Part shown: positions 1 to 64,000 of the stretch, in pieces
Layout of the letters: each line of letters opens with the position of its first letter
Numbering within the stretch: position 1 is the first letter of the stretch
From: Planktothrix serta PCC 8927
GTDB taxonomy: Bacteria; Cyanobacteriota; Cyanobacteriia; Cyanobacteriales; Microcoleaceae
Direction of reading: 5' to 3'
Length of the DNA: 64,000 nt
Assembly: GCF_900010725.2 (NCBI RefSeq)
Contig: NZ_LR734871.1
Coordinates: 56,168-120,167, forward strand
Position numbers and translations under genes: made by a program
The notes under the pieces: generated by a model
Told to the model about the DNA's origin: nothing
Seen by the model: the letters and a program-made list of their open reading frames with translations, nothing else
Database searches by the model: none

Positions 1-1133
1 TAGATGCAGAAGGAAAGGTAATTGGAGTTAATGGAATTGTTCAGTTAGGTACGAATCCTGACAAAATTGTTTCCGCCGGAATTCCGATTAATTATTTTTC
101 AGATTGGCGAAAAACGGCGAGATTATCTTCAATTCCAACTCCCCCAAATAATTCTGCACCTATTACAACTAATCCCGATCTCAATTCTTCTCCTTCACCC
201 TCAAACTCTTCTAATACAATAGCTGCGGTGAATAATTCTTTTACTTTAGCCACCACTTTAACGGAAGAGTCAGGAGAAATTTTAGCCTTAGCTTTATCCT
301 ATCCTTATATTATTGTTGGGAATAGTAACGGAAGCCTTTCGATTTGGAATATTACCACCAGTGGACTGACTCGAACTTTACCCGCTCATCAAGGTTCTAT
401 TCCTAGTATTACCCTGAGTCAAGATCGTAAATATTTAGTCACTGGAGGTGAAGATGGATTGATTAAAATTTGGGATTTAGCCATCGGATTAGAATCCCCT
501 ACTTTACCCTTAATTAAAACGATTTCAGCCCATAATAATCCCGTTTTAGCTGTTGCATTGAGTCCCGATGGTAAAAAAATTGCGAGTGGAAGTTGGGATA
601 AAACAATTAAACTTTGGGATGCGGAAACAGGTCAACTTTTAAAAACTTTTATCGGACATGAACAGTTAGTCGATGCGATCGCAGTCAGTCCCGATGGTAA
701 AATTTTAGTCAGTGGCAGTAAGGATAGTAGTATTAAACTCTGGAATATCGAAACCGGGGAATTAATTCGTACCTTAAAAGGTCATGAATTATCCGTTTTA
801 TCCCTAGCTATTAGTTCCAATGGTGAGATTTTAGCCAGTGGAAGTGCTGATGGAACTATTGCTTTATGGAAGTTAAAAACAGGTCAACCCATTCGTCGTT
901 TAAGTGGTCATACTGATGGGGTTTGGTCAATTACAATCACCAGTGATAGTAAAACCTTAATTAGTGGAAGTTGGGATAAAACTGTGAAACTTTGGGATTT
1001 AGCAACAGGTCAATTAAAAGGAAATTTAAAAGGGCATTCTGGTTATGTCAATGCTGTTAGTATTAGTCCCGATGGTAAAACCTTAGTCAGTGGGGGATGG
1101 GATGGACAAGTAAAGGTTTGGAAGCATCCTTAA
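1..1133 (+). CDS. Trypsin-like protease/WD40 repeat protein, 5' truncated by window edge
   Basis: The frame that ends at 1133 is open back to the first bases of the window, so the gene begins upstream; a GTG at 228 is only an internal codon. The visible N-terminal part reads DAEGKVIGVNG, which resembles the end of HtrA/trypsin-like protease domains (DxxGxVIGxN). A Ser/Pro/Asn-rich linker follows, then seven WD40 blades each ending in IWD, LWD, LWN, LWK or VWK, enough for a complete beta-propeller. Cyanobacteria have many protease-propeller fusions in which the propeller probably docks partners. The WD40 assignment is certain. The protease assignment rests on about 30 residues and is an inference. 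The gene converges on ureC, with a hairpin between them. Confidence 0.85.
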   Translation, partial: DAEGKVIGVNGIVQLGTNPDKIVSAGIPINYFSDWRKTARLSSIPTPPNNSAPITTNPDLNSSPSPSNSSNTIAAVNNSFTLATTLTEESGEILALALSYPYIIVGNSNGSLSIWNITTSGLTRTLPAHQGSIPSITLSQDRKYLVTGGEDGLIKIWDLAIGLESPTLPLIKTISAHNNPVLAVALSPDGKKIASGSWDKTIKLWDAETGQLLKTFIGHEQLVDAIAVSPDGKILVSGSKDSSIKLWNIETGELIRTLKGHELSVLSLAISSNGEILASGSADGTIALWKLKTGQPIRRLSGHTDGVWSITITSDSKTLISGSWDKTVKLWDLATGQLKGNLKGHSGYVNAVSISPDGKTLVSGGWDGQVKVWKHP

Positions 1134-1170
1134 TCTTAACTAAAAGCTAAATTTTCGACGGCTATAATTC

Positions 1171-1201
1171 TAGGTTAGGTTAAGAAACAAAACCTAACCT
1201 A
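1171..1201. terminator. Hairpin between convergent WD40 and ureC genes
   Basis: An 11-bp perfect inverted repeat (TAGGTTAGGTT / AACCTAACCTA) with a 9-nt loop sits in the 80-bp gap between the two convergent stop codons. There is no strong T-run on either side, so a bidirectional terminator role is inferred mainly from position. Confidence 0.4.
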
Positions 1202-1213
1202 AAATCTCAAAAA

Positions 1214-2932
1214 TTAAAACAAGAAATAACGCTGCGCCATCGGTAAAACCTCCGCAGGTTCACAGGTTAATAATTGCCCATCGGCTTTGACTTGATAGGT
1301 TTCAGGATCAACATCAATTTTCGGTAAAGCATGATTTAATTTCATATCGGCTTTACTAATATTTCGAGTTCCTGAAACTGCGACACATTGTTTTTTTAAC
1401 CCTAATTGTTCAGGAATTTTTGCTTCTAAAGCTGCTTGAGAAACAAATGTTAAAGACGTAGATGAAATTGCTTTTCCAAAACTCCCAAACATCGGACGAC
1501 CATAGACAGGTTGAGGGGTCGGAATACTCGCATTTGCATCCCCCATTTGCGCCCAAGCAATTAACCCGCCTTTAATGACTAATTCCGGTTTAACTCCAAA
1601 AAAAGCGGGTTTCCATAAACATAAATCCGCTAATTTTCCTTCAGAAATTGACCCCACATAATTAGCAATTCCATGAGTAATAGCCGGATTAATAGTATAT
1701 TTAGCAATATAGCGTTTTACCCGAAAATTATCATGGGTTGCTTGAGTGTTTTCAGGGTCAGTTAATATCCCCCGTTGCACTTTCATTTTATGGGCGGTTT
1801 GCCACGTTCTAATAATCGTTTCTCCCACCCGTCCCATCGCTTGAGAATCAGAAGCAATCATACTAAATGCCCCTAAATCATGCAAAATATCTTCGGCGGC
1901 AATGGTTTCTCGACGAATTCGAGATTCAGCAAAAGCAACATCCTCTGGAATATTGCGATCTAAATGATGGCAAACCATCAACATATCCAGATGTTCTTCT
2001 AAGGTATTCATCGTATAGGGACGAGTGGGATTTGTAGAAGAAGGTAAGACATTTTTCTGACCACAAACCTTAATAATATCGGGTGCATGACCGCCTCCAG
2101 CCCCTTCGGTATGATAGGTATGAATTACCCGATTTTTAAACGCTTCAATGGTCGTTTCTACAAATCCAGCTTCGTTTAAAGTATCCGTATGAATGGCAAC
2201 TTGAATATCATATTCATCGGCAACTTTTAAACAAGTATCAATTGCTGCTGGCGTAGTTCCCCAATCTTCATGTAGTTTTAAACCCATCGCCCCCGCCACA
2301 ATTTGTTCCACTAAACCTTGGGGTTGACTACTATTTCCTTTGCCTAAAAATCCTAAATTCATCGGAAAAGCTTCCGCCGCTTCTAACATCCGATAAATAT
2401 TCCACGCCCCCGGAGTACAAGTGGTGGCATTTGTTCCCGTGGCGGGGCCAGTTCCACCCCCGATCATTGTCGTAATTCCTGATGCAATGGCAGTCTCTAT
2501 TTGTTGAGGACAAATAAAGTGAATATGGCTATCAATTCCCCCGGCGGTGAGGATCATTCCTTCCCCTGCGATCGCTTCTGTGGCAGGGCCGATAATAATA
2601 TCAATATGATCTTGAATATAGGGATTTCCTGCTTTGCCAATCTTATAAATTTTTCCATCTTTTATCCCCACATCTGCTTTAACTATCCCCCACCAATCTA
2701 TAATTAAAGCATTCGTAATCACTAAATCAACAGCCCCATCCTCACGAGAAATCGGAGACTGTCCCATCCCATCCCGAATCACTTTTCCGCCCCCAAATTT
2801 TACCTCATCCCCATAGGTTGTATAGTCCCTTTCCACTTCAATAATTAATTCCGTATCCGCTAACCGAATGCGATCGCCCACCGTCGGCCCAAAGGTTTCT
2901 GCATACGCTTGTCGATCCATTTTATAACTCAT
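1214..2932 (-). CDS. ureC: Urease subunit alpha (catalytic)
   Basis: Catalytic subunit of the nickel urease, which hydrolyses urea to ammonia and carbamate in the cytoplasm. At 572 aa it has the normal family length. All active-site residues are visible: H136 and H138 (DSHIHF), the carbamylated lysine K219 (GLKLHEDWG), H248, H274, the flap Cys-His at 321-322 (MVCHHLD) and D362 ([12 protein letters not shown]). The start codon overlaps the stop of the upstream DUF4276 gene in an ATGA arrangement. ureB lies upstream but is separated from ureC by two unrelated genes, and neither ureA nor accessory genes are nearby, so the urease operon is split. ureC may depend on translational coupling to the inserted gene. 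Confidence 0.98.
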
Positions 2933-3615
2933 AAGTCTTCCTGGGGTAATGATAAGTTTTCTAGGAATTCAACGAAGGGTTTAAAGCATTGAGGACATCT
3001 TTCAGCAATATCCTGATAATTAGCTTGTCCTAAAATCAACGCTGAATCAACTGTTTTTTGATAGGTTTTATTATACGCTTTAAATAATCTTTCAACAATT
3101 CTACTCGGTGGCTGATCATGATTTTGCTCTTCTACGGGAATTGTCCAAGAAATCAAGAAGTTCTGCTCCTTTTTCAAGCCTAGACGGTTTCTGAGTTGAT
3201 TTTCCGAGGCTAACACTAAGGCTTCTAGGTCATGTTTGTAGCAAAAGACTTTAAACCTTTGTTTTAATCGATGATCTTCTATTGCTTTTTTTGTTAATTC
3301 CTGTTCAAATTGATTAATAATTCCTTCCTTAAGTTCATCATAAGTTGTATGGGGAAACCCTATATTTTTAGGATATAAATCGGGAATAACAACAACAATT
3401 GCTTGGCAATCATTCTGTAAGATAGAAATCGCTTTTTTAGGAATCACTTCTAAAAGTTCTTTTTTAGCATTTCCACCTCTTTGATTATCACTACCTTTGG
3501 CTGCAAAGAATTCAATTTTAATTCCTTGGATTTCCTGATTGTCAATTAAATCTTTTAACAGGGATTCCATTGCTAATTTATCTGACTTTCCTTCTACATA
3601 AACAATCACCTTCAT
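2929..3615 (-). CDS. DUF4276 family protein (TOPRIM-like), partner of upstream ATPase
   Basis: This 228-aa protein starts with a beta strand and the motif VYVEGKSD (E8, D12), typical of DUF4276 and of TOPRIM-type nucleases or ligand-binding domains. A second acidic site sits in VVVIPDLYP (D79), where a full TOPRIM would show DxD, so catalytic competence is uncertain. [10 protein letters not shown] is a later family-like motif. The gene is coupled at both ends by ATGA overlaps: its ATG overlaps the ATPase stop and its stop overlaps the ureC start. DUF4276 genes commonly sit beside an AAA ATPase, and related ATPase-TOPRIM pairs (OLD, PARIS AriA/AriB) act in phage defence. The defence role here is inferred from that analogy. 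Confidence 0.75.
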
Positions 3616-4790
3616 ATCAGTTGCTCCAATTCATCAGAACGATGTAATTTTTCAATTTCATCGGTTCCAAAATCTTCTAAAATATCGGTTAATACCTTAA
3701 AATTACTAGGCTTTATAAATTTTGCTTCTCCCTGTTCTTTACGCATCACGGCAATTTTAGATAAATCAAACTGACTTAGGAAATAGGAAGAATGGGTTGC
3801 TAACAAAATTTGAGTCCGTTCTGATGCTTTCTCAAACAGTCCTGCTAAAATAGATAATGTCCGGGGATGTACTCCTTGATCCGGTTCATCAATACAGATT
3901 AAACTGGGAGGATTAGGATGTAAACAAAGGCAAACCCAGCAAATCAAACGTAAAATTCCATCGGATAAATCCGCTAAACTAATAGTTTCATCAACTCCCT
4001 TTTCTTGCCAAAATGCAATAACCTCGCCAGGGCCACCTCGCGCTTTTACCATTAAATTTTTAAACCCTGGAATCATTAATCTTAAAAACAACTGCAATTC
4101 ATTAAAAATTTCTTGATGTTCTGTTTGTAAATAAAATAAAACAGAACTTAAATTTCCTGCATCTTCATGAAGAATCGGTTCCTGCTCAATTAACACTGAT
4201 TTACGGATTTTTTGATTAGCAATATTAAAAGAGCTATAAAATCTCCAATTCTGAATATATTCTCTCAAATCGAATAATAATTCTAAACGTGGATTAGTGA
4301 TTGTACTTAAAGCTAGTTGATTGCGTTTAGATTGAATATCCTGCTCAATTATTGTGTTTTCAAACCTCCCCGTATCTGGATTTTGAACTTGTCCTTGATT
4401 CCCTTGAATATCCATGAAAATATAAGGGTTTTTATATTGATCGCTATAGGGTTTAGAGGAAACAACTTTTTCATAGGTAATTTGTGTTTTCCCCACAGGG
4501 CCCATTAGTTCACCTTGATAGAGCATAGAAACAGGTCTATTGATATCAATTTCTAAGTTCCATGTAAACTTTTCTGGCCCGGTCAGATGAAAAATTTGTT
4601 GACCGATTGATCCCTCTATAATTTCAGTGGGTATCTCTCGATACATACCATCTCGGAGAAATTTCAAAAATTCAAACAAACTGGATTTTCCAGCCCCATT
4701 AGCACCTACAATCACTTCCAAAGATTGAAAGTTAGCTTGAAAATCTTTAAAAGGACGATACCCTTTAATGTTAATCGATAATAATCTCAT
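3612..4790 (-). CDS. AAA_21/ABC-type ATPase of a two-gene ATPase-DUF4276 module
   Basis: A soluble ATPase of about 392 aa in the SMC/RecF/OLD-like group. It has a Walker A motif GANGAGKSS at 29-37 after an N-terminal FxxF-type strand, a signature-like LSDGILRL, a Walker B LICIDEPDQGVHP and a switch histidine in LLATHS. A TTG start at 4811 is possible, but the ATG at 4790 has an AGGA site at proper distance and gives the usual MRLLSINIKGYRPF beginning, so I prefer it. The gene follows ureB by 49 bp and overlaps the DUF4276 gene in an ATGA. Such ATPases typically sense or load on nucleic acid and control an effector, here the DUF4276 protein. The function is inferred. Confidence 0.8.
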   Translation of the reverse strand: MRLLSINIKGYRPFKDFQANFQSLEVIVGANGAGKSSLFEFLKFLRDGMYREIPTEIIEGSIGQQIFHLTGPEKFTWNLEIDINRPVSMLYQGELMGPVGKTQITYEKVVSSKPYSDQYKNPYIFMDIQGNQGQVQNPDTGRFENTIIEQDIQSKRNQLALSTITNPRLELLFDLREYIQNWRFYSSFNIANQKIRKSVLIEQEPILHEDAGNLSSVLFYLQTEHQEIFNELQLFLRLMIPGFKNLMVKARGGPGEVIAFWQEKGVDETISLADLSDGILRLICWVCLCLHPNPPSLICIDEPDQGVHPRTLSILAGLFEKASERTQILLATHSSYFLSQFDLSKIAVMRKEQGEAKFIKPSNFKVLTDILEDFGTDEIEKLHRSDELEQLI

Positions 4791-4839
4791 AATCAAGATT
4801 TCCTGAGACAATCAATCATACAACTTTCACTCATCTATT

Positions 4840-5220
4840 CTACTTTTTTTTACTTTTTTTGGTTTTATCTTTCTCTTTCTTAGATTTTTTCTCGGAGGGT
4901 TCTGATGGAATAGCTTCTAGTTGACCTTCCACTAACCCATTAAACCCATATATTTCTCGACTTCCAGCCATTGTCACTAACTCAACTTCCTGTTCATCTC
5001 CGGGTTCAAATCTAACCGCAGTTCCAGCCGGAATATTTAACCGCATTCCTTTGGTTTTTTCTCGTTTAAATTTCAGGGCTTCATTAACTTCATAAAAGTG
5101 ATAATGTGAGCCAATTTGAATTGGGCGATCGCCTGTATTCCCCACTTTAACCTTTAAAGTCGGACGACCCACATTGAGTTCAATTTCACCTGCTTTAACA
5201 ATCAGTTCACCTGGAATCAT
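4840..5220 (-). CDS. ureB: Urease subunit beta with lysine-rich C-terminal tail
   Basis: Structural subunit of urease. The sequence from [11 protein letters not shown] through [30 protein letters not shown] and YGFNGLVEG is the whole standard UreB of about 101 residues. The open frame runs further upstream to 5274, but UreB proteins begin at MIPGE and a GAGG site precedes the ATG at 5220. About 25 extra residues, almost all Lys, Ser and Glu, follow the normal end; such a tail is not part of the usual core. Two TATAAT sequences occur on this strand about 45-60 bp upstream of the start and could be -10 elements. ureC is not next but lies beyond the ATPase and DUF4276 genes. Confidence 0.95.
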
Positions 5221-5358
5221 TTGTTTTGTCCTCTGATGATGATTAACATTCCTAATCGAATCATTATTATACAAGAATTATATCCCATTGAAAACATCCC
5301 TTGATATCATTATCTAGGATTAGTCCTCAATTAGCAAGAATATAGGGATAAAAATAGA

Positions 5359-5387
5359 TTGACAGCAAGATTTTATTGATTTACAAT
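5359..5387 (+). promoter_or_regulatory. Sigma70-type promoter for the DUF433 gene
   Basis: A perfect -35 TTGACA (5359-5364), a 17-bp spacer and a near-perfect -10 TACAAT (5382-5387). Transcription would start near 5394, only a few bases before a possible ATG at 5399. This favours the second ATG at 5429 as the translation start. Confidence 0.6.
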
Positions 5388-5428
5388 ATAAATTAGCTAT
5401 GGTATCAATACTAACATTTTTTAAAAGA

Positions 5429-5821
5429 ATGAATGCTCAACAGTTAGAAAAACAACTCAATAATTTAAAACCTGCTGAAAAACTGCAATTGATTCAAACC
5501 CTGGCTCAAAATTTAAGTGATGATTTTTTACCCAAAGAAACCTCTGAACCTGACTCAATTGCTAATGTGGGGCGTGTTCCTATTCCGGTTTGGAAATTAG
5601 TCGGTTATCGCCGTTTAGGTTGGAGTGATTTACAAATCTTAGAAAACTTTCCGCATTTACAAGCTGAAGATTTACAAACCGCTTGGAACTATGCAGAAAG
5701 TTACCCAAATCAGATCAATCAAGACTTAGAAGTCTATCAACAGAATCAACCTTTATCCGTGAATGATTCCCCTTGGGATGAACTTATAAACTTGATTGAT
5801 CGTTGTACTGTTGATACCTGA
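5429..5821 (+). CDS. DUF433 antitoxin-like protein, C-terminus cut by nonsense codon
   Basis: A protein of about 130 aa whose centre (IPVWKLVGYRRLGWSDLQIL, then FPHLQAEDLQTAWNY) is a DUF433 domain, a helix-turn-helix-like family found as the antitoxin half of modules paired with a DUF5615/PIN-like nuclease. I start it at 5429 because the promoter places the transcript start next to the upstream ATG at 5399. After the TGA stop the same frame continues ITDLAEQYDH before a TAA. That matches a tail (DTGI.DLA.Q.DHYLY) I recall from many small cyanobacterial proteins, so the TGA looks like a GGA-to-TGA mutation. No toxin gene follows, so it is an orphan. Confidence 0.7.
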   Translation: MNAQQLEKQLNNLKPAEKLQLIQTLAQNLSDDFLPKETSEPDSIANVGRVPIPVWKLVGYRRLGWSDLQILENFPHLQAEDLQTAWNYAESYPNQINQDLEVYQQNQPLSVNDSPWDELINLIDRCTVDT

Positions 5822-5950
5822 ATTACAGATTTAGCTGAACAATATGATCATTAATAAGCCTTACTTGTCATTTTGAAAGTAGCGAAGTGCTTAAGTGTAA
5901 TGTTTTGTATCCTGTAATAATTAATTATTTAAAAATCAGTGAAAACACGC

Positions 5951-6337
5951 ATGACAAGTTTTGTAAACTATGCTTATAATAGTCGAGGACGTTACAATAC
6001 TATCTTAAAAACTATGATAGAAGCATTAAATATAACTATGTTTTCACACATTATAGGGATTTTTCCAATTATCTTCGGTGGATTGGGAAGTTGCTCTAAT
6101 CCTAATCCTGTACAGTGGTTGCTCATTATTTCATTAATTGGTGCTTCTGGCCTATTAGCTGTTGCTAGTAGCTCTGCATTTGTAGCTGTAGCTGCTACAA
6201 TGATTCCTATGATTATCGCAGGTGAAACTATTGCAGACATATTAACAGCAATTACAGGTAGTGTTGCTGTATCAGCAGGAGGGTTAGAAATTTTAACTGG
6301 ATTGGTTTTGACTATAAAAAATATGCTAGGTTGCTAA
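5951..6337 (+). CDS. Small hydrophobic membrane protein of unknown function
   Basis: I do not recognise this protein. About 128 aa from the ATG at 5951 (a GTG at 5939 in frame is an alternative; neither has a clear ribosome site). After a polar first 30 residues it is strongly hydrophobic, with three or four possible membrane helices separated by short polar turns, is rich in Ala, Ile, Gly and Ser, and ends in NMLGC. Small hydrophobic peptides of this kind include holin-like, bacteriocin-like and TA-associated proteins, but no motif allows a choice. It lies between an orphan DUF433 gene and repeat elements, in an accessory stretch. Confidence 0.5.
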   Translation: MTSFVNYAYNSRGRYNTILKTMIEALNITMFSHIIGIFPIIFGGLGSCSNPNPVQWLLIISLIGASGLLAVASSSAFVAVAATMIPMIIAGETIADILTAITGSVAVSAGGLEILTGLVLTIKNMLGC

Positions 6338-6389
6338 GTCAGACAAGAATTAAATTTTATACCCAAAAGTTTATTAATCAATCAAAGTA

Positions 6390-6420
6390 GGTGCGTGCGG
6401 CTTCGCCTTACGCACCCTAC
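6390..6420. repeat. GTAGGGTGCG palindromic repeat, copy 1
   Basis: A 31-bp imperfect palindrome (GGTGCGTGCGG.. ..CGCACCCTAC) preceded by the lead TTTATTAATCAATCAAAG. The same lead and core recur in the array at 7.9-8.2 kb, and the core again at 6.7, 11.4 and 12.0 kb. It is a dispersed REP/MITE-like element. Confidence 0.8.
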
Positions 6421-6456
6421 TTGAAATAGAGGATATCAAGCCTAAAATTTGTTCAA

Positions 6457-6663
6457 TTAGTCTTTTTCATTAGTGGCTGACCAAATCAGCGCTATAAACC
6501 ATCCGATAACTGTCCATCCTAAAAAGATGTTGAGCAAAAATATCGCGGTTGTATTTCTTTTGGACTTAAACAGAGCAATAATCCAGGGAAGAAAATACAA
6601 TACTAAGGAAACTCCCACAGTTATAAGTTGTTCTGTACTCGTCATGTTCTCAATATCGTTCAT
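6457..6663 (-). CDS. Superinfection immunity family membrane protein
   Basis: A 68-aa protein with two membrane helices. The segment YFLPWIIALFKSKRN, then AIFLLNIFLGWTVIGWFIAL, matches the superinfection-immunity protein family (PF14373-type, related to phage T4 Imm), in which the first helix is followed by a basic loop and an LNxxxGWTxIGWxxAL second helix. In T4 the protein blocks DNA injection by a second phage. In bacterial genomes the family is widespread, often in toxin or accessory regions, and the role of most members is unproven. The ATG at 6663 is chosen because AGGAG precedes it by six bases; the TTG directly upstream is not needed. It is flanked by palindromic repeats on both sides. 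Confidence 0.85.
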   Translation of the reverse strand: MNDIENMTSTEQLITVGVSLVLYFLPWIIALFKSKRNTTAIFLLNIFLGWTVIGWFIALIWSATNEKD

Positions 6664-6741
6664 CAATCGCTCCTAAAACAAAAGTTTAACTTATGCTAAA
6701 ACAATAATATATTATTTTTTTTTATAGCCAAGCAAGTTTTT

Positions 6742-6861
6742 GTAGGGTGCGTAAGCACAGCGCACGCACCAAAAATTTGTTAATTAATAAAAGTCGGTGC
6801 GTGTGGCGAATTTTCAGTTATTGAATTTACCCATAAATTAATTCCGCCTGACGCACCCTAC
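6742..6861. repeat. GTAGGGTGCG palindromic repeats, copies 2 and 3
   Basis: Copy 2 (6742-6770) is the compact form GTAGGGTGCGTAAGC..GCACGCACC. Copy 3 (6796-6861) has its two arms split by about 40 bp of AT-rich sequence, so it looks like an element with an internal insertion or an extended loop. The linker between them is the TTAATTAATAAAAG variant of the family lead sequence. Confidence 0.7.
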
Positions 6862-6899
6862 GAGTTTTTTAAGGATGCGATCGCGTAGCCCCTACAATT

Positions 6900-7460
6900 C
6901 TAATAATTTTTTGTTCCAATCGTTTGTTTTTCATTTTCTAAATGAGCAGTTGCTATTAAATGATTTAATTCCTCTATCGCCATTAAAACCACACTTTCCC
7001 CTTCGGGACGATTAATAACAATAATATCTCGATTCGCCACAACTTGCTCACATAATTGAGTGATATTTTCCCTAGCATCTTCCCAAGAAATTTGATTAAA
7101 TTTCATCAGATTTAGCTTTAGTTTCTCCTCTAATTTAGCCGGATCAGTAAAAACTTGATGGAAATGACTACTAAAATAAACTACTTCATAATTAGGGTAT
7201 AATTCCTGATTTAACTGTTTCCATAAACTTAATCCTTCCCATTCAAAACGTTCTACTTCTTCCGGTGTAACTTCAGGAGAATCAGAAGGATCAGCTAAGT
7301 TTAATCGAGCTTCAAAAGCATCAGCCCAATTATACAAACGTTGAATGGTTTCTTGAGTTAAAGGTAAAGATTCTGGATCTAAATCACCCACTTGATCAGG
7401 TTCATTCCACCATAAGGGATAACATCCATAATCTGTCATTAGTCTAATTTTTTTAGGCAT
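6900..7460 (-). CDS. Fusion of an immunity-like domain with a Phd/YefM antitoxin domain
   Basis: A 186-aa protein in two parts. Residues 1 to about 95 (MPKKIRLMTDYGCYPLW, LPLTQETIQRLYNWADAF, then an acidic stretch) resemble a small family of hypothetical or immunity-type proteins. Residues from M119 (MKFNQISWEDARENITQL .. DIIVINRPEGESVVLMA) look like a complete Phd/YefM-type antitoxin DNA-binding and dimerisation domain. The start at 7460 has GAGG nine bases upstream; the TTG at 7469 is less likely. The gene lies 21 bp downstream of the toxin-like gene on the same strand, the usual toxin-then-immunity order. An ancestral fusion of two adjacent genes is likely; a sequencing join is less likely because the frame and linker are intact. 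Confidence 0.65.
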   Translation of the reverse strand: MPKKIRLMTDYGCYPLWWNEPDQVGDLDPESLPLTQETIQRLYNWADAFEARLNLADPSDSPEVTPEEVERFEWEGLSLWKQLNQELYPNYEVVYFSSHFHQVFTDPAKLEEKLKLNLMKFNQISWEDARENITQLCEQVVANRDIIVINRPEGESVVLMAIEELNHLIATAHLENEKQTIGTKNY

Positions 7461-7481
7461 ATAATTCAACCTCTATAAAGA

Positions 7482-7919
7482 TTATTTTGGTTTTGTTCTC
7501 GGATTTGCCCCTACAATATATCCATTATTACCTATTGTAACTGCAATATATTTAATCTCACCCTTATGAATAAATTGATAAACTGGACGGGGGTTAACAG
7601 TGTCCCTACCTTGGAAACTAACAATGCTTCCTTTGGTAATTGCTCCCATAACAACATCAACAATTTCATCTGCATTAATTCCTATTCTAGCAAATTGATC
7701 GGCTTTCGCTAAAATATGCTGTAAACCTCGGTTTTCATCTCCCGTTTCTAAGAATACAATTTGATCATCCGCACATTTAGTGATTCTTACAATCTTTTCA
7801 GGATTATGCTTGATTTCTCTGGCTTGAAGTTCTGCAATTAAGGCAGATCTTTCAGTTTCATAATCTGGCGTTTGAGTCAAGGGCTTACCTACTATAATGT
7901 TAAAAATATACAAGAACAT
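7482..7919 (-). CDS. Polymorphic-toxin-like nuclease domain protein (BECR-type, putative)
   Basis: A 145-aa protein. The order of motifs, GLQHIL at 65-70, then an Asp/Glu helix (ADEIVDVVMGAITKG), SFQGRDTVNPRPVYQF, IKYIAVTIGNNGYIVGANP, resembles the C-terminal RNase domains of contact-dependent and other polymorphic toxins in the barnase/EndoU/colicin-D/RelE-like group. In relatives that I recall, GLQHI is followed by a second His (RH..DF); here it is AKADQF, so activity may be reduced. There is no signal or delivery domain, and a stop codon lies just upstream in frame, so this is a free toxin domain or a severed C-terminal cassette. The downstream fusion gene is the likely antidote. The family call is from memory of motifs. 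Confidence 0.55.
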   Translation of the reverse strand: MFLYIFNIIVGKPLTQTPDYETERSALIAELQAREIKHNPEKIVRITKCADDQIVFLETGDENRGLQHILAKADQFARIGINADEIVDVVMGAITKGSIVSFQGRDTVNPRPVYQFIHKGEIKYIAVTIGNNGYIVGANPRTKPK

Positions 7920-7947
7920 TATAACCGATTAAAAAGCACCCTCAAAC

Positions 7948-8181
7948 TTTTATTAATCAATCAAAGTAAAGTAGTAGTAGGGTGCGTAAGCACAGCGCAC
8001 GCACCAAAAGTTTATTAATCAATCAAAGTAAAGTAGTAGTAGGGTGCGTAAGCACAGCGCACGCACCAAAAGTTTATTAATCAAAGTAAAGTAGTAGTAG
8101 AGTGCGTAAGCACAGCGCACGCACCAAAAGTTTATTAATCAATCAAAGTCGGTGCGTGCGGCTTCGCCTTACGCACCCTAC
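7948..8181. repeat. Tandem array of 62-bp units carrying the GTAGGGTGCG palindrome
   Basis: Three units of 62, 62 and 58 bp, each with lead TTTATTAATCAATCAAAG, spacer TAAAGTAGTA and palindromic core GTAGGGTGCGTAAGC..GCACGCACC, are followed by a fourth lead joined to a core in the other sequence form (GGTGCGTGCGGCTTCGCC..). Unit 3 lacks 4 bp of the lead and has a G-to-A change in its core. The array lies between the toxin-like gene and the chlB stop codon. It is not a CRISPR because there are no unique spacers. Confidence 0.9.
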
Positions 8182-8183
8182 AA

Positions 8184-9710
8184 TTAGGCTCCGACGGCTT
8201 CTTTGGCCGCATACATCACTTCTAACGAAATTTCGTTTAAACCTCGTTCACGGGCAAATTTTTCGGTATTGCGTTTAACTTTACCCCGAACAAACCCAGG
8301 AATTTTATTCAGTTCGGCTTGGGCTTCTTTTGTCCAATTCAAATCAGATCCCGCAGAAATTCCTTTGGTAATCACTTCTTTGGTATCGTGTCCGCCAAAG
8401 ATTTCTAAGAGGTGATCTTCCATTCCCAAGGTAAACGAATTATAGATTAAATCCGTCAGTTGATTCGTTCCTTCATAGCCTAAAAAGGGTTTATAACCGA
8501 TGGGGAAATTCTGAATATGAATGGGGGATGCAATCACACCGCAGGGAATATCTAAACGTTTCCCAACGTGGCGTTCCATTTGAGTTCCAAAAATAGCAGA
8601 AGGTTCAATTCGAGCAATCATATCTCCGATTTGAGCGTTATCTTCACTAATCAGAACTTCATCGCAATATTCACTCACTTGTTCTTTAAACCAATCGCCA
8701 TCATATTTGCAATAGGTTCCGGCACAAACGACATGAATTCCCATTTCCCGCGCCAGAATTTTTGTCATTGCGGCAGCATGGGTATTATCCCCAAAGACAA
8801 CGGCTTTTTTTCCGGTTAAATTCTGACAGTCAATGGAACGGGAAAACCAAGCGGCTTGAGATACATACAGGGTTTGATTATCAATATATTCGCTATAATC
8901 AACATCAGCCCCTTGAGCATTAATCACTTGTTGAATTTTGCGAATACAACGGGCTGTTTCCACGACTCCCATCGGCGTAATATCAACACAAGGCGTGCCG
9001 AATTCTTCTTCTAAATACTTTGCCGCCATTAACCCTAATTCTCGATAGGGAACTAGGTTAAACCAAGCGCGAGGCAGGTTTTTTAAGTTGTGAACTGATG
9101 CTCCTTCGGGAATCACTTCATTAATTTCAATCCCTAAATCTACCATTAACCGTTTTAACTCGGTACAGTCATGATGGTTATGGAAACCGAGGGTAGAGAT
9201 TCCAATAATATTAACGGAAGGTTTTTCGGTTTTGCCTTCAGGAATATCGCCTTTTTTCTTGGCTTTTTCCAGATAAAACTGAACGATTTGTTGTAACGTC
9301 CGGTCAGCGGCTTGCAGTTCATTGAAGCGATAATGATTAACGTCGGCTAACATAACATCGCCTTTAGAATCCAGTTGAGCGCGTTCAACAAAATTGTGTA
9401 AATCTTCTTGTAAAATACTAGAAGTACAGGTAGGAGTTAATACAATTAAATCGGGGTGTTCTTCTTGATCTTTTCTAACAATATTATCAACCACTTTTTC
9501 TTGAGAACCCCGTGCTAAAACGTTGCGATCTACAACACTCGCAGTAACGGGTGTATAGTCCCGTTCCCGTTCTAACATAGACCGCATCACGTTGAAGTAA
9601 TCATCTCCTAAAGGGGCGTGCATGATGGCGTGAACGTTTTTGAAAGAACTCGCAATCCGAAGAGTGCCAATATGGGCAGGGCCAGCATACATCCAATAAG
9701 CCAATTTCAT
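8184..9710 (-). CDS. chlB: Light-independent protochlorophyllide reductase subunit B
   Basis: Subunit of the nitrogenase-like dark-operative protochlorophyllide reductase (ChlL-ChlN-ChlB), which reduces protochlorophyllide to chlorophyllide without light. The 508-aa length is normal. D36 (PLGDDYF), the unusual aspartate ligand of the NB-protein iron-sulfur cluster, and C95 (TPTCTSS) are present. The C-terminus shows the small chlB-type domain ending [13 protein letters not shown]. The gene stands alone with no chlL or chlN beside it, which is common in cyanobacteria. It is the only clear housekeeping gene inside the 5.4-12 kb accessory stretch, and its stop codon sits 3 bp from a repeat array. 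Confidence 0.98.
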
Positions 9711-10051
9711 AGCGTGATTCTCCGTTGATGGGTGATTAGGATAGGCTTGTTTATGTTCTCAGAAATTGTGCTGATCGTGAGTCGTATTTATACTCAGCGA
9801 TCGCATCCAGAAACCGGGTTTCTCAGCCCTAAATCTTGATTTTAGACCCTAGGGGAGAACTAGAAACTCGGTTTCTTAAATCTATATCAGCATTTATTTT
9901 GACACTAAAACAATAATAATGTTGTTTAATTGCAATGATTCTTAAATTTTGAGCAATATTTTGTTAAATTCTATCTAAATGTTAAGTTAAATCCCAAAGA
10001 CTTGACATAAAATTACAAATATGATCTGAGTTATTTCTATATGAGGGAAAA
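9711..10051. other. Intergenic region between chlB and the DUF29 genes, with AGAAACCGGGTTTCT repeats
   Basis: The two flanking genes are divergent, so both promoters must lie here. Two copies of a 15-bp palindrome, AGAAACCGGGTTTCT (9809-9823) and a one-base variant (9862-9876), are spaced 38 bp apart. The same palindrome recurs at 58.0-58.2 kb and inside a histidine kinase gene at 59.4 kb, so it is a dispersed repeat. No gene is visible. Confidence 0.6.
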
Positions 10052-10498
10052 ATGCGAACATCAGAAGATTGGGAATGGTTAGCGGCGAGTTCTGAATATT
10101 TAGCGGCGATCGCAGTTCAAGAGTTATTAGAGGAAAAAAAATTAATGGAAGCAACAGAAGGGTTAGCGGTTTTAATTGAATCTATAGGAAAATCTAAGAA
10201 ATTAGCCTTAAAAAGTCAATTAACCCGGTTAATGATGCACATTATTAAATGGAAATGTCAACCAGAAAAACGGACTCCCAGTTGGGAAACTACGATTATT
10301 TCCGCCAGAGATGAAATTGCCGATATTCAGGAAGAAGTTCCTAGTTTAAATCGAAATTACCTAGAATCAATTTGGGAAACTTCTTTTAAAAAAGCAGTCA
10401 GACAAGCGGAAAGTGAAATGAGCAAAAGATGTCAATTAATATCTTTATCTTGGCAAGAAGTGTTTGAACAAGAATATACTTTATTTGATGACCATTAA
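10052..10498 (+). CDS. DUF29 family protein, copy 1 of 3
   Basis: A 148-aa all-helical protein of the DUF29 family, recognised by the centre of the domain: IESIGKSKKLALKSQL, LMMHIIKWKCQPEKR, SW..TI..AR.EI, VPSLN. DUF29 proteins are abundant in cyanobacteria, often as tandem families near mobile DNA, and their function is unknown. An ATGAGGGAAAA sequence gives a ribosome site for the ATG. Residues 1-75 differ from copy 2 at only two positions, while the rest has diverged. Confidence 0.85.
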   Translation: MRTSEDWEWLAASSEYLAAIAVQELLEEKKLMEATEGLAVLIESIGKSKKLALKSQLTRLMMHIIKWKCQPEKRTPSWETTIISARDEIADIQEEVPSLNRNYLESIWETSFKKAVRQAESEMSKRCQLISLSWQEVFEQEYTLFDDH

Positions 10499-10512
10499 AT
10501 TCAGGAGTAATT

Positions 10513-10959
10513 ATGCGAACATCAGAAGATTGGGAATGGTTAGCAGCGAGTTCTGAATATTTAGCAGCGATCGCAGTTCAAGAGTTATTAGAGGAAAAAA
10601 AATTAATGGAAGCAACAGAAGGGTTAGCGGTTTTAATTGAATCTATGGGAAAATCTAAGAAATTAGCTTTAAAAAGTCAATTAACTCGGTTAATGATGCA
10701 CGTTATTAAATGGAAATGTCAACCGGAAAAACGGACTGGGAGTTGGGCTGTTAGCATTCGTTCAGCCCGTCAAGAAATTGCTGATATTCAAGAAGAAGTT
10801 CCCAGTTTAAATCGAAATTTTATTGAGTCAATTTGGGAACAATGTTTTAAACGATCAATTAAAGATGCTGAGGATGAAATGGGTAAAAAATGCTCGTTAA
10901 TCTCTTTATCTTGGCAAGAAGTATTTGAAGACGAATATAGTTTATTTGATTATAATTAA
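10513..10959 (+). CDS. DUF29 family protein, copy 2 of 3
   Basis: The same 148-aa length as its neighbours, with AGGAG before the ATG and 14 bp after copy 1. The first half is almost identical to copy 1 (I45M and I64V in residues 1-75). The second half (SLISLSWQEVFEDEYSLFD, CSLI) is closer to copy 3. The mosaic pattern suggests gene conversion between copies after the duplication. Confidence 0.85.
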   Translation: MRTSEDWEWLAASSEYLAAIAVQELLEEKKLMEATEGLAVLIESMGKSKKLALKSQLTRLMMHVIKWKCQPEKRTGSWAVSIRSARQEIADIQEEVPSLNRNFIESIWEQCFKRSIKDAEDEMGKKCSLISLSWQEVFEDEYSLFDYN

Positions 10960-10972
10960 GGAGAAGGGGTTT

Positions 10973-11419
10973 ATGTCAACTCAAATGGATTGGCAAGATC
11001 TAGCCATGAGTTCTCATTATCTGACGGCTTTGGAAGTTAAAAACTGTTTAAAACAGGGAAATATTATGGAAGCTACAACAGGGTTAGAAGCGTTAATTGA
11101 AGCAATGGGACGATCTGATAAACGAGCATTAAGAAGTCAGTTAATTCGGTTAATGGCTCATGTTATTAAGTGGAAATGTCAACCCAAAAAAAGGAATTCT
11201 AGTTGGTCAACAACAATTTTATCAGCCCGGAATGAAATTGAAGCAATTCAGGAAGATACACCCAGTTTAAACCAAAATACTATTGATTCAATTTGGGATA
11301 AATGTTTTGAAAAAGCGGTTAAAGAAGCGGAAACAGAAATGAATCAAAAATGCTCATTAATCTGTTTATCTTGGCAAGAAGTATTTGAAGAAAAATACAG
11401 TTTGTTTGATGAAAATTAA
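10973..11419 (+). CDS. DUF29 family protein, copy 3 of 3
   Basis: The ATG at 10973 follows an AAGGAGAAGG ribosome site 13 bp after copy 2 and restores the 148-aa length shared by the family; a longer reading from 10925 would overlap copy 2 and is rejected. The domain core (IEAMGRSDKRALRSQL, HVIKWKCQPKKR, SWSTTILSARNEIEAIQ) is intact. It is the most divergent of the three, especially at the N-terminus. The three genes probably form one operon. The function is unknown. Confidence 0.85.
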   Translation: MSTQMDWQDLAMSSHYLTALEVKNCLKQGNIMEATTGLEALIEAMGRSDKRALRSQLIRLMAHVIKWKCQPKKRNSSWSTTILSARNEIEAIQEDTPSLNQNTIDSIWDKCFEKAVKEAETEMNQKCSLICLSWQEVFEEKYSLFDEN

Positions 11420-11423
11420 CCGT

Positions 11424-11451
11424 GTAGGGTGCGTAAGCGAAGCGCACGCAC
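11424..11451. repeat. GTAGGGTGCG palindromic repeat, downstream of DUF29 operon
   Basis: Compact form GTAGGGTGCGTAAGC..GCGCACGCAC, five bases after the last DUF29 stop codon. It could fold into a hairpin in the mRNA and may serve as an end point of the operon. Confidence 0.7.
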
Positions 11452-11642
11452 AAAATCAACAAAATTGAAAGCAAAAACCTAATAATTTTTAATACTAATT
11501 AAGGCGGGTTACATCGCACAAAATCAACAAAATTGAAAGCAAAAAACCTAATAATTTTAATGCTAATTAAGGCGAGTTACATCGCACCAAATCAACAAAA
11601 TTGAAAGCAAAAATTCTGAGGATTTTGAAGGCTAATTAATGG
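11452..11642. repeat. 68-bp tandem repeat, three units
   Basis: Units starting at about 11452, 11520 and 11588 share AAATCAACAAAATTGAAAGC, an AT-rich middle and (in the first two) GGCGRGTTACATCGCA. Unit 3 ends in TTCTGAGGATTTTGAAGGCT before the MITE. A further partial unit with the same TTCTGAGGATTTTGAAGG end lies beyond the MITE at 11993-12031. No coding potential. Confidence 0.8.
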
Positions 11643-11654
11643 GACGGGTATCCC

Positions 11655-11964
11655 CAGGGCTGTTTCAAAGTCGGATCTAAAATGCGATCGCTGCTCAGAA
11701 GAAAGGGCGGGTTTAGGGAGATAATTACTGATCATTAAAGCTTGTCTCGGAACCCGCCCCTACGGTTTAATTGTGGATTATTGCTCAGATGCGATCGCTA
11801 AACCTTTGATCTGGGGCAAGTTTTAGACAACATTTAAACAGAAAATATCAAAACTGTTGAAATCATTCTCCTTTTCTTTACAGAGAAAGGCTTTTAGAGT
11901 TTAGCGATGCCGCAAGGCGGCGGCTACGCCATCGCATTTTAGATCCGACTTTGAAATAGCCCTG
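11655..11964. mobile_element. 310-bp MITE with terminal inverted repeats and 10-bp target duplication
   Basis: The ends are inverted repeats of about 35 bp (left from 11655, CAGGGCTGTTTCAAAGTCGG..; right ending 11964) with one or two mismatches. Both flanks carry the identical 10-bp sequence CGGGTATCCC (11645-11654 and 11965-11974), as expected for a target-site duplication. There is no reading frame for a transposase, so it is non-autonomous. Duplications of 9-12 bp are typical of the IS4 group, which may supply the transposase; this last point is inference. It lies inside the 68-bp repeat array. Confidence 0.85.
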
Positions 11965-11992
11965 CGGGTATCCCAGCAAATAAACTTAATTT

Positions 11993-12058
11993 AAAGCAAA
12001 AATTCTGAGGATTTTGAAGGGTAATTAATGGTGCGTGCGCTGCGCTTACGCACCCTAC
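11993..12058. repeat. Remnant 68-bp unit followed by a GTAGGGTGCG palindrome
   Basis: The end of a 68-bp unit (11993-12031) runs directly into an inverted-orientation palindrome (12030-12058, GGTGCGTGCGCTGCGC..CACCCTAC). Nothing else is seen in the rest of this gap up to the trmB stop. Confidence 0.7.
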
Positions 12059-12153
12059 GGGGATTTCCTGAATGTAGGGTGTAAAAAGTATTTTATGATC
12101 CAAATTTTTGCAGAAAGCTTGACACGAGTGGATTATAAGCGGGCGTTATCACC

Positions 12154-12792
12154 CTAAGTACAGGAGAGCCTAAATAATGCTCGATAAACTGGTTCATTTC
12201 GTTCTAAAGTTGACTGTTCTCGTTCTGTGAGAACCGGAAGGGGATTTTCAGCTAACCAGTCTTTTTCAGTGCGATAAAACGCCGAATGTTCAGCAAAGCG
12301 ATCGCACATTTCTCTAGCCACTTCTTCAACATCCGACTGTACAAATACTTCTCCCCCTTCCCCTAAATAACGAGCTAAATTATTTACTAATTTCGGTTGA
12401 ACGACTCGCCGCTTTTGATGCCGTTTTTTAAACCAAGGATCAGGAAATTGAATACTCACCCGTTTTAAAACTCCAGAGGGTAAGGATTCTAAAATCGGTT
12501 CAATTGAAGTATTAGCATTACAAAATAAATAATGTAAATTGGTTAATCCTTGTTGATCTCGTAAAATATTGGCTTCATCTACTAAGGTTTCTCGAATTTC
12601 TAAGCCTAAAAAATTCCCTTGGGGTTGTAATTGAGCACATTGCCATAAAAATCGACCTTTCCCGCAGCCAATATCTAAATGAAGGGGTTGATGCAAATTA
12701 ACATAAATCTTAGACCAGTCGGGAGGAATAACCGGGGTTTGATATTTTTGTCCCAAAGGATTAACGTGTTGACGAACTCGAACGCGAACCAT
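12154..12792 (-). CDS. trmB: tRNA (guanine-N7-)-methyltransferase
   Basis: Transfers a methyl group from SAM to N7 of G46 in the variable loop of tRNAs. The 212-aa protein has SAM motif [12 protein letters not shown], the family motifs NFLGLEIR and [18 protein letters not shown], and the C-terminal substrate region, all typical of bacterial TrmB. The start at 12792 gives [14 protein letters not shown], usual for cyanobacterial members. It lies 31 bp downstream of csaB on the same strand and is probably cotranscribed. Confidence 0.96.
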
Positions 12793-12823
12793 AAATTAAT
12801 TACTGAAAAATGAACAAAATCGT

Positions 12824-13864
12824 TTAATTGAATTGGGAATACAGCAATTCTTGATGAACTTTTGCACGATCCACTAAAAACTCAATTTTTCCCTTTGATA
12901 AGGGATCATCATTAGCATAACAATCGATCCAAGTTTTACTGATAACATTCGGATCATTCGGGAGTTGATCAATTTCCCATCCGGGTAATTCTAATTCTTC
13001 CATTAAACGGCTAACTTTAGGATCATAACTCAGCGCAAAACAGCGACATTCTTCCGTTGCTGCCATAATTAAACTATGAAATCGCATCCCAATGACGAAT
13101 TCAACTCCCCGAAATACACCTTTTAATTCTCGCGGATCTTCTAAGATTAAAACCTGACTATTTCCAGGTAGGGCTTGATGGAGAATTTGAGCGATCGCTA
13201 AGTCTTGAACAGGTTGAAACGGAATCAATAAAATAAACGTCTGGGTTGCTTTTTGAAACGACACTAACGCCCGAACAATTAACGATAACCGTTCTGCTGT
13301 AAGTTGGGGATGGGGTCGCAACGTTAAGGCCACTCTGGGGGCGGGTAAATCCCACAACCGATCTACAGGTCGAGAGTCCAAGGCCCAAACCGGATCGGGA
13401 GCGAGGGTAAAGGGAATATTCCAGTCAGACAATAATCTGGCTGAACCCGAATCCCGCACACTGACGACATTACAGCGAGAAAAGGTTTTTTTTGCCAACC
13501 CTTGAGAAATAGAACGGTTCAAGGGGCCAATACCCTGCGCCCAAGCGATCGTTTTGAGTCCCATCTGTTGCGCCAATCCCATCAATCCCCCATAATAAAA
13601 AGGACTGATGGCGCTGGTGACATCTTGCATTAGGCTGCCTCCTCCCCAAATCAAGCCATCGGCGCGACGGAGGGCGTTGAGGACTTGTAGGCCATTCATG
13701 CGATCGCAGACTTCCACCTGATAATGATTTTGGGTTTGGGTCGGATTTCCAGACAGGACAATGGGTTCAACGGTAGGCGGTAGCATTTGCAACAGCGATG
13801 CTAACAAGGCTTCATCCCCACCATTGCCTTTTCCATAATATCCACTACAAATCACCCGTTGCAT
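12824..13864 (-). CDS. csaB: Polysaccharide pyruvyl transferase CsaB
   Basis: Adds a pyruvyl ketal to a cell-wall polysaccharide, which in many bacteria anchors SLH-domain surface proteins. At 346 aa it shows the family start CSGYYGKGNGGDEALL, the GLIWGGGSLMQD loop and the C-terminal FVIGMRFHSLIMAA motif, covering a complete pyruvyl-transferase domain. The ATG is preceded by a modest ribosome site. Cyanobacteria carry SLH-domain porins, which fits the role. The gene is divergent from the DUF2499 gene and precedes trmB. Confidence 0.94.
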   Translation of the reverse strand: MQRVICSGYYGKGNGGDEALLASLLQMLPPTVEPIVLSGNPTQTQNHYQVEVCDRMNGLQVLNALRRADGLIWGGGSLMQDVTSAISPFYYGGLMGLAQQMGLKTIAWAQGIGPLNRSISQGLAKKTFSRCNVVSVRDSGSARLLSDWNIPFTLAPDPVWALDSRPVDRLWDLPAPRVALTLRPHPQLTAERLSLIVRALVSFQKATQTFILLIPFQPVQDLAIAQILHQALPGNSQVLILEDPRELKGVFRGVEFVIGMRFHSLIMAATEECRCFALSYDPKVSRLMEELELPGWEIDQLPNDPNVISKTWIDCYANDDPLSKGKIEFLVDRAKVHQELLYSQFN

Positions 13865-13995
13865 GGCTTACCGTCCCTCCCCCGATTCCCCTTTTTAACT
13901 CGACATCTAACTTTATATGAGATTGCACACTGATTAAATTAACATAAATATCGGACTGAAATCTTAATTAACTTCCTGTTATCGATTGTCAAATT

Positions 13996-14310
13996 ATGCA
14001 CGCTTTATCGATTCCGACTTGGATCATTCATATTTCGAGTGTGATTGAATGGATCGCCGCGATTTGGTTTATCTGGATTTATGGAGAACTGACTCAAAAT
14101 CGAGCTTGGTGGGTTCTTTCCTTTGCCATGTTACCGTCTTTAGTCAGCGCTATGTGTGCCTGTACCTGGCATTATTTTGATAATCCGGCATCCTTAGAAT
14201 GGTTAGTAATGCTACAAGCAACCATGACCGTTGTAGGAAATACTACCCTTTGTGTGGCGGCGTGGTGGATTTGGCGCAATGCAAATTCAGTTAAAAATAT
14301 AGGCAAATAG
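13996..14310 (+). CDS. DUF2499 membrane protein
   Basis: A 104-aa protein with three predicted membrane helices and the family pattern MHALSIPTWIIHISSVIEW, SAMCACTWHYFDN, LQATMTVVGNTTLC. DUF2499 occurs in cyanobacteria and plant plastids, usually next to DUF3593 as here, and has no assigned function. The pairing suggests a shared thylakoid or plasma-membrane role. Confidence 0.93.
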   Translation: MHALSIPTWIIHISSVIEWIAAIWFIWIYGELTQNRAWWVLSFAMLPSLVSAMCACTWHYFDNPASLEWLVMLQATMTVVGNTTLCVAAWWIWRNANSVKNIGK

Positions 14311-14364
14311 TCTATATTTAGCTTGATTCTAAATCAATCCTGTATTCCCTCTAATTGTTGATCA

Positions 14365-14664
14365 ATGATGTTATCAAAAGACACCTTATTTGCTGTTTCT
14401 CTGTTTCCCTATTTAGGGTTTTTGTGGTTCTTAACTCGTTCGGGACAAATGCCTCGTTTAGCGTTAATTGGATTCTATGGAACCTTAGTGTTTGTTGCGA
14501 TTACAATTCCAGCCGGAATTTATGCAAAAGTTGTTTTGGGGGAAGCTTTAGCCAATGTTGATTGGTTACATGGTGGCGCTGAGGTTTTTTTAACCCTGTC
14601 TAATATTTTACTGGTTTTAGGCTTTCGTCAAGCGGTGATTGAAAAACAATCCTCCCAGCAATAA
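14365..14664 (+). CDS. DUF3593 membrane protein
   Basis: A 99-aa protein with three membrane helices; PYLGFLWFLTRSGQMPRLAL and HGGAEVFLTLSNILLVLGFR are typical of DUF3593. Two consecutive ATG codons at the start make the first residue uncertain by one. It forms a conserved pair with the preceding DUF2499 gene in cyanobacteria and plastid-bearing plants. The role is unknown. Confidence 0.93.
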   Translation: MMLSKDTLFAVSLFPYLGFLWFLTRSGQMPRLALIGFYGTLVFVAITIPAGIYAKVVLGEALANVDWLHGGAEVFLTLSNILLVLGFRQAVIEKQSSQQ

Positions 14665-14669
14665 CCAAT

Positions 14670-15890
14670 ATGGGTTCTTACAAAACTAAAACTCACCAAA
14701 CCGTTGTTTTAATTCTTAGTGCCATCTTAAGTTTATCTTTATTTGGCATTATGGTTTATCTGTTTGTTAATCCTAAAAATGGTTTAATTCCCTTAGTTTT
14801 TTCAGGAAATAAAAACCCGATGAACCGTTTAGAGGCAAATTCTCTGACCATTGGAATATTAGGAAAACCAGAGGATTATACCCCATTAGTTGAATATTTA
14901 AAACAACAGTTTGGTGATCAGGTAACGATTACTATTGATGGCAACTTACAAACATCTTACCAGGAGGCAAAAAACAAACTAGCGGATCAAAAATGGGATA
15001 TTGTCTTTACTCTTTCCCCGATGATTTCTGTGGCGGCTAAAGATAACAGATATGATTGGGTTGCGCGAATGTTTCCCCAATCTTCTCCCTATTATCAATC
15101 GGCATTATTTGTTAGAGATAATAGTCCAATTCAGTCTATTTCTGATTTTAAAAATACCACCGTTATTGCTTTAGGAGATTTTAATTCCGCCTCTAGTTTT
15201 TATATGCCTACTTATGATTTATTTGGCAAATCTCTCCAGGTAACAATGGGACATCGAGGAGAAATGATTCAAGAATTAGTGAAAAGTGGAAAAGCGGATG
15301 TTGGTGCTGCTGCTTATGAAGCGGTTAAAAACGATCCGAGTTTTAGGATTATTCATATTAGCAGAAATATTCCAGGTTCAGGCGTATATCTGTCTCCTAA
15401 TTTGTCAGATAATGATCAAAAAGCGATTACCCAAGCGTTAGTTAATGCACCTGAAAAAATTCAAAAAACAGCGAATTATGGTATAGATAAAGAACCCGAT
15501 TTTTCTTACTTTATCCAAATCAGTCAGAAAGCAGAAGAAGTCTTAAAATGTGCTGATTTTACTCGAAATCCCGTTAATTTTTTCTGTTCTCAAGCAACAA
15601 CTACGAGTCGAAGTCCTCTAACAACAACCTTCACTGAAATTGTAGGAACTGTTAATGGTTTAACTAAAGTAGAAAATCAAATGACTCGATTAACATTACA
15701 AGCAAAAGATCAAAGGATTTATTATGTTTTCCTCACCCCTGGGATTTTGAATCAAATTCCTAATGCGGGAAGTGGGTTAAATTTACAAAATAAAACCCTG
15801 AGCATTACAGGCGTTATTCCTCAAAAGCAACCCCATAAAATTGATAAACTTGTGATTACTGATTCTAAGCAAATCAAGGTTTTAAACTAA
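14670..15890 (+). CDS. PhnD-like phosphate/phosphonate-type ABC transporter binding protein
   Basis: A 406-aa protein. An N-terminal membrane segment (VVLILSAILSLSLFGIMVYL) anchors a periplasmic-binding domain of the PhnD/PF12974 type: LTIGILGKPEDYTPLVEYLK, WDIVFTLSPMISVAA, SISDFKNTTVIALGDFNSAS, GKADVGAAAYEAV. Such proteins bind phosphate, phosphonate or other small oxyanions, or act as sensory binding proteins. After about residue 300 comes an extra domain (FTEIVGTVNGLTKVEN.. ITGVIPQK) that looks like an OB-type beta fold and is not part of PhnD. No permease or ATPase is adjacent, so a sensory or scavenging role is as likely as transport. It lies 5 bp after the DUF3593 gene. Confidence 0.8.
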   Translation: MGSYKTKTHQTVVLILSAILSLSLFGIMVYLFVNPKNGLIPLVFSGNKNPMNRLEANSLTIGILGKPEDYTPLVEYLKQQFGDQVTITIDGNLQTSYQEAKNKLADQKWDIVFTLSPMISVAAKDNRYDWVARMFPQSSPYYQSALFVRDNSPIQSISDFKNTTVIALGDFNSASSFYMPTYDLFGKSLQVTMGHRGEMIQELVKSGKADVGAAAYEAVKNDPSFRIIHISRNIPGSGVYLSPNLSDNDQKAITQALVNAPEKIQKTANYGIDKEPDFSYFIQISQKAEEVLKCADFTRNPVNFFCSQATTTSRSPLTTTFTEIVGTVNGLTKVENQMTRLTLQAKDQRIYYVFLTPGILNQIPNAGSGLNLQNKTLSITGVIPQKQPHKIDKLVITDSKQIKVLN

Positions 15891-15956
15891 CTAAAGCCTA
15901 ATTTCTAAAAGTATTAATAAAATTAATTCCCCAAATCAAACCAGAGGAGGTTAACT

Positions 15957-16562
15957 ATTATTTTAAAATTGTTCTTAACAGGTTTATTACCTATTGTTCT
16001 CTCTCCTGAAACCTATTATCCACCCATCATCTGTTTTTCTTTAGGAGAAAGCCAAATCATTACAGTTAACATTATCCCCGATTTTTCCCTTCCTAAAATT
16101 CCTCAAATTACCCCTCCTAAAATAGACCTTGACCAATGTAATGAAATTCCTGATGGCTATGGAATTCCTGGGTTTCGACCTGGTATTGATAAAAATAAAG
16201 TCTTTCAGATGTTTGGGACTCCCACCGGAACAACAACAGGATATTGGCCTAATACCCAAGCTGTGTTTTATGATTTAGTTCCCAACCGTGTTAGTGTCGG
16301 CTTTTTATTTGATCAAAAATCAGGAAAATTACGACAAACTGAAGCCGCTTTTTCTCAAGAAGTTGATTTTCAAACGATTTTATTCACCCTTAATAGTATG
16401 TCCGGTTGTCGCTTAAACCCCAGCTTAGAAGCGGGGTTAAAAAGCGTTCATAACCGTCAAAGCCAGTATTATTTATTTGGAGTTGATTCTCTCAAAGGTA
16501 TTATTGAACGCGATCAATCTGATCGAATTTATATTGGAATTTGGGAAGCGGATTTACATTAA
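15957..16562 (+). CDS. Exported cyanobacterial protein resembling kinase-associated C-terminal module
   Basis: A hypothetical protein of about 200 aa. A strong GGAGG site at 15946-15950 lies six bases before an ATT codon at 15957 and 18 bases before the TTG at 15969. No ATG fits, so translation probably starts at ATT (rare) or at TTG. The N-terminus ILKLFLTGLLPIVL would be a signal or membrane anchor. The rest (GTPTGTTTGYWPNTQAVFYD, VSVGFLFDQKSGKLRQTEA, LKGIIERDQSDRIYIGIWEA) resembles a module I recall at the C-terminus of cyanobacterial Ser/Thr kinases. Here it is a free protein 108 bp upstream of a kinase gene on the same strand. The function is unknown. Confidence 0.7.
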   Translation: MILKLFLTGLLPIVLSPETYYPPIICFSLGESQIITVNIIPDFSLPKIPQITPPKIDLDQCNEIPDGYGIPGFRPGIDKNKVFQMFGTPTGTTTGYWPNTQAVFYDLVPNRVSVGFLFDQKSGKLRQTEAAFSQEVDFQTILFTLNSMSGCRLNPSLEAGLKSVHNRQSQYYLFGVDSLKGIIERDQSDRIYIGIWEADLH

Positions 16563-16670
16563 CTCGCTTAACCCAAAAGCTAAATTATCCTTAAGATTTG
16601 GATTAATTTTAATTTGATCAGCTAATCTAATAAAATCCGTTAAAACTGTCGGTACTAATCCCTAAATCCG

Positions 16671-18833
16671 ATGAGTTATTGTCTAAATCCCTATTGTCGA
16701 GCACCTCAAAATCCTTCAGGGATAAACGTTTGTCAAACCTGTGGTACTACGTTAGTTTTAAAAGAACGTTATCGTGCTGTACAGGAACTTGGAGGAGGAG
16801 GTATGAGTCGCACCTTTTTAGCCGTTGATTTAGATCGGTTCAATACCTCCTGCATTATTAAACAATTTTCGCCTCAATCTCATAAAACTTCCCTAATTCA
16901 ACAAGCCATTGAACGCTTTAATCAAGAAGCATTACGCTTGAAAGAATTAGGATCTCATCCTCAAATTCCCGGCTTATATGCCTATTTTGAACAAGAACAA
17001 CACCTCTATTTAATTGAAGAATGGGTAGAAGGGAAAAATTTACTCCAAGAATTAAATGAAAACGGCGCGTTTAGTGAAGATAAAATTATTCAACTCTTAC
17101 AAGATATTTTACTGATTTTACAATTTATTCATCAACATCAAATCATTCATCGAGATATTAAACCCGATAATATTATTAGAAGAAAAACAGATAAAAAATT
17201 AGTTTTAATCGATTTTGGAATTGCCAAACATAGCCTCAATTTAGTTCAACCCCACACAGGAACCTTAGCAGGAACGATTGGTTATGCACCGTTAGAACAA
17301 ATGCGAGGAGGAAAAGCCTATCCAGCGAGTGATTTATATAGTTTAGGGATGACTTGTATTCATTTACTCACTCAAATTCCTCCTAATCAATTATTTGATC
17401 CTTTTAGTGGGGAATTAATTTGGCGATCGCATCTCCCTGACCTCAATCAAAACTTAAGTCTTCAATTAAACCAAATATTAGATAAATTACTCAAAGATTT
17501 AGTCAAAGAACGTTATCAAACTGTTGAGGAAGTTTTACAAGATTTAGAACCCAATCAACAGCAACCTATAACTCCACTTCAGATTAACACAGCCATCCCG
17601 CCACCTTCCCCTTTAAATATTATCGTAGCGACTGAACTACAAGCTATTACTTCCCACCGCTTTGATCAAAAGCATCTATTTTTTACTGCTAACCCGATAT
17701 CCTTCTCATCCCATAATTCCTTATTAAAAGAGCAAAATTCTGTCTTACCTTATGCTGTCAATTCTAGCTTGATAGCGACTCTAAACCCTCCCTTATTTCC
17801 CGATAAATTTATCCCAAAAACTGAAATTAAATTCAAACCCCTATTTCCCATTTCCTCAACTCCCTCTCATCTTTCCCTAGAATGTATTAATAGTTTATCC
17901 GGTCATCAAGATACCATTCAAGCCTTAACAATTGGCCCCAATGGATATATTTTAGTCAGTGGAAGTCAGGATAAAACCTTAATAATATGGAATTTAAAAA
18001 CCGGACAATTATTATATCGATTAAGGGGTCATGAAGCTGCCATTTGTGCTGTTGCTATTAGTCCTAATGGTCGTAAATTAGTCAGTGGCAGTTTAGATCG
18101 AACTTTAATTTCATGGAATTTAGATAAAAGAGCGATCGCCGACCGTTTTTTTAGTCATTCAGGTTCCCCCTATAGTCATCGGGATGGTGCTGTTTATGCC
18201 GTTGCTTATAGTCCCGACGGTTGTATTATTGCCAGTGGTAGTGAAGACCATAGTATTAAACTTTGGAATCAAAGAAACGGCGAATTACTTTATCGTTGTT
18301 CTGAACATTTAGAGGGAGTTTTATCGGTTCAATTTATCAATAATTCTATTCTAAATCAATCTTTAGGAAATGTCAATAATATTCATGCTTATCATCATTT
18401 TTTTGTCAGTGGAAGTAGCGATGGAAAGATTAAAATTTGGCAATTTAATCGTTTAAAAAGTCTACAAACCTTAACGGGACATTTAGATCAAGTTTCTTCA
18501 ATTTTTGTGAGTCCAACTCAACCTTTATTAGTCAGTGGAAGTGCTGATCATACCGTCAAATTGTGGGATTTGAACACCGGAGAATTAATCAAAACCTTAA
18601 CCCAACATTCCGATCGGGTTTCATCAGTTGCCATTAGTCCCGATGGTAAATGGTTAGCGAGTAGCAGTGGCGATGGTACAATTTATCTTTGGGATATCAG
18701 TCAACCTCACCACTTAGGAATTTTATCCCATCGTTTAGAGGGATATCCTCCGATTATTTTCAGTCCTGATAATCAACGGTTTATTTGTTGTGGAGAAGAT
18801 GCTCAAATTAAGGTCTGGAAATTCAAGGTTTGA
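16671..18833 (+). CDS. Serine/threonine protein kinase with WD40 propeller
   Basis: A 720-aa protein. Residues 1-30 form a zinc-ribbon (C4, C9, C21, C24). The kinase domain follows from about 33 to 290: glycine loop LGGGGMSRTF, lysine in CIIKQF, catalytic loop IIHRDIKPDN near 160, DFG in LIDFGIAKH, and GYAPLEQ in place of APE. It is a complete Hanks-type kinase. A low-complexity linker leads to WD40 repeats from about residue 410 to the end; seven blades can be counted, ending IIWN, ISWN, KLWN, KIWQ, KLWD, YLWD, KVWK. The propeller probably recruits substrates. Cyanobacteria have many such kinase-WD40 proteins. The preceding gene may be functionally linked. Confidence 0.96.
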   Translation: MSYCLNPYCRAPQNPSGINVCQTCGTTLVLKERYRAVQELGGGGMSRTFLAVDLDRFNTSCIIKQFSPQSHKTSLIQQAIERFNQEALRLKELGSHPQIPGLYAYFEQEQHLYLIEEWVEGKNLLQELNENGAFSEDKIIQLLQDILLILQFIHQHQIIHRDIKPDNIIRRKTDKKLVLIDFGIAKHSLNLVQPHTGTLAGTIGYAPLEQMRGGKAYPASDLYSLGMTCIHLLTQIPPNQLFDPFSGELIWRSHLPDLNQNLSLQLNQILDKLLKDLVKERYQTVEEVLQDLEPNQQQPITPLQINTAIPPPSPLNIIVATELQAITSHRFDQKHLFFTANPISFSSHNSLLKEQNSVLPYAVNSSLIATLNPPLFPDKFIPKTEIKFKPLFPISSTPSHLSLECINSLSGHQDTIQALTIGPNGYILVSGSQDKTLIIWNLKTGQLLYRLRGHEAAICAVAISPNGRKLVSGSLDRTLISWNLDKRAIADRFFSHSGSPYSHRDGAVYAVAYSPDGCIIASGSEDHSIKLWNQRNGELLYRCSEHLEGVLSVQFINNSILNQSLGNVNNIHAYHHFFVSGSSDGKIKIWQFNRLKSLQTLTGHLDQVSSIFVSPTQPLLVSGSADHTVKLWDLNTGELIKTLTQHSDRVSSVAISPDGKWLASSSGDGTIYLWDISQPHHLGILSHRLEGYPPIIFSPDNQRFICCGEDAQIKVWKFKV

Positions 18834-18925
18834 CAGGAAGGAAAGCAATTTTTTAGGTGTGCTGAGATCTAACGCTGAATATTTAGGATAAAATAGGAAA
18901 CGAAATTAATCGGAGTATTGATCAG

Positions 18926-19744
18926 ATGGGATATTCAATTGACGTTCATCAATCTAACTTTGAGCAGGAAGTTGTTAAAATTTCCTATGAAAAGCCTGTA
19001 TTAGTAGACTTTTATGCAACTTGGTGTGGCCCTTGCAAAATTTTAAAACCGATTTTAGAAAAATTGGTAACAGAATATGATTTTATTTTAGCGAAAGTTG
19101 ATATTGATCAAAATCCCGAATTAGCGAGTCAATATCAAGTTGAAGGAGTACCCGATGTGAGAATTGTTGATCAAGGGGAAATACAGCCGGGTTTTGTAGG
19201 AGCATTAACGGAAGCACAAATTCGGCAAACTCTCAGTCAACTGAATTTAAAATCTAATTTTGACCAGAGTTTGGAAGGGGTAAAAATTGCGATCGCTCAA
19301 AAGAATTTCCCCGAAGCAAAACAATTATTTGATCAATTATTTTCTCAATATCCTGATCGTCCTGAAGTGGTTTTAGAAGCAGCTAATTTTTTAATCGCTC
19401 TTAACCAACTTGAAAACGCCGAAAAACTGTTAAAGACAATTGGAGAAGATCAGCGAGACTTTTTTCAAAAAGCTCAAGCTTTGAAACAATTAATCCAATT
19501 CAAAAAAGATGCTATTACTTTGGGGGATAGCGAATTGGAACAGAATTATGCAAAAGCTTGTCAATTCACTTTAGCTGAAGAATACCCAGAGGCTTTATCT
19601 TTATTTTTAGAGATTGTAAAAACGAATCGTAAGTTTAAAGAAGATGGAGCCAGAAAAGCGATGTTGACTATTTTTAACTTACTAGGAGATGAACATCCCC
19701 TCACTAAAGAATATCGCAAACAATTGATGTTACAATTATATTAA
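18926..19744 (+). CDS. Thioredoxin-TPR protein (CnoX/YbbN family co-chaperedoxin)
   Basis: A 272-aa protein. Residues 1-108 are a thioredoxin fold with the active site WCGPC at 33-37. The remainder is made of TPR-like helices (LEGVKIAIAQKNFPEAKQLF, LAEEYPEALSLFLEIVKTN) and ends with the typical YbbN C-terminal helix (LTIFNLLGDEHPLTKEYRKQL). Members hold aggregation-prone or oxidised proteins for chaperones. The E. coli protein lacks one active cysteine, while this one keeps both and is probably redox active. A monocistronic unit, followed by a heptamer repeat array. Confidence 0.93.
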   Translation: MGYSIDVHQSNFEQEVVKISYEKPVLVDFYATWCGPCKILKPILEKLVTEYDFILAKVDIDQNPELASQYQVEGVPDVRIVDQGEIQPGFVGALTEAQIRQTLSQLNLKSNFDQSLEGVKIAIAQKNFPEAKQLFDQLFSQYPDRPEVVLEAANFLIALNQLENAEKLLKTIGEDQRDFFQKAQALKQLIQFKKDAITLGDSELEQNYAKACQFTLAEEYPEALSLFLEIVKTNRKFKEDGARKAMLTIFNLLGDEHPLTKEYRKQLMLQLY

Positions 19745-19750
19745 GGGAGA

Positions 19751-19792
19751 GGGAACAGGGAACAGGGAACAGGGAACAGGGAACAGGGAACA
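19751..19792. repeat. STRR heptamer array, GGGAACA x 6
   Basis: Six perfect copies of GGGAACA directly after the thioredoxin-TPR gene. Heptanucleotide tandem repeats (STRR) are a known feature of filamentous cyanobacterial genomes. The same heptamer occurs ten times at 55.1 kb. Confidence 0.95.
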
Positions 19793-19881
19793 GAAAAGAA
19801 GCCGTTTGATTTTTTTTGATTAAATAAACGTTAATTTAAAGGCTTCTGAATAGATTATTTAAAAAAAAAATTAATACATTT

Positions 19882-20400
19882 ATGACAAATGCTTTACTGA
19901 TTTTAGGGGAATTAAGCGATCGGGATATAGACTGGATGGTTACAGAAGGTAAACGAAAAACCATTCAAGCTGGTGCAATTCTGATCGAAGAAGATCAACC
20001 CTTAGATGCTCTATATATTGTGTTGAGTGGAACTCTAAGTGTTTCCGTGGCTACATTAGGAAATCAAGTTGTCGGAAAAATTGGTAGCGGTGAGGTTTTA
20101 GGAGAAATGTCTTTTGTGGATGGACGTTTACCTTCGGCTACGGTAAAAGCGGTTGAAGATTGTTGTGTATTATCTATTTCCAGAACTATTTTATCGGAAA
20201 GATTAGAAGAGGATGTCTTATTTTCTTTGCGGTTTTATCGAGCAATTACTAAATTTTTATCTTCTCGTTTACGCGCAACTGTCAACAATTTTAGCTATGA
20301 AGAAAACGCCAATTTATTATCTGTCCAAAACAGTCAAAACGCTATAGAAACTGAGCCGGATTATCGTTTAGATTGGATTATGCAACGTTTAAGCGGATAA
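19882..20400 (+). CDS. Cyclic nucleotide-binding domain protein
   Basis: A 172-aa protein with a single cNMP-binding beta-roll: AILIEEDQPLDALYIVLSG, then GKIGSGEVLGEMSFVDG. In the phosphate-binding cassette, G74-E75 are present, but the Arg that normally contacts the phosphate (xRxA) is replaced in RLPSATV, so ligand binding is doubtful or altered. There is no DNA-binding HTH; a short C-terminal helix (SLRFYRAITKFLSSRLR) and a polar tail follow. It may act as a stand-alone sensor or oligomerisation module. A MITE begins on the base after the stop codon. Confidence 0.88.
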   Translation: MTNALLILGELSDRDIDWMVTEGKRKTIQAGAILIEEDQPLDALYIVLSGTLSVSVATLGNQVVGKIGSGEVLGEMSFVDGRLPSATVKAVEDCCVLSISRTILSERLEEDVLFSLRFYRAITKFLSSRLRATVNNFSYEENANLLSVQNSQNAIETEPDYRLDWIMQRLSG

Positions 20401-20504
20401 TATAGCAATCCGTGTAGGGGTTGGGTATCCCAAACCTCTTTGCGCCTGGGTTGGGATACCCAACCCCTACAGATTTTTTTGATAACTTAATTAGGATTGC
20501 TATA
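20401..20504. mobile_element. TATAGCAATCC-type MITE, 104 bp
   Basis: Ends are inverted repeats TATAGCAATCC / GGATTGCTATA; inside is a long hairpin (GTAGGGGTTGGGTATCCC / GGGATACCCAACCCCTAC). A second copy of 126 bp with the same ends and a related hairpin lies at 58.9-59.0 kb. TA at the ends fits insertion of an IS630/Tc1-type derivative, which is inference. Confidence 0.8.
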
Positions 20505-20517
20505 GATATTTTTTAAT

Positions 20518-21600
20518 ATGACCCTAAATTTTGATCAACAAATGATGCAACACTGCTTACAATTAGCGCGTCAAGCATTAGGAAAAACTGCACCCAATCC
20601 CTTAGTCGGGTGTGTTATTATTCAGGATAAAAAAATTATCGGAGAAGGGTTTCATCCGGGGGCTGGTCAACCCCATGCGGAAGTTTTTGCTCTGAGAAAT
20701 GCCGGAGAACAGGCGCAGGGAGCAACGGTTTATGTTAATTTAGAACCTTGTAATCATTTTGGGCGAACTCCTCCCTGTACAGAAGCTTTAATTCAAGCCC
20801 AAGTTGCTAAAGTTGTGGTGGGAATGGTTGACCCCAATCCCTTAGTTTCAGGAACAGGAATTCAACGCTTAAAAGAGGCTGGAATTGAAGTTATTGTTGG
20901 CGTTGAAGAACAAGCTTGTCAATCCTTAAATGAAGCATTTATTCATCGAATTTTACATCATCAACCCTGGGGAATTTTGAAATATGCGATGACATTAGAT
21001 GGAAAAATTGCTACCACAACGGGTCATAGTTCTTGGGTTACGGGAACAGAAGCCAGACAGAAAGTTCATCAATTGCGAGTAGCTTGTGATGCGGTTATTG
21101 TAGGAGGAAATACCGTCCGACGAGATAATCCTTGGCTAACAACCCACGAAGCCGGAGAACCGAACCCATTGCGAGTGGTAATGAGTCGAACATTAAACTT
21201 ACCCAAAGCAGCCCATTTATGGGACACTCAGGATGTGAAAACTTTAGTTATAACAGAGGAGGGTGTAAATCCAGATTTCCAACAGTTTTTGCAGAATAAG
21301 GGGGTAGAGGTAGCGGAATTGTCGCCCTTGACACCTGCCCAAGTCATGGCTTATTTGTATGAACGTCAGTTTTTATCGGTGCTGTGGGAATGTGGGGGAA
21401 ACCTCGCCGCTAATGCTATTGCAGATGGTAGCATCCATAAAATTTTAGCGTTTATTGCTCCTAAAATTATTGGGGGAAAAATAGCACCTTCTCCCGTGGG
21501 AGATTTGGGATTTACCCTAATGACAGAAGCGCTTTCTTTAGAACGAATAACCTGGGGTTCTGTAGGCTGTGATTTTTGGATTGAAAGTTATTTATCTTAA
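20518..21600 (+). CDS. ribD: Bifunctional riboflavin deaminase/reductase
   Basis: Catalyses the second and third steps of riboflavin synthesis: deamination of the pyrimidine and NADPH-dependent reduction of the ribosyl group. At 360 aa it has both domains. The N-terminal zinc deaminase shows HAEVFAL and PCNHFGRTPPCTEAL; the C-terminal reductase shows LKYAMTLDGKIATTTGHSSWVTG, DAVIVGGNTVRRDNP and WECGGNLAANAI. No FMN riboswitch is apparent upstream; that gap is filled by the MITE. It is followed at 8 bp by a membrane protein gene. Confidence 0.97.
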   Translation: MTLNFDQQMMQHCLQLARQALGKTAPNPLVGCVIIQDKKIIGEGFHPGAGQPHAEVFALRNAGEQAQGATVYVNLEPCNHFGRTPPCTEALIQAQVAKVVVGMVDPNPLVSGTGIQRLKEAGIEVIVGVEEQACQSLNEAFIHRILHHQPWGILKYAMTLDGKIATTTGHSSWVTGTEARQKVHQLRVACDAVIVGGNTVRRDNPWLTTHEAGEPNPLRVVMSRTLNLPKAAHLWDTQDVKTLVITEEGVNPDFQQFLQNKGVEVAELSPLTPAQVMAYLYERQFLSVLWECGGNLAANAIADGSIHKILAFIAPKIIGGKIAPSPVGDLGFTLMTEALSLERITWGSVGCDFWIESYLS

Positions 21601-21608
21601 AGTTAATT

Positions 21609-22211
21609 ATGAGCGAAATTGCCCTATTAAGTCTCATGGTCAGTAGCCTAGGGATTGATGCGGTTTTACTCGCAAGTTGGATCTGTTCCATACAAACTGA
21701 TGTAGAATTAGAACAGGAGGAGGAAGAAACATTGACTCGCTACGACTCAGAAGATACCAAACAAATGCCTGTAAAATCTATACAACCTAACGGTTATTCT
21801 AACGCCGAATCTCCTGAGCATTTAGTTCGGGAATGGGAGTATAAAATTGTGCGGGCTAATCGAGATGTATTTCGGAATCCAACTATCTTTAAACGGTTAT
21901 GTCAAGAAGAAGCAGAAATGGGTTGGATTTTAGTGGAAAAATTAGATGATCGACGGGTTAGATTTAAGCGTTCAAGAGGACTAGATCATTCAGAAAATCC
22001 CTATCAAATTAAAGCTGATCCCTATCGTTCAACCTATGGAACTTCGAGTAATTTAGCTTCTTGGTTAACGGTATTTGCTTTTATTTCTGCCATTATTTTA
22101 CCCGCTTATTTAGGATTTTCATTAGTTGCTATGACGTTTAATAAATCCTCTCAAACTTCTCCTACAATCATGCAATCTCCCGAACCTGAACTGGCTCCTT
22201 CTTCTCGTTAA
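21609..22211 (+). CDS. Cyanobacterial membrane protein of unknown function
   Basis: A 200-aa protein. An N-terminal hydrophobic segment (LLSLMVSSLGIDAVLLASWI), an acidic linker, a compact domain of about 60 residues (LVREWEYKIVRANRDVFRNP, MGWILVEKLDDRRVRFKR) and a C-terminal membrane helix (WLTVFAFISAIILPAYLGFSL). The middle part has the W-E-Y-K-I start and the GW-L--K-DD-R-RFKR end of small DUF4177-like folds, but I do not recognise a family with confidence. It is probably cotranscribed with ribD. Confidence 0.8.
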   Translation: MSEIALLSLMVSSLGIDAVLLASWICSIQTDVELEQEEEETLTRYDSEDTKQMPVKSIQPNGYSNAESPEHLVREWEYKIVRANRDVFRNPTIFKRLCQEEAEMGWILVEKLDDRRVRFKRSRGLDHSENPYQIKADPYRSTYGTSSNLASWLTVFAFISAIILPAYLGFSLVAMTFNKSSQTSPTIMQSPEPELAPSSR

Positions 22212-22244
22212 AACGTCCTCAAAACCTTTCTAATCATTACCACT

Positions 22245-22282
22245 AACCTCACCCTTACCCTTTTTTAGGGTTTGGGGAGGTT
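22245..22282 (+). terminator. Hairpin downstream of ribD operon
   Basis: AACCTCACCCTTACCC pairs with the region ending GGGGAGGTT across a T-rich loop, followed by AATAGTTTTACTCTTTT. A plausible terminator 33 bp after the stop codon; the stem has mismatches. Confidence 0.5.
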
Positions 22283-22311
22283 AATAGTTTTACTCTTTTC
22301 TGGTCAGAATA

Positions 22312-25038
22312 ATGTTACTTTTACTCTGGAATCAATTTGTAGCCAAAACGATTGGTAAACTTCCGTTAAGGACGGTTTTAATTTTACCTTTTGTTGTACA
22401 AATTACCGCTACGGTTGGATTAGTAGGTTATTTTTCGTTTAAAAATGGGCAGAAAGCTGTTGAAAATTTAGCCCAACAGTTAATGAATCAAGTTAGCGAT
22501 CGCGTCCAAGAAAATTTACAGTTTTTTTTAGAAACTCCCACTCAGATTAACCAAACGAATTCTAATCAAATTAAATTAGGTTTTTTAAACACAACGAATT
22601 TATATCCTTGGGAAAAATACCTTTGGCGACAAGTTCAATTATATCCTGATATCACTTTTATTGCTATTGCGACCAATCAAAATACACAACGGTCAGGTGA
22701 AAAACTCCTGAATGGGAATTTCCAAGTTAATGTTGTTGGGGATGATGTCGGAAATAATTTCTATGCTTTTAAACTCGATCCTTTAGGAAATCGAAACCAA
22801 GGTAAATTAATTAAAAAAGACTATGATTTACGTCAGCATCCCACTTACTTAAAAGTGATTAAAGAACGCCGAGGTTCCTGGAGTAATGTATTTGTTTCGA
22901 TCTTAGAACCTAGCTTATTAATTAGTGCCTTAGAACCGATCTACAATCAGAAACAAGAAATCGAAGGAATTTTTCTAGCCACCTTACGCCTTGATCAAAT
23001 TATTACTTTTCTAAAAGGCTTAAAAATTGGAAAATCAGGACAAGTTTTTATTCTTGATCCTGAAGGTCATTTATTAGCTAGTTCTACGGGAGAGCAACCG
23101 TTTAGAAAAATTGAAAGTCAAAATCAACTCTTTTTGGGAATAGAAAGTAGAAATGACATCACCCAATCAGCTACACAACAATTATTGAGAAATTTTAAAA
23201 GTCTTCATAAAATTGATCAGCCCACAAAAATTGATTTTTCGATTGATCAAGAAAAATATTTTTTAAATGTTATTCCTTTTACCGATAACAAAAAATTAGA
23301 ATGGTTGATTGTTTTAGTCGTTCCTGAAAATGATTTTTTGGATGAAATTAAAGCCAATAATCGAACAACGTTACTCTTATGTTTAGTCACTTTAATTGTG
23401 GCAATTACGATGGGGATTTTAACAGCTAGATGGGTAACATTACCCATTATTAAACTGAATATAGCGTCAAAAAATATAGCCGCCGGACAATGGGATCAAG
23501 CTTTAGAAACTAATCGCCAAGATGAATTAGGAGAACTGACCCGTTCTTTTAATTATATGATCCAACAATTGCAAACTACTTTGACTCAAATGCAAGAACT
23601 AAATCAATCTTTACAAATTAGTGAACAACGCTATGCGAGTTTAGCTCAAGCTGCTCCCGTGGGAATTTTCCGCACGGATATTGAAGGAAATTTTATCTAT
23701 GGAAATGACCAAAATTTTGCCATGATGGGTCTGAGTCCAGAGGAAACGATGGGGATGGGTTGGACAAAAACGATACACCCAGAAGATCGAGATCGTACCC
23801 TTTCAAGTTGGTTAGAATTTGTACAAAAAGACGTTGCTTTTCAGTGTGAATATCGTTGTATTAGACCCGATGGAACTACAATTTGGGTCTATGGAAAAGC
23901 ACTAGCTGAACGAAATACTGCGGGTGAAATTACAGGATATGTCGGCACAATTACCGATATTACTTCTACCAAAGAAGCCGAACGTATTCTCGCTGAATAT
24001 AACCAAACTTTAGAACGTCAAGTTCAAGAACGGACACAAGAATTATCTCAGGCACTTCAACAGTTAAAAGCCACCCAAAGTCAACTAATTCAATCGGAAA
24101 AAATGGCAGCATTAGGGCAATTAGTGGCAGGAATTGCCCATGAAATTAATACCCCATTAGGGGCGATTCAAGCTGCTATTAATAATAACAATCAAGCTTT
24201 GATTGAATCTTTAAGCGAATTACCTAAACTCTATCAAAAACTAGATCTAGATCAACAATATTTATTTTTTAGTTTGTTAGCGCGATCGCGTGCCAATCCT
24301 CAACAACTTTCCACCAGAGAACAACGTGAATATAAACGTCAACTCAATCAAGTTTTGAAAGATTATCAAATAGAATCTCCCCGAAAAATAGCTGATATTT
24401 TAGTAGATATTGGCATTTATCAGCATCTGGAATCGATTTTACCTATTTTGCAACATCCCGAACAAGAATGGTTATTAACTTTAGCCTATAATCTAGCGAG
24501 ATTACAACGGAATAACCAAACAATGATCACCGCCATTGAACGAGCTTCTAAAGTAGTTTTTGCTCTCAAAAGTTATGCCCGTTATGATAACAGTAATCTT
24601 AAACAATCGGTGTTAATTACTGAAGGAATTGATACGGTTTTAGAACTCTATCATAATCAACTCAAACGCGGTATAGAAGTGAATCGTCTTTATCAAATTA
24701 CCCATCCCCTAGACTGCTATCCTGATGAATTGATGCAGGTGTGGACAAACTTAATTCATAATAGTATTCAGGCGATGAATGGTAAGGGAAATCTCAAGAT
24801 TTTAGTCCAAGAAGAAGAGACTGAGTTTGTTGTTCAAATTACTGATTCGGGCGGTGGGATTTCGGCTGACATTCAAGACCGAATTTTTGAGCCCTTCTTT
24901 ACAACAAAACCCAGGGGAGAAGGTAGTGGTTTAGGCTTAGATATTGTTAAAAAGATTATCGACAAACATCAAGGTCAGATCAGCGTTCAAAGTCAACCGG
25001 GAACCACAATTTTTAGAATTTCTTTACCTCGCTCCTAA
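22312..25038 (+). CDS. Membrane sensor histidine kinase (Cache-HAMP-PAS-HisKA-HATPase)
   Basis: A 908-aa protein. A membrane helix near 20-42 and another near 344-368 flank a periplasmic sensor region of about 300 residues that looks like a double Cache domain (HPTYLKVIKERRGSW, GIFLATLRLDQI, GQVFILDPEGHLLAS). HAMP, a PAS/PAC domain (ITGYVGTITDIT), a coiled coil and the H-box GIAHEINTPLGAIQ (His near 609) follow. The H-box helix is separated from the ATPase by an unusually long helical insert, and the N, G1 and G2 boxes (NLIHNSIQAM, DSGGGIS, GSGLGLDIVKKII) are intact. No receiver is attached; the next gene encodes one, so the two probably form a pair. Confidence 0.95.
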   Translation: MLLLLWNQFVAKTIGKLPLRTVLILPFVVQITATVGLVGYFSFKNGQKAVENLAQQLMNQVSDRVQENLQFFLETPTQINQTNSNQIKLGFLNTTNLYPWEKYLWRQVQLYPDITFIAIATNQNTQRSGEKLLNGNFQVNVVGDDVGNNFYAFKLDPLGNRNQGKLIKKDYDLRQHPTYLKVIKERRGSWSNVFVSILEPSLLISALEPIYNQKQEIEGIFLATLRLDQIITFLKGLKIGKSGQVFILDPEGHLLASSTGEQPFRKIESQNQLFLGIESRNDITQSATQQLLRNFKSLHKIDQPTKIDFSIDQEKYFLNVIPFTDNKKLEWLIVLVVPENDFLDEIKANNRTTLLLCLVTLIVAITMGILTARWVTLPIIKLNIASKNIAAGQWDQALETNRQDELGELTRSFNYMIQQLQTTLTQMQELNQSLQISEQRYASLAQAAPVGIFRTDIEGNFIYGNDQNFAMMGLSPEETMGMGWTKTIHPEDRDRTLSSWLEFVQKDVAFQCEYRCIRPDGTTIWVYGKALAERNTAGEITGYVGTITDITSTKEAERILAEYNQTLERQVQERTQELSQALQQLKATQSQLIQSEKMAALGQLVAGIAHEINTPLGAIQAAINNNNQALIESLSELPKLYQKLDLDQQYLFFSLLARSRANPQQLSTREQREYKRQLNQVLKDYQIESPRKIADILVDIGIYQHLESILPILQHPEQEWLLTLAYNLARLQRNNQTMITAIERASKVVFALKSYARYDNSNLKQSVLITEGIDTVLELYHNQLKRGIEVNRLYQITHPLDCYPDELMQVWTNLIHNSIQAMNGKGNLKILVQEEETEFVVQITDSGGGISADIQDRIFEPFFTTKPRGEGSGLGLDIVKKIIDKHQGQISVQSQPGTTIFRISLPRS

Positions 25039-25146
25039 ACCTGTTAAAGGTTAGACAATAAAATTTATGTTAAAATTAATAAAATCTGATCCTAAAGCAG
25101 GAATTAATATCCTAGAATTTAGTTAAAATCAGGTACAGGAGCGGCG

Positions 25147-25536
25147 ATGGTAGAAAAGGCAATTCTCTGTGTTGATGATGAACAGTTTATCTTGGAAAGT
25201 ATCCTCGAACAACTGAAACGGCGATTTGGAAATGAGTATATCTATGAAGGAGCAGAAAGTGCTCCCGAAGCCTTAGATATTCTGGAAGATTTACAAGAGG
25301 AGGCAATTGAAGTATTAATTATTGTTTCTGATTGGTTAATGCCTGAAATGCGAGGGGATGAATTTTTAATTGAAGTCCATCGTCGGTTTCCTAAAATTAT
25401 TAAAGTCATGTTAACTGGACAAGCCGACGAAGAAGCGATACAACGGGCGGAAAAATTTGCTAATTTATATCGTTGTATTTATAAACCTTGGACGGAAGAA
25501 GAATTAGCACAAACCATTGCCTCAGCCTTGGGATAA
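25147..25536 (+). CDS. Single-domain response regulator
   Basis: A 129-aa receiver domain and nothing else. Acidic pocket D10-D11, phospho-acceptor D62 (VSDWLMPEMRG), T90 and K113 (YKPW) are all present. The pattern matches receivers of the RpfG/HD-GYP-associated type, which also head the next gene. With no output domain it must act through protein contact, probably as phosphate relay between the upstream kinase and the downstream hybrid kinase. Confidence 0.95.
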   Translation: MVEKAILCVDDEQFILESILEQLKRRFGNEYIYEGAESAPEALDILEDLQEEAIEVLIIVSDWLMPEMRGDEFLIEVHRRFPKIIKVMLTGQADEEAIQRAEKFANLYRCIYKPWTEEELAQTIASALG

Positions 25537-25594
25537 GCACAGAAATTTTCCTGTTTTTATTTGTTTTATTCATCTCGATTATAACCTCAAAATA

Positions 25595-27538
25595 ATGGAT
25601 CAACAACTGGCAATTTTATGTGTAGATGATGAACCCGTAATTTTAGAAAGTCTTAAAGAACAACTCAAACGTCATCTTCCTGAACATTATGAATTAGAAT
25701 CGGCAGAAAGTGGGGAAGAAGCCTTAGAAGTAATTGCCGAATTACATCAGGAAGGGTTGGAAGTGGCGTTAGTAATTTCTGATCAAATTATGCCCGGTTT
25801 ACAAGGGGATGAGTTATTAATTAAAATTCATCAACATTATCCCCAAATGTTAAAAATTATGCTCACAGGACAGGCCGATATTCAATCCGTTGGTAATGTG
25901 GTGAACCAAGCCAGTCTCTATCGTTATATTAGCAAACCTTGGGATGAAACCGACCTGATTTTAACCGTTCAAGAGGCATTGCGATGCTATACTCAAGAGC
26001 AGAAACTTTTAGAACAAAATCAAAAATTACAAGAACTTAATATACAATTACAACAGTTAAATATTTCTCTGGAACAAAAAGTAGCAGAACGAACAGTGCA
26101 ATTAGAACAAGCGAAACAAGCGGCTGAAGTTGCTAACCAAGCTAAAAGTACCTTTTTAGCTAATATGAGTCATGAATTGCGATCGCCTTTGAATGCGATT
26201 TTAGGTTTTGCTCAACTGATGAATCGAAGTACAAGCCTTTCTCCTGAACATCAAGAACAAGTTGAGATTATTTTACACAGTGGAGAACATTTATTAAATT
26301 TAATTAACCAACTTTTAGATTTAGCTAAAATTGAAGCCGGGAAAATTACTCTGAATGAAGCTAATTTTGATCTCTATCATCTGCTTCAGGATTTAGAGGA
26401 TATGTTTTCTCTCAAAGCCCAAAATCAGAACTTAGCCTTAACCTTTACCTGCTTGGAAACCGTTCCTCAATATATCTGTACGGATGAAATTAAACTTCGT
26501 CAAATTTTAATTAATTTGCTCAATAACGCCCTAAAATTTACCCCAGAAGGAGGAGTTTCTGTAACTGTCAATTGTGAACAAATTGAACCGCCACAAGTCC
26601 GACTCATTTTTGCAGTTAAAGATACAGGAGTAGGAATTTCCCCTGAAGAAATTAATCAATTATTTGAGGCTTTTAGTCAAACTCAAATGGGACGAAAATC
26701 TAATGAAGGAACGGGGTTAGGTTTATCAATTAGTCAAAAATTTGTACATTTAATGGGAGGTAAAATTCAAGTCGATTCCCAAAGGGGAAGGGGGACAATA
26801 TTTAGCTTTGATATTCAGGCAAAATCCCTTAAAAATACTCATTTATCAAGTCAATTTTCTCAAAAGCGAGTCATGGGTTTAGCTCCGAATCAACCCGCCT
26901 ATAAAATATTAATTGTTGATGATAAATTTTCCAATCGTAAATTATTAATCCAATTGCTGAAACCCTTAAAATTACAATTAAAAGAAGCCTCGAATGGTCA
27001 AGAAGCCGTGGAAATTTGGCAGGAGTGGGAACCCGATTTGATTTTAATGGATATGATTATGCCGATTCTGAATGGTTATGAAGCGACGAAACAAATTAAA
27101 AGTAGCTTAAAAGAACGTGTTCCGGTGATCATTGCCATTACTGCTAGTGTTTTAGAAGAACAAAAAGTGCAGGTACTCTCTATGGGTTGTGATGATTTTG
27201 TTAGGAAACCCTTTCAGGAATTTCAGATTTTTGAGATGATAGAAAAATATCTAGGTCTTGAATATATTTACTCGGAGGAAACCCCCCTAAACCTTTTAAA
27301 TCCGTCAAACTATGTTCTCAGCGATGAAAGTTTTAAGGGAATGTCCTCTGAATGGATAGATGAACTTTATCAAGCGAGTCTTGACTTAGATTATGATTTA
27401 GTTTTAGATTTGATTCAAGAAATTCCCTCGGAACAAGCTGATCTGTCTCAAGCGTTAATGGATTTAGTCTGTAATTATAGAGTTGATCAAATTTTTAACT
27501 TAATTGAACAAATAAAGATTCATGAATATTCGACCTAA
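25595..27538 (+). CDS. Hybrid histidine kinase (REC-HisKA-HATPase-REC)
   Basis: 647 aa from the ATG at 25595; an upstream in-frame start at 25517 would overlap the previous gene and give a tail unlike any receiver, so I reject it. Domains: receiver 1 (D63, SDQIMPGLQG; 1-125), coiled coil, HisKA with SHELRSPLNAI near 192, HATPase ([31 protein letters not shown]), receiver 2 (ILIVDDKFSNRK, LILMDMIMPILNG; about 430-550), and a helical C-terminal tail of about 95 residues that could be an HPt-like end but shows no obvious phospho-histidine. The N-terminal receiver closely resembles the product of the preceding gene, suggesting duplication. Confidence 0.95.
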   Translation: MDQQLAILCVDDEPVILESLKEQLKRHLPEHYELESAESGEEALEVIAELHQEGLEVALVISDQIMPGLQGDELLIKIHQHYPQMLKIMLTGQADIQSVGNVVNQASLYRYISKPWDETDLILTVQEALRCYTQEQKLLEQNQKLQELNIQLQQLNISLEQKVAERTVQLEQAKQAAEVANQAKSTFLANMSHELRSPLNAILGFAQLMNRSTSLSPEHQEQVEIILHSGEHLLNLINQLLDLAKIEAGKITLNEANFDLYHLLQDLEDMFSLKAQNQNLALTFTCLETVPQYICTDEIKLRQILINLLNNALKFTPEGGVSVTVNCEQIEPPQVRLIFAVKDTGVGISPEEINQLFEAFSQTQMGRKSNEGTGLGLSISQKFVHLMGGKIQVDSQRGRGTIFSFDIQAKSLKNTHLSSQFSQKRVMGLAPNQPAYKILIVDDKFSNRKLLIQLLKPLKLQLKEASNGQEAVEIWQEWEPDLILMDMIMPILNGYEATKQIKSSLKERVPVIIAITASVLEEQKVQVLSMGCDDFVRKPFQEFQIFEMIEKYLGLEYIYSEETPLNLLNPSNYVLSDESFKGMSSEWIDELYQASLDLDYDLVLDLIQEIPSEQADLSQALMDLVCNYRVDQIFNLIEQIKIHEYST

Positions 27539-28961
27539 AAAAGAACAACCGGGTGGTATTTTAATTATAGACGATAAACTTGAGAACTTAAAGGTTTTAT
27601 CAGAAATTCTCAAGCAACAAGGCTATAAAATTCGTCAAGCTGTCAATGGAATATCGGCGTTAAGAGCCATACAATCTTTTCCCCCTGATTTAATTTTATT
27701 AGATATCAAAATGCCCGAAATGGATGGGTATGAAGTTTGTCAAAAACTGAAACAAGATGCTCAGACTCAGGAAATTCCGATTATTTTTATTAGTGCTTTA
27801 AATGAAGTCTGGGATAAGGTAAAAGCCTTTCAAGTAGGCGGAGTCGATTATATTAGTAAACCGTTTCAAGTGGAAGAAGTAATTGCCAGAATTGAAACGC
27901 AGTTAATTATTCAAAGACAGAAAAGACAGTTACAAGCAGAAATAGAATACCGTCAAGCACAGGAAGAACGGTTAAAAGTCGAAATTCAACACCGTCTAGC
28001 CAAAGAACAACAATTAAAAGAAGAAATTATCCGGCGCAAAGAAACTGAAGAAATTTTATATCAATCTCGCGCTTTAATTCAAAGTGTTTTAAATACTTCA
28101 ATGGATGGAATTGCTGCTTTTCAGGCTGTCCGAGACACATTAACAGGACAAATTATTGATTTTCGCTGTTTAGTTGTAAATCCAATTATTAGCCAAATTT
28201 TAAACAAAGATCGCTCTAATTTAATGGGTAAAATTATTTTAAAAAGATTATTAAAAAAAATAGATGTCACCCTATTTGAAAAGTTCGTTCACTTGGTAGA
28301 AACTGGAATTCCTTTAATTGATGATATTTTTTATCGAGGCAAAAATACTCAAGGTTGGTATCATTTTATTGCTGTGAAGTTAGGGGACGGATTTTCGATT
28401 GCTATTCGAGATATTACCGAACGAAAACAGATAGAACTTGATTTATCTCGTTGGGCTAAATTAGATGGGTTAACCGGAGTTGCAAACCGTCATTATTTTG
28501 ATCAATTTTTAAATCAAGAATGGCTGAGAAATCAACAGGAAAAACAACCGATTTCCTTAATTTTATGTGATGTTGATTATTTCAAAGCCTATAACGATAC
28601 CTATGGTCATTTAGAAGGAGATGATTGTTTAAAAAAAGTGGCTAAAGCCATTGAGCAAGTAGTTCAACGTCCAGGGAATTTACTCGCTCGTTATGGGGGT
28701 GAAGAATTTGTTATTATTCTCACCCAAACTAATCTTTTAGAAGCACTGCAAATTGCCACAGAAATTCAAGCTTCTATTCAAGCGTTAAATATTCCCCATG
28801 CTCAATCTCAAGTCAGTGATTTACTCACAATAAGTTTAGGAATATCGAGTTTAATTCCTACAAAAGAAAACTCAATTCAAGTATTAATTAAAGGAGCAGA
28901 TGAAGCCCTATATGAAGCCAAACAAAAAGGCAGAAATCGCATTATTACGAAAGTAAACTAA
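27522..28961 (+). CDS. Response regulator diguanylate cyclase (REC-PAS-like-GGDEF)
   Basis: A 479-aa protein. Receiver with D61 (LILLDIKMPEMDG), a coiled-coil stretch, a PAS-like domain (SVLNTSMDGIAAFQAV .. GDGFSIAIRDITERK) and a GGDEF domain with the active motif GGEEF near 392 and metal-binding DVDYFKAYNDTYGH. It should make cyclic di-GMP. The product-inhibition site expected just upstream as RxxD reads RPGN, so feedback inhibition is probably absent. The start overlaps the end of the hybrid kinase gene by 17 bp, indicating translational coupling, and its 3' end overlaps the convergent gene by 17 bp. Confidence 0.95.
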   Translation: MNIRPKKEQPGGILIIDDKLENLKVLSEILKQQGYKIRQAVNGISALRAIQSFPPDLILLDIKMPEMDGYEVCQKLKQDAQTQEIPIIFISALNEVWDKVKAFQVGGVDYISKPFQVEEVIARIETQLIIQRQKRQLQAEIEYRQAQEERLKVEIQHRLAKEQQLKEEIIRRKETEEILYQSRALIQSVLNTSMDGIAAFQAVRDTLTGQIIDFRCLVVNPIISQILNKDRSNLMGKIILKRLLKKIDVTLFEKFVHLVETGIPLIDDIFYRGKNTQGWYHFIAVKLGDGFSIAIRDITERKQIELDLSRWAKLDGLTGVANRHYFDQFLNQEWLRNQQEKQPISLILCDVDYFKAYNDTYGHLEGDDCLKKVAKAIEQVVQRPGNLLARYGGEEFVIILTQTNLLEALQIATEIQASIQALNIPHAQSQVSDLLTISLGISSLIPTKENSIQVLIKGADEALYEAKQKGRNRIITKVN

Positions 28962-29967
28962 AAGATTGAATCATCTGCATCCCTGCTGCGACGAACCGTT
29001 GAAATGCGCTATTAGCTTGTTCTGTATAATCCACAATACCAGGGATCACCACCGGAGAGGTACAATCTTCTAATAAATAAACCTTTTGAGCTAAATTAGA
29101 ATCTCTGGCTTGAATTTCTGTTAATAAATTATCAACCGTCCAAGCCACACAATGACTTTTGGCTTGACCCGCAATCAAAATTCGATCAAATGTTAATATC
29201 TTTTCAATTAATGCTATATTTTTAGGCGAGATCATATTTCCTTCAACATCTTCTAAAACTTCCGGTTGCAAAACCGAATAATTTTCTGTTAAGGGATGAT
29301 TACCTTTGATCTCAAATTGAACTTGAGAACACCGAGATATTGTATGAAAAAATAAAGCTTCTTCAACGGCTGAAACTAACCCATGACCGATCCCCCCTAA
29401 CATCGAATGATAGGGCCATATCGTCAAGGGATATTGACCTTTTGCCGCTAAGGTTTGGGCATAATATAAAGCGTGTTTTTCTAGGGTTTTATAATTTCCT
29501 GCGGTAATACTATTGGCTACTTTTGGATTAACTTTCCAGATCTGATTTTGAATATCCTCAACCGAAATTAAAGTTGCAGGTGTGGGATGTTCCCCTTGTT
29601 GATTAATCCAAAAAATCGGATGAAAAATTTGCAACGCCGTATGAGTATCCATCGTGGCAACAATCTGAGTGATTTGGTTTAAATTCCGATAGATAAACTC
29701 ACATAATCTAATATTATCTTCTACTGCACCGTTTCCTGATCTTCCACCAACAAATAATTCAAACTCAGGAATACAAAAAGTGTTTTGAACATCAATTAAA
29801 ATTAAACAAGTTTTAAGCTGATCTTGACTCGCAGGTTGAATTCCATACTGTTTTGCCCATTGTTCCGCTTCATCAGCCCGAATTTGATAGGGAACACGCC
29901 AAACTTCCCCGACTCGCTGCGGTTGAAAATGGGGAGGAATGGGTAAACTATTGAATGCTGCTTTCAT
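28945..29967 (-). CDS. Isochorismatase/nicotinamidase-like cysteine hydrolase
   Basis: A 340-aa protein, longer than the usual 180-220 aa. Catalytic Asp D59 (LILIDVQNTFC), a metal site of the nicotinamidase form (TMDTHTALQIFH), and the nucleophilic cysteine in AGQAKSHCVAWT are present, together with TIWPYHSMLG, also seen in nicotinamidases. It probably hydrolyses an amide such as nicotinamide; the extra N-terminal and internal segments may change the substrate. It is convergent with the cyclase gene and overlaps its 3' end, an unusual arrangement showing tight packing rather than shared function. Confidence 0.88.
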   Translation of the reverse strand: MKAAFNSLPIPPHFQPQRVGEVWRVPYQIRADEAEQWAKQYGIQPASQDQLKTCLILIDVQNTFCIPEFELFVGGRSGNGAVEDNIRLCEFIYRNLNQITQIVATMDTHTALQIFHPIFWINQQGEHPTPATLISVEDIQNQIWKVNPKVANSITAGNYKTLEKHALYYAQTLAAKGQYPLTIWPYHSMLGGIGHGLVSAVEEALFFHTISRCSQVQFEIKGNHPLTENYSVLQPEVLEDVEGNMISPKNIALIEKILTFDRILIAGQAKSHCVAWTVDNLLTEIQARDSNLAQKVYLLEDCTSPVVIPGIVDYTEQANSAFQRFVAAGMQMIQSFSLLS

Positions 29968-30248
29968 TAGTGATCCGTTAGGTGGGAAATGAAACTTTAT
30001 TATAAAATAAAAGATAATGATAGTTTTCCTGAAATATATTGAGCTATAAATGAAAGGTGAATTCTGATGATTAGGTTTCTTAATTTTTTCTTAACCCATT
30101 AATATTAACAAAAATTAACATAATTTTGAATTGGTAAAATACTTCATCCGTATAATTAAATAATTAAATCAGGATATTCGCCAAAACTTTTTGGCTTGAT
30201 GATCAATTAATTATCCACCCTAACGATAAAAAAATAAAGGTGAAAACG

Positions 30249-31970
30249 ATGCCAACAACCACTGAGATCAAAAGTCCCAGAACTGCTGAAAATGATTTAC
30301 AGGGAGGGAACCCACACGGAGCCGATCCCAGCGAGGCAAATCTGAGTAATGAAATATTAACCGATCAATTGCCTCCAGAATTGCTGAGTGCTTATCGAGG
30401 CATGACTCAAAGCGCATCTCTGTTGTATGGAGTTCCTAATATTTGGGAATCCTCAGAAGTTCAGTACGATCCGGCTCGATCTGTTCCTGACTCTGTACGA
30501 CGGTATAACACCCCTGACAAACAGCGAACCCAAAAGCTTGCGATCGCAATTCATGATATTTGTAAGGAGTTCGCTACAAAACCGCAAGTATCAGTTGAGG
30601 ATGAAGGCGGTGAATTTTTGCTCAAAGGATTCCTATATTTGCAAATTCTGATTAAATCAATTACTGCTACTGATTTTATTCTGGGTCTAGGTGGAAAAGC
30701 AATAGTTGAACGGGGGGCTCAACGCTCAGAGCGCAAAGGTGAACTGAGCGCCATTTTGCAAAAAATACAAGTAAGCGAATCTAGTTTGGACTGGACAGAT
30801 CTCAGCAATGATGAACGTTTTTTAATGGCGGCTCTTTCCGTTTTTGCCCTAAAAGGTAGTGATAAAACCATAGAAGAAATTAACCGAACCGTTGACCCCG
30901 TGCATCTGCCATTAGAATTAGCAAAACGCTTATCAATTTTAGAAGTAAACCTCAAGCAAGGCGATTGTTTTCTAGGTTCTGGAAGTCAACTTCTGGCTAG
31001 TATTACTCGTTATCCAGAATTCCAAAATCAAATGCAGCAGGTTTGTCGTCTAACATCGATTCATATTTCCCAAGGACTGCGGAAGGAACTATTTTTACCA
31101 GAGGAAATCATGATTCCTGATCCTTCAACACTGCGGATGGCCGCAGATGTACTTGGTATTAGTCCCAGCATTAACCTCTCTCAAGCTGATCAAGAAACAA
31201 AACGACACATTTTTACAGAAGTTATTCAACGCTTAGGTAGCCTTGATCAAGCCGTTGCACGGGTGATGAAGCTAATTACAAATGAATTTTGTGATGATTT
31301 TACCGTGATGCAACGAACAAAGAATCGTCCCTGGCAAGTCGGTGATACGATTATGGGTTTTGCTTGTATTTTAGGAGTACCTTGGCGCATTGACTCCTAC
31401 TGTGCGGCGGTTGATCCGGCTAAAATTAAAGCGGGTGATTTAAAAATGATTCCTGTTGAGGCTAATAAAGCCCCTGAACAGATTTGGCAACGCCGACCCG
31501 AAGATTTACAGGATTCGTTACAAGATGGTGATAGCCAACGTTTAGCCGTCTTGCGCGAACGCCAAGCCTGTATTCGACTGGAGCAGAAAATCAAGTTGGA
31601 GGGTGTAGCTCCCACAGCACTTAATGATGAAGAACTGAGTTTACTGCAATCAGCCGCAAAGCGTTATCAAAGTCGATTGTGGGTTTATAATCAGGGTGCT
31701 GTTGCTGCCGGAAAGCAGACTTCCATCAATGGACTCAACCTGATTTTTAATGCCTCTTTCGATGCCACTGGGGATATCAACAACCAACCTCACGCCATCT
31801 CAGGAATACAAAGTGGTATCCGAATTCCCTTTGGTAATATTGGCAATATTCGCTTCTGGAATGAGGCTCGGCGTCCTGAATGCGAAATGGGCTTAGGACA
31901 TATCCCCATTACCAAGGCTTACACCTTGATCATTCACGAACTTTATCAAGCTGCAACGGTTGACGGTTGA
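30249..31970 (+). CDS. Unknown 574-aa protein, first gene of a putative small-molecule cluster
   Basis: I do not recognise the family. The ATG at 30249 has AAGGTGA upstream; the GTG at 30240 overlaps that site. The protein appears soluble and mostly helical in the first two thirds (LSAYRGMTQSASLLYGVPN; LSNDERFLMAALSVFALKG), with conserved-looking stretches RTKNRPWQVGDTIMGFACIL, GVPWRIDSYCAAVDP and GLGHIPITKAYTLIIHELYQ. Histidines in these stretches could bind metal, but no known motif is complete. No signal peptide. The last residues, TVDG, are encoded by a tandem heptamer array that runs past the stop codon. The gene is visibly more GC-rich than flanking DNA. Its position before ligase, sulfotransferase and transporter genes suggests an enzyme. 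Confidence 0.8.
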   Translation: MPTTTEIKSPRTAENDLQGGNPHGADPSEANLSNEILTDQLPPELLSAYRGMTQSASLLYGVPNIWESSEVQYDPARSVPDSVRRYNTPDKQRTQKLAIAIHDICKEFATKPQVSVEDEGGEFLLKGFLYLQILIKSITATDFILGLGGKAIVERGAQRSERKGELSAILQKIQVSESSLDWTDLSNDERFLMAALSVFALKGSDKTIEEINRTVDPVHLPLELAKRLSILEVNLKQGDCFLGSGSQLLASITRYPEFQNQMQQVCRLTSIHISQGLRKELFLPEEIMIPDPSTLRMAADVLGISPSINLSQADQETKRHIFTEVIQRLGSLDQAVARVMKLITNEFCDDFTVMQRTKNRPWQVGDTIMGFACILGVPWRIDSYCAAVDPAKIKAGDLKMIPVEANKAPEQIWQRRPEDLQDSLQDGDSQRLAVLRERQACIRLEQKIKLEGVAPTALNDEELSLLQSAAKRYQSRLWVYNQGAVAAGKQTSINGLNLIFNASFDATGDINNQPHAISGIQSGIRIPFGNIGNIRFWNEARRPECEMGLGHIPITKAYTLIIHELYQAATVDG

Positions 31971-32014
31971 TTGTTGACAGTTGGCGGTTGACGGTTGACG
32001 GTTGACTGTTAACC
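31959..32014. repeat. STRR heptamer array, GTTGACG type, 8 units
   Basis: Eight consecutive heptamers (GTTGACG and one- or two-base variants). The array begins inside the coding sequence of the preceding gene and contains its stop codon. A related array of six GTTGACA units lies at 56.2 kb. Confidence 0.9.
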
Positions 32015-32043
32015 GCCCTTAAAGATAGTTACCCTCAAGAATA

Positions 32044-33321
32044 ATGACTCAAAAATACATTCTCTATATTGGAACCCGCTCTGTCAATTTAGAAAGGGAT
32101 GCAGAAATTAATGCGGCTCGTAATAACGGACTGGATATTGTTTTAGCAGATAGTGCGATCGCAGATTACAAAGCTTATGAGTTAACCCATTTAATTCAAA
32201 CACCCCTCACGGATGAGGATCAAGCATTTAACGATATCTTGGCTTATGTTAAACAGCATGATCTTCAAATCGCAGGGGTGATCGGATGGACTGATCCCAT
32301 TGTTGCTTTGGTAGCGAGATTATCAGCAGCCTTGGGTCTTCCGGGTACCTCCCCAGATCTAGCCCATAATGTTCGTAATAAAGCGAATACCCGTCGCCTT
32401 TTTGAGCAATATCTCCCAGAAGCTAACCCAGTTTTTGCGATTGTAAATGATAAAAATAGCATCTGGGATGCTATTGAAAAAGTTGGTTTTCCCTGTGTTT
32501 TAAAGCCGCCAGGTTCTTCTTTTGGACGGGGGATTTTTAAAATTCGTTCTGCTGAAGAAGCCGAACAACAGATTGCTAATTTTTATCGAACTGTTCGACC
32601 TGAAAATGATCCAACTTATGGCTTTTATCAACATGAGTTTATTGTCGAACAAGAACTGATTGGAAGTGAACACTCCGTTGCGGGTATGGTTGTTAATGGT
32701 CAGCCGATTATTCTTTCAATTGTTGATAAAGAAAACGACTTGACGCTTCCAATTCAGTATCAAAATATTACGCCATCTTTATTATCCACTGAAATTCAAT
32801 ACAAAATTGTTGAGATGGCAAAACAGGCTATTCCCTTAACCGGAATTAATTGGTGTGGATTTCACATTGACATGATGGTTGTTAACGATCAACCTAAAAT
32901 TTTAGAGATTGGCGGTAGGTTAGGAGGTGAATGTATTAACTCTCATCTGATTCCCCTGTCTAATCCTGCTTTAAATCCCTACGATTGCATCATGGAAGTG
33001 ATTCAAGGACAGAATCCCTTTACAAAAGATGAGTATTATCAAGATACCATGTTTAGAGCGGGGTTAAGAGCATTACTTCCACTCCAACCGGGATGTATTT
33101 CTTCTATTAATGGCATTGATGCAATTAAAACCCATCCCTGTTTTCGAGAATTTACGCAATTACGTTACGTTGGAGATCAAGTTTATTTACCTGCTGAAAA
33201 GTTTAACAGTTATGTCCTTGGATATGTTGTTGCCCAATGTGAGCAAACGCAAGACATTGGAGAGATTCTTGAAGCGATCGCCGATCTTTTGGATGTAAAA
33301 GTTATTCCACCTGGAGCTTAA
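32044..33321 (+). CDS. ATP-grasp carboxylate-amine ligase
   Basis: A 425-aa protein of the ATP-grasp superfamily, closest in layout to carnosine synthase/BacD-type and biotin-carboxylase-like peptide ligases: an N-terminal Rossmann-like domain, the ATP-binding loop CVLKPPGSSFGRG (K154), EFIVEQELIG, and the metal-binding end KILEIGGRLGGE. Such enzymes join a carboxylate, through an acyl phosphate, to an amine to make a dipeptide or amide. The substrate is not predictable. The neighbouring sulfotransferase and ABC exporter suggest a made-and-exported small molecule. Confidence 0.92.
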   Translation: MTQKYILYIGTRSVNLERDAEINAARNNGLDIVLADSAIADYKAYELTHLIQTPLTDEDQAFNDILAYVKQHDLQIAGVIGWTDPIVALVARLSAALGLPGTSPDLAHNVRNKANTRRLFEQYLPEANPVFAIVNDKNSIWDAIEKVGFPCVLKPPGSSFGRGIFKIRSAEEAEQQIANFYRTVRPENDPTYGFYQHEFIVEQELIGSEHSVAGMVVNGQPIILSIVDKENDLTLPIQYQNITPSLLSTEIQYKIVEMAKQAIPLTGINWCGFHIDMMVVNDQPKILEIGGRLGGECINSHLIPLSNPALNPYDCIMEVIQGQNPFTKDEYYQDTMFRAGLRALLPLQPGCISSINGIDAIKTHPCFREFTQLRYVGDQVYLPAEKFNSYVLGYVVAQCEQTQDIGEILEAIADLLDVKVIPPGA

Positions 33322-33442
33322 CACTTGAAAGACAGAAACAGAAACGTCCGTAAACAACATTTAGTATGACAGGGGAAAATTTGTCATTCTGAGTGAAACG
33401 AAGAATCTCTAAATTTAGTATTCTATTAGGATTAACACCAAA

Positions 33443-34474
33443 ATGGAGCAAATTGTTGGCTTAACGCCCACCCTAATTCATTTAAAAAAACCGCATCCGT
33501 TAGTGCAATGGTGCGATTTGAGTAATATCGTTTTCTCCGACCCATTTTTTAATCAAACAATAGCCCGTTGTCTTCGTGAAGATCCCAGCCGTTTACGGTT
33601 TCAAACTCAGTTAGACGCACTGGCTGATTTATATGAAATTAACCCAGGTTTGAAACCCACTGGATTTATTTTTCATATCTCAAAATGTGGTTCAACTTTG
33701 GTTTCTCAAAACCTCTCTAAATTACCTCAGAATCTGGTCATTTCTGAACCCGCCCCGATGAATTCAATTTTGATCACCGATTTGGTTGGTATCTCTGAAG
33801 AAGACAGAATTAAGTGGTTAAAATTACTCGTTAGTGCGTTAGGACAACAGCGACGGGAGACGGAAACCAACTACTTTATTAAATTCAAAAGTTGGAATAT
33901 TAGGAAACTCAGCTTAATCAAAAAAGCATTCCCAGATGTTAAGTGGGTTTTCGTTTATCGTAACCCAGTTGAAGTCATGGTTTCAGTGCTGAAAGCACCT
34001 GCGGAATGGATGGATCTTAAGAGTAACAATGTTACCGATGATCCGATCTGGACAGATCTTAAAAATACCCCTGGAATTTGTGAAAGTATCACGGGTTTTT
34101 CTGCATCGGAAATTGAACAGATGACCTCTGAGGAATACTGTGCTAGGATGTTAGCTAGTTTTTGCCAAATTGCTCTCCATAACGCAGATCACAATACTTT
34201 AATGCTGAACTATAATCAGCTACCAGAGGCTACATGGTCTTCTGTTTTAGACTTTTTTCAAGTTAATTTTTCCGAGGAAGAAAAAGAGCGGATGCGTGAC
34301 ACATCACAGCTTTACTCAAAAGATCCAACAAAGAAAAGGGTTTTTGTTAATGATAGTGAAGCCAAGCAAAAACAATGTTCAAAGGAAGTTCAGGAAATGA
34401 CAAACCAGTGGTTAGATGAATTGTACAAAAACCTTGAATTATACCGATTAGGATTGTATTCCCAACAGACTTAA
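33443..34474 (+). CDS. Sulfotransferase family protein
   Basis: A 343-aa protein. The PAPS 5'-phosphosulfate loop is seen as FHISKCGSTLVSQN (80-85 core), and the 3'-phosphate site as WVFVYRNPVEVMVS near 170-182, the standard two-site pattern of sulfotransferases that move sulfate from PAPS to a hydroxyl or amine. The P-loop carries Cys where many have Ser or Thr. A C-terminal helix pair completes the fold. It is separated from the ATP-grasp gene by 121 bp containing a GTCATTCTGAGTGAAACGAA repeat, so the two may have separate promoters. Confidence 0.88.
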   Translation: MEQIVGLTPTLIHLKKPHPLVQWCDLSNIVFSDPFFNQTIARCLREDPSRLRFQTQLDALADLYEINPGLKPTGFIFHISKCGSTLVSQNLSKLPQNLVISEPAPMNSILITDLVGISEEDRIKWLKLLVSALGQQRRETETNYFIKFKSWNIRKLSLIKKAFPDVKWVFVYRNPVEVMVSVLKAPAEWMDLKSNNVTDDPIWTDLKNTPGICESITGFSASEIEQMTSEEYCARMLASFCQIALHNADHNTLMLNYNQLPEATWSSVLDFFQVNFSEEEKERMRDTSQLYSKDPTKKRVFVNDSEAKQKQCSKEVQEMTNQWLDELYKNLELYRLGLYSQQT

Positions 34475-34528
34475 TTGTGGAAGAGGGCGAGAAAACCTCG
34501 CCCCTACAGTAGTCGGGTTTCATAAGCC

Positions 34529-35296
34529 ATGAGTTTTATCCAAGCTGGTCTTCTGTTTCTAATTGGCTGCGTCTGTGGCGTTTTGAATTCGATTGCGGGG
34601 GGTGGTGGCATCATTATTTTTCCCACACTGATCTTAGCAGGTCTACCCGCTATCACTGCCAACGCCACAGGGACAATCATTTCCTTACCCGGTCATCTCG
34701 TTGCTGCTGTTGCTTACCGCCAAGAATTGCAGAGGGAGAAGTCACTTTGCGGGCTCTTGATTAGTGTCGGTCTGCTGGGTGGTGCCTTGGGTGCCCTATT
34801 GCTTCTCTGGCTTCCAGCCAACCGTTTCGACCAACTCGTCCCCTATTTGTTACTGGTGGCCATGTTGCTGTTTAGCTTCAATGACACAATTACAGCGCGA
34901 GTGTTAGCAAACTCCAAAGAAACCAACCCAGACCAAAGGAAAAATTGGCTGAAAGTGGCAATTCTACAGTTTATTGTAGCAATTTATGGAGGATTTTATG
35001 GCTTGGGTATCAGCTTCTTAATCCTTGCGACCTTACAAATTCTGGGGGTGAAGGATATACAGTTAATCAACGGCCTAAAACTTCTGCTGATTAGCTGTAT
35101 TTATAGTTTAGCCACAGCTATATTTATTAGGTCTGGAATCGTCGCTTGGGAGCAAGGACTCGTCATGATGGCTGGAACAATAATCGGGGGTTACATGGGG
35201 GCTAAATATGCTCGTCAGCTACAGCCAAAATTAATGAAACAGTTGATAACAATTATTGGTTATTCAATAACTTGCTATTTTTTTATGCGACCCTAA
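34529..35296 (+). CDS. TauE/SafE family sulfite/anion exporter
   Basis: A 255-aa membrane protein with about eight helices. The family signature GVLNSIAGGGGIIIFPTL with NATGT follows in helix 1-2, and GGFYGLGISFLIL in the second half is the internal repeat of it. Members export sulfite, sulfoacetate or other organosulfur anions. Next to a sulfotransferase gene this suggests sulfur-compound handling. The gene is clearly more GC-rich and uses more G/C-ending codons than the surrounding AT-rich genes, a sign of recent acquisition. Confidence 0.93.
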   Translation: MSFIQAGLLFLIGCVCGVLNSIAGGGGIIIFPTLILAGLPAITANATGTIISLPGHLVAAVAYRQELQREKSLCGLLISVGLLGGALGALLLLWLPANRFDQLVPYLLLVAMLLFSFNDTITARVLANSKETNPDQRKNWLKVAILQFIVAIYGGFYGLGISFLILATLQILGVKDIQLINGLKLLLISCIYSLATAIFIRSGIVAWEQGLVMMAGTIIGGYMGAKYARQLQPKLMKQLITIIGYSITCYFFMRP

Positions 35297-35358
35297 GCAT
35301 TGACCTGATATAATCAGGTGAGTTTTAAATGTTGAACTAACTAAAGGTTCATTGATCA

Positions 35359-36195
35359 ATGAGTCATTTAACAAATTCCGAAAATCCTGTGATTCAAGAT
35401 ACATCTATTCCCCCAGAAATAGATCCCTACTTGCAACTGACTGAAGAACTTTCTCCCCTGCGTAACGCGCTGATAAACCATCCAGTATATGAACAACTCA
35501 ATGATGTTTTAGCGGTGCGTATTTTTATGGAATCCCATATTTTTGCTGTTTGGGATTTTATGTCACTGATCAAAACATTGCAACGTCGATTAACCTGTAT
35601 TGATGTTCCTTGGCTTCCTCCTAAAGATATTCTTTCCGCTCGGATGGTTAACGAAATTGTACTACTTGAAGAAACAGATGAACCCATCCCAGGGGAATAC
35701 ATTAGCCATTTTGATCTTTACCTAGCGGCGATGGCAGAAATTGGAGCGAATACAAATCCAATTCGGTCTTTTATTCTTTCTCTTGAGCAAGGTTGCTCTG
35801 TTGAACAAGCTATAGCACCTTTACTGATACCCGAATCAACAAAAGAGTTTGTTTTGTATACTTTACAAACAACAACCCTATCTAATCACGAAATTGCTGC
35901 TGCTTTTCTACTCGGTCGAGAGGATATTATTCCCGCTATGTTTAGACGGATTATCACCTATTTTGAGAGTTCCAATGCTCTCAGTTGTAATTCGTTACGT
36001 CTTTATCTTGAGCGTCATACCTTTCTCGATGAAGACCAACACATCCCGATGGGAAAAAAACTGCTCAAAAATCTTTGTGGTCGTGATCCTTTGATGTGGA
36101 AGCAAGCTATAAATTCTGCTCACAGTGCCCTTAACGCACGCTATTCTCTTTGGAGTGGGGTATCTCAATTGATTCAAGCAACATCAATCAAATGA
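35359..36195 (+). CDS. DUF3050 protein, heme-oxygenase-like diiron fold (putative)
   Basis: A 278-aa helical protein of the DUF3050 family: NHPVYEQLNDVLAVRIFMES, HIFAVWDFMSLIK, EETDEPIPGEYISHFDLYL. Candidate metal ligands fall where heme-oxygenase-like diiron oxidases have them: E58 and H60 (MESHIF), E104/E105 (VLLEETDE), H117 (SHFDLY), and H220, D224, H228 (RHTFLDEDQH). Known members of that superfamily do N-oxygenation, desaturation and C-C cleavage in natural-product pathways. That this one is a diiron oxidase is my inference from motif spacing. The stop codon lies in the first bases of a palindromic repeat. Confidence 0.82.
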   Translation: MSHLTNSENPVIQDTSIPPEIDPYLQLTEELSPLRNALINHPVYEQLNDVLAVRIFMESHIFAVWDFMSLIKTLQRRLTCIDVPWLPPKDILSARMVNEIVLLEETDEPIPGEYISHFDLYLAAMAEIGANTNPIRSFILSLEQGCSVEQAIAPLLIPESTKEFVLYTLQTTTLSNHEIAAAFLLGREDIIPAMFRRIITYFESSNALSCNSLRLYLERHTFLDEDQHIPMGKKLLKNLCGRDPLMWKQAINSAHSALNARYSLWSGVSQLIQATSIK

Positions 36196-36270
36196 TCCCC
36201 CCTAACCCCCCTTAACAAGGGGGGAACAGGAAATCAAAGTCCCCCTTTTTAAGGGGGATTTAGGGGGATC
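36194..36270. repeat. GATCCCCCTAA palindromic repeat, 77 bp
   Basis: The ends GATCCCCCCTAACCCCCCTT and AAGGGGGATTTAGGGGGATC are inverted repeats, with an inner AAGGGGGG / TCCCCCTT pair. It can fold into a strong hairpin and overlaps the preceding stop codon by two bases. It belongs to a repeat type common in cyanobacterial genomes and may double as a terminator. Confidence 0.8.
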
Positions 36271-36390
36271 TAATCTCGGCTGTAATCAGGGGTTTTCGGC
36301 TGAAGTTGACACCTATGGGTTTCCTCGCCCTCTTCTTAGCTTAAGTCCTGAAGGATTTCTATTTCAACAGTCTATTTCTTAATAATTGTA

Positions 36391-38160
36391 ATGTCTAAAA
36401 TAATTCATCCTTTAAAACGTCTTCTCCAGTATGCTCGTCCCTATCAAAAAACAATAGGGTTAGCAACAGTTTATTCAATTTTAAATAAAATCTTTGATTT
36501 AGCTCCTCCAGTATTAATTGGCTGGGCGGTTGATGTTGTCATTAACCCCAAAACTTCTTTTTTAGTCAACTGGGGAATTCAAGGAGCGTTTAATCAACTG
36601 TTAATTTTATCGATATTAAGTTTAATCATCTGGAGTTTAGAATCGGTTTTTGAATATGCGTATAAAATTCTCTGGCGGAATTTAGCCCAAACCTTACAAC
36701 ATGATTTAAGATTAGACGCTTATGGGCATTTACAAGAATTAGAATTAGCCTATTTTGAAGAACGCAGTAGCGGCAGTTTAATGTCGATTTTAAACGATGA
36801 CATTAATCAATTAGAACGATTTTTAGATATTGGGGCGAATGAAATTATCCAAGTGATTACAACGGTAATTGTGATTGGAGCCGCTTTCTTTATTTTAGCA
36901 CCCACTGTGGCATGGTGGGCAATGTTTCCGATGCCGTTTATTGTTTGGGGTTCGGTTTGGTTTCAAAAATTACTCGCCCCTCTTTATGCAGATGTTCGGG
37001 AAAAAGTGAGTTTACTGAATGGACAATTAGCGAATAATTTAGGCGGGATTACAACCATTAAAAGTTTCACAGCCGAAAACTATGAAAGTCAACGGATAAA
37101 TTATCATAGTGAAGCCTATCGCCAAAGTAATAAACGGGCTATTACCTTATCTTCTGCTTATGTTCCCGTGATTAGAAGTTTAATTTTATTTGGATTTATT
37201 GCAACTCTATTATTAGGCGGTCTACAGGTTACTTCAGGACAGTTAGCCGTTGGAACCTATAGCGTTTTAGTGTTTATTACCCAACGGTTATTATGGCCGT
37301 TAACCCGGTTAGGCGATACCTTTGATCAATACCAACGGGCGATGGCTTCTATTAACCGAGTGATGAATTTATTAGATACACCAATTGAAATTCATCCGGG
37401 GGATATTGCCCTTTCGGTTGATTCAGTTCGCGGAGAAATAGAATTTAAAAATATCTATTTTTCCTATAAAAATCGCTATCCGGTGATTCAAGATTTATCC
37501 CTAAAAATTCCCGCCGGGAGAACTATTGCCATTGTCGGTTCTACGGGATCGGGAAAAAGTACCTTAGTTAAATTATTATTGCGATTGTATGAAATTAATG
37601 CCGGGGTAATTACCTTAGATGGTATTGAATTAAATCGTTTGAAATTAGAGGATTTACGGCAAGCTATTGGGTTAGTGAGTCAGGATGTTTTCTTGTTTCA
37701 TGGAACCGTTGCTGATAATATTGGTTATGGAACCTTTGATGCGTCTTTAACCGAAATTATTGAAGCTGCTAAAGTAGCAGAAGCCGATGAATTTATTAAC
37801 GATTTACCATCAGGATATGATACAATAGTTGGAGAACGGGGTCAGAAATTATCCGGCGGACAACGACAACGCATTGCGATCGCTAGAGCCGTGTTAAAAA
37901 ATCCTCCGATTCTCATCTTAGATGAAGCCACTTCTGCGGTGGATAATGAAACCGAAGCCGCCATTCAACGTTCCTTAGAAAAAATTACCAAAAACCGGAC
38001 AACAATTGCCATTGCTCATCGCCTTTCAACGGTTAGAAATGCCGATTGTATTTATGTAATGGAACACGGTAAATTAATCGAATCAGGAACCCATGAAAAC
38101 CTCTTAGAACAACCGGGTATTTATGCGGGTTTATGGCGGGTGCAGTCCGGTTTAAATTAG
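36391..38160 (+). CDS. ABC transporter, fused permease-ATPase (exporter type)
   Basis: A 589-aa half-transporter: six membrane helices (1-320) and one ATPase domain with Walker A GSTGSGKSTLV, signature LSGGQRQRIAIARA, Walker B PPILILDEATSAVD and switch AHRLSTVRNAD. It would work as a homodimer exporting lipids, peptides or small molecules. It ends the possible biosynthetic cluster but is separated from it by 195 bp with a hairpin repeat, so it may instead be an independent housekeeping MsbA-like gene. Its AT-rich composition resembles the native genome rather than the cluster genes. Confidence 0.95.
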   Translation: MSKIIHPLKRLLQYARPYQKTIGLATVYSILNKIFDLAPPVLIGWAVDVVINPKTSFLVNWGIQGAFNQLLILSILSLIIWSLESVFEYAYKILWRNLAQTLQHDLRLDAYGHLQELELAYFEERSSGSLMSILNDDINQLERFLDIGANEIIQVITTVIVIGAAFFILAPTVAWWAMFPMPFIVWGSVWFQKLLAPLYADVREKVSLLNGQLANNLGGITTIKSFTAENYESQRINYHSEAYRQSNKRAITLSSAYVPVIRSLILFGFIATLLLGGLQVTSGQLAVGTYSVLVFITQRLLWPLTRLGDTFDQYQRAMASINRVMNLLDTPIEIHPGDIALSVDSVRGEIEFKNIYFSYKNRYPVIQDLSLKIPAGRTIAIVGSTGSGKSTLVKLLLRLYEINAGVITLDGIELNRLKLEDLRQAIGLVSQDVFLFHGTVADNIGYGTFDASLTEIIEAAKVAEADEFINDLPSGYDTIVGERGQKLSGGQRQRIAIARAVLKNPPILILDEATSAVDNETEAAIQRSLEKITKNRTTIAIAHRLSTVRNADCIYVMEHGKLIESGTHENLLEQPGIYAGLWRVQSGLN

Positions 38161-38169
38161 GCTGTGTGG

Positions 38170-38188
38170 AACAGGCATCTTGCCTGTT
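38170..38188. repeat. AACAGGCATCTTGCCTGTT palindrome, copy 1
   Basis: A 19-bp palindrome with a 3-nt loop, 9 bp after the ABC transporter stop codon. Two further copies lie just after other genes (53370-53388 and 57995-58013), so it is a dispersed 3'-end element. Confidence 0.75.
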
Positions 38189-38297
38189 AACCTGTTAATT
38201 AGGGTATCAAGTTAACAATACCGAACCAGGGAATGCTAGAATAAACAATGATTTATTCAAACTCTATAAATTTTCGTAACCATATCCTGTTCTTGCC

Positions 38298-41081
38298 ATG
38301 TTAAAAGCTCTGTTGGGTGATCCGAATGCGCGTAAACTTAAAAAATATCAGCCTCTTGTCACGGATATCAGCATTTTAGAGGAAGAAATTCAAAGCCTCT
38401 CGGATGATCAGTTGCGGGCCAAGACAGGAGAATTTAAGGAAAAACTCGCTAAAGCTAGAAATCGAGACGACGAAAACCAAATCCTCGATGAAATTCTCCC
38501 CGACGCCTTTGCGGTAGTCCGAGAAGCCGGAAAACGAGTTTTGGGGATGCGACATTTTGATGTCCAACTCCTCGGCGGTATAATTCTACACACCGGGCAA
38601 ATTGCCGAGATGAAAACGGGGGAAGGAAAAACCCTGGTTTCCACCCTTCCCGCCTATCTCAACGCCTTGGCTGGAAGAGGGGTGCACGTCATCACCGTTA
38701 ACGATTATCTCGCTCGTCGGGACGCAGAATGGATGGGACAAATCCATCGCTTCCTGGGCCTGAGTGTGGGACTCATCCAGCAAGATATGAGTCCCGACCA
38801 ACGCAAGAAAAACTACAACTGTGATATTACCTACGGGACAAACAGTGAAATGGGGTTTGACTACCTGCGCGACAACATGGCAACCTCAATGGATGAAGTT
38901 GTGCAGAGGGTGTTTAACTATTGCATTATTGACGAAGTAGACTCGGTTTTAGTCGATGAAGCTCGGACACCGTTAATTATTTCTGGTCAAGTTGAACGTC
39001 CGAGTCAAAAATATATGCGGGCGGCGGAAGTTGCTCAAATGATGGAAAAAGAAGAACATTATGAAGTCGATGAAAAAGGCCGTAATGTTCTGATGACCGA
39101 TGAAGGATTTGCCAGAGCAGAAGAACTGTTTGGCGTTCAAGATTTATATGATCCTAATGATCCTTGGGCACACTTTGTTTTTAATGCCTTAAAAGCCAAA
39201 GAATTATTTATTAAAGACGTCAACTATATTATTGGCAATGGGGAAGTAATTATCGTTGATGAATTTACCGGGCGGGTAATGCCCGGTCGTCGTTGGAGTG
39301 ACGGGTTACACCAAGCGATTGAAGCTAAAGAACGGGTCGAAATTCAACCGGAAACTCAAACTTTAGCGACGATTACTTATCAAAATTTCTTCCTATTATA
39401 TCCCAAATTATCGGGGATGACCGGAACGGCAAAAACTGAAGAAGCGGAATTTGAACGCATCTATAATCTGCAAGTTACCATTATTCCGACAAACCGGATC
39501 ACCGGCCGTCAAGATTTACCCGATGTCGTCTATAAAACTGAAGAAGGAAAATGGATTTCCATTGCTGAAGAATGCGCCGATTTACATAAAGAAGGTCGCC
39601 CGGTTTTAGTGGGAACAACTAGCGTTGAAAAGTCAGAAATTCTTTCTAATTTATTACAACAACGCAAAATTCCCCATAATTTATTAAACGCTAAACCGGA
39701 AAACGTAGAACGGGAATCGGAAATTATTGCCCAAGCTGGACGCAAAGGAGCGGTAACTATTTCAACTAACATGGCAGGACGGGGAACGGATATTATTTTA
39801 GGGGGGAATGCGGAATTTATGGGACGGCTAAAAATGCGCGAGTATTTGATGCCAAAAATTGTTAAACCTGATGATGAACGGGAATTAGCAGTAGTGGGTG
39901 TACCCGGTAGTCGTCGTCCGGCGGCGCAAGGGTTTGATATGAATAAAAAACCCAAAACCTGGAAAATAGCAACCCAATTATTCCCCACAGAATTATCGAA
40001 ATCCACTGAACAAAAGCTTAAAGAAGCGGTTGATTTTGCCGTAGGGGTGCATGGAGAACGCAGCTTACCGGAATTACAAGCGGAGGATTTATTAGCTGTG
40101 GCGTCGGAAAAAGCCCCGACCTCTGATCCGGTAATTCAGAAATTCCGCGAAGTCTATAACCAGATTGTTAAAGAGTACGAAAACTTCAGTAAACGGGAAC
40201 ATAATGAGGTTGTAGAATTGGGGGGACTTCATGTTATTGGAACGGAGCGTCACGAGTCTCGACGCATTGACAATCAACTGCGGGGACGAGCCGGACGTCA
40301 AGGCGACCCCGGTTCAACGCGATTTTTCCTGAGTTTACAGGATAATTTATTACGAATTTTTGGAGGCGATCGCGTAGCCGGATTAATGGATGCGTTTAAT
40401 GTGGATGAAGATATGCCCATTGAGTCTCGATTATTAACGCGATCGCTCGAAAATGCTCAACGAAAAGTTGAAACTTACTATTACGATATCCGTAAACAAG
40501 TCTTTGAATATGACGAGGTAATGAACAACCAACGGCGGGCAATTTATGCCGAACGTCGCCGGGTTTTAGAAGGGCAAGATTTGAAAGAACAAGTGATTAA
40601 ATATGGGGAACAAACGATGGATGATATCGTAGAAGCCTATATTAATCCTGATTTACCTTCAGAAGAATGGGATTTAGAAAGTCTTGTTAGTAAATCGAAG
40701 GAATTTGTTTATCTTTTAGCCGATTTAACCGCCGATCAATTTGTGGATTTATCAGTGGATGAAATTAAAACCTTTCTCCATGAACAATTACGCAATGCTT
40801 ATGATTTGAAAGAAAATCAAGTTAATCAAATTCGCGCCGGGTTAATGCGGGAAGCAGAACGCTTTTTTATTCTGCAACAAATTGATACTTTATGGCGGGA
40901 ACATTTACAACAAATGGATGCCCTGCGTGAGTCCGTAGGCTTGCGGAGTTATGGACAAAAAGACCCCTTAATCGAATACAAGAGCGAGGGCTATGAATTG
41001 TTCTTAGATATGATGACGGATATTCGCCGAAATGTCATCTATTCCATGTTCCAATTTCAGCCTCAACCGATGACGGCTTAG
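38298..41081 (+). CDS. secA: Preprotein translocase ATPase subunit SecA
   Basis: The motor of the Sec pathway, pushing unfolded proteins through SecYEG at plasma and thylakoid membranes. At 927 aa it has Walker [12 protein letters not shown] near 104, the DEVDS box near 212, the preprotein cross-linking region and the helicase motif [23 protein letters not shown] split as in all SecA proteins. The zinc-binding C-terminal tail of E. coli SecA is missing, as in most cyanobacteria. Its operon appears monocistronic. Confidence 0.98.
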
Positions 41082-41133
41082 GGTTTTGAGTCGGTTTTGG
41101 AATTTCTTCCGATTTTAATTTTTCACTTTTTTC

Positions 41134-41161
41134 TTGACATCCCCAAATAATCGTGTATATT
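41134..41161 (+). promoter_or_regulatory. Sigma70-type promoter inside secA 3' intergenic region
   Basis: A perfect -35 TTGACA (41134-41139), a 16-bp spacer and -10 TATATT (41156-41161), 53 bp after the secA stop and pointing at a terminator hairpin with no reading frame between. Predicted start of transcription is near 41168. Confidence 0.5.
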
Positions 41162-41167
41162 TGAGGA

Positions 41168-41242
41168 GTGTGAGGAGTGAAGTCTGAAAAGAAAAAGCAT
41201 CTGGGGTCGAAACTCGGCCAGACTCCCAGATGCTTTTTCTAT
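41168..41242 (+). ncRNA. Candidate small RNA of about 75 nt with anti-Yfr1-like 5' end
   Basis: Between a good promoter and a strong terminator lies a 75-nt stretch with no open frame. The predicted 5' end carries GTGTGAGGAGT (41168-41178), which is the exact complement of the ACUCCUCACAC motif conserved in the cyanobacterial RNA Yfr1. The surrounding bases are a direct duplication TGAGGAGTG TGAGGAGTG. Read on the other strand, the same site shows the Yfr1 motif flanked by hairpins but lacks a T-run terminator, so I favour the plus-strand RNA. It could bind Yfr1 or act independently. This is a prediction only. Confidence 0.4.
41192..41238. terminator. Strong bidirectional terminator between secA and Mn-catalase
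   Basis: A stem AAAAAGCATCTGGG / CCCAGATGCTTTTT of 14 bp with a loop of about 19 nt. The plus strand has TTTTTCT after the stem and the minus strand has TTTTTCTTTTC, so it can end transcription from both convergent genes and from the candidate small RNA. Confidence 0.85.
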
Positions 41243-41305
41243 TAATAATTCTGCCAAAAATGCTTAAAATTCGAGGGTTTTCAGCCAGCCAAAAGTCTGA
41301 CAGAA

Positions 41306-41992
41306 TTAATGACTGGCTTGGGGCTCAGGAATATATTGAAAATCGGGTTCCGAATTCCAAGGGCCGCGACTATCTTGACCGTTACTAGAGAGATTATAGT
41401 AAATATTAACCGTATCGTCAGGTTTAATATTTCCAAATAACGGATCAGTTAATTTCCCTAATGAATCTAAGGCTTTCATAAACATTTTGGTGTGGGAAAT
41501 TTCACGGGTTAATAAATACACTAAGGTATCTTTTGTACCGGGGTCAGGAGCCAATTTAATTAACGCTTCATAGGTTTGTCGTGCCCCTGCTTCTGCCCCA
41601 ATATTCGCCCGTAAATCTCGAACAACATCCCCACCTTCATTCACATAGGCGGCTGTCCAAGCTTGACCTTGAGAATCTAATAAATGGGGGCCCATTCCCC
41701 GGACTGTAAATAAGGTACTTTTAAAAGCTTCTGTTTGATCCACATTTTTGGTATGGGCTTCTATCAGTTTGCCCACCATTTCTAAATGCCCAAATTCTTC
41801 AAGGGCAATGTCTTGAAGCATATCTTTAATCCCGGCATTTTCCACATGAAATGATTGCACCCAATATTGCAATGCTGCCGTTAATTCACCCGTTGCACCC
41901 CCAAATTGTTCGAGAAGTAATTGGGCAAAACGAGGATTCGGCTCATCAATCTTGATTGCTTTTTCAATCGGTTCTTTCTTATGAAAAAACAT
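41306..41992 (-). CDS. Manganese catalase family protein
   Basis: A 228-aa ferritin-like four-helix protein of the non-heme manganese catalase family, which breaks hydrogen peroxide to water and oxygen. Metal ligand positions are visible: E36 (GELTAALQY), E66 and H69 (ALEEFGHLE), a Glu in the IGAEAGARQTYE helix, and the last pair in TREISHTKMF. The C-terminal NIYYNLSSNGQ and GPWNSEPDF segment is family-typical. The role is probably peroxide detoxification during photosynthesis. Convergent with secA. Confidence 0.95.
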   Translation of the reverse strand: MFFHKKEPIEKAIKIDEPNPRFAQLLLEQFGGATGELTAALQYWVQSFHVENAGIKDMLQDIALEEFGHLEMVGKLIEAHTKNVDQTEAFKSTLFTVRGMGPHLLDSQGQAWTAAYVNEGGDVVRDLRANIGAEAGARQTYEALIKLAPDPGTKDTLVYLLTREISHTKMFMKALDSLGKLTDPLFGNIKPDDTVNIYYNLSSNGQDSRGPWNSEPDFQYIPEPQASH

Positions 41993-42201
41993 GAAGTTCT
42001 CCTAGTAGAATCAGCCAATAAAACTCAGAAATCACATTAAAAATTGCTAAAATGTGTTCTATCTATGGAGTAGTGTATCAACTTCCTCTTGACCTAACCT
42101 CTGTCTCAATACCGAGTTAAATTTTTCCTGATTTATACCCAATGAAAGAGGATGGTTTGATCCATCATCCCTTGGTAATACGGTCTTGACAGGGGTGATT
42201 T

Positions 42202-42387
42202 TCAAGGCAAATCTCCGGGTTCAGAATTAGGTTTTCCTTCCTTCAAAACCATGAAAATTGAACCCCAAACATAAAAAATCCCGGTTACTAATAACAACAG
42301 CATTAAGGGGGCTAAACCCGCAAACGGAGTGATCACCAGCATTAATAACAAACTGAACATTAATAGAGGAAACGCTTGATTTTTCAT
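42202..42387 (-). CDS. Small two-helix membrane protein
   Basis: A 61-aa protein with two hydrophobic helices (PLLMFSLLLMLVITPFAGLA and LMLLLLVTGIFYVWGSIFMVL) and a polar tail KEGKPNSEPGDLP. Such short membrane proteins are common and conserved in cyanobacteria but unnamed. I see no motif for function. Confidence 0.65.
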   Translation of the reverse strand: MKNQAFPLLMFSLLLMLVITPFAGLAPLMLLLLVTGIFYVWGSIFMVLKEGKPNSEPGDLP

Positions 42388-42762
42388 CGGAATTTTTTAT
42401 AAACTTCTAATCAGTTTGTCTGAAATTAATCCAATTCCCCTCTATCTATTGGAAGAATCCTGGTACAACTAGAGTTTGTTATAAATCTTAAATTTTATTA
42501 ACTATTCTTTTTTATCATCCTCTTGTTTTTAATCTCTTTCTGCTCTCAAATCACGCTAGAATAGAAACAATCTGTTATGATCCTCATACTCCCTAGGATG
42601 ATCCGTGCAACTATCAGGTTAATATAAGTTCAGTCCCTAAAATCACTCACAGAACCTAATCCTTTAAGGTGTAGCATCTCTCATGTCTGGGTTATATTGA
42701 TCTTTTTATTTATCACTAAAGCTTAACAAACTCACCCTAAATCAGTGCATAAGGAAACCAAT
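42388..42762. other. Upstream region of the giant kinase, no gene seen
   Basis: 375 bp, AT-rich, no convincing reading frame. It must carry the divergent promoters of the small membrane protein and the giant kinase. A weak inverted repeat (GATCCT / AGGATGATC) near 42574-42603 is the only structure I can see. Confidence 0.5.
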
Positions 42763-45700
42763 ATGATTGCTTTGCCGGGATATCAAATTTTAGCACAAAT
42801 CTATGAAAGTATTAACTCCGTTGTTTATCGAGCGATTCGAGAAAAAGACAACTTACCCGTAATTTTTAAAGTGCTCCAAGGCGACTTTCCGCCTCAATCT
42901 GATCTCCAGAAATATGAGCGAGAATATAAAATCCTGCGCCAGTTTAATTTAGACAGTGTGATTAAAGTTTATGAACTTCAAACCTATCAAAATACATTAG
43001 TCATGACCTTAGAAGATTTTGGCGGAGAATCGTTAAAAATCTTACTATCTACCCAAAAATTTACCCTTTTAGGATTTCTAACAATTGCGATTAAAATTGC
43101 TCAAGGATTACGAGAAATTCATGCAGCCAACTTAATCCATAAAGATATTAATCCCTCTAATATTGTTTTTAATCCTGCCACCGGACAAGTTAAACTGATT
43201 GATTTTAGCATTTCCAGTGGATTAACTCAAGAATCTTTACGCCTGCATCAGCCTCAAAATTTAGAAGGAACTCTCGCCTATATGTCTCCAGAACAAACGG
43301 GAAGGATGAACCGTTCTGTAGATTATCGGACAGATTTTTATTCCTTGGGAGCAACCTTTTATGAACTATTAACTCAACAGGTTCCTTTTCCTACCACAGA
43401 TGCAATGGAAGTGGTACACGCTCACCTCGCTAAACAACCTGTTCCTCCCCATGAAATTAACCCTGAAATTCCCCCAATTATTTCTCAAATTGTGCTGAAA
43501 TTACTCTCGAAAACTGCCGAAGAACGCTATCAAAGCGCCTGGGGATTAATTGCAGATTTAGAACAGAGTTTAAAACAAGTTCAAACCACAGGAACCGTCA
43601 GCAATTTTCCATTAGGAATGCAGGATATTTCTAATCAATTTAAAATTCCCAAAAAACTCTATGGTCGAGAAACTGAGATTGATGCCTTAATGCAAGCCTT
43701 TGACCGGGTGAGTCAAGGGAACATTGAAATGATGTTAATTGCCGGATATTCTGGCATTGGAAAATCAGTTTTAGTTCAAGAAATATCTAAATCAATTGTT
43801 AACAAAAAAGGCTATTTTGTTAGTGGAAAATTTGACCAATTTCAACGCAGTATTCCCTATTCTGCTTTAGTGAGTGCTTTTTCTGAACTCGCCAGATTAA
43901 TCTTAAGCGAAAGTCAGCAGCAATTAGATCAATGGCGGGAAAAACTCTTAGGAGTTTTGGGGCCAAATGGACAAATTATTATTGATGTAATTCCCGAAAT
44001 TGAACTGATTATCGGCCCTCAACAGACGGTATTAGAATTAGGTTCTGCGGAATCTCAAAACCGTTTTAATTTAGTCTTTCAAAACTTTATTCGTCTGTTT
44101 TGCCAAGCCGAACATCCTTTAGTAATTTTCTTGGATGATTTACAGTGGGCTGACTCAGCAACTCTGAAATTAATCAAATTAATGTTAATGGATGATTCCA
44201 CCTCCTATTTATTTTTAATTGGTGCTTATCGAGATAATGAAGTCAGTCCCACCCATCCGTTAATGATGATGTTAGAGGGGCTAAAATCCGAGTCCTTTAC
44301 CTCAGAAACCGAACCACAAGCTAATCGCTTAATTCATGAAATTCATTTAACGGCTTTAAATTTAGAGCAAGTTACTGAACTGGTGGCGGATACCTTACAT
44401 AGCGATCGCAACACCGTTCTACCCTTAGCAGAATTAGTCATCAGAAAAACTCAAGGAAATCCATTTTTTGTGAATGAATTTCTCAAAACTCTATATCAAG
44501 AAAAACTCCTCCATTTTAATTCAGAACGCATTGCTTGGCAATGGAGTTTGGCAGAAATTCAAGCCCTCGATATTACCGATAATGTCGTTGAATTAATGAT
44601 TGGAAAACTCCAGAAACTTCCCCAGGAAAGTCAACAAGTTTTACAATTAGTCGCCTGCGTTGGGAATCAATTTGATTTAAACACCTTATCGTTAATTTAT
44701 GGCAAAGAATCCCTCGGCACTTTTCGAGATTTATTACCCGCTTTAAAAGAAGGTTTAATTAAACCTTTGTTCGATGCTGACAATTTAGAACCCGAACAAA
44801 TTAATCCCTATTTAGTCTTAAATTATAAATTTCTCCATGATCGAGTCCAACAGGCTGCCTATTCCTTAATTGCTGACTCTCAAAAACAATTTGTTCACCT
44901 CACTATCGGTCGGCTATTACTAGCAAATACACCGCCTCAATATTGGTTAGAACGGGTTTTTGATTTAGTTGATCACCTCAATGTCGGTCGGTCTTTAATT
45001 ACAGATGAACAAGAAAAATTGCAACTGGCAAGTTTAAATTTAGAAGCCGGAAAAAAAGCAAAAGATGCCACTGCTTATAGTGCCGCCCGGGAATATTTAA
45101 TGGCAGGAATTGAAATTTTACCCGGTGAAATTTGGATTGAACATTATCCTTTAGCCTTTTCGCTATATCGAGAACAGGCAGAAGTTGAATACTTGAATGG
45201 GAATTTTGCTGAAAGTGAAACCCTAATTCAATTAATTTTAGAACAGTCTCAATCAATTTTAGAAAAAGCCGAAGTTTATAATCTTCTCCTGATTCAATAT
45301 ACCTTACAACTAAAGGATGAATCTGCCATCAATGCCGGGACAAAAGCCTTAGCTTTATTTGGGATAGAGTTACCCACAGAAAATCTACAAACGGTAATTC
45401 CCCAGGAATTAGAGTCTTTACAAAACTCCCTAAATATTAATAATTTATCTGCTTTATTGGATCAAAATTCAATTGTAGAACCCGATAAAAAAATTATTTT
45501 AAAATTACTCAATAATTTAGCACCTCCCGCCTATGTAAGTAATCCTAGTTTATGGACAGTTATTATTCTCAAAGGCGTAAAAGTTTCTATTGAATCAGGT
45601 TACACTTCAGAAGCCGGATTTTTCTATGCGACCTATGGAATTTTACTCGCCGCACTCTTTGGTCAATATCAAACTGCTTATGAGTTAGGTCAACTGGGAT

Positions 45701-48153
45701 TAAAATTAAATAAAAAGTGGAATTATCCGATTTATAAAGTATCAGCATCCTTAATTAGTTGTCTCAACTATTGGTTAGAACCCCTTAAAAATTCAAACGT
45801 CTTGGGTCATGAGGGCTATCAATCCGCTTTAGAATCAGGAGATTTACAATATGCAGGTTATTTGTTAAATAATCAATCCTTGAATTTAATGGCGCAAGGG
45901 GTTAACCTGCCTAAATTCTTAGTTGAAGTTAAAAATTATTTGAAATTTGGCTATAAAACCGAAAATCATTTAGTGATTGATAGCTTAACGGGACTGCGAG
46001 GAATTCTGCTCAATTTAATCGGTGAAACTGCTAATTTAGTATCCTTTGATAGTCCCGAAATTACCGAATCTGATTATATTAATAATAGCCAACAAAAACA
46101 AAAATTCTATTCTCTGTGTCTTTATCAAATTTTAAAACTGCAAGTGTTATATTTATATGGAGAAGTCGAACTCGCCTTGGAATTAACCTGGGAAATAGAA
46201 AAATCTCTGCAATTTATTCAAGGTTTAATTTCGGTCACAGAATATTATTTTTATTCTTCGTTGGTTTTCATCGCCAATTTAGATCGAATTTCGGCATCGG
46301 AACAAGAACAATTTTTAGAAAAAGTTAAAACTAATCAAGAAAAATTCAAAACTTGGTCAGATAACTGTCCCGCAAATTTCTTGCATAAATATCTTTTAGT
46401 AGAAGCTGAAATCGCTCGATTTTCTCAACGTTCCTTTGAAGCAATTGATTTATATGAACAAGCCATTTCTACAGCCCAAGAAGCCGGATTTATTCAAAAT
46501 GTTGCCTTAAGTCATGAACTAACTGCTAAGTTCTGGATGAATCACGATAAATTAAAATATGCTAATATTCACCTGCGAGAAGCTTATTATAGTTATCAAC
46601 GTTGGGGTGCAATTCGTAAAGTCGAACAGTTAGAAACTCAATATGCTCAACTCAAACATTTAGCCTCTCTCAAACCTTCCTTATTTGAAGCGCAATCTAT
46701 TACCCTAAATACCTCTCACGGTAGCCGTTTAGCTTTATTGGATTTAAGCACGGTGATTAAAGCGTCCCAAGCCATCTCGCGTGAAATTGTTTTAGAACGA
46801 TTGTTAGCAAGCTTAATGAAAATTGTGATTGAAAATGCCGGGGCGCAAAAAGGGTTTTTAATTCTATATCAGGGGGAGCAATTAGTAATTGAAGCGGAAG
46901 CTTCAACGAATTTAGAAGACGTGATTGTACATCCCAAAATTCCGGTTGAAACCTGCAACTATTTACCCTTGACTGTAATTTATTATGTGGAACGAACAGG
47001 TCAAGATGTAGTGTTAATGAATGCCACACTGGAAGGACAGTTTACCCATGATATTTATATTAATACTCATCAAGTTAAATCGATTTTATGTACACCGATT
47101 ATTAGTCAAGGCAAACTCTTAGGAATTTTATACTTAGAAAATAACTTAACGGCTGGAGCTTTTACTTCCGAACGAATTGAAGTTTTAAACTTACTTTCTT
47201 CTCAAGCTGCTGTTTCCTTAGAAAATGCCTTGTTATATGCCTCCGTTGAAAATAAAGTTCAAGACCGTACCCAAGAAATCAACGAGAAAAATTTACGTTT
47301 AGAACAAACTTTAAACCAATTGCAACATACCCAAGCCCAATTAATTCAAAGTGAAAAAATGTCTTCTTTAGGACAAATGGTAGCCGGAGTTGCCCATGAA
47401 ATTAATAATCCTGTTAGTTTTATTTATGGTAATCTCACCCCCGCCAGTGAATATGTTCAAGATTTATTACGATTAATTCAAGTCTATCAACAAGAATATC
47501 CTCAACCTAATCCCTTAGTTGAAACCACAATTTCCGAGATTGATTTAGAGTTTTTAGTTGTAGATTTACAAAAACTATTAGTCTCGATGAAAGTAGGAGC
47601 CGAACGCATTCGTAATATTGTTTTAAGTCTGCGAAACTTCTCTCGTTTGGATGAAGCCGAGATGAAACCTGTAGATATTCATGAAGGCATTGATAGCACC
47701 TTAATGATTTTACAACCTCGACTCCGGGCTTCTACCCATAGTGCAGAAATTGAAATTATTAAAAACTATGGTCAACTGCCAAAAATTAACTGTTATGTGT
47801 CTCAATTGAATCAAGTTTTTATGAATATTATTAGTAATGGAATTGATGCTTTAGAACATCGTCGCCATCTGATGAATCAGGCTGATTTCCCCCCCACTAT
47901 TATTATTTCTACTGACTTAATTGAGAATAGTAAAGTTCAAATTTCCATTTCCGATAATGGTTCCGGCATGAATTCAGATATTTTACAACGAATTTTTGAT
48001 CCCTTTTTTACCACAAAACCCGTCGGTAGTGGGACGGGCTTAGGTCTATCGATTAGTTACTCAATTATCGTCGATCGTCATCAGGGCGAGATGAGTTGCA
48101 ATTCTACGCCCAGCGAAGGCGCGGAATTTATCATCCTCATCCCAATCGATTAG
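42763..48153 (+). CDS. Trifunctional Ser/Thr kinase-ATPase-sensor histidine kinase
   Basis: A protein of about 1796 aa. The ATG at 42763 has AAGGAA seven bases upstream; the GTG at 42745 is less likely. Domains in order: a Hanks-type kinase (1-270), a STAND/AAA ATPase with Walker A GYSGIGKS near 327 and DDLQWAD, a long helical/TPR-like region (about 600-1300), GAF (1330-1490), and a histidine kinase with GVAHEINNP near 1544 and GTGLGLSIS. This layout is the HstK type known from Anabaena. In the kinase domain HRD is HKD and DFG is DFS; in related proteins such changes are common and may alter activity. A stress or nutrient sensor is probable. Confidence 0.95.
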
Positions 48154-48231
48154 AAATTTTGGGGACTGAACGTTGGCACTTGATGACACGGGTGTAAAAA
48201 TTAAAATACAAAAACAATGGGAAAAAAAGTG

Positions 48232-48426
48232 ATGAAATTTATCAACCGTGTCAACTTCAAAAAGGGTAAGTCAGTGTTTATGAAAAATCCCCAGCTTTTG
48301 GTTGACTGGGGAAAGCGCGAATTGAGAACGTGCGATAGTATTTATAATTTAACCGGACAAGATTTGCTGACACATCTACCTTTAGATAGATATGGCAACA
48401 AAGTTGATTGTTTGGCCAATTTATAG
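48232..48426 (+). CDS. Doubtful small ORF downstream of the giant kinase
   Basis: A 64-codon frame starting MKFINRVNFKKGKS. The codon mix looks protein-like, but there is no strong ribosome site, I recognise no family, and its end overlaps the 3' end of the convergent lipoprotein gene. An internal CCCCAG/CTGGGG hairpin near 48290-48312 suggests that the region may simply be transcribed 3' sequence. Confidence 0.25.
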   Translation: MKFINRVNFKKGKSVFMKNPQLLVDWGKRELRTCDSIYNLTGQDLLTHLPLDRYGNKVDCLANL

Positions 48427-49014
48427 GGATTTATCGATCGCCCGTCCCGCATCTTCTGCTTTTTCTTGGAGGTGTTGAGCACCCTTAGAAGCCTGACGTT
48501 TAAGACCCATTGAGGTGTCTTCTGCCTGATTTTTGGCTGTATCTAGGGCATCTTTGGTGTTATTTTTGACGTTCCGCATACCTCGTTTGGTGCCTCCCAT
48601 CCAATCGTCCGCGACTTCACTGGCAGACTCACCGACTCTTTCGGATAAATCTTTCACCCGTTCTGGCAAAGGCTTGCCATTTTTATAATTTTCGACGAAT
48701 TCTTGAGGGTTGTTGACTTTATTGATATTAGATTTTGCACTATCAATTAATGCTTTAGCTTTGGCATCTGCTTTAGGGTTGGAGACGTCGGTATCGCTGT
48801 AAGGATACATTCCCCCTTTCTGTTTGTCTTGAACTGGGTGATAAAGTTCCTTTTTGTATCCTTGCGTTTCATTGTAACTCGCATTGTCAGACACCTGAGC
48901 AGTCGGAGTTTTATTACTACAAGCGGTACTGATCAATAGTAATACTCCAGCTAAAAAGACACCCATAATACTTTTTAGGGAAACTGAGCGCAGGGCTTCA
49001 ATTAATTTCTTCAT
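48421..49014 (-). CDS. Lipoprotein with LEA-like amphipathic C-terminus
   Basis: A 197-aa protein. Signal peptide of lipoprotein type with lipobox LISTAC (Cys is the acylation site). The mature part has a Tyr/Gly-containing segment (ELYHPVQDKQKGGMYPYSD) and then repeated helical units rich in Ala, Lys, Asp and Glu (AKALIDSAKSNINKV, NTKDALDTAKNQAEDT, LQEKAEDAGRAIDKSL) that resemble late-embryogenesis-abundant or apolipoprotein-like helices. Similar lipoproteins are cyanobacteria-specific with unknown role, perhaps membrane-stress protection. The start follows a ribosome site GGAG. Confidence 0.85.
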   Translation of the reverse strand: MKKLIEALRSVSLKSIMGVFLAGVLLLISTACSNKTPTAQVSDNASYNETQGYKKELYHPVQDKQKGGMYPYSDTDVSNPKADAKAKALIDSAKSNINKVNNPQEFVENYKNGKPLPERVKDLSERVGESASEVADDWMGGTKRGMRNVKNNTKDALDTAKNQAEDTSMGLKRQASKGAQHLQEKAEDAGRAIDKSL

Positions 49015-49355
49015 TTTTATTACTCCTAAACTAGCCTTAAAACAATTGAATTTGTTTTTATTACTCTCTTAGCTTAAAAAAAATCAAAGCTTTGAACCTC
49101 TAACTCAGGGATGAATTTTGATGAGTTCCTAAAATCCGATTCTACTCATTTCGGTTTAAATAAGATTAAAACCCGATTCTATCGAGTTTGTGTTAATCCA
49201 ACTTATTTAATTAAGGGAAAAACGTAGAATTTGATGGATTTTATTTTTTTAAACATCTATCTAAAGTAATAATTGGGATGAAATTGACCTCAGATTTAGA
49301 GGCAACTCTGGGGTGATGTCTAGTTAAAGTTGCGGTCAGTTTAATGCTATTAATG
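49015..49355. other. Gap between USP and lipoprotein genes, no gene seen
   Basis: 341 bp, AT-rich. Both flanking genes are leftward, so the lipoprotein promoter lies here. Short minus-strand and plus-strand frames that enter from the USP gene are shadows. No repeat or hairpin of note. Confidence 0.5.
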
Positions 49356-50219
49356 TTAGCGGAACAGCAACACGGGAATATGGCTACTGCGGAGAATTTG
49401 AGCCGTTGTACTACCGATAACCAGATGACGAATGCGGCTATGTCCATAAGCCCCCATCATCAGCAGACTGATGTTATTTTCTTCTGCATACTGAGCGATC
49501 GCAATTTCTGGATTACCCTCTACAATGCAACAAGTTGGCTCAAACCCTGCCTTTTGTGCTTGTTGTTTGACATCATAAATTTGAGCTATTGCCGTTTCAT
49601 CTTCTGAACTTTTAGCAACCGTAATAATATGCAATTCTAAGCCATTAAATACCTTGGAATTTCCCAGAAATTCTATAATTTTTTCACAGCTTGCACTACC
49701 ATCATAGGCCAGTAACAACCGATAAATAGGCTGATATTGGCGAGAGGTAATTAAACAAGGTTTATGACTAGCACGGACAATTCGTTCCAGATTTGCCCCC
49801 AAATGTCCAGAGGCAAATTCCGCAGTTTCTCCTCGTTTTCCCAAAATAATTAAATCGGTTTGAGCTTCAAATTCATGCAAACAATCAACTAAAAATCCGG
49901 TTTCATGAATCAACTTAACTTCCTGAACTCCATAACTAGAAAGCACTTGATTTGCATTTTGTAAAATCAGTTTAGCCTGTTGATGGTTTAGTTTAGCTTT
50001 TTCCCGTTCTAATGCCACTAATTGATTCAGGAGGGCATCAGAAGCATCGATACCAATACTCCCACTTAGATTTTTAGCTTTTGCCGCCGTCTTATCCCTT
50101 GTATCGGTGACATACAGAACGTCTACACTTGCTTCTAATCGAGTTGAAAACCAGGCTGCATATTGATAGCTACTTTGAGAAAAAATAGAGCCATCAGTAC
50201 ATAATAAAATTCGTTTCAT
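49356..50219 (-). CDS. Tandem universal stress protein
   Basis: 287 aa from the ATG at 50219, which has GGAG upstream; the upstream start at 50255 adds 12 residues unlike USP. Two UspA domains: the first begins MKRILLCTDGSIFS, the second YRLLLAYDGSASC and ends MMGAYGHSRIRHLVIGSTTAQIL. The ATP-binding GxxGxxxxS pattern appears in both (LGKRGETAEFASGHLG in the first, degenerate). It lies downstream of a SulP gene in the same orientation; SulP-USP pairs recur in cyanobacteria, which suggests that the USP regulates the transporter. Confidence 0.95.
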   Translation of the reverse strand: MKRILLCTDGSIFSQSSYQYAAWFSTRLEASVDVLYVTDTRDKTAAKAKNLSGSIGIDASDALLNQLVALEREKAKLNHQQAKLILQNANQVLSSYGVQEVKLIHETGFLVDCLHEFEAQTDLIILGKRGETAEFASGHLGANLERIVRASHKPCLITSRQYQPIYRLLLAYDGSASCEKIIEFLGNSKVFNGLELHIITVAKSSEDETAIAQIYDVKQQAQKAGFEPTCCIVEGNPEIAIAQYAEENNISLLMMGAYGHSRIRHLVIGSTTAQILRSSHIPVLLFR

Positions 50220-50290
50220 TTTGATTTGTCTCCGTTTTATTTGAATAATCGACAATGGAGCCGATACTGATAACTGAGCAATAATAACTG

Positions 50291-51790
50291 TTAATGACCT
50301 GGCATTTTTTCTGTTGCATCAGGTTGATTGTGAATCCCTAATTTCTCGATTAAAGTAGCACTGGCTTCATTGAGCCCTACCAATTCCACATCAGCCCCAG
50401 CCCGACGAAATTTGATCACGACTTGATCAATTGCAGCCACCGCCGATTGATCCCAAATATGGGCATAGCTAAAGTCTAGGGTGACTTTTTCTAGTTCTTC
50501 GTGAAAGTCAAAATTTGCTAAAAAATCATCAACAGAAACAAAGAAAATTTGACCTGCAATTTTGTAGGTGCGGTGCATCCCATCAGGACTCAAGAGTTGA
50601 TCCACAAACACCACTTTAGCAATTTTGCGGGAGAAAAAGACCGTACTCAAAGCAATACCAGCCACAACTCCGATCGCTAAATTATGACTAAAAACGGTAA
50701 TCAATACTGTTGTAATCATGGCGGCAGTTTCACTACGCGGAATCTTTTGAATCTGTCTTAAAGATGACCAATTAAACGTTCCAATGGAAACCATAATCAT
50801 CACCGCAACGAGGGCAGCCATCGGAATTTGCCGTACCCAATTCCCCAAAGCCAAAATAAAGAAAAGCAGCAAAATCCCGGCACTAAATGTTGATAAACGT
50901 CCCCGTCCCCCAGATTGAATATTAATCACCGATTGTCCAATCATGGCGCAGCCAGCCATTCCCCCGAAGAAACTGGTAATAATATTAGCAATTCCTTGTC
51001 CTTTGGCTTCTTGATTTTTATTGCTGGGTGTATTGGTTAATTCATCCAACAAAGAAGCTGTGAGCAAGGATTCTAAAAGCCCAACAATTGCCAAGGTAAT
51101 CGCGTAGGGAAAAATAATATTTAGGGTTTCTAAATTCAGAGGAACTTGGGGAATTAAAAAAGGCGGAAAAGTTGTTGGTAAATCTCCCATATCCCCAACA
51201 GTGGGAACCTTAATTCCAGTAATCAGAGAAATTGCGGTTATTGTAATAATTGCTACTAATGGCGAGGGCACAATTTTAGTTAATCGGGGTAGCAAATAAA
51301 TAATTGCTAAAGCTGCTGCTGTCATCACATATACAGCAAAAGGAACATTGGTCAGTTGGGGAAGTTGGGCTAAAAAAATTAAGATGGCTAGGGCATTCAC
51401 AAAGCCTATCATCACCGCACGAGGAACATATTTTAACTGTCGTCCCAACTTTAGCCAGCCAAAAATAATCTGAATTATTCCAGTCAAAATACCCGCAGCA
51501 AATAGATACTGTAAGCCATGATCTTTGACTAGAGAAATCATCAGCAGTGCCATGGCTCCAGTAGCAGCAGAAATCAATCCCGGTCGTCCCCCACAGATAG
51601 CAGTAACTACGGCAATGATAAATGAACTATATAGTCCGACTTTGGGGTCAACTCCGGCAATAATAGAAAAAGCGATCGCTTCTGGAATTAGGGCCAGTGC
51701 AACAACTGTTCCCGCTAAAAGATCACCTCGAACATTAGAGAGCCACTCTCGTTTCCATGCTGTAATATTCAATTTCCCTCCGTTAGACAA
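50291..51790 (-). CDS. SulP family anion permease with STAS domain
   Basis: A 499-aa protein. An N-terminal transmembrane region of 10-12 helices carries the SulP patterns [21 protein letters not shown] and [25 protein letters not shown]; a C-terminal STAS domain (about 405-490) includes [20 protein letters not shown]. SulP proteins move sulfate, bicarbonate or other anions. It does not look like the BicA bicarbonate transporter in its first helices, so the substrate is open. It lies 71 bp upstream of the USP gene and is probably cotranscribed. Confidence 0.93.
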
Positions 51791-52358
51791 TCAAATGTTT
51801 AAAGCCCCCTTGGATCATTTTGGTGATCACAAAGTTGACTTATCGCTATCATCAGTAATTAAAATTTCTCACTCAGGGAGAATAAAATTGTTGCCTAGTC
51901 TGCTTTTCTAGATTTGCTCTAAACAACCCTTGAAGAGATGTTCCCCATTTTAGGGTGGACAGGTTTGCTTGAAGCTAGATTTAAAAATACTGGCGAACAT
52001 TAACATAGCTAAGGTATAAAGATTTCTAAGATGCCCAAATTTTAGATTTGATTGGGTTCAAAAAAGCATACCATCAAACCCAAGTAGATCGCTATCACCG
52101 ATTGGCATGATCTCGGACGGATGACGGAAATTTGGGTCTAACTATATAATTAAGGCAGCAGATTAGCCATGCTCTACCCCCTGATAGGAACCAAAAACGA
52201 AATATTCTGATAGCATCAAAGAAGAGTGGATCATGGGTGGACTATCCACCCCCAGTAGAGGAAACCCGAAAAACTAATGGCATGGATACGCATCTACACC
52301 ATTAGAATTTGTAGAGTAATCTGTATTTTAACAGTTAAAACTGAAATTCGCTATTAGC
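51791..52358. other. 568-bp divergent intergenic region with a small hairpin
   Basis: No believable gene. The rightmost 150 bp contain a perfect hairpin GGGTGG/CCACCC (52235-52251) followed by a GAGGAAACCC segment and then the PRC-barrel start. This could be a structured 5' leader or a small RNA, but I see no clear promoter-terminator pair. The left part is plain AT-rich DNA. Confidence 0.4.
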
Positions 52359-53357
52359 ATGACATCTGAACATATCCGCCAACGCTCCGAAATTCTCGGC
52401 ACTCAAGTAATCACCCGTGACAGAGGTAGACGACTTGGGATCGTCAGTCAGTTATGGGTAGACGTAGATCAGCGTGAAATTGTAGCGATCGGAATCCGCG
52501 ATAATATTCTGGCGATCGCTGGAATGCCAAAATTTATGTACCTGAGTAGTGTCCGCGAAATCGGTGACGTAATTTTGGTGGATGATGATACCGTCCTCGA
52601 AGAAGACGTGGATGTAGAAGCCTACAGTACCCTGATCAATAGTGAAGTGATCACCGAAACGGGAGAACCGTTAGGGCGAGTCCGAGGGTTCAGATTTGAT
52701 ACCCGTGATGGCAAATTAGAATCCTTAATTATCGCCTCCATTGGTCTACCTCAAATTCCTGAACAAGTGATTAGCACCTATCAATTGTCCATTGAGGAAA
52801 TTGTCAGTAGTGGCCCTAATCGCTTAATTGTATTTGAGGGTTCAGAAGATCGTTTACAACAGCTTTCTGTCGGTTTGTTAGAACGTTTAGGCTTAGGGGA
52901 AGCTCCTTGGGAAAAAGAAGAAGAGGGAATGTATTATCCGCCAACGGTTAAACCCGCTAACCAGTTAGGAACTGGGCTACCCCAAACCCCTCCCCAACGA
53001 GCGGGTCGCGCCCCTGCTGTGGCTCAGGAAGAAGCTTGGGACGAAAACGATGCTTGGGAAGAACATCCCGCCCCTGTTCAACCCCTGCGTCAACCCCAAC
53101 CGATTTATGATGACTATGAAGAAGAGGATAACTGGGGCGATGTCGAACGGGATGAGGATGATCGCTATCGAGAACGGGAATTAGTTCCCATTGACCCTCC
53201 CCGTCAAGATCAAAAGCTCTACGCCAGAGAATTAAACTATGAATACGAAAATGAAGTAGATGCTAACGCTTGGAATGATGACGAAACTCCTCAACCCTAT
53301 CAACCCCCCCGAATTAATATTCCAGAGAAGAAGAAAATGCCGGAATATGAGGAGTAA
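52359..53357 (+). CDS. Double PRC-barrel protein with acidic, low-complexity tail
   Basis: A 332-aa protein. Two PRC-barrel domains (ILGTQVITRDRGRRLGIVSQ and SEVITETGEPLGRVRGFRFD) occupy residues 8-175. The rest is a disordered tail rich in Pro, Glu, Asp and Gln with repeated W-aromatic-acidic motifs (EAWDENDAWEE, DNWGDVERDEDD). PRC-barrel proteins bind other proteins or the photosynthetic apparatus, and cyanobacterial members of this type have been linked to photosystem and RNA-processing functions; the precise role is unassigned here. A palindromic repeat and a hairpin follow. Confidence 0.9.
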   Translation: MTSEHIRQRSEILGTQVITRDRGRRLGIVSQLWVDVDQREIVAIGIRDNILAIAGMPKFMYLSSVREIGDVILVDDDTVLEEDVDVEAYSTLINSEVITETGEPLGRVRGFRFDTRDGKLESLIIASIGLPQIPEQVISTYQLSIEEIVSSGPNRLIVFEGSEDRLQQLSVGLLERLGLGEAPWEKEEEGMYYPPTVKPANQLGTGLPQTPPQRAGRAPAVAQEEAWDENDAWEEHPAPVQPLRQPQPIYDDYEEEDNWGDVERDEDDRYRERELVPIDPPRQDQKLYARELNYEYENEVDANAWNDDETPQPYQPPRINIPEKKKMPEYEE

Positions 53358-53369
53358 GACACCCGATTT

Positions 53370-53388
53370 AACAGGCAAGATGCCTGTT
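53370..53388. repeat. AACAGGCAAGATGCCTGTT palindrome, copy 2
   Basis: A 19-bp palindrome 13 bp after the PRC-barrel gene stop. It is the same element as at 38.17 and 57.99 kb, in the opposite orientation at its central bases. Confidence 0.75.
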
Positions 53389-53416
53389 CCACACACCTGT
53401 TAACTAATCAACAAAA

Positions 53417-53441
53417 AACCCCCGGCATTTAGCTGGGGGTT
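53417..53441 (-). terminator. Hairpin with T-run on the minus strand
   Basis: AACCCCC / GGGGGTT pair across an 11-nt loop. The T-run (TTTTTT) follows the stem on the minus strand only. Since the nearest genes are on the plus strand, it may end antisense transcripts or act as a weak plus-strand terminator for the PRC-barrel gene. Confidence 0.6.
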
Positions 53442-53562
53442 AACTATCAGGGTGCATCTGATTTATTTATTCTCTAAGTTGGGAAATAATCCGGGTATTT
53501 TCCCAAAAGCTACTCTTGACGGTCTTCAGCAACGGTTAAAAAATTTTGATTCCCAGGATTTT

Positions 53563-53576
53563 GTATTTTAGAATAC
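53563..53576 (+). promoter_or_regulatory. NtcA binding site upstream of amt
   Basis: The sequence GTATTTTAGAATAC fits the NtcA consensus GTA-N8-TAC exactly and is itself a palindrome. It is 76 bp upstream of the amt start, with a possible -10 (TACTAA) near 53607. NtcA activates nitrogen-assimilation genes under ammonium shortage, and ammonium transporters are classical targets. Confidence 0.75.
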
Positions 53577-53652
53577 AGAATGACGATAAGAGTCAATGGG
53601 CAAAATACTAATTCATCTATTCAAGAGTAGTGGGTTATAGGGAAAGAGTAAC

Positions 53653-55059
53653 GTGCTGAAAAAATTATTGATCGTGGGATTAGTTGCATTAGCTCTTTTG
53701 GTTGGGCCTTTGACGGGAACAGCCTGGGCGCAAGAGGCAGTAGAAAACCCCATTAATGTAGGGGATACAGCATTTATGCTGGTTTCTGCTGCCTTAGTGT
53801 TGTTTATGACACCAGGGTTAGCTTTCTTTTATGGTGGATTAGTGCGATCGCGCAACGTTCTCAACACGATGATGATGAGCTTCATCTTGATGGGAATTGT
53901 GGGTGTGACCTGGGTATTCTGGGGATATAGCCTCGCTTTTGATGTCTCTACTCCCGTCTCAGCAGGCTTTGGCCAAGGGATTGAACAGTTTATTGGCGGA
54001 TTAGATTGGGTATTTTTAAATAAAGTCACAGCCGATGCGCCTGACCCCATTGGCTATGCCGGAACCATCCCCCACCAGTTATTTATGGTGTATCAGATGA
54101 TGTTCGCCATCATCACCCCGGCCCTAATTTCTGGGGCGATTGTAGAACGGATGAGTTTTAAAGCTTATTTTTGGTTTGTCTTATTGTGGTCTACGTTCGT
54201 TTATTCTCCCTTAGCCCATTGGGTTTGGGGTCGGGGTTGGTTACAAGCCATTGGTTCCTTAGACTTTGCGGGTGGAACGGTGGTTCATATCAGTTCTGGT
54301 GTCTCGGCGGTGGTTATCGCTTGGATGATTGGCTCTCGTAAGCATTTTATGGTGCTTCCCCATGTTCCCCATAATGTTCCTTTTGTGCTGTTAGGAATTG
54401 GGATGTTATGGTTTGGCTGGTTTGGCTTTAATGCGGGTAGTGCTTTAAGTGCAGGTTCTTTAGCGACCGTTGCCTTTGTCGCCACGATGGTCTCAACCTC
54501 AGCCGGAGGGTTGACTTGGGCAATTGTGGAATGGATTTTACGCGGTAAACCCACAGCCGTTGGTACTGCTAGTGGTTTCTTAGCAGGATTAGTGGGTGTT
54601 ACTCCCGCAGCCGGATTTGTTACTCCCGTTGGTGCAATTTTAATCGGTTCTATCACTGCCGTTTGCTGTTTCTATGCAGTCAGTTGGCGGGTGAAATTAC
54701 AATTTGATGATTCTTTAGATACCTATTCTGTTCATGGCGTCGGTGGAACTGTTGGCGCTATTTTAACCGGAGTTTTTGCTACAAAAACTGTTAACCCTGC
54801 TGGATTAGATGGACTTCTGTATGGAAATCCAGGACAATTAATTCCTCAAATTATTGGGGTGATTGCTACTTATATTTTTGCAGCGGCTGGAACTTTTGTG
54901 ATCATGAAAATTCTCGGTTCCGTGATGGAACTACGAGTTAAATCGATGGTCGAAGAACAAGGTTTAGATATTGATCAACACGGTGAAGAAGGGTATGGTG
55001 AAGACTTTGCTTCTGGTTTAAGTTTTGCGACTGAAACTTATACAAGAAAAGAAGGTTAG
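53653..55059 (+). CDS. amt: Ammonium transporter
   Basis: A 468-aa protein of the Amt/Mep/Rh family that conducts ammonium or ammonia into the cell. It starts at GTG with a cleavable signal peptide (LLIVGLVALALLVGPLTGTAWA) followed by about 11 membrane helices. Diagnostic segments include FFYGGLVRSRNVLN, DFAGGTVVHISSGVSA, FGWFGFNAGSAL and the paired-histidine helix end DTYSVHGVGGT. A cytoplasmic tail ends the protein. The NtcA box upstream indicates nitrogen control. No glnB-type gene follows; heptamer repeats come next. Confidence 0.97.
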   Translation: MLKKLLIVGLVALALLVGPLTGTAWAQEAVENPINVGDTAFMLVSAALVLFMTPGLAFFYGGLVRSRNVLNTMMMSFILMGIVGVTWVFWGYSLAFDVSTPVSAGFGQGIEQFIGGLDWVFLNKVTADAPDPIGYAGTIPHQLFMVYQMMFAIITPALISGAIVERMSFKAYFWFVLLWSTFVYSPLAHWVWGRGWLQAIGSLDFAGGTVVHISSGVSAVVIAWMIGSRKHFMVLPHVPHNVPFVLLGIGMLWFGWFGFNAGSALSAGSLATVAFVATMVSTSAGGLTWAIVEWILRGKPTAVGTASGFLAGLVGVTPAAGFVTPVGAILIGSITAVCCFYAVSWRVKLQFDDSLDTYSVHGVGGTVGAILTGVFATKTVNPAGLDGLLYGNPGQLIPQIIGVIATYIFAAAGTFVIMKILGSVMELRVKSMVEEQGLDIDQHGEEGYGEDFASGLSFATETYTRKEG

Positions 55060-55074
55060 TTTCTAGCTATAGGA

Positions 55075-55144
55075 GGGAACAGGGAACAGGGAACAGGGAA
55101 CAGGGAACAGGGAACAGGGAACAGGGAACAGGGAACAGGGAACA
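55075..55144. repeat. STRR heptamer array, GGGAACA x 10
   Basis: Ten perfect tandem copies of GGGAACA after the amt gene. The identical heptamer occurs six times at 19.75 kb. Perfect identity suggests recent expansion or slippage. Confidence 0.95.
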
Positions 55145-55156
55145 GGGGGAAATAAC

Positions 55157-55226
55157 AATTCCCAATTCGTAATTCGTAATTCGTAATTCGTAACTCGTAA
55201 TTCCTAATTCCCAATTCCCAATTCCC
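55157..55226. repeat. STRR heptamer array, AATTCGT/AATTCCC x 10
   Basis: Ten heptamers, mixing AATTCGT (four in a row) with AATTCCC, AACTCGT and AATTCCT. It reaches to 3 bp before the stop codon of the serine hydrolase gene. Confidence 0.95.
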
Positions 55227-55228
55227 TA

Positions 55229-56164
55229 CTATAAAGTTTTCATCGCTTCCACAACCTTTTGTGAAATAAAAGGCAACATTTCTTGATTTTTACTTTGAGC
55301 TTTTCCTTCTGTAAATACAACTAATATATAAGGTCGAGTAGCAGGAAGTTCAATATAAGCCGCATCATGACGAACTTGACTGGTATGTCCTGCTTTTGAC
55401 CAGATTTTTGCAGTTTTAGGCAATCCATCTCCTAAAAAACCATTGACTTGATTCTCTGGATTTTCTGCTAAATCAGTGGGGTCAAGACTGCGTTTAATTA
55501 ACTTCATCATTTGCAAGGAAGCAATAGAAGAAACCGCAACACCGCCGATAATACTATGCAATAATCGAGCCGTTGCATTTGTTGTTAACATATTGCGATT
55601 TTCCATTAATTCCCCTAAAAAAATTCGTTCTCGACCATAAGCGCCGTCACACCAGGTTTTTTGATTAACATTAATCGATTCAAATTCCGGCCAGTTGAGG
55701 GTTTGCAAATAACGGTTAACTAAATTGCGTTGACTTTTCCAAGTTTCAAACGGCCCTGTAGATAATTCTGGCCCGCTTGTGCTTCCCGTTAACACATCCA
55801 CTACTAAACTGGTGGCATCATTACTAGAATCAATGATCATATCTCTAGTTGCTCGTTCCAATTCTGGGGTTGTTCGTAACATCCCCTTTTCTTTCCATTC
55901 AAAAACAGCCACCAGATAAAATAATTTCACAATACTGGCGGGATAAATTCGTTCAATTCCGCGATAGTTAAATCCCCGAACAGGATATTTCCAAAATTCT
56001 TCCGGGGTTAACGCGCCTCCGGTATTGACAGAAATCGGGGGGTCATAAACTAACCAGGTTATCGCCAATTGATTTGCAGCTAAACCTGGAAATTGTGTGC
56101 GCGTTGCATCTATAATGCCTTTGCCAAGGGTTTCTAATTGTTCATCGGAATGGAAAAAAGTCAT
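55229..56164 (-). CDS. Serine hydrolase of the class A beta-lactamase fold
   Basis: A 311-aa protein with the three motifs of penicillin-recognising enzymes: SxxK at S77-K80 (PASIVKLFY), SxN at S113-N115 (SSNDAT) and KTG-like KAG near 256 (WSKAGHTS). The Glu of class A lactamases cannot be placed with confidence. No signal peptide is visible, so it may be cytosolic or exported by another route. Activity as a beta-lactamase, peptidase or esterase is open. It is divergent from an NlpC/P60 gene, and a role in peptidoglycan turnover is possible. Confidence 0.85.
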   Translation of the reverse strand: MTFFHSDEQLETLGKGIIDATRTQFPGLAANQLAITWLVYDPPISVNTGGALTPEEFWKYPVRGFNYRGIERIYPASIVKLFYLVAVFEWKEKGMLRTTPELERATRDMIIDSSNDATSLVVDVLTGSTSGPELSTGPFETWKSQRNLVNRYLQTLNWPEFESINVNQKTWCDGAYGRERIFLGELMENRNMLTTNATARLLHSIIGGVAVSSIASLQMMKLIKRSLDPTDLAENPENQVNGFLGDGLPKTAKIWSKAGHTSQVRHDAAYIELPATRPYILVVFTEGKAQSKNQEMLPFISQKVVEAMKTL

Positions 56165-56168
56165 TTCG

Positions 56169-56210
56169 GTTGACAGTTGACGGTTAACAGTTGACAGTTG
56201 ACAGTTGACA
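56169..56210. repeat. STRR heptamer array, GTTGACA type, 6 units
   Basis: Six heptamers (GTTGACA with GTTGACG and GTTAACA variants) fill most of the 72-bp gap between two divergent genes, so this array sits where promoters should be. Confidence 0.9.
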
Positions 56211-56236
56211 CCTATTCCTCTATCGGCTTATCTAAG

Positions 56237-56965
56237 ATGGTTGAATGTTTATCAAATCCGATTGAGTATTCCTGTAGAGAGAATTTAGATCTCTATGATG
56301 CGACCGAGTGCCAAACTTTAGCAACACAAGCGAGGAAAGGTCGTCATTTACGTCTATTTCCTGAACCCCAAAATCATATTAGTAATTCACCCAGTATTTT
56401 AGTACAATTATGCGAAGATGATTATACTGCTTGGTTAACCACTTCAGATCGGAATCAGCTAGAGATTGCTACTCAACCCTATCAAGCCCAAATTTGGTCA
56501 GAAGATCAAATTCAAGCTGCAATTCCCCAGATTATTCAGTTTACACAAGCCGCAATGGCAATCCCCAATTATTACCTTTGGGGAGGAACAGTCGGCCCTA
56601 ATTATGACTGTTCGGGTTTAATTCAAGCTGCGTTTGCTGCGGTCGGAATTTGGATACCCAGGGATGCTTATCAACAGGAAGCCTTTACAAAATCAATGGC
56701 TTTTAATCCTGAACAATTAGATTTTTCTTGTCTTCTCCCCGGAGATTTAATATTTTTTGGAACAGCCCAAAAAGCCACTCATGTTGGATTGTATCTCGGA
56801 GGAGGAGAATATATTCACAGTTCAGGAAGAGAACACGGTCGGAATGGAATTAAAGTTGATATCTTATCACCCGAAGGAGATGCCTGTATTCAATATTATT
56901 TTCAACACTTGCGGGGAGCAGGGCGAGTTATTGGTAGTTATCAACCTGCTTCTGTATTTCATTAA
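56237..56965 (+). CDS. NlpC/P60 cysteine endopeptidase with N-terminal SH3-like domain
   Basis: 242 aa from the ATG at 56237; the TTG at 56198 lies in a repeat array and is rejected. The N-terminal half matches bacterial SH3 domains of cyanobacterial cell-wall peptidases; the C-terminal NlpC/P60 domain has the nucleophile Cys in NYDCSGLI near 123, His in THVGLYLGGG near 181 and the polar third residue in YIHSSG. Characterised relatives of this size in Anabaena and Nostoc cut gamma-D-Glu-diaminopimelate bonds in peptide fragments, probably for recycling. No signal peptide is present, consistent with a cytoplasmic recycling role. Confidence 0.93.
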   Translation: MVECLSNPIEYSCRENLDLYDATECQTLATQARKGRHLRLFPEPQNHISNSPSILVQLCEDDYTAWLTTSDRNQLEIATQPYQAQIWSEDQIQAAIPQIIQFTQAAMAIPNYYLWGGTVGPNYDCSGLIQAAFAAVGIWIPRDAYQQEAFTKSMAFNPEQLDFSCLLPGDLIFFGTAQKATHVGLYLGGGEYIHSSGREHGRNGIKVDILSPEGDACIQYYFQHLRGAGRVIGSYQPASVFH

Positions 56966-56978
56966 TTAGGACGCTAAA

Positions 56979-57989
56979 ATGCAACCCACAAAAATTAAAA
57001 TTCAGCCCTCCCAGCCTTTGGTAGAACCTCAATCCTCTGGAGGTTTATTTAAACCCATTAAAGTTATCCTCGGTTTCTTAAAACCTTACTTAAAATGGAT
57101 GATTTTAGGGGGGACGTTATTTTTCTTGGCTGCTAATTTTAGAACCCATTGGCAAGCTATTTCAGAAATTGAAATCACTTCAACGGGATGGATGTATCTT
57201 TCCTTAGCCTTATTGGTGACGCTTTTGGCTCACCTTTGGTCGGGATGGGTTTGGTTAATTATTATTCGGATGTTCAAACAACCCGTTAGAACCCGTTGGG
57301 GATTACAAGTTTATTTAATCACAAATATTGCTAAATATCTACCCGGAAATATTTGGCATTTTTATGGGCGAATTGTAGCGATGAAGGATTCGGGTGTGGC
57401 TCTGGGAGTTGCAACTTTGAGTGTATTACTCGAACCGTTAATGATGGCAACAGCAGCATTAGGAGTGGCTTTAATTAGCTATCATAGCCCCTTTTGGATG
57501 TTGCAAATTCTCGGTTTAATTGCTTTGGGAATTGGGATTCATCCTCGAATTTTAAACCCTATTCTTAAATATTTAGAAAAATCAAAATTAAAAAAGAAAC
57601 CGCCTAATCTCCCCGAACCTCCTTTCTGTCAATTAGAGTCTTATCCGATTAAACCTCTCCTCGGAGAAGTGGGATTTATTGGATTAAGATGGTTAGGGTT
57701 TATGTTCACTTTATTGGCATTACAGCCCCTGCGTTTTGATCAGATTCCCCTATTATTAGGTGCTTATAGTTTAGCGTGGTTATTAGGGTTAATCATTCCG
57801 GGTGCACCAGGAGGATTAGGGGTGTTTGAAGCCACGGCTTTAGCCTTATTGAGCCATCAATTTTCTACTCCTATTTTATTAAGTGCGATCGCTTTTTATC
57901 GTTTAGTCAGTATTATCTCTGAAACCGTGGCTGCATTATTAGCACAATTAGATCGAAAATTCTTCGACAATTCTCATCCCATTCAATAA
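56979..57989 (+). CDS. Lysylphosphatidylglycerol synthase-like (UPF0104) membrane protein
   Basis: A 336-aa membrane protein with about eight helices. The conserved segments YLITNIAKYLPGNIWHFYGR and LLGLIIPGAPGGLGVFEATAL place it in the flippase-like UPF0104/AglD family. No catalytic MprF domain is attached, so lipid flipping or export rather than aminoacylation is likely. It is 13 bp after the peptidase gene and may form an operon with it. Confidence 0.9.
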   Translation: MQPTKIKIQPSQPLVEPQSSGGLFKPIKVILGFLKPYLKWMILGGTLFFLAANFRTHWQAISEIEITSTGWMYLSLALLVTLLAHLWSGWVWLIIIRMFKQPVRTRWGLQVYLITNIAKYLPGNIWHFYGRIVAMKDSGVALGVATLSVLLEPLMMATAALGVALISYHSPFWMLQILGLIALGIGIHPRILNPILKYLEKSKLKKKPPNLPEPPFCQLESYPIKPLLGEVGFIGLRWLGFMFTLLALQPLRFDQIPLLLGAYSLAWLLGLIIPGAPGGLGVFEATALALLSHQFSTPILLSAIAFYRLVSIISETVAALLAQLDRKFFDNSHPIQ

Positions 57990-57994
57990 GATGG

Positions 57995-58198
57995 AACAGG
58001 CATCTTGCCTGTTATGTTATCAGAAACCGGGTTTCTTCAACGAGATTTCTGTTATTCAGCAAAGATTAAGACAGAAACCCGGTTTCTTATTCCCTACTAT
58101 CTGTCAGCGATTTTTCCTAATATCAGAAACCGGGTTTCTTCAACGAGATTTCTGTTATGCAGCCAAGATTAAGACAGAAACCCGGTTTCTTATTCCCT
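57995..58198. repeat. Palindromes and tandem 78-bp GAAACCGGGTTTC elements
   Basis: First an AACAGGCATCTTGCCTGTT palindrome (57995-58013), then two near-identical 78-bp elements (58018-58095 and 58121-58198). Each begins TATCAGAAACCGGGTTTCTT and ends AGAAACCCGGTTTCTTATTC, inverted arms of a long hairpin. The second copy contains the stop codon of nanE. A partial copy sits in the coding sequence of a histidine kinase at 59.4 kb. Confidence 0.9.
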
Positions 58199-58879
58199 GT
58201 TATTAATAGCTTTTTGATACGCTTGAACAAGGAGATCAATTCCTGTAATCGCCGTTCCAACAACTACTGAATGGGCTCCTAAAGTTAAGGCTTTTTTAGC
58301 CATTTCGGGTGAGGAAATTCCGCCTTCACAAATAATAGGAACTTGCAACTGATTAACCATTTGGGTTAATAAATCAAAACCGGGAGGAGATTGATCTTGG
58401 GTGGCTTTTGTATAACCATATAAGGTGGTTCCCACACAATCTGCACCCGCTAATTCTGCTTCTATAGCAGCCTCTAAACTATCTACATCCGCCATCACCA
58501 ATTTGCCTAATTCTTGATGAATTTTGGCAATTAAATTCTTAACCGTTTCTCCTTGGGGACGTTCGCGGAGGGTGGCATCAATGGCAATGATATCAGCCCC
58601 CGATTTTGCGATCACTACGGCATCTTCAAATCGAGGTGTAATATATACATCAAACCCCGGAATTTGTTGTTTCCAGAGTCCAATAATCGGTTGAGAAACC
58701 CGTTGACGCACCGCTTCAATATGCTGAGGAGTATCAATTCTCACCCCTACAGCACCTCGATTAATAGCAGCTTTAGCCATAGCTGCAATCACAATAGGAT
58801 CATGCAAAGGAGAATCAACAGGTGCTTGACAGGACACAATTAATCCGTGAGTTAATGTTAACAAAAGATCAGATTTCAT
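58190..58879 (-). CDS. nanE: N-acetylmannosamine-6-phosphate 2-epimerase
   Basis: A 229-aa TIM-barrel protein that interconverts ManNAc-6-P and GlcNAc-6-P. Family segments visible: GLIVSCQAPVDSPLHDP, RGAVGVRIDTPQHI, ADIIAIDATLRERPQ, KLVMADVDSLEEA-type (VMADVDSLEAAIEAE), GTTLYGYT and PIICEGGISSPEMAKKAL. In cyanobacteria it often stands without other sialic-acid genes, as here, so it may serve amino-sugar recycling. The last codons and stop come from the neighbouring repeat element. Confidence 0.94.
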   Translation of the reverse strand: MKSDLLLTLTHGLIVSCQAPVDSPLHDPIVIAAMAKAAINRGAVGVRIDTPQHIEAVRQRVSQPIIGLWKQQIPGFDVYITPRFEDAVVIAKSGADIIAIDATLRERPQGETVKNLIAKIHQELGKLVMADVDSLEAAIEAELAGADCVGTTLYGYTKATQDQSPPGFDLLTQMVNQLQVPIICEGGISSPEMAKKALTLGAHSVVVGTAITGIDLLVQAYQKAINNRE

Positions 58880-58915
58880 GGTTAAAAATAAACCCTAAAG
58901 GACAAAAGTTGTTAA

Positions 58916-59041
58916 TATAGCAATCCGTGTAGGATTTGTGAAAAAATTCTGTAGGGGTTTGGTCTCCAAACCCTCTTTATATCTGGGTTTGGAGACCAAA
59001 CCCCTACGATAAAATATTACAACCTATTTAGGACTGCTATA
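58916..59041. mobile_element. TATAGCAATCC-type MITE, 126 bp, supplies a kinase stop codon
   Basis: Ends TATAGCAATCC / GGACTGCTATA and an inner hairpin (GTAGGGGTTTGGTCTCC / GGAGACCAAACCCCTAC) match the 104-bp element at 20.4 kb. Its right end covers the TAG stop of the leftward histidine kinase gene. Confidence 0.8.
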
Positions 59042-60935
59042 TCATTTTATTGAGTAACTCATCCGGTTGAATTGGTTTTGTTAAACAATCATAATTTTTA
59101 AAAGCGGAATTAAACTTAGATTCAGAATAACAGCTTTCATGAGTTAATGCTAAAATTTTCATCTTTTGGGTGTGGGGTTGATGATGGAGTTGCTTCAGAA
59201 TTTCATAACTGACTTGTCCCGGTAAATTCAGGTCAATAATTACCGCATCCGGTTGTAATAATTCAATTTGTTGAACGGCGGTAAACCCTTCCATTAACCA
59301 AACCATTTGATATCCGGCGGCGGTTAATAAATCACAAATTAAAGTCGCGGTTTCTTCATCCCGTTCAATTAAAACACACTTGCGGTGAGGAGAATTCAGA
59401 AACCGGGTTTCTGTCTTAATCTTGGCTGAATAACAGAAATCTTCTAGAGAGGTTTTAAAGGAGGATTCAGTCATTTTACCTTGAGATTTTTTAGAGATCA
59501 AGGGTAAAGCGGGTAAATGTACTGTAAAGATTGAACCCACTCCAATTGTTGATTGAAATTGAATCACGCCGCCATGTAATTCTACTAATTGTTTTGTTAA
59601 AGCTAACCCCAAACCTGTACCTCCATACTGACGATCATAACTCGAATTTAACTGCTGAAATTTTTCAAATAAAAGGGATTTTTTATCATCAGGAATGCCG
59701 ATCCCTGTATCTTCAACTTGCAAAATAGCAATATTATTCTCTACTTTTAGTTTCAAAGTGACTTGTCCCCCATCTGGCGTGAATTTGAGCGCATTTTCTA
59801 ATAAGTTAAATATAATTTTTTGAATGCGCTTTCGATCTCCTGTAAACCGAGTTTGATTTGATTTAAGTTTCAGATCAATCGTGAGATTTATTTGCTGAGT
59901 TTGAGCTTTTTCTTGAAAACTTTTTAACGTTTGGCGCACTAATTTGGATAGAGAAAATTCACTAATTTGGAGAACAGTTTTTCCCGCTTCTACTTGAGAT
60001 AAATCCAAAATATCATTAATCAATTCTAATAACTTTTCCCCACTATCATGAATTATTTTTAAATAGCGCTGTTGCTTATCGGGGGACATTTGTTGATTAG
60101 TTTGTTGTTCTCCTGAGTAACGTAATAATGTTTCGGAAATTCCAATCACACAGGTTAAGGGGGTGCGTAATTCGTGGCTCATCGCTGCTAAAAATTGGCT
60201 CTTAGCCCGGTTTGCGGATTGGGTTCCTAATAAAGCATCCTGAAGGGCTTGGGTTCGTTCTCGGACTCGTTGTTCTAGGGTTTGTTTTTGTTGTTGAACT
60301 TGAGCATAAAGTTGCGCCTGGTGAATCGCAATTGATAAGTGTTGGGTAATTTGGTTTAAAAACCGTTTTTCCATTGTTTCCCACTGACGTTCTTCTAAAC
60401 ATTGATGAGCAATTAATAAACCCCATAATTCCTCCTGAACAACAATCGGAACGACTAATATTGATTGAACTTGAAATTGTTTTAAAAACTCAATCAAACA
60501 AGTGGAGGAATGATAAGCTTCTTCAAGATTAGAAACGGATTGAATCAAGCCTTGGCGATATTTATTCTGAAAATCACACCCATATTTTAAACAATACTGA
60601 TCTTCGGATAAATTTAAAACCGAAAGAATCTGATCACAAGAACGCGCTTCGTAGGTAACTTTTCCGAGAGGACTCCCTAAAGCACCTTTTCTAAGGGACT
60701 TGGGTTGTTTTTTTGTTGTTGTTTCTCCTTCAAAATCAATCCTATCTGTCTTTAATATCGATGAGTGGTGTATATTAAATTGATAGATTAACAACCGATC
60801 CACTAATAAAAATTGGCGCAACTGCTCAACCGCCGTTGACAAAATCACCGATAAATCCAAACTCTGGCGAATCTGAGTTGTGACTTGATTCAGGAGTCGC
60901 TCTTGTTGAAGCTGCTGATATAGGGGATCGTCCAC
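59037..60935 (-). CDS. Hybrid histidine kinase (GAF-HisKA-HATPase-REC), altered by repeats
   Basis: A 632-aa soluble kinase. A phytochrome/GAF-like sensor domain (1-210: LVDRLLIYQF, ILVVPIVVQEELWGLLIAHQC) is followed by a coiled coil, HisKA (AAMSHELRTPLTCVIG), HATPase (IIFNLLENALKF, DTGIGIPDD, GTGLGLALTKQL) and a receiver (CVLIERDEETATLI, AVIIDLNLPGQ, LTKPIQPDEL). In the linker between HATPase and receiver, FCYSAKIKTETRFL is encoded by an in-frame piece of the 78-bp GAAACC repeat. The stop codon lies in a MITE end, so the last residues (LLNKMI) may differ from the ancestral protein. The sensor has no clear bilin Cys. Confidence 0.94.
   Translation of the reverse strand: MDDPLYQQLQQERLLNQVTTQIRQSLDLSVILSTAVEQLRQFLLVDRLLIYQFNIHHSSILKTDRIDFEGETTTKKQPKSLRKGALGSPLGKVTYEARSCDQILSVLNLSEDQYCLKYGCDFQNKYRQGLIQSVSNLEEAYHSSTCLIEFLKQFQVQSILVVPIVVQEELWGLLIAHQCLEERQWETMEKRFLNQITQHLSIAIHQAQLYAQVQQQKQTLEQRVRERTQALQDALLGTQSANRAKSQFLAAMSHELRTPLTCVIGISETLLRYSGEQQTNQQMSPDKQQRYLKIIHDSGEKLLELINDILDLSQVEAGKTVLQISEFSLSKLVRQTLKSFQEKAQTQQINLTIDLKLKSNQTRFTGDRKRIQKIIFNLLENALKFTPDGGQVTLKLKVENNIAILQVEDTGIGIPDDKKSLLFEKFQQLNSSYDRQYGGTGLGLALTKQLVELHGGVIQFQSTIGVGSIFTVHLPALPLISKKSQGKMTESSFKTSLEDFCYSAKIKTETRFLNSPHRKCVLIERDEETATLICDLLTAAGYQMVWLMEGFTAVQQIELLQPDAVIIDLNLPGQVSYEILKQLHHQPHTQKMKILALTHESCYSESKFNSAFKNYDCLTKPIQPDELLNKMI
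59398..59442 (-). repeat. Partial 78-bp repeat inserted in-frame inside the kinase gene
   Basis: 45 bp that match, on the minus strand, the second half of the elements at 58.0-58.2 kb, with at most one mismatch to each. 45 is a multiple of three and the frame stays open, so it adds about 15 residues to the linker before the receiver domain. Confidence 0.85.
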
Positions 60936-61107
60936 AGGCTTATATAATCGTCATTCTAAGGAATAAGGGGAGGAAGAAACAAAGCAAAAAGATTGTAGCC
61001 ATTTTTGTAGCTATTAACAAGTTTATGATTCTAAACTTGACAGAAAAGTCTTACCTGATCAGTATGATCTTGGAATAACCTCTGTTTGCGTTGAACCGCC
61101 AAAATGA

Positions 61108-62415
61108 ATGAGCAGCCAATCTCCCATAACTTTCGATTCTACCTTAGCTTATGTCCTTTCTCATGACTTTCAAGTCAGTTCTACCACTTTAGGACTGATT
61201 GTTGCTAAGAAGTTCGCCCAAAACCCTGATTTACCTGGAGTGATTGTCATGGATGGGGATCACTTTTTAGGGATGATTTCACGCGCAAAGTTTCGAGAAC
61301 AGATGAATACCCCGCAGCGAGAAAATGTTTATTTCAATCGTCCAATTCAGATGCTTCTCGATTATCTCAGAATTCCTGCTTTGATGCTGGATCAAAATTG
61401 TAAGATTACCAATGCTGTCAATAGTGTATTAAATCGAGCTAAAGAATTGATTTATGAGCCGATTGTTGTGGTTTTTGAAAATAATATATTTCGGATTCTG
61501 GATGTTCAAGCTTTGTTGTTAGCTCAAAATCAACTCTTAAATTATTCTCAGAATATAATTCAACAACAACAATCTCAAATTGAAAAATCTTTTCAAGGGA
61601 TTGAAAAGGAAAAAAACAAACTTAAAGAGTATAGTAAATATTATAAAGATAAACAGGAATTTGTTAAAAAAAATTATGAGGATTTTTTAAAAGTTAAGCA
61701 GCAAGAAATTTTTGAAACCGCCCAAAAAATCACTGAAATCAACGAAGACTTTTTACAAATTAGTCAGTTAGTAATTACCGAAACTAGCAAATCTTTTCAT
61801 TCAATTTTTTTAAATACCCATTCTATCAATGCTAATACCAATCAAATTAAAGAGATTAGCGAATTGATTTCTAAAGATTTAGAATCGATTGACTCAGCTT
61901 GTAATTTAAGTGGTAAGATTCTTCAACAAATTCGTCATCTGGCTGTACAAGCATCTATTATCGCCTATCAATCTCAATCAGCCCCCCAAGGATTTAGTAG
62001 AATTAATGCAGAAATTAATCAAATGCTCAATCAAATTTTAAATGTGAATCAGCAGATGAACAAAGTTGCTAATCATTTTAGATTTCATGTTCAAAAGCTT
62101 CAAGATATTTCTGAAAGTGAAACCAGTATCGCTCGCTCTATTCTCCTGAAAGTAGAACGAGCAGAAATGGTGGTTAAGGAATTAGAACACCTGATTGATA
62201 ATTATGACCCAAATTTGATTGTTTTAATCGTAGAACAAGCGAAAAATATTAGTCCTGAATTGATTCCAGCCTTCGCTCCTAAACTAGAAAAATTAGAACT
62301 TTCTCCCGAAGAAAACCTAACTTCAGACTCAAATCCTCAACATTTAATTGGGTTAATTGAACGCACCTTAAAACACCGAAATCATTCTCATTCTTCTCAA
62401 GGATCTCAAGAATAA
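61108..62415 (+). CDS. CBS-like/chemoreceptor-like coiled-coil protein without membrane helices
   Basis: A 435-aa protein. The first 140 residues look like a CBS-type pair (LPGVIVMDGDHFLGMISRAK; YEPIVVVFENNIFRILDVQA). A long helix follows (QQQQSQIEKSFQGIEKEKNK) and then a region that resembles a degenerate methyl-accepting chemotaxis signalling tip: IRHLAVQASIIAYQSQSAPQ followed by GFSRINAEINQML, compared with IR.IA.QTNLLALNAAIEAA in true receptors. No membrane segments and no HAMP. It could be a cytoplasmic adaptor of a phototaxis or pilus-type signalling array, or a non-chemotactic coiled-coil scaffold. The closing tail is polar. Confidence 0.7.
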   Translation: MSSQSPITFDSTLAYVLSHDFQVSSTTLGLIVAKKFAQNPDLPGVIVMDGDHFLGMISRAKFREQMNTPQRENVYFNRPIQMLLDYLRIPALMLDQNCKITNAVNSVLNRAKELIYEPIVVVFENNIFRILDVQALLLAQNQLLNYSQNIIQQQQSQIEKSFQGIEKEKNKLKEYSKYYKDKQEFVKKNYEDFLKVKQQEIFETAQKITEINEDFLQISQLVITETSKSFHSIFLNTHSINANTNQIKEISELISKDLESIDSACNLSGKILQQIRHLAVQASIIAYQSQSAPQGFSRINAEINQMLNQILNVNQQMNKVANHFRFHVQKLQDISESETSIARSILLKVERAEMVVKELEHLIDNYDPNLIVLIVEQAKNISPELIPAFAPKLEKLELSPEENLTSDSNPQHLIGLIERTLKHRNHSHSSQGSQE

Positions 62416-62417
62416 TT

Positions 62418-63641
62418 CTATTTTTCTCCCGCTAACAAAAGTTGAGCGGCTTCCATCATTTCAGATTGAATTAAGCCCAAATCTTCTCGACTCGTTAAAT
62501 AGGTTTTTAAAGCTTCTAAAGGATCAATACTACTTCCCCCATCCAATTCAGGTAAACGGGGTCTCGCTAATTGACTCACTAATTCCGGTTGAATAGTATA
62601 GGTGTGTGCGCTACTTAAAAGCTGATGCAATTCGGCGGTATTAATCAAATCTAATTGATCTGAACGCAGTTGATAAATTAAGCGGACAACGGCTTCTTGA
62701 ATCTGATGTTTTTGAATCGCCTTAATTAATATTTGTTGGGGATCATCGGTTTTAGAAAGATCAACTTTAATCGTACAAAAAGCCCGGACAGGTAAGACAC
62801 AAAACTCCCATTTGACTTGACCTTTTTCAATTTCAATTAATACAAATCCTTTATCCTCTTTCTCTTCACTGAAATCAACTCGTTCAATACTCCCTGGATA
62901 AATCACAGGGGGATCATTCGTCCGGTTGAGATTTTGATGTTTGTGAACATGACCTAATGCTACATACTCAAAACACGATCGCGTTAATAACGAAAGCGGA
63001 ATATTAAATCCTTTACCAACCGCTAAAAATCGTTCCGCCCCTAAATTCGCTTTATCTGCCATTAAATGGCCTAATAAAACCGTTGGTAATTCAGGATTTA
63101 AACGCCGAATTTCTCCCTCTAACGCAACCGTTAAACGATCAATTAACAGTTGATTCACCGCTTCTAAAGATAGTCCTTCGGTTTCAGGACGAGTTAATAG
63201 AGTTGAACGAGTTAACCAAGGTAAAGTAATCACTTGAATAGCGCCATTTCGAGTTGAAATGGTATGGGTTTCTAAGCTATCACCCACCACAAACCCTGGA
63301 ACCCCTAAAGTCCGATAAATTCCTAAACTAGCACCTCCCTGTCCCTGAGAATGTTGATCATGATTTCCGACTAATAAAACCGTCGGAATTTCTGCATCTA
63401 CTAACCGCCGAAATTGTGCCGCAAAAGCTTGTTTAACATAAGGAGCAGGAGTCGCATCAGGAAAAGCATCTCCTCCAAATAATACTAAATCAACGGGTTC
63501 TGCGATCGCCCGATCAATACAACGTCCCAAGGTCGCCTTAAAGTCCTCTAAGCGAGTATTTAACCCGGTTTCAGGATTAATTCGTCCATGGGAAAAACTA
63601 CTCCCTAAATGAATATCCGAAAGATGCAATATTTTAACCAT
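62418..63641 (-). CDS. sbcD: SbcD/Mre11-type DNA repair exonuclease
   Basis: A 407-aa metallophosphoesterase: LHLSDIHLGSSF (D9, H11), VLFGGDAFPD, LLVGNHDQHS, LGHLMADK and ALGHVHKHQ are the five motifs that bind the two metals in Mre11/SbcD nucleases. It should process DNA ends and hairpins, usually with SbcC, which is not in this window. Given the many hairpin-forming repeats here, a hairpin nuclease is noteworthy but that is coincidence until shown. It is convergent with the CBS-like gene, with only 2 bp between. Confidence 0.92.
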   Translation of the reverse strand: MVKILHLSDIHLGSSFSHGRINPETGLNTRLEDFKATLGRCIDRAIAEPVDLVLFGGDAFPDATPAPYVKQAFAAQFRRLVDAEIPTVLLVGNHDQHSQGQGGASLGIYRTLGVPGFVVGDSLETHTISTRNGAIQVITLPWLTRSTLLTRPETEGLSLEAVNQLLIDRLTVALEGEIRRLNPELPTVLLGHLMADKANLGAERFLAVGKGFNIPLSLLTRSCFEYVALGHVHKHQNLNRTNDPPVIYPGSIERVDFSEEKEDKGFVLIEIEKGQVKWEFCVLPVRAFCTIKVDLSKTDDPQQILIKAIQKHQIQEAVVRLIYQLRSDQLDLINTAELHQLLSSAHTYTIQPELVSQLARPRLPELDGGSSIDPLEALKTYLTSREDLGLIQSEMMEAAQLLLAGEK

Positions 63642-63922
63642 TGCTGAGTCTACTTAAACTGATTAATTCTAGTATAATCGTCCTGGAGATAATTGTGATT
63701 TAAAATATAGGGATAATCGAGCGATCGCCCTGAATCAAACAGCTTTTATACCCAACAAAGATGATTTTCTGCCATTGAATTGATCCTCGATAACCCCATC
63801 AAAGGGGAAAAGGTTTTAACTGCTTTAATTTTTAACTGTTTTATGCTTTGGACAAAACAACAATCACCTGTTAACCCCTAACGCTTTAGACTGAATGGAG
63901 AACCGTTTTAGGAGGGATGCCT

Positions 63923-64000
63923 TTGACTGAAGCCAATCACTCGATACCCCCAGCGTCAACAATCTCTCGCAAAGAGTTACGCGAGTTAGTGCGGACGCAA
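63923..64000 (+). CDS. Start of an unidentified protein, 3' truncated by window end
   Basis: An open frame TEANHSIPPASTISRKELRE.. runs to the window edge. An ATG at 63917 overlaps the AGGAGG site too closely (one base spacing), while the TTG at 63923 is seven bases from AGGAGG, so I choose the TTG. Too little sequence is visible to name the product. Confidence 0.55.
   Translation, partial: MTEANHSIPPASTISRKELRELVRTQ

Follow-up and report, generated by a model that had tools for sequence, protein, structure and literature searches.

A two-gene module encoding an ABC-type ATPase and a DUF4276 protein lies inside the urease operon of Planktothrix serta PCC 8927, within the window, the 64,000-nucleotide stretch of DNA that was analysed. 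The best reading of it is a mobile, conditionally costly ATPase–TOPRIM immune module landing in urease genes. We take the pair to be a conflict module of the HEC-01 kind, most likely directed against phages, with a probability of about 0.6. The module has relatives among anti-phage systems, both established and candidate ones; it is younger than the urease genes flanking it and appears to have been swapped between species. The more unusual facts are its exclusive urease address, the interspecies exchange and the other cargo found at the same junction.

Gene anatomy and predicted folds

The window carries ureB, the ATPase gene, the DUF4276 gene and ureC in this order on one strand, with ATGA overlaps at both the ATPase–DUF4276 and the DUF4276–ureC joints (Table 1), just as the first-pass annotation had described. 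The ATPase boundary given there, 4811, corresponds to an upstream TTG, and the ATG at 4790 is the likelier start, being the start point in most homologues. In comparison with module-free genomes, homology ends in the ureB tail and restarts exactly at the ureC ATG. A Shine–Dalgarno-like AGGA of ureC sits within the DUF4276 gene of the window, so translation of ureC is probably coupled to DUF4276 in Planktothrix. The module would be co-transcribed with the urease operon. In the empty ureB–ureC spacers of other Planktothrix genomes (G001–G008; L089–L092, L141–L146), the ureC ribosome site is preceded by a conserved hairpin (AAAGCCC...GGGCTT), which module carriers lack.

Table 1. Genes and overlaps of the urease locus in the window
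Feature	Position	Strand	Basis
ureB, urease beta subunit, 126 aa	4840..5220	(-)	ORF; tblastn against other ureB
ABC-type ATPase, 392 aa, ATG start 4790	3612..4790	(-)	AAA_21; PADLOC HEC-01A top match
DUF4276 protein, 228 aa, predicted TOPRIM fold	2929..3615	(-)	PF14103; PADLOC HEC-01B top match
ureC, urease alpha, catalytic, 572 aa	1214..2932	(-)	ORF
ATGA overlap, ATPase stop / DUF4276 start	3612..3615	(-)	
ATGA overlap, DUF4276 stop / ureC start	2929..2932	(-)	

All the ABC motifs previously claimed for the ATPase were found, namely Walker A (GANGAGKSS), signature (LSDG), Walker B (CIDEPDQG) and the switch His (in ATHSS), and they are nearly invariant across 27 relatives. Pfam AAA_21 matched the protein above its curated cut-off (1.1e-30), and a structure search showed that its model resembles PtuA (Septu, retrons) and the heads of SMC and Rad50. 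The pair is retained in many cyanobacteria and the ATPase dN/dS of the cyanobacterial copies is 0.12–0.33, indicating that the pair is real and selected.

The partner protein matched Pfam DUF4276 (PF14103) at 1.6e-19 over positions 1–192 of 192, with 71.4 bits against a gathering cut-off of 30.2. Its AlphaFold model, for which the input was a 38-row alignment, reached a pLDDT of 91.4, and all five PDB matches returned by Foldseek at E < 0.001 were C-terminal TOPRIM nuclease domains of the OLD family (1e-4 to 5e-4), GajA ranking lower. The TOPRIM-like VEGKSD start noticed in the first pass is accompanied by a predicted TOPRIM fold. The TM-scores to the OLD domains are modest (0.40–0.52), which backs the fold class and not the function. 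Residues E8, G9, S11, D12, D79, E131 and E162 are invariant in 38 relatives, and the TOPRIM EGxxD motif is present as an invariant VEGxSD; the second motif, PDLYP, offers D-L-Y with one Asp only of the D-x-D, so catalysis is not assured. DUF4276 is a probable TOPRIM nuclease. The same genome has five more DUF4276 matches elsewhere, four of them above the Pfam cut-off, and four of these five loci have a distant ATPase neighbour that is 24–29% identical to that of the window.

Distribution and the urease junctions

The four-gene order is not universal in cyanobacteria. The module is present in three of ten Planktothrix genomes, in 10 of 62 genomes of the family, always at ureB–ureC (in G010 this junction is split across two contigs), and a close ATPase (E < 1e-60) was found in 28 of 391 genomes of the order, with one module each. 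All 28 copies lie in a urease cluster, at either ureB–ureC or ureA–ureB, which replaces the earlier picture of a one-off stealth insertion with a recurrent urease-linked lineage. Planktothrix, Microcoleus, Tychonema and their kin have the order ureB–ATPase–DUF4276–ureC, and Nostocaceae and kin have ureD–ureA–ATPase–DUF4276–ureB–ureC; in the Hormoscilla type (four loci), ureC follows about 1–1.5 kb downstream. When 386 genomes were drawn from across the phylum, the copies listed were all ones already known from the order.

The premise that ureB and ureC normally adjoin held in the seven module-free members of the genus, where they are 80–95 bases apart, and failed in the family at large, where the two genes are often separated by other cargo. 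Cyanobacterial ure genes are often scattered, and in Nostoc PCC 7120 a gene of unknown kind separates ureDAB from ureC (PMC6737895), so interruption of the operon is tolerated. We surveyed the 46 of 62 family genomes in which ureB and ureC are readable on one contig, counting the ureB–ureC junction alone: 17 junctions are empty (<100 bases), 9 hold the pair, 18 hold 0.7–3.7 kb of other sequence and 2 hold ureG-D-E-F. The cargo-bearing junctions thus number 27 of 46 (ATPase–DUF4276 pair, GT61, NucS-like, Coq4-like), and the gap hosts non-defence cargo too. Eleven of the 18 other-cargo junctions were read, giving seven GT61 glycosyltransferases, three NucS-like genes and one Coq4-like gene, while the remaining seven were matched by size alone. 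The spread of the module between species inside this operon suggests that junctions within core operons can act as exchange sites for accessory genes.

The individual insertions are varied. The GT61 gene (about 385 aa) occurs at ureB–ureC in many Microcoleus-type genomes (L093, L095, L096 with two copies, L098, L099, L101, L106), and in one genome (G042) an ATPase/DUF4276 relic adjoins two GT61 genes. The NucS-like, PDDEXK-type gene (about 336 aa; L094, L102, L105) overlaps ureC by ATGA in L094. A Coq4-like gene lies at ureB–ureC in L100 and also in Nostoc S13 (L054:4644-5301), there alongside an ATPase–DUF4276 pair at ureA–ureB. Between ureD and ureA, Tychonema carries a nucleotidyltransferase and HepT-like pair, a probable toxin–antitoxin (L039:5367-6015), and in Dolichospermum LEGE 00240 an opposite-strand gene for an 897-aa protein with pentapeptide repeats and a periplasmic-binding domain parts ureB from ureC (L053:9050-11740).

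Outside the cyanobacteria, relatives were found in Acidobacteria, Poribacteria, Nitrospinota, Chloroflexota, KSB1 and others, with ATPases mostly 52–68% and DUF4276 proteins 41–52% identical. None of these 21 has urease nearby, and most adjoin housekeeping genes, not defence islands, as read by eye. Links to phage defence, which the first-pass annotation had proposed, do appear among them: a KSB1 pair (ATPase 68%, DUF4276 50% identical) sits inside BREX, between PglX and AbiEi/PglZ, and another adjoins AbiEi–AbiEii. Searching phage and plasmid records and viral contigs with the DUF4276 protein yielded no relative, and a viral structure library gave no match below 0.001. In the ATPase tree, the 26 cyanobacterial sequences form one clade against the 21 others (95/98). 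Such a clade, with 28 of 28 close ATPases of the order on the urease strand at two junctions, would also be expected if the pair regulated or protected urease expression or sensed nitrogen state. We regard such an accessory role as improbable, since most urease-bearing relatives do without the module, the 21 outside relatives have no urease nearby, the module is younger than the adjoining genes and unrelated cargo occupies the same junction.

Exchange and decay of the module

Synonymous divergence (dS, by Nei–Gojobori) was lower for the ATPase than for ureC in 12 of 12 species pairs, which are partly non-independent. Between the window and genome G006 it was 0.12 for the ATPase versus 0.36 for ureB and 0.40 for ureC, and between Tychonema and Microcoleus LEGE 07076 it was 0.07 for the ATPase and 0.08 for DUF4276 versus 0.68 and 0.49 for ureB and ureC. 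In Microcoleus pairs, nucleotide identity steps from about 90% to 97–100% near the left border of the module and drops back in ureC. The ATPase gene tree rejected two ureC clades (AU p 0.012 and 0.038); the two trees agree at family level, and a single clade per operon position gave AU p of 0.28 and 0.44. Taken together, family-level agreement, dS, identity steps and within-family conflicts point to long residence in the urease operon with exchange within families. Simple vertical inheritance is ruled out by the dS values and the within-family tree conflicts, and the presence in only three of ten genus members, the broken DUF4276 genes and the hypervariable DUF4276 core likewise speak for a more complex history. 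No transposase or integrase was seen at the module borders, which speaks against a transposon origin. In Microcoleus-type copies the interval from ureB to the ATPase gene contains a short inverted-repeat element, AGGACTTACGC...GCGTAAGTCCT (L039:6720-6830; same place in L043, L047 and L049); it is imperfect in L049 and absent from the window.

Exchange may reach within the module. Over its first two thirds, DUF4276 shares 65–80% nucleotide identity in Planktothrix, Nostoc and Aphanizomenon–Cuspidothrix pairs, versus mostly 90–99% for the ATPase and about 91–97% for the end of DUF4276, a pattern that fits swapping of the TOPRIM core between alleles.

The two genes also differ in decay. Six genomes keep an open ATPase frame next to a DUF4276 gene that has been deleted, fused or broken, as expected for a costly effector, and the opposite case, a shortened ATPase start with intact DUF4276, was found in one; both genes are broken in another, and in two a short DUF4276 relic alone remains before ureB. 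The six-to-one ratio is suggestive of effector-first decay. Among the rearranged copies, an in-frame deletion joins the ATPase to the last 53 DUF4276 codons (441 aa; L031:1510-2835), and another arrangement (L015:400-2030, also L068) consists of a truncated DUF4276, a ureC start fragment and about 1 kb of remnants followed by a full ureC, and carries a NucS-like tail.

PARIS is both a defence and an addiction system, and the two readings overlap here as well. In a toxin–antitoxin-like addiction module, the ATPase would restrain a DUF4276 toxin, loss would be costly, coupling would hold ureC hostage and an anti-phage role would be unneeded. The ATGA coupling to ureC, the loss of the effector ahead of the ATPase, the persistence as a single copy and the horizontal exchange all agree with this. 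However, loss is evidently tolerated, given the losses that retain the ATPase and the clean absence from seven of ten genus members, and the close relative embedded in BREX favours defence, so we consider pure addiction unlikely. Less probable still is a housekeeping repair role for the pair in DNA maintenance, of the RecF/Rad50/OLD kind: the ATPase fold is near SMC and Rad50 and the gene is under strong purifying selection, but very patchy occurrence, decay and a fast-changing effector core are not what a repair gene would be expected to show.

Proposed function and comparison with known systems

By analogy with ATPase–TOPRIM pairs, the ABC-type ATPase would act as sensor and as restraint of DUF4276, a division of roles that effector-first decay and the variable effector core fit. 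Triggering of the ATPase, presumably by a phage, would release the TOPRIM effector to cut nucleic acid, and cutting would keep the infected cell, or the invader, from growing. The module of filamentous cyanobacteria resides in urease operons only and would be transcribed with them; it appears to pass horizontally from one species to another, probably by recombination in which the conserved ure genes act as homology arms. Points for defence are the HEC-01 matches, the TOPRIM fold, the BREX and AbiE neighbours, patchiness, dS and effector decay, and points against are the housekeeping neighbours, the absence of copies from the phage and plasmid records searched, the D-L-Y motif and the constant urease address, a location atypical for a defence system. 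On balance, the defence reading is plausible and better supported than it was in the first-pass annotation. A more elaborate version, in which urease expression or nitrogen state sets the trigger, timing or restraint of the cyanobacterial pair, so that the operon gates immunity while the nuclease core is swapped between alleles and the ATPase sweeps between species, strikes us as rather doubtful.

Searches for defence genes usually turn to defence islands, prophages and integration hotspots by tRNA genes. The module spreads between species yet keeps its urease operon address, and since it is found there only and appears to be swapped between species, this operon seems to be where a probable immune system is parked. 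A probable immune pair that is confined, in one bacterial order, to a housekeeping operon would be missed by island-based searches. The natural allele series of whole module, ATPase only, relic and empty site suits testing which gene is the effector.

The first-pass likening to ATPase–TOPRIM pairs is borne out by the predicted TOPRIM fold, the PtuA/Rad50/SMC-type ATPase and the HEC-01 matches of both genes, and the module differs from each established system. Among NCBIfam profiles the ATPase scores best against MAD3 (3.9e-28), and DUF4276 weakly matches mad4, but the scores are far below the curated cut-offs (98.8 bits versus 420 for MAD3, 13 versus 160 for MAD4) and no further MADS genes adjoin, which rules out membership in a multi-gene MADS locus; a MADS literature search returned nothing useful. 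Like OLD and Gabija GajA, which supply TOPRIM folds among the PDB matches, the pair combines an ATPase with a TOPRIM domain, but here these are two unfused ORFs overlapping by 4 bases, with ure genes and no GajB (UvrD) helicase as neighbours, and membership in either family is ruled out. PARIS (AriA–AriB) likewise has an ABC-type ATPase (AriA profile 1e-30) and a separate TOPRIM partner, and a similar sensor–effector logic is likely; the partner here is DUF4276, not DUF4435, and without a DUF4435 or AriB match the pair is not PARIS.

The closest counterpart is HEC-01, assigned from the best PADLOC matches by E-value of the two adjacent genes, HEC-01A for the ATPase (8.2e-60) and HEC-01B for DUF4276 (2.6e-16). 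HEC stands for Hma-embedded candidate (PMC10855318); PMC12988326 credits the HEC candidates to work that Payne and colleagues posted as a preprint in 2024, and names HEC-06 among those with antiviral activity. Literature searches returned no paper describing HEC-01 or its testing under that name, and none on DUF4276 in full text. HEC-01 and the window pair share the arrangement of two tandem genes, an ATPase and a DUF4276-like partner, and differ in their surroundings, the HEC-01 group having been found embedded in the Hma locus and the window pair lying between ureB and ureC in a urease operon.

Follow-up and report, generated by a model that had tools for sequence, protein, structure and literature searches.

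A CdiI-type immunity protein joined in frame to a Phd/YefM domain beside a CdiA-CT-like toxin gene in Planktothrix

Introduction

Type II TA modules are as a rule kept apart from polymorphic toxin-immunity pairs, although toxin folds are common to both. Two neighbouring genes in a 64,000-nucleotide stretch of the genome of Planktothrix serta PCC 8927 (the whole of this stretch is referred to below as the window) raise the question of whether one antidote may belong to both. A preliminary sequence-only reading had taken the upstream gene for the RNase tip of a polymorphic toxin and the downstream one for a fusion of an immunity-like N-terminal domain with a Phd/YefM antitoxin domain, so that polymorphic-toxin immunity and type II autoregulation would be combined in a single protein.

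Organization of the locus

The features recognised at the locus are listed in Table 1. The toxin stop codon and the start of the fusion gene are separated by a gap of 21 bases, and a Shine-Dalgarno sequence (AGAGG) lies 9 bases before the ATG of the latter. The TTG codon is regarded as the better start of the toxin gene because in-frame stops are present upstream of it in P. paucivesiculata (L001). A longer N-terminus (from ATG 7919, MFLYIFN...) is permitted by the frame and was judged unlikely, the stops of L001 falling in that very stretch. The fusion frame itself is unbroken: neither the stop nor the frameshift that might have separated the immunity and Phd halves is present in the window, and since this in-frame junction recurs in six Planktothrix genomes, it is not a read error.

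Several other elements were noted in the surroundings. A small ORF that matches the superinfection immunity family (PF14373, 2.6e-18) is located downstream of the fusion (6457-6666, reverse strand), and this synteny is kept in loci L003, L004 and L012. A tandem repeat at 7949-8149, made up of 3.3 copies of a 62-bp unit with a GTGCGTAAGC...GCACGCACC motif, may be a small mobile repeat; the motif recurs around 6390-6860. A DUF433 protein (PF04255, 2.2e-10; 5399-5821, forward strand), a member of a family that is often TA-linked, is encoded next to a urease beta gene (4840-5274).

Table 1. Features of the toxin-antidote locus in the Planktothrix serta PCC 8927 window.
Feature	Coordinates	Strand	Remarks
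Toxin ORF	7482-7919	-	145 aa, full open frame
Toxin gene, likely form	7482-7880	-	132 aa from TTG 7880; CdiA-CT BWH57-type BECR domain
Fusion ORF	6900-7469	-	189 aa, full open frame
Antidote gene, likely form (CdiI-Phd/YefM fusion)	6900-7460	-	186 aa from ATG 7460
CdiI-type immunity domain	7170-7454	-	residues 6-100 (189-aa reading); 7M5F-A match
Phd/YefM DNA-binding domain	6936-7094	-	residues 126-178; without C-terminal neutralising tail; PF02604 and 2A6Q matches
BrnA-like antitoxin frame remnant, MKNKRLEQKIIR	6899-6934	-	overlaps fusion end in another frame; DNA alignment
Inverted repeat, TATAATGTT-13-AACATTATA	7893-7923		over presumed promoter; weak operator candidate

The toxin is a solitary CdiA-CT homologue

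The product of the upstream gene matched chain C of structure 7M5F with an E-value of 3.8e-25 (phmmer), and a profile of the toxin family (25 sequences) matched the same chain at 3.4e-44. In agreement with this, a Foldseek search with the predicted structure (pLDDT 90.5) returned 7m5f_C as the best hit (E 1.4e-12, TM 0.79/0.87), followed by a weak second match to MqsR. Entry 7M5F is the CdiA-CT toxin/CdiI complex of Serratia marcescens BWH57, whose toxin was assigned by the depositors to the Barnase/EndoU/Colicin/RelE (BECR) fold, with H47, E51, H52 and R89 as active-site candidates that are proposed rather than proven to be catalytic (PMC8616854).

According to the alignment to 7M5F, the window toxin retains H47 (as H68 in the numbering of the 145-aa reading), R89 (as R111), N117 (as N139) and R119 (as R141), lacks E51, and has lost H52 through a one-residue deletion; most other cyanobacterial copies of the toxin keep H52. 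Given that E51 and H52 are missing while H47, R89, N117 and R119 are kept, toxin activity is likely, not certain, and the window protein is probably an RNase.

The gene is a stand-alone ORF without a trafficking or delivery part and the sole copy in its genome; unlike the toxin of a contact-dependent inhibition system, its product is not carried at the C-terminal end of a large CdiA protein that is secreted. The assignment to the RNase tips of polymorphic toxins thus holds for the domain, a BECR-type homologue of CdiA-CT, and fails for its setting: a solitary gene encodes it here, and no delivered protein ends in it.

The N-terminal half of the fusion as the probable antidote

The immunity half was identified via a PDB profile search, Pfam and NCBIfam scans having named no family for it. 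Residues 6-100 of the fusion match chain A of 7M5F, the CdiI protein of the toxin's own solved complex, at 6.5e-17 (phmmer), the immunity profile does so at 3.2e-32, and the structural model of this half superimposes on the same chain with an rmsd of 1.4 (Foldseek 2.1e-10, TMt 0.92). Four CdiI residues reported to contact the toxin (D9, Y10, W16 and D25) are conserved in the window fusion, K5 being replaced by R, and the gene lies directly downstream of the toxin gene, in the same order as in CdiA-CT/CdiI BWH57. That the two window proteins find their counterparts in the two chains of a single solved complex supports a toxin-antidote relationship. These matches, like that of the C-terminal half described below, lie well beyond what chance would give.

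More specific evidence comes from another Planktothrix genome (G257, locus L003, G257:C50). There, a block that takes in the toxin except for its first third, together with approximately the first 35 immunity residues, has an identity to the window of only 48-82%; on either side of the block identity is ∼85-98%, and the control species shows ∼87-100% throughout. The block spans exactly those toxin and immunity parts that are reported to touch, includes 4-5 of the named CdiI contact residues and leaves the Phd half untouched. Read from the alignments, this is a cassette exchange as expected of cognate polymorphic toxin-immunity alleles, and since the catalytic part of the toxin was exchanged together with the contacting part of the immunity domain, the N-terminal half is very probably the working antidote. 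The toxin and immunity distance matrices are also correlated (r 0.795; none of 2000 permutations as high), a value to which shared ancestry contributes; the cassette exchange is the stronger evidence for the antidote role. Neutralisation of the toxin by the fusion can accordingly be expected with considerable confidence.

The Phd/YefM half and the question of autoregulation

The C-terminal domain was found to be what it had been taken for: residues 126-178 match PF02604 at 5.5e-8 (32.9 bits against a cut-off of 29.8), and this half also matches E. coli YefM (2A6Q) with an E-value of 3.9e-5. In YefM, R10 and R31 are reported to be essential for DNA binding, and the C-terminal tail binds YoeB (PMC4803016). 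The two arginines align with R133 and R154 of the window fusion, and DNA binding by the Phd half is credible. The PF02604 match, however, ends at position 55 of the 74 in the profile, whereas the best of the complete YefM genes in this genome are matched up to positions 66-72; the YoeB-binding tail is therefore missing from the window fusion. No gene for a YoeB, Doc or RelE toxin adjoins it. The AlphaFold confidence for this half is poor, below 50, and the prediction is unreliable at the alignment depth available.

The 9-bp inverted repeat over the presumed promoter was considered as an operator. It appeared promising in the window, where only 3 of 500 shuffles gave one as good, and failed in the comparison across the genus: of eight Planktothrix loci just two have an exact copy, and no operator is conserved among them.

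In the mechanism proposed here, the first gene would give a BECR-fold, RNase-like toxin without a delivery part, and the CdiI half would bind it and cover its active face, as deduced from the homologous complex 7M5F. The C-terminal half would be the dimerising, DNA-binding half of YefM, captured from a yefM gene just downstream, an order seen unfused in two other genomes (G056 and G202). It would most likely make the antidote dimeric and enable it to repress the promoter of its own operon by binding there; neutralisation of a YoeB-type toxin is not expected of it, since the tail responsible is missing. In gene sizes, order and domains the locus has the layout of a type II TA system, namely a small intracellular toxin and an adjacent antidote with a DNA-binding domain. 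That a solitary chromosomal CdiA-CT/CdiI-type pair acts intracellularly in the manner of a type II TA system, autoregulation included, is given slightly less than an even chance. The further step, that the immunity protein became a true type II antitoxin via its YefM domain, neutralising a CDI-type RNase and repressing its own operon, is proposed more tentatively.

Patchy retention of the fusion in Planktothrix

Of ten Planktothrix genomes surveyed, six carry an in-frame fusion (G000, G293, G126, G271, G257 and G241). In two others (G109 and G180) the Phd half is deleted and toxin and immunity are retained, a deletion seen in P. rubescens (also at locus L004) and in a sister species; of the remaining genomes, one contains a remnant and one, 73% complete, contains nothing of the fusion. 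Judged from these sequences, the CdiI-Phd/YefM fusion is real but patchily retained.

In G241 (L010, G241:C1, 1507-2277), a 256-aa ORF contains CdiI-like, diverging Phd/YefM and BrnA-like modules. Other species have the BrnA-like gene as a separate, overlapping ORF or, like the window, retain no more than its first codons; the window remnant was recognised by DNA alignment with L001, L002 and G241. The match of a complete BrnA-like copy (L007) to PF14384 is weak (0.0018).

Such a record could be explained if the Phd half were a passenger. Deletions within an antitoxin cluster would have brought a yefM remnant into frame with the immunity gene, to be tolerated and unused while the immunity half does everything, and in G241 the joining would have extended further, to the BrnA-like remnant. 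The loss of the half in two species speaks for this, yet the frame has stayed open in six genomes, and in five intact copies without G241 the Phd half has a pN/pS of 0.35, which is no weaker a constraint than on the immunity half (0.45; toxin, 0.55). With G241 added, the value for the Phd half rises to 0.46 (immunity half, 0.43; toxin, 0.55): the domain is diverging there and has lost the R31 equivalent, and in G271 the Phd half is truncated by a different ending. Both DNA-contact arginines are nevertheless kept in four of the six in-frame fusions. The direct overlap of the BrnA-like remnant with the fusion end, the frameshifts in nearby yefM genes of G056 and G202 and the lack of a conserved operator again agree with the passenger explanation, which is a serious possibility without being a probable one. 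That the Phd half serves autoregulation is a plausible, tentative reading in view of the retained arginines and the purifying selection; overall, a regulatory role of the C-terminal half is about as likely as passenger status. Of the hybrid antidote initially envisaged, the joining of the two domains in one frame has thus stood, while its autoregulation falls short of being established, with the missing tail, the lack of a genus-wide operator and the loss of the Phd half in two species speaking against it.

The toxin-immunity pair outside Planktothrix

The toxin-CdiI pair is widespread in cyanobacteria. A survey of 293 genomes of the order (Cyanobacteriales) yielded 77 places with the immunity half and 59 with the toxin; an immunity gene is adjacent to the toxin gene in 57 of the 59, and in 56 of these 57 the toxin comes first and both genes run in the same direction. 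In genomes other than those of Planktothrix the immunity half normally stands alone, as a gene of ∼115-120 aa, and in G056 and G202 immunity and yefM genes stand unfused side by side. The 20 of 77 immunity genes without a neighbouring toxin count against the mechanism proposed above, as do the loss of E51/H52, the Phd deletions, the divergence of G241, the unconserved repeat and the poor AlphaFold result for the Phd half.

In Pantoea, a toxin domain of the BWH57 type ends a hemagglutinin-repeat (CdiA-like) protein, in Streptomyces it ends an ALF-repeat protein, and a CdiI-like gene comes next in both. On a viral contig (L094, 3396-5354), a 653-aa phage structural-like protein ends in the domain, and a CdiI-like gene again follows. 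Scanning of viral contigs with the toxin sequence alone gave no match, with alignments four immunity and two toxin loci were found, and the toxin was absent from the phage records searched.

The C-terminal position of the domain in the Pantoea, Streptomyces and L094 proteins, together with the commonness of orphan toxin-immunity modules at CDI loci (PMC9086364), would fit a role of the toxin as delivered effector, or as reservoir cassette serving a CdiA-like protein, rather than as intracellular TA toxin. This seems improbable for the Planktothrix gene: every toxin copy found in the order lies in a short open frame of at most 162 aa, a single copy is present in the genome, and the window toxin has its own start codon, whereas CDI orphan toxins have been reported without one (PMC9086364).

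Origin of the fusion and related gene fusions

The order of genes in G056, which belongs to the same family, is toxin remnant, immunity, frameshifted yefM, toxin, immunity, and that in G202 is toxin, immunity, frameshifted yefM. A deletion between the immunity gene and the downstream yefM would give the fusion frame of Planktothrix. Besides the frameshifted genes of G056 and G202, yefM beside an unfused immunity gene is complete in G094 and reduced to a fragment in G253. Two further arrangements were observed: in G258 (L017, G258:C103, 1881-2138, reverse strand) YefM is fused to the last YoeB residues directly upstream of a toxin-less CdiI-like gene, and in G128 (L101) a distance of 1.5 kb separates a CdiI-like gene from a complete YefM-YoeB pair. 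The neighbourhood of yefM and immunity genes suggests a recurring association, which is not relied on here, as only two cases are intact and TA genes cluster.

A 216-aa ORF of G096 (L098, G096:C150, 323-1304, reverse strand) consists of a toxin remnant, a CdiI-like domain and a tail of the type found in antitoxins that partner PemK/MazF. The tail matches an Alicyclobacillus gene annotated beside a PemK/MazF toxin, and a PemK toxin (PF02452, 4.5e-13) is encoded directly downstream. This fusion is independent of the CdiI-YefM fusion of Planktothrix, and fusion of the CdiI-type immunity family to TA antitoxins has probably arisen at least twice (in Planktothrix and G096).

The G096 arrangement, as well as the several other Phd/YefM genes in the P. 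serta genome, might suggest a bifunctional antidote, in which the Phd half would have kept the ability to neutralise or buffer another toxin, of the YoeB or Doc type, encoded elsewhere in the genome. Such a function is very unlikely for the window fusion, which has neither the tail by which YefM binds its toxin (PMC4803016) nor an adjoining YoeB gene. Least probable of all is an internal start at the junction (LMKFNQ) giving two proteins and no functional fusion: an ATG is present there in five of the six intact copies, but the window shows no clear ribosome-binding site ahead of it, and in P. paucivesiculata L001 the codon is ATT with the frame still open, so that L001 makes both halves as a single protein and the internal start was rejected.

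Comparison with known systems

A solitary chromosomal CDI-type pair whose immunity protein carries a TA repressor domain stands as a concrete intermediate form linking the two types of system. It makes the passage from immunity gene to autoregulated antitoxin a directly testable question, with sister species that carry and lack the Phd half. No description of an immunity-Phd fusion was found in the literature on CDI, polymorphic toxins and fused TA genes, of which the coverage was partial, making this weak evidence of novelty.

The closest relative is CdiA-CT/CdiI of Serratia marcescens BWH57 (7M5F; PMC8616854), with which the locus shares homologous toxin and immunity domains, gene order and CdiI contacts; here, in contrast, there is no CdiA carrier, the immunity protein bears a YefM domain, and the toxin lacks the equivalents of E51 and H52. 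With YefM-YoeB (2A6Q) it shares the C-terminal half, homologous to the N-terminal DNA-binding domain of YefM and keeping R10 and R31, but neither an adjacent YoeB nor the neutralising tail, and its toxin is of another family and very probably neutralised by another domain. Fused TA genes (YefM-YoeB, ParE-like-Phd/YefM; PMC11980606) resemble it in the in-frame joining of TA domains, including Phd/YefM; those, however, unite a toxin with its own antitoxin, whereas two antidotes from different system types are united here. Finally, Tox-RES and Ntox24 are shared by polymorphic toxins and TA systems (PMC3482391), so that one toxin fold serves both system types as it does here, although in the passages on them each system type has a separate partner antidote, and the antidotes are not fused into a single protein as they are in Planktothrix.

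Follow-up and report, generated by a model that had tools for sequence, protein, structure and literature searches.

How part of a dispersed palindromic repeat came to lie in frame within the gene of a signaling protein, and whether it matters there, is the question raised by a hybrid histidine kinase gene of Planktothrix serta PCC 8927. The gene lies in a 64,000-nucleotide stretch of contig NZ_LR734871.1 (positions 56168 to 120167; the window), for which a sequence-only reading had proposed that 45 bp of a mobile palindromic repeat lie in frame in the linker ahead of the receiver domain and that related copies occur at 58.0 to 58.2 kb. The features concerned, in window positions, are the following.

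59037 to 60935, minus strand: host gene, a hybrid histidine kinase of 632 amino acids with the domain order GAF, HisKA, HATPase_c, Response_reg (from the open reading frame, Pfam and orthologs in the genus)
59397 to 59444, minus strand: the whole nonorthologous block, 48 bp versus 15 bp in the orthologs, a net gain of 33 bp and 11 amino acids (from alignment with G003, G006, G007 and G009 and from the junction sequences)
59398 to 59442, minus strand: repeat copy truncated to its core and right arm (no left arm), in frame as part of kinase residues 498 to 513
59398 to 59412, plus strand: intact 15-nt arm AGAAACCGGGTTTCT, equal to the right arm of the unit on the minus strand (pattern match with 0 mismatches)
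58022 to 58087, plus strand: full 66-bp unit, intergenic, one base different from the kinase copy in the 44 nt compared
58125 to 58190, plus strand: second full 66-bp unit, intergenic, likewise one base different from the kinase copy in 44 nt
9809 to 9876, plus strand: 68-bp unit of the same family, outside any open reading frame (ORF) of ≥80 amino acids

The kinase gene and its in-frame repeat copy

The kinase ORF is free of stops across 632 amino acids, and its GAF, HisKA, HATPase and REC domains all obtain good Pfam scores. The nonorthologous block falls in the linker between HATPase_c (residues 366 to 476) and Response_reg (residues 522 to 630), and the proposed in-frame location ahead of the receiver domain was thus correct. 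The coordinates proposed for the repeat piece were exact: positions 59398 to 59442 (minus strand; positions 115565 to 115609 of contig C51 in the P. serta assembly, G000) match positions 22 to 66 of the repeat unit with 100% identity (45/45 nt), and the two complete intergenic units lie where related copies had been placed. At the level of sequence comparison, this confirmed that the 45 bp belong, as a truncated copy, to a REP-like family of palindromic repeats dispersed in genomes of Cyanobacteriales; the repeat identity of the piece stands, with the amendment that its left arm is missing. Stop codons interrupt four of the six reading frames of the 48-bp block, and the kinase is read through one of the two open ones. 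The predicted structure of the kinase, made with a three-sequence alignment (mean pLDDT, 39.6), is too poor for locating the insert. A search of positions 57500 to 61500 against Rfam gave no match.

At the site of SLEDFCYSAKIKTETRFLNSP in the window kinase, four full-length orthologs (G009, G006, G007 and G003), with 74 to 79% identity to this kinase, contain SLPSVYLNSP or a slightly different version of it, so that the five residues PSVYL occupy the place of residues 498 to 513. Orthologous sequence resumes on either side of the block. The comparison is between Planktothrix species and is based on the four full-length orthologs, as the contig of a fifth (G004) ends before the insert site. The 45 bp are missing from 4/4 of these orthologs, and the peptide is missing with them; its presence in homologs without the repeat, named beforehand as grounds for rejecting the reading, was not observed. 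The peptide that had been described as added by the element is therefore repeat encoded, but its net contribution relative to the orthologs is smaller, with 48 bp standing for 15 bp. The orthologs are diverged enough that this exchange may combine several events. The window kinase retains the receiver Asp and the conserved Lys. In the orthologs of G007 and G003, the receiver Asp (residue 568, in VIIDLNLPG) is replaced by Asn (VIINLHL), which suggests that the phosphorylation site of the receiver has been lost in part of the genus.

Structure and distribution of the repeat family

Units of the family have the layout AGAAACCGGGTTTCT, core, AGAAACCCGGTTTCT, with quasi-palindromic 15-nt inverted arms and a core of 33 to 38 bp, and measure 63 to 68 bp, mostly 65 bp. 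The arms are exact inverted repeats, and the cores are far more variable. Single-stranded units fold into strong hairpins (z-scores of −5.3 to −7.3 versus shuffled sequences). Arm-to-arm spacing peaks at 50 to 53 nt, 33-bp doublets being in the minority, and an arm with its 3-nt spacer amounts to 18 nt. Exact copies of the arm number 204 in the P. serta genome, a 6.27-Mb draft assembly in 155 contigs, against an expectation of ∼0.02 under a first-order Markov model and 0 for the backwards control; 67 two-arm units were listed. Within the 64-kb window, 7 matches with ≤2 mismatches were found versus 0.26 expected.

All 10 Planktothrix genomes contain the exact arm, in 57 to 319 copies each (backwards control, 0). 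Across the order, its distribution is patchy, with the arm carried by 62 of 148 genomes and at >1,400 sites in one of them (G069), and it is present in 0 of 78 sampled genomes from outside the order. One complete unit from outside the order was nevertheless found; it belongs to a Kovacikia minuta plasmid (Leptolyngbyales). This copy (L197, 1490 to 1592) is flanked by TAGGACTTACGCA on one side and nearly the reverse complement of that sequence on the other, an arrangement that looks like carriage within a larger MITE. Nesting in such an element is occasional rather than the rule, as an end of this type lies within ≤150 bp of only 3 of 142 P. serta arms.

The repeat avoids genes and is nearly always intergenic. 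Regions were fetched around most known P. serta copies (100 clusters, ≤2 mismatches per arm), and 12 of the 142 exact arms examined lie wholly within ORFs of ≥100 amino acids, although such ORFs make up 80% of bases; the count of 12 is a lower bound, with ∼60 sites on later contigs left out, and includes three arms that adjoin runs of N and are not in credible genes. In a nearly finished genome (G001), 6/64 clusters overlap ORFs of ≥100 amino acids. Several genes also terminate in an arm, and there the repeat may just provide the final codons. A unit makes up the 3′ terminus of a gene recognized by eye as TnpB-like (L119, G000:C62:32816-32884); this contig, C62, also carries the nearest relatives of the local C51 subfamily.

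Besides the kinase, three further unrelated P. serta proteins contain the repeat in frame. In the SBD_N/NBD_C protein, a full 68-bp unit is present in P. serta and G006 and absent from the orthologs of seven other species. MenC has a doublet in P. serta, G004 and G008; the G005 copy is a singlet, that of G007 is a degenerate trace, and five species have none. The TPR-FGE protein (L111 6550-6582, G000:C57:236149-236181) has a doublet in P. serta, G004, G007 and G009 and a singlet, 18 bp shorter, in G001, G002 and G006; all seven of its closest homologs (including L186 to L191) have one or two arms with the 18-bp difference in frame, and more distant paralogs have a degenerate doublet. Because arm and 3-nt spacer together are 18 nt, a change between one arm and two preserves the reading frame.

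Relation to known repeats and their machinery

In-frame palindromic inserts are known as RPE in Rickettsia and as GTAG/CGTC REPs in several bacteria (PMC3733652, PMC2229807). The likeness in kind to RPE that had been proposed for the kinase insert was borne out by the kinase, the SBD_N/NBD_C protein and MenC, in which palindromic inserts lie in frame in unrelated proteins and are missing from orthologs. Like the Planktothrix family, RPE are dispersed palindromes with terminal inverted repeats that occur both between genes and in frame in unrelated conserved proteins (PMC2229807; PMC3733652). They differ in size (105 to 146 bp [PMC2229807] versus 63 to 68 bp or 33 bp) and in host bacteria, and expression has been demonstrated for some RPE carrier proteins, whereas the Planktothrix copies are known from sequence alone. 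The likeness is one of phenomenon rather than kinship of elements, and no sequence kinship is claimed.

Layout and abundance recall REP sequences and REPINs (BIMEs), which are likewise short palindromes present in hundreds of copies, mostly intergenic but with intragenic members, and arranged as inverted hairpin doublets (PMC3116915, PMC3733652). REPs and REPINs are distinguished by a GTAG/CGTC tag and an association with Y1 transposases (RAYT), which have been proposed as the movers of REPINs (PMC3116915); neither feature was found for the Planktothrix family. The tag is absent from the arm, and no such consensus appears in flank base frequencies. Among the arms listed for P. serta, in a list complete as far as part of contig C49, none has a Y1 gene within ∼4.7 kb, and Y1_Tnp was undetected in the arm-rich genomes G003 (137 sites), G017 (636), G088 (110), G105 (125) and G118 (138), which leaves a RAYT-driven REPIN unsupported. 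Because the tag is lacking and several arm-rich genomes are without detectable Y1, the family was not filed as REP/REPIN: it is REP/REPIN-like in layout, and membership is not supported.

With MITEs of cyanobacteria and other bacteria, the family shares short length, a non-autonomous nature, terminal inverted repeats, high copy number and occasional fusion to ORFs (PMC2229807, PMC10969869). It differs in that target-site duplications were not seen. Part of the genome was inspected for a parent insertion sequence sharing the ends of the units, and none turned up there. Matching flanks of 2 to 4 nt were seen at only 2/49 units, so a classical MITE with target duplication is unsupported. No ORF between neighboring elements was recognized as a transposase in the part of the genome inspected, where the start of the longest ORF was viewed, and no parent transposon between arm pairs was recognized there. 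The small dispersed repeats (SDR) are very small, apparently mobile repeats of cyanobacterial genomes and are likened to the Planktothrix family by description only. The SDR are named in PMC3116915. A literature search, which covered few subscription papers, did not find the arm sequence in print. That the arm marks an undescribed mobile palindrome family of Cyanobacteriales, spreading without a Y1 transposase and repeatedly entering proteins, is a tentative suggestion that we regard as possible but doubtful.

Origin of the kinase copy

Over the 44 nt compared, a single base separates the kinase copy from either of the two units at a distance of 1.2 to 1.4 kb, against ≥8 for every other examined copy, and near-identity solely to these two neighbors suggests that it probably arose by local copying. 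A local burst, in which the neighboring array would have served in inverted orientation as the template for the kinase copy, is the simplest reading of the sequences. The earlier description of the kinase copy as mobile was itself inferred, and transposition suits this copy less well than local copying does. Neither G006 nor G009 has the two-unit intergenic array at the equivalent site.

The proposed sequence of events is that the array at 58022 to 58190 was copied locally into the kinase gene in the lineage of P. serta, most likely via template switching or ectopic repair during replication, and that 15 bp of linker thereby gave way to 48 bp, read in one of the two frames of the block that contain no stop. 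The insert would persist as the HATPase-REC linker tolerates added residues, and its peptide would be expected to be neutral for signaling; it probably has no role in the kinase. That in-frame inserts may be neutral because of their position in flexible linkers or loops has been argued before (PMC3733652). Spread of the family as a whole would need some trans-acting machinery. Taken together, a fragment of a REP-like repeat, locally copied in frame into a tolerant linker and neutral there, is in our judgment very probably the explanation of the kinase insert.

Two further features of the adjoining region were observed. The stop codon (58190 to 58192) of a nanE-like gene (58190 to 58879, minus strand) overlaps the arm of the second unit by one base, and the nanE-like orthologs of G006 and G009 finish in a different short tail. 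Between this gene and the kinase, a different palindromic family is present at 58952 to 59006, with TAGGGGTTTGGTCTCCAAACCC facing its exact reverse complement; the aligned gap at this site is ∼120 bp in P. serta versus ∼20 bp in G006 and G009.

A complete unit could instead have been transposed into the kinase by a trans-acting transposase, with later deletion of the left arm and some host sequence. The tightly set unit length (63 to 68 bp, mostly 65 bp) would fit a mobile unit, and the full 68-bp unit in the SBD_N/NBD_C protein is a known case of a complete unit in frame. This course would, however, require two mutations and survival or rescue of the frame, and the full units have no target-site duplications (2 to 4 nt of matching flanks at 2/49). 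Near-identity confined to units 1.2 to 1.4 kb away also stands against it, and we consider it rather unlikely. Decay of the gene, or an insert created by assembly error, might be suspected in a draft of 155 contigs, repeats being prone to misassembly, but the 632-amino-acid open frame, the good scores of all four domains, the retained receiver Asp and conserved Lys, and orthologous sequence on both sides make either very improbable.

Co-option of the peptide, through a useful change in kinase-to-receiver phosphotransfer or in linker length, draws on the lasting presence of family inserts across species, exemplified by at least one arm in all seven closest TPR-FGE homologs. The variation among singlet, doublet and absence in MenC and TPR-FGE nevertheless resembles tolerance rather than constraint, and the kinase insert is found in one species only; co-option is accordingly improbable. 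An origin of the peptide within the kinase family itself, with a purely accidental likeness to the repeat, has next to no probability, given identity to the repeat query at 45/45 nt and ∼0.02 arms expected per genome by chance, and absence of the peptide from the four orthologs rules out a native peptide.

The kinase insert is well supported as a clear new case of a process for which Rickettsia and other bacteria had provided earlier examples. With it, free-living cyanobacteria with large genomes join the groups in which palindromic repeats turn into protein, as the empty sites in sister species show. Orthologous positions across the genus provide a graded series of absent, singlet, doublet and full-unit states, which allows tests of how inserts originate and of whether they are simply tolerated by the proteins. 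The wide and patchy spread of the family with no obvious transposase poses the question of its machinery. If the family is indeed an undescribed mobile one that spreads without Y1, in-frame switching between one and two arms, possible without frame loss because arm and spacer make 18 nt, would make it a modest natural source of variation in the length of proteins.
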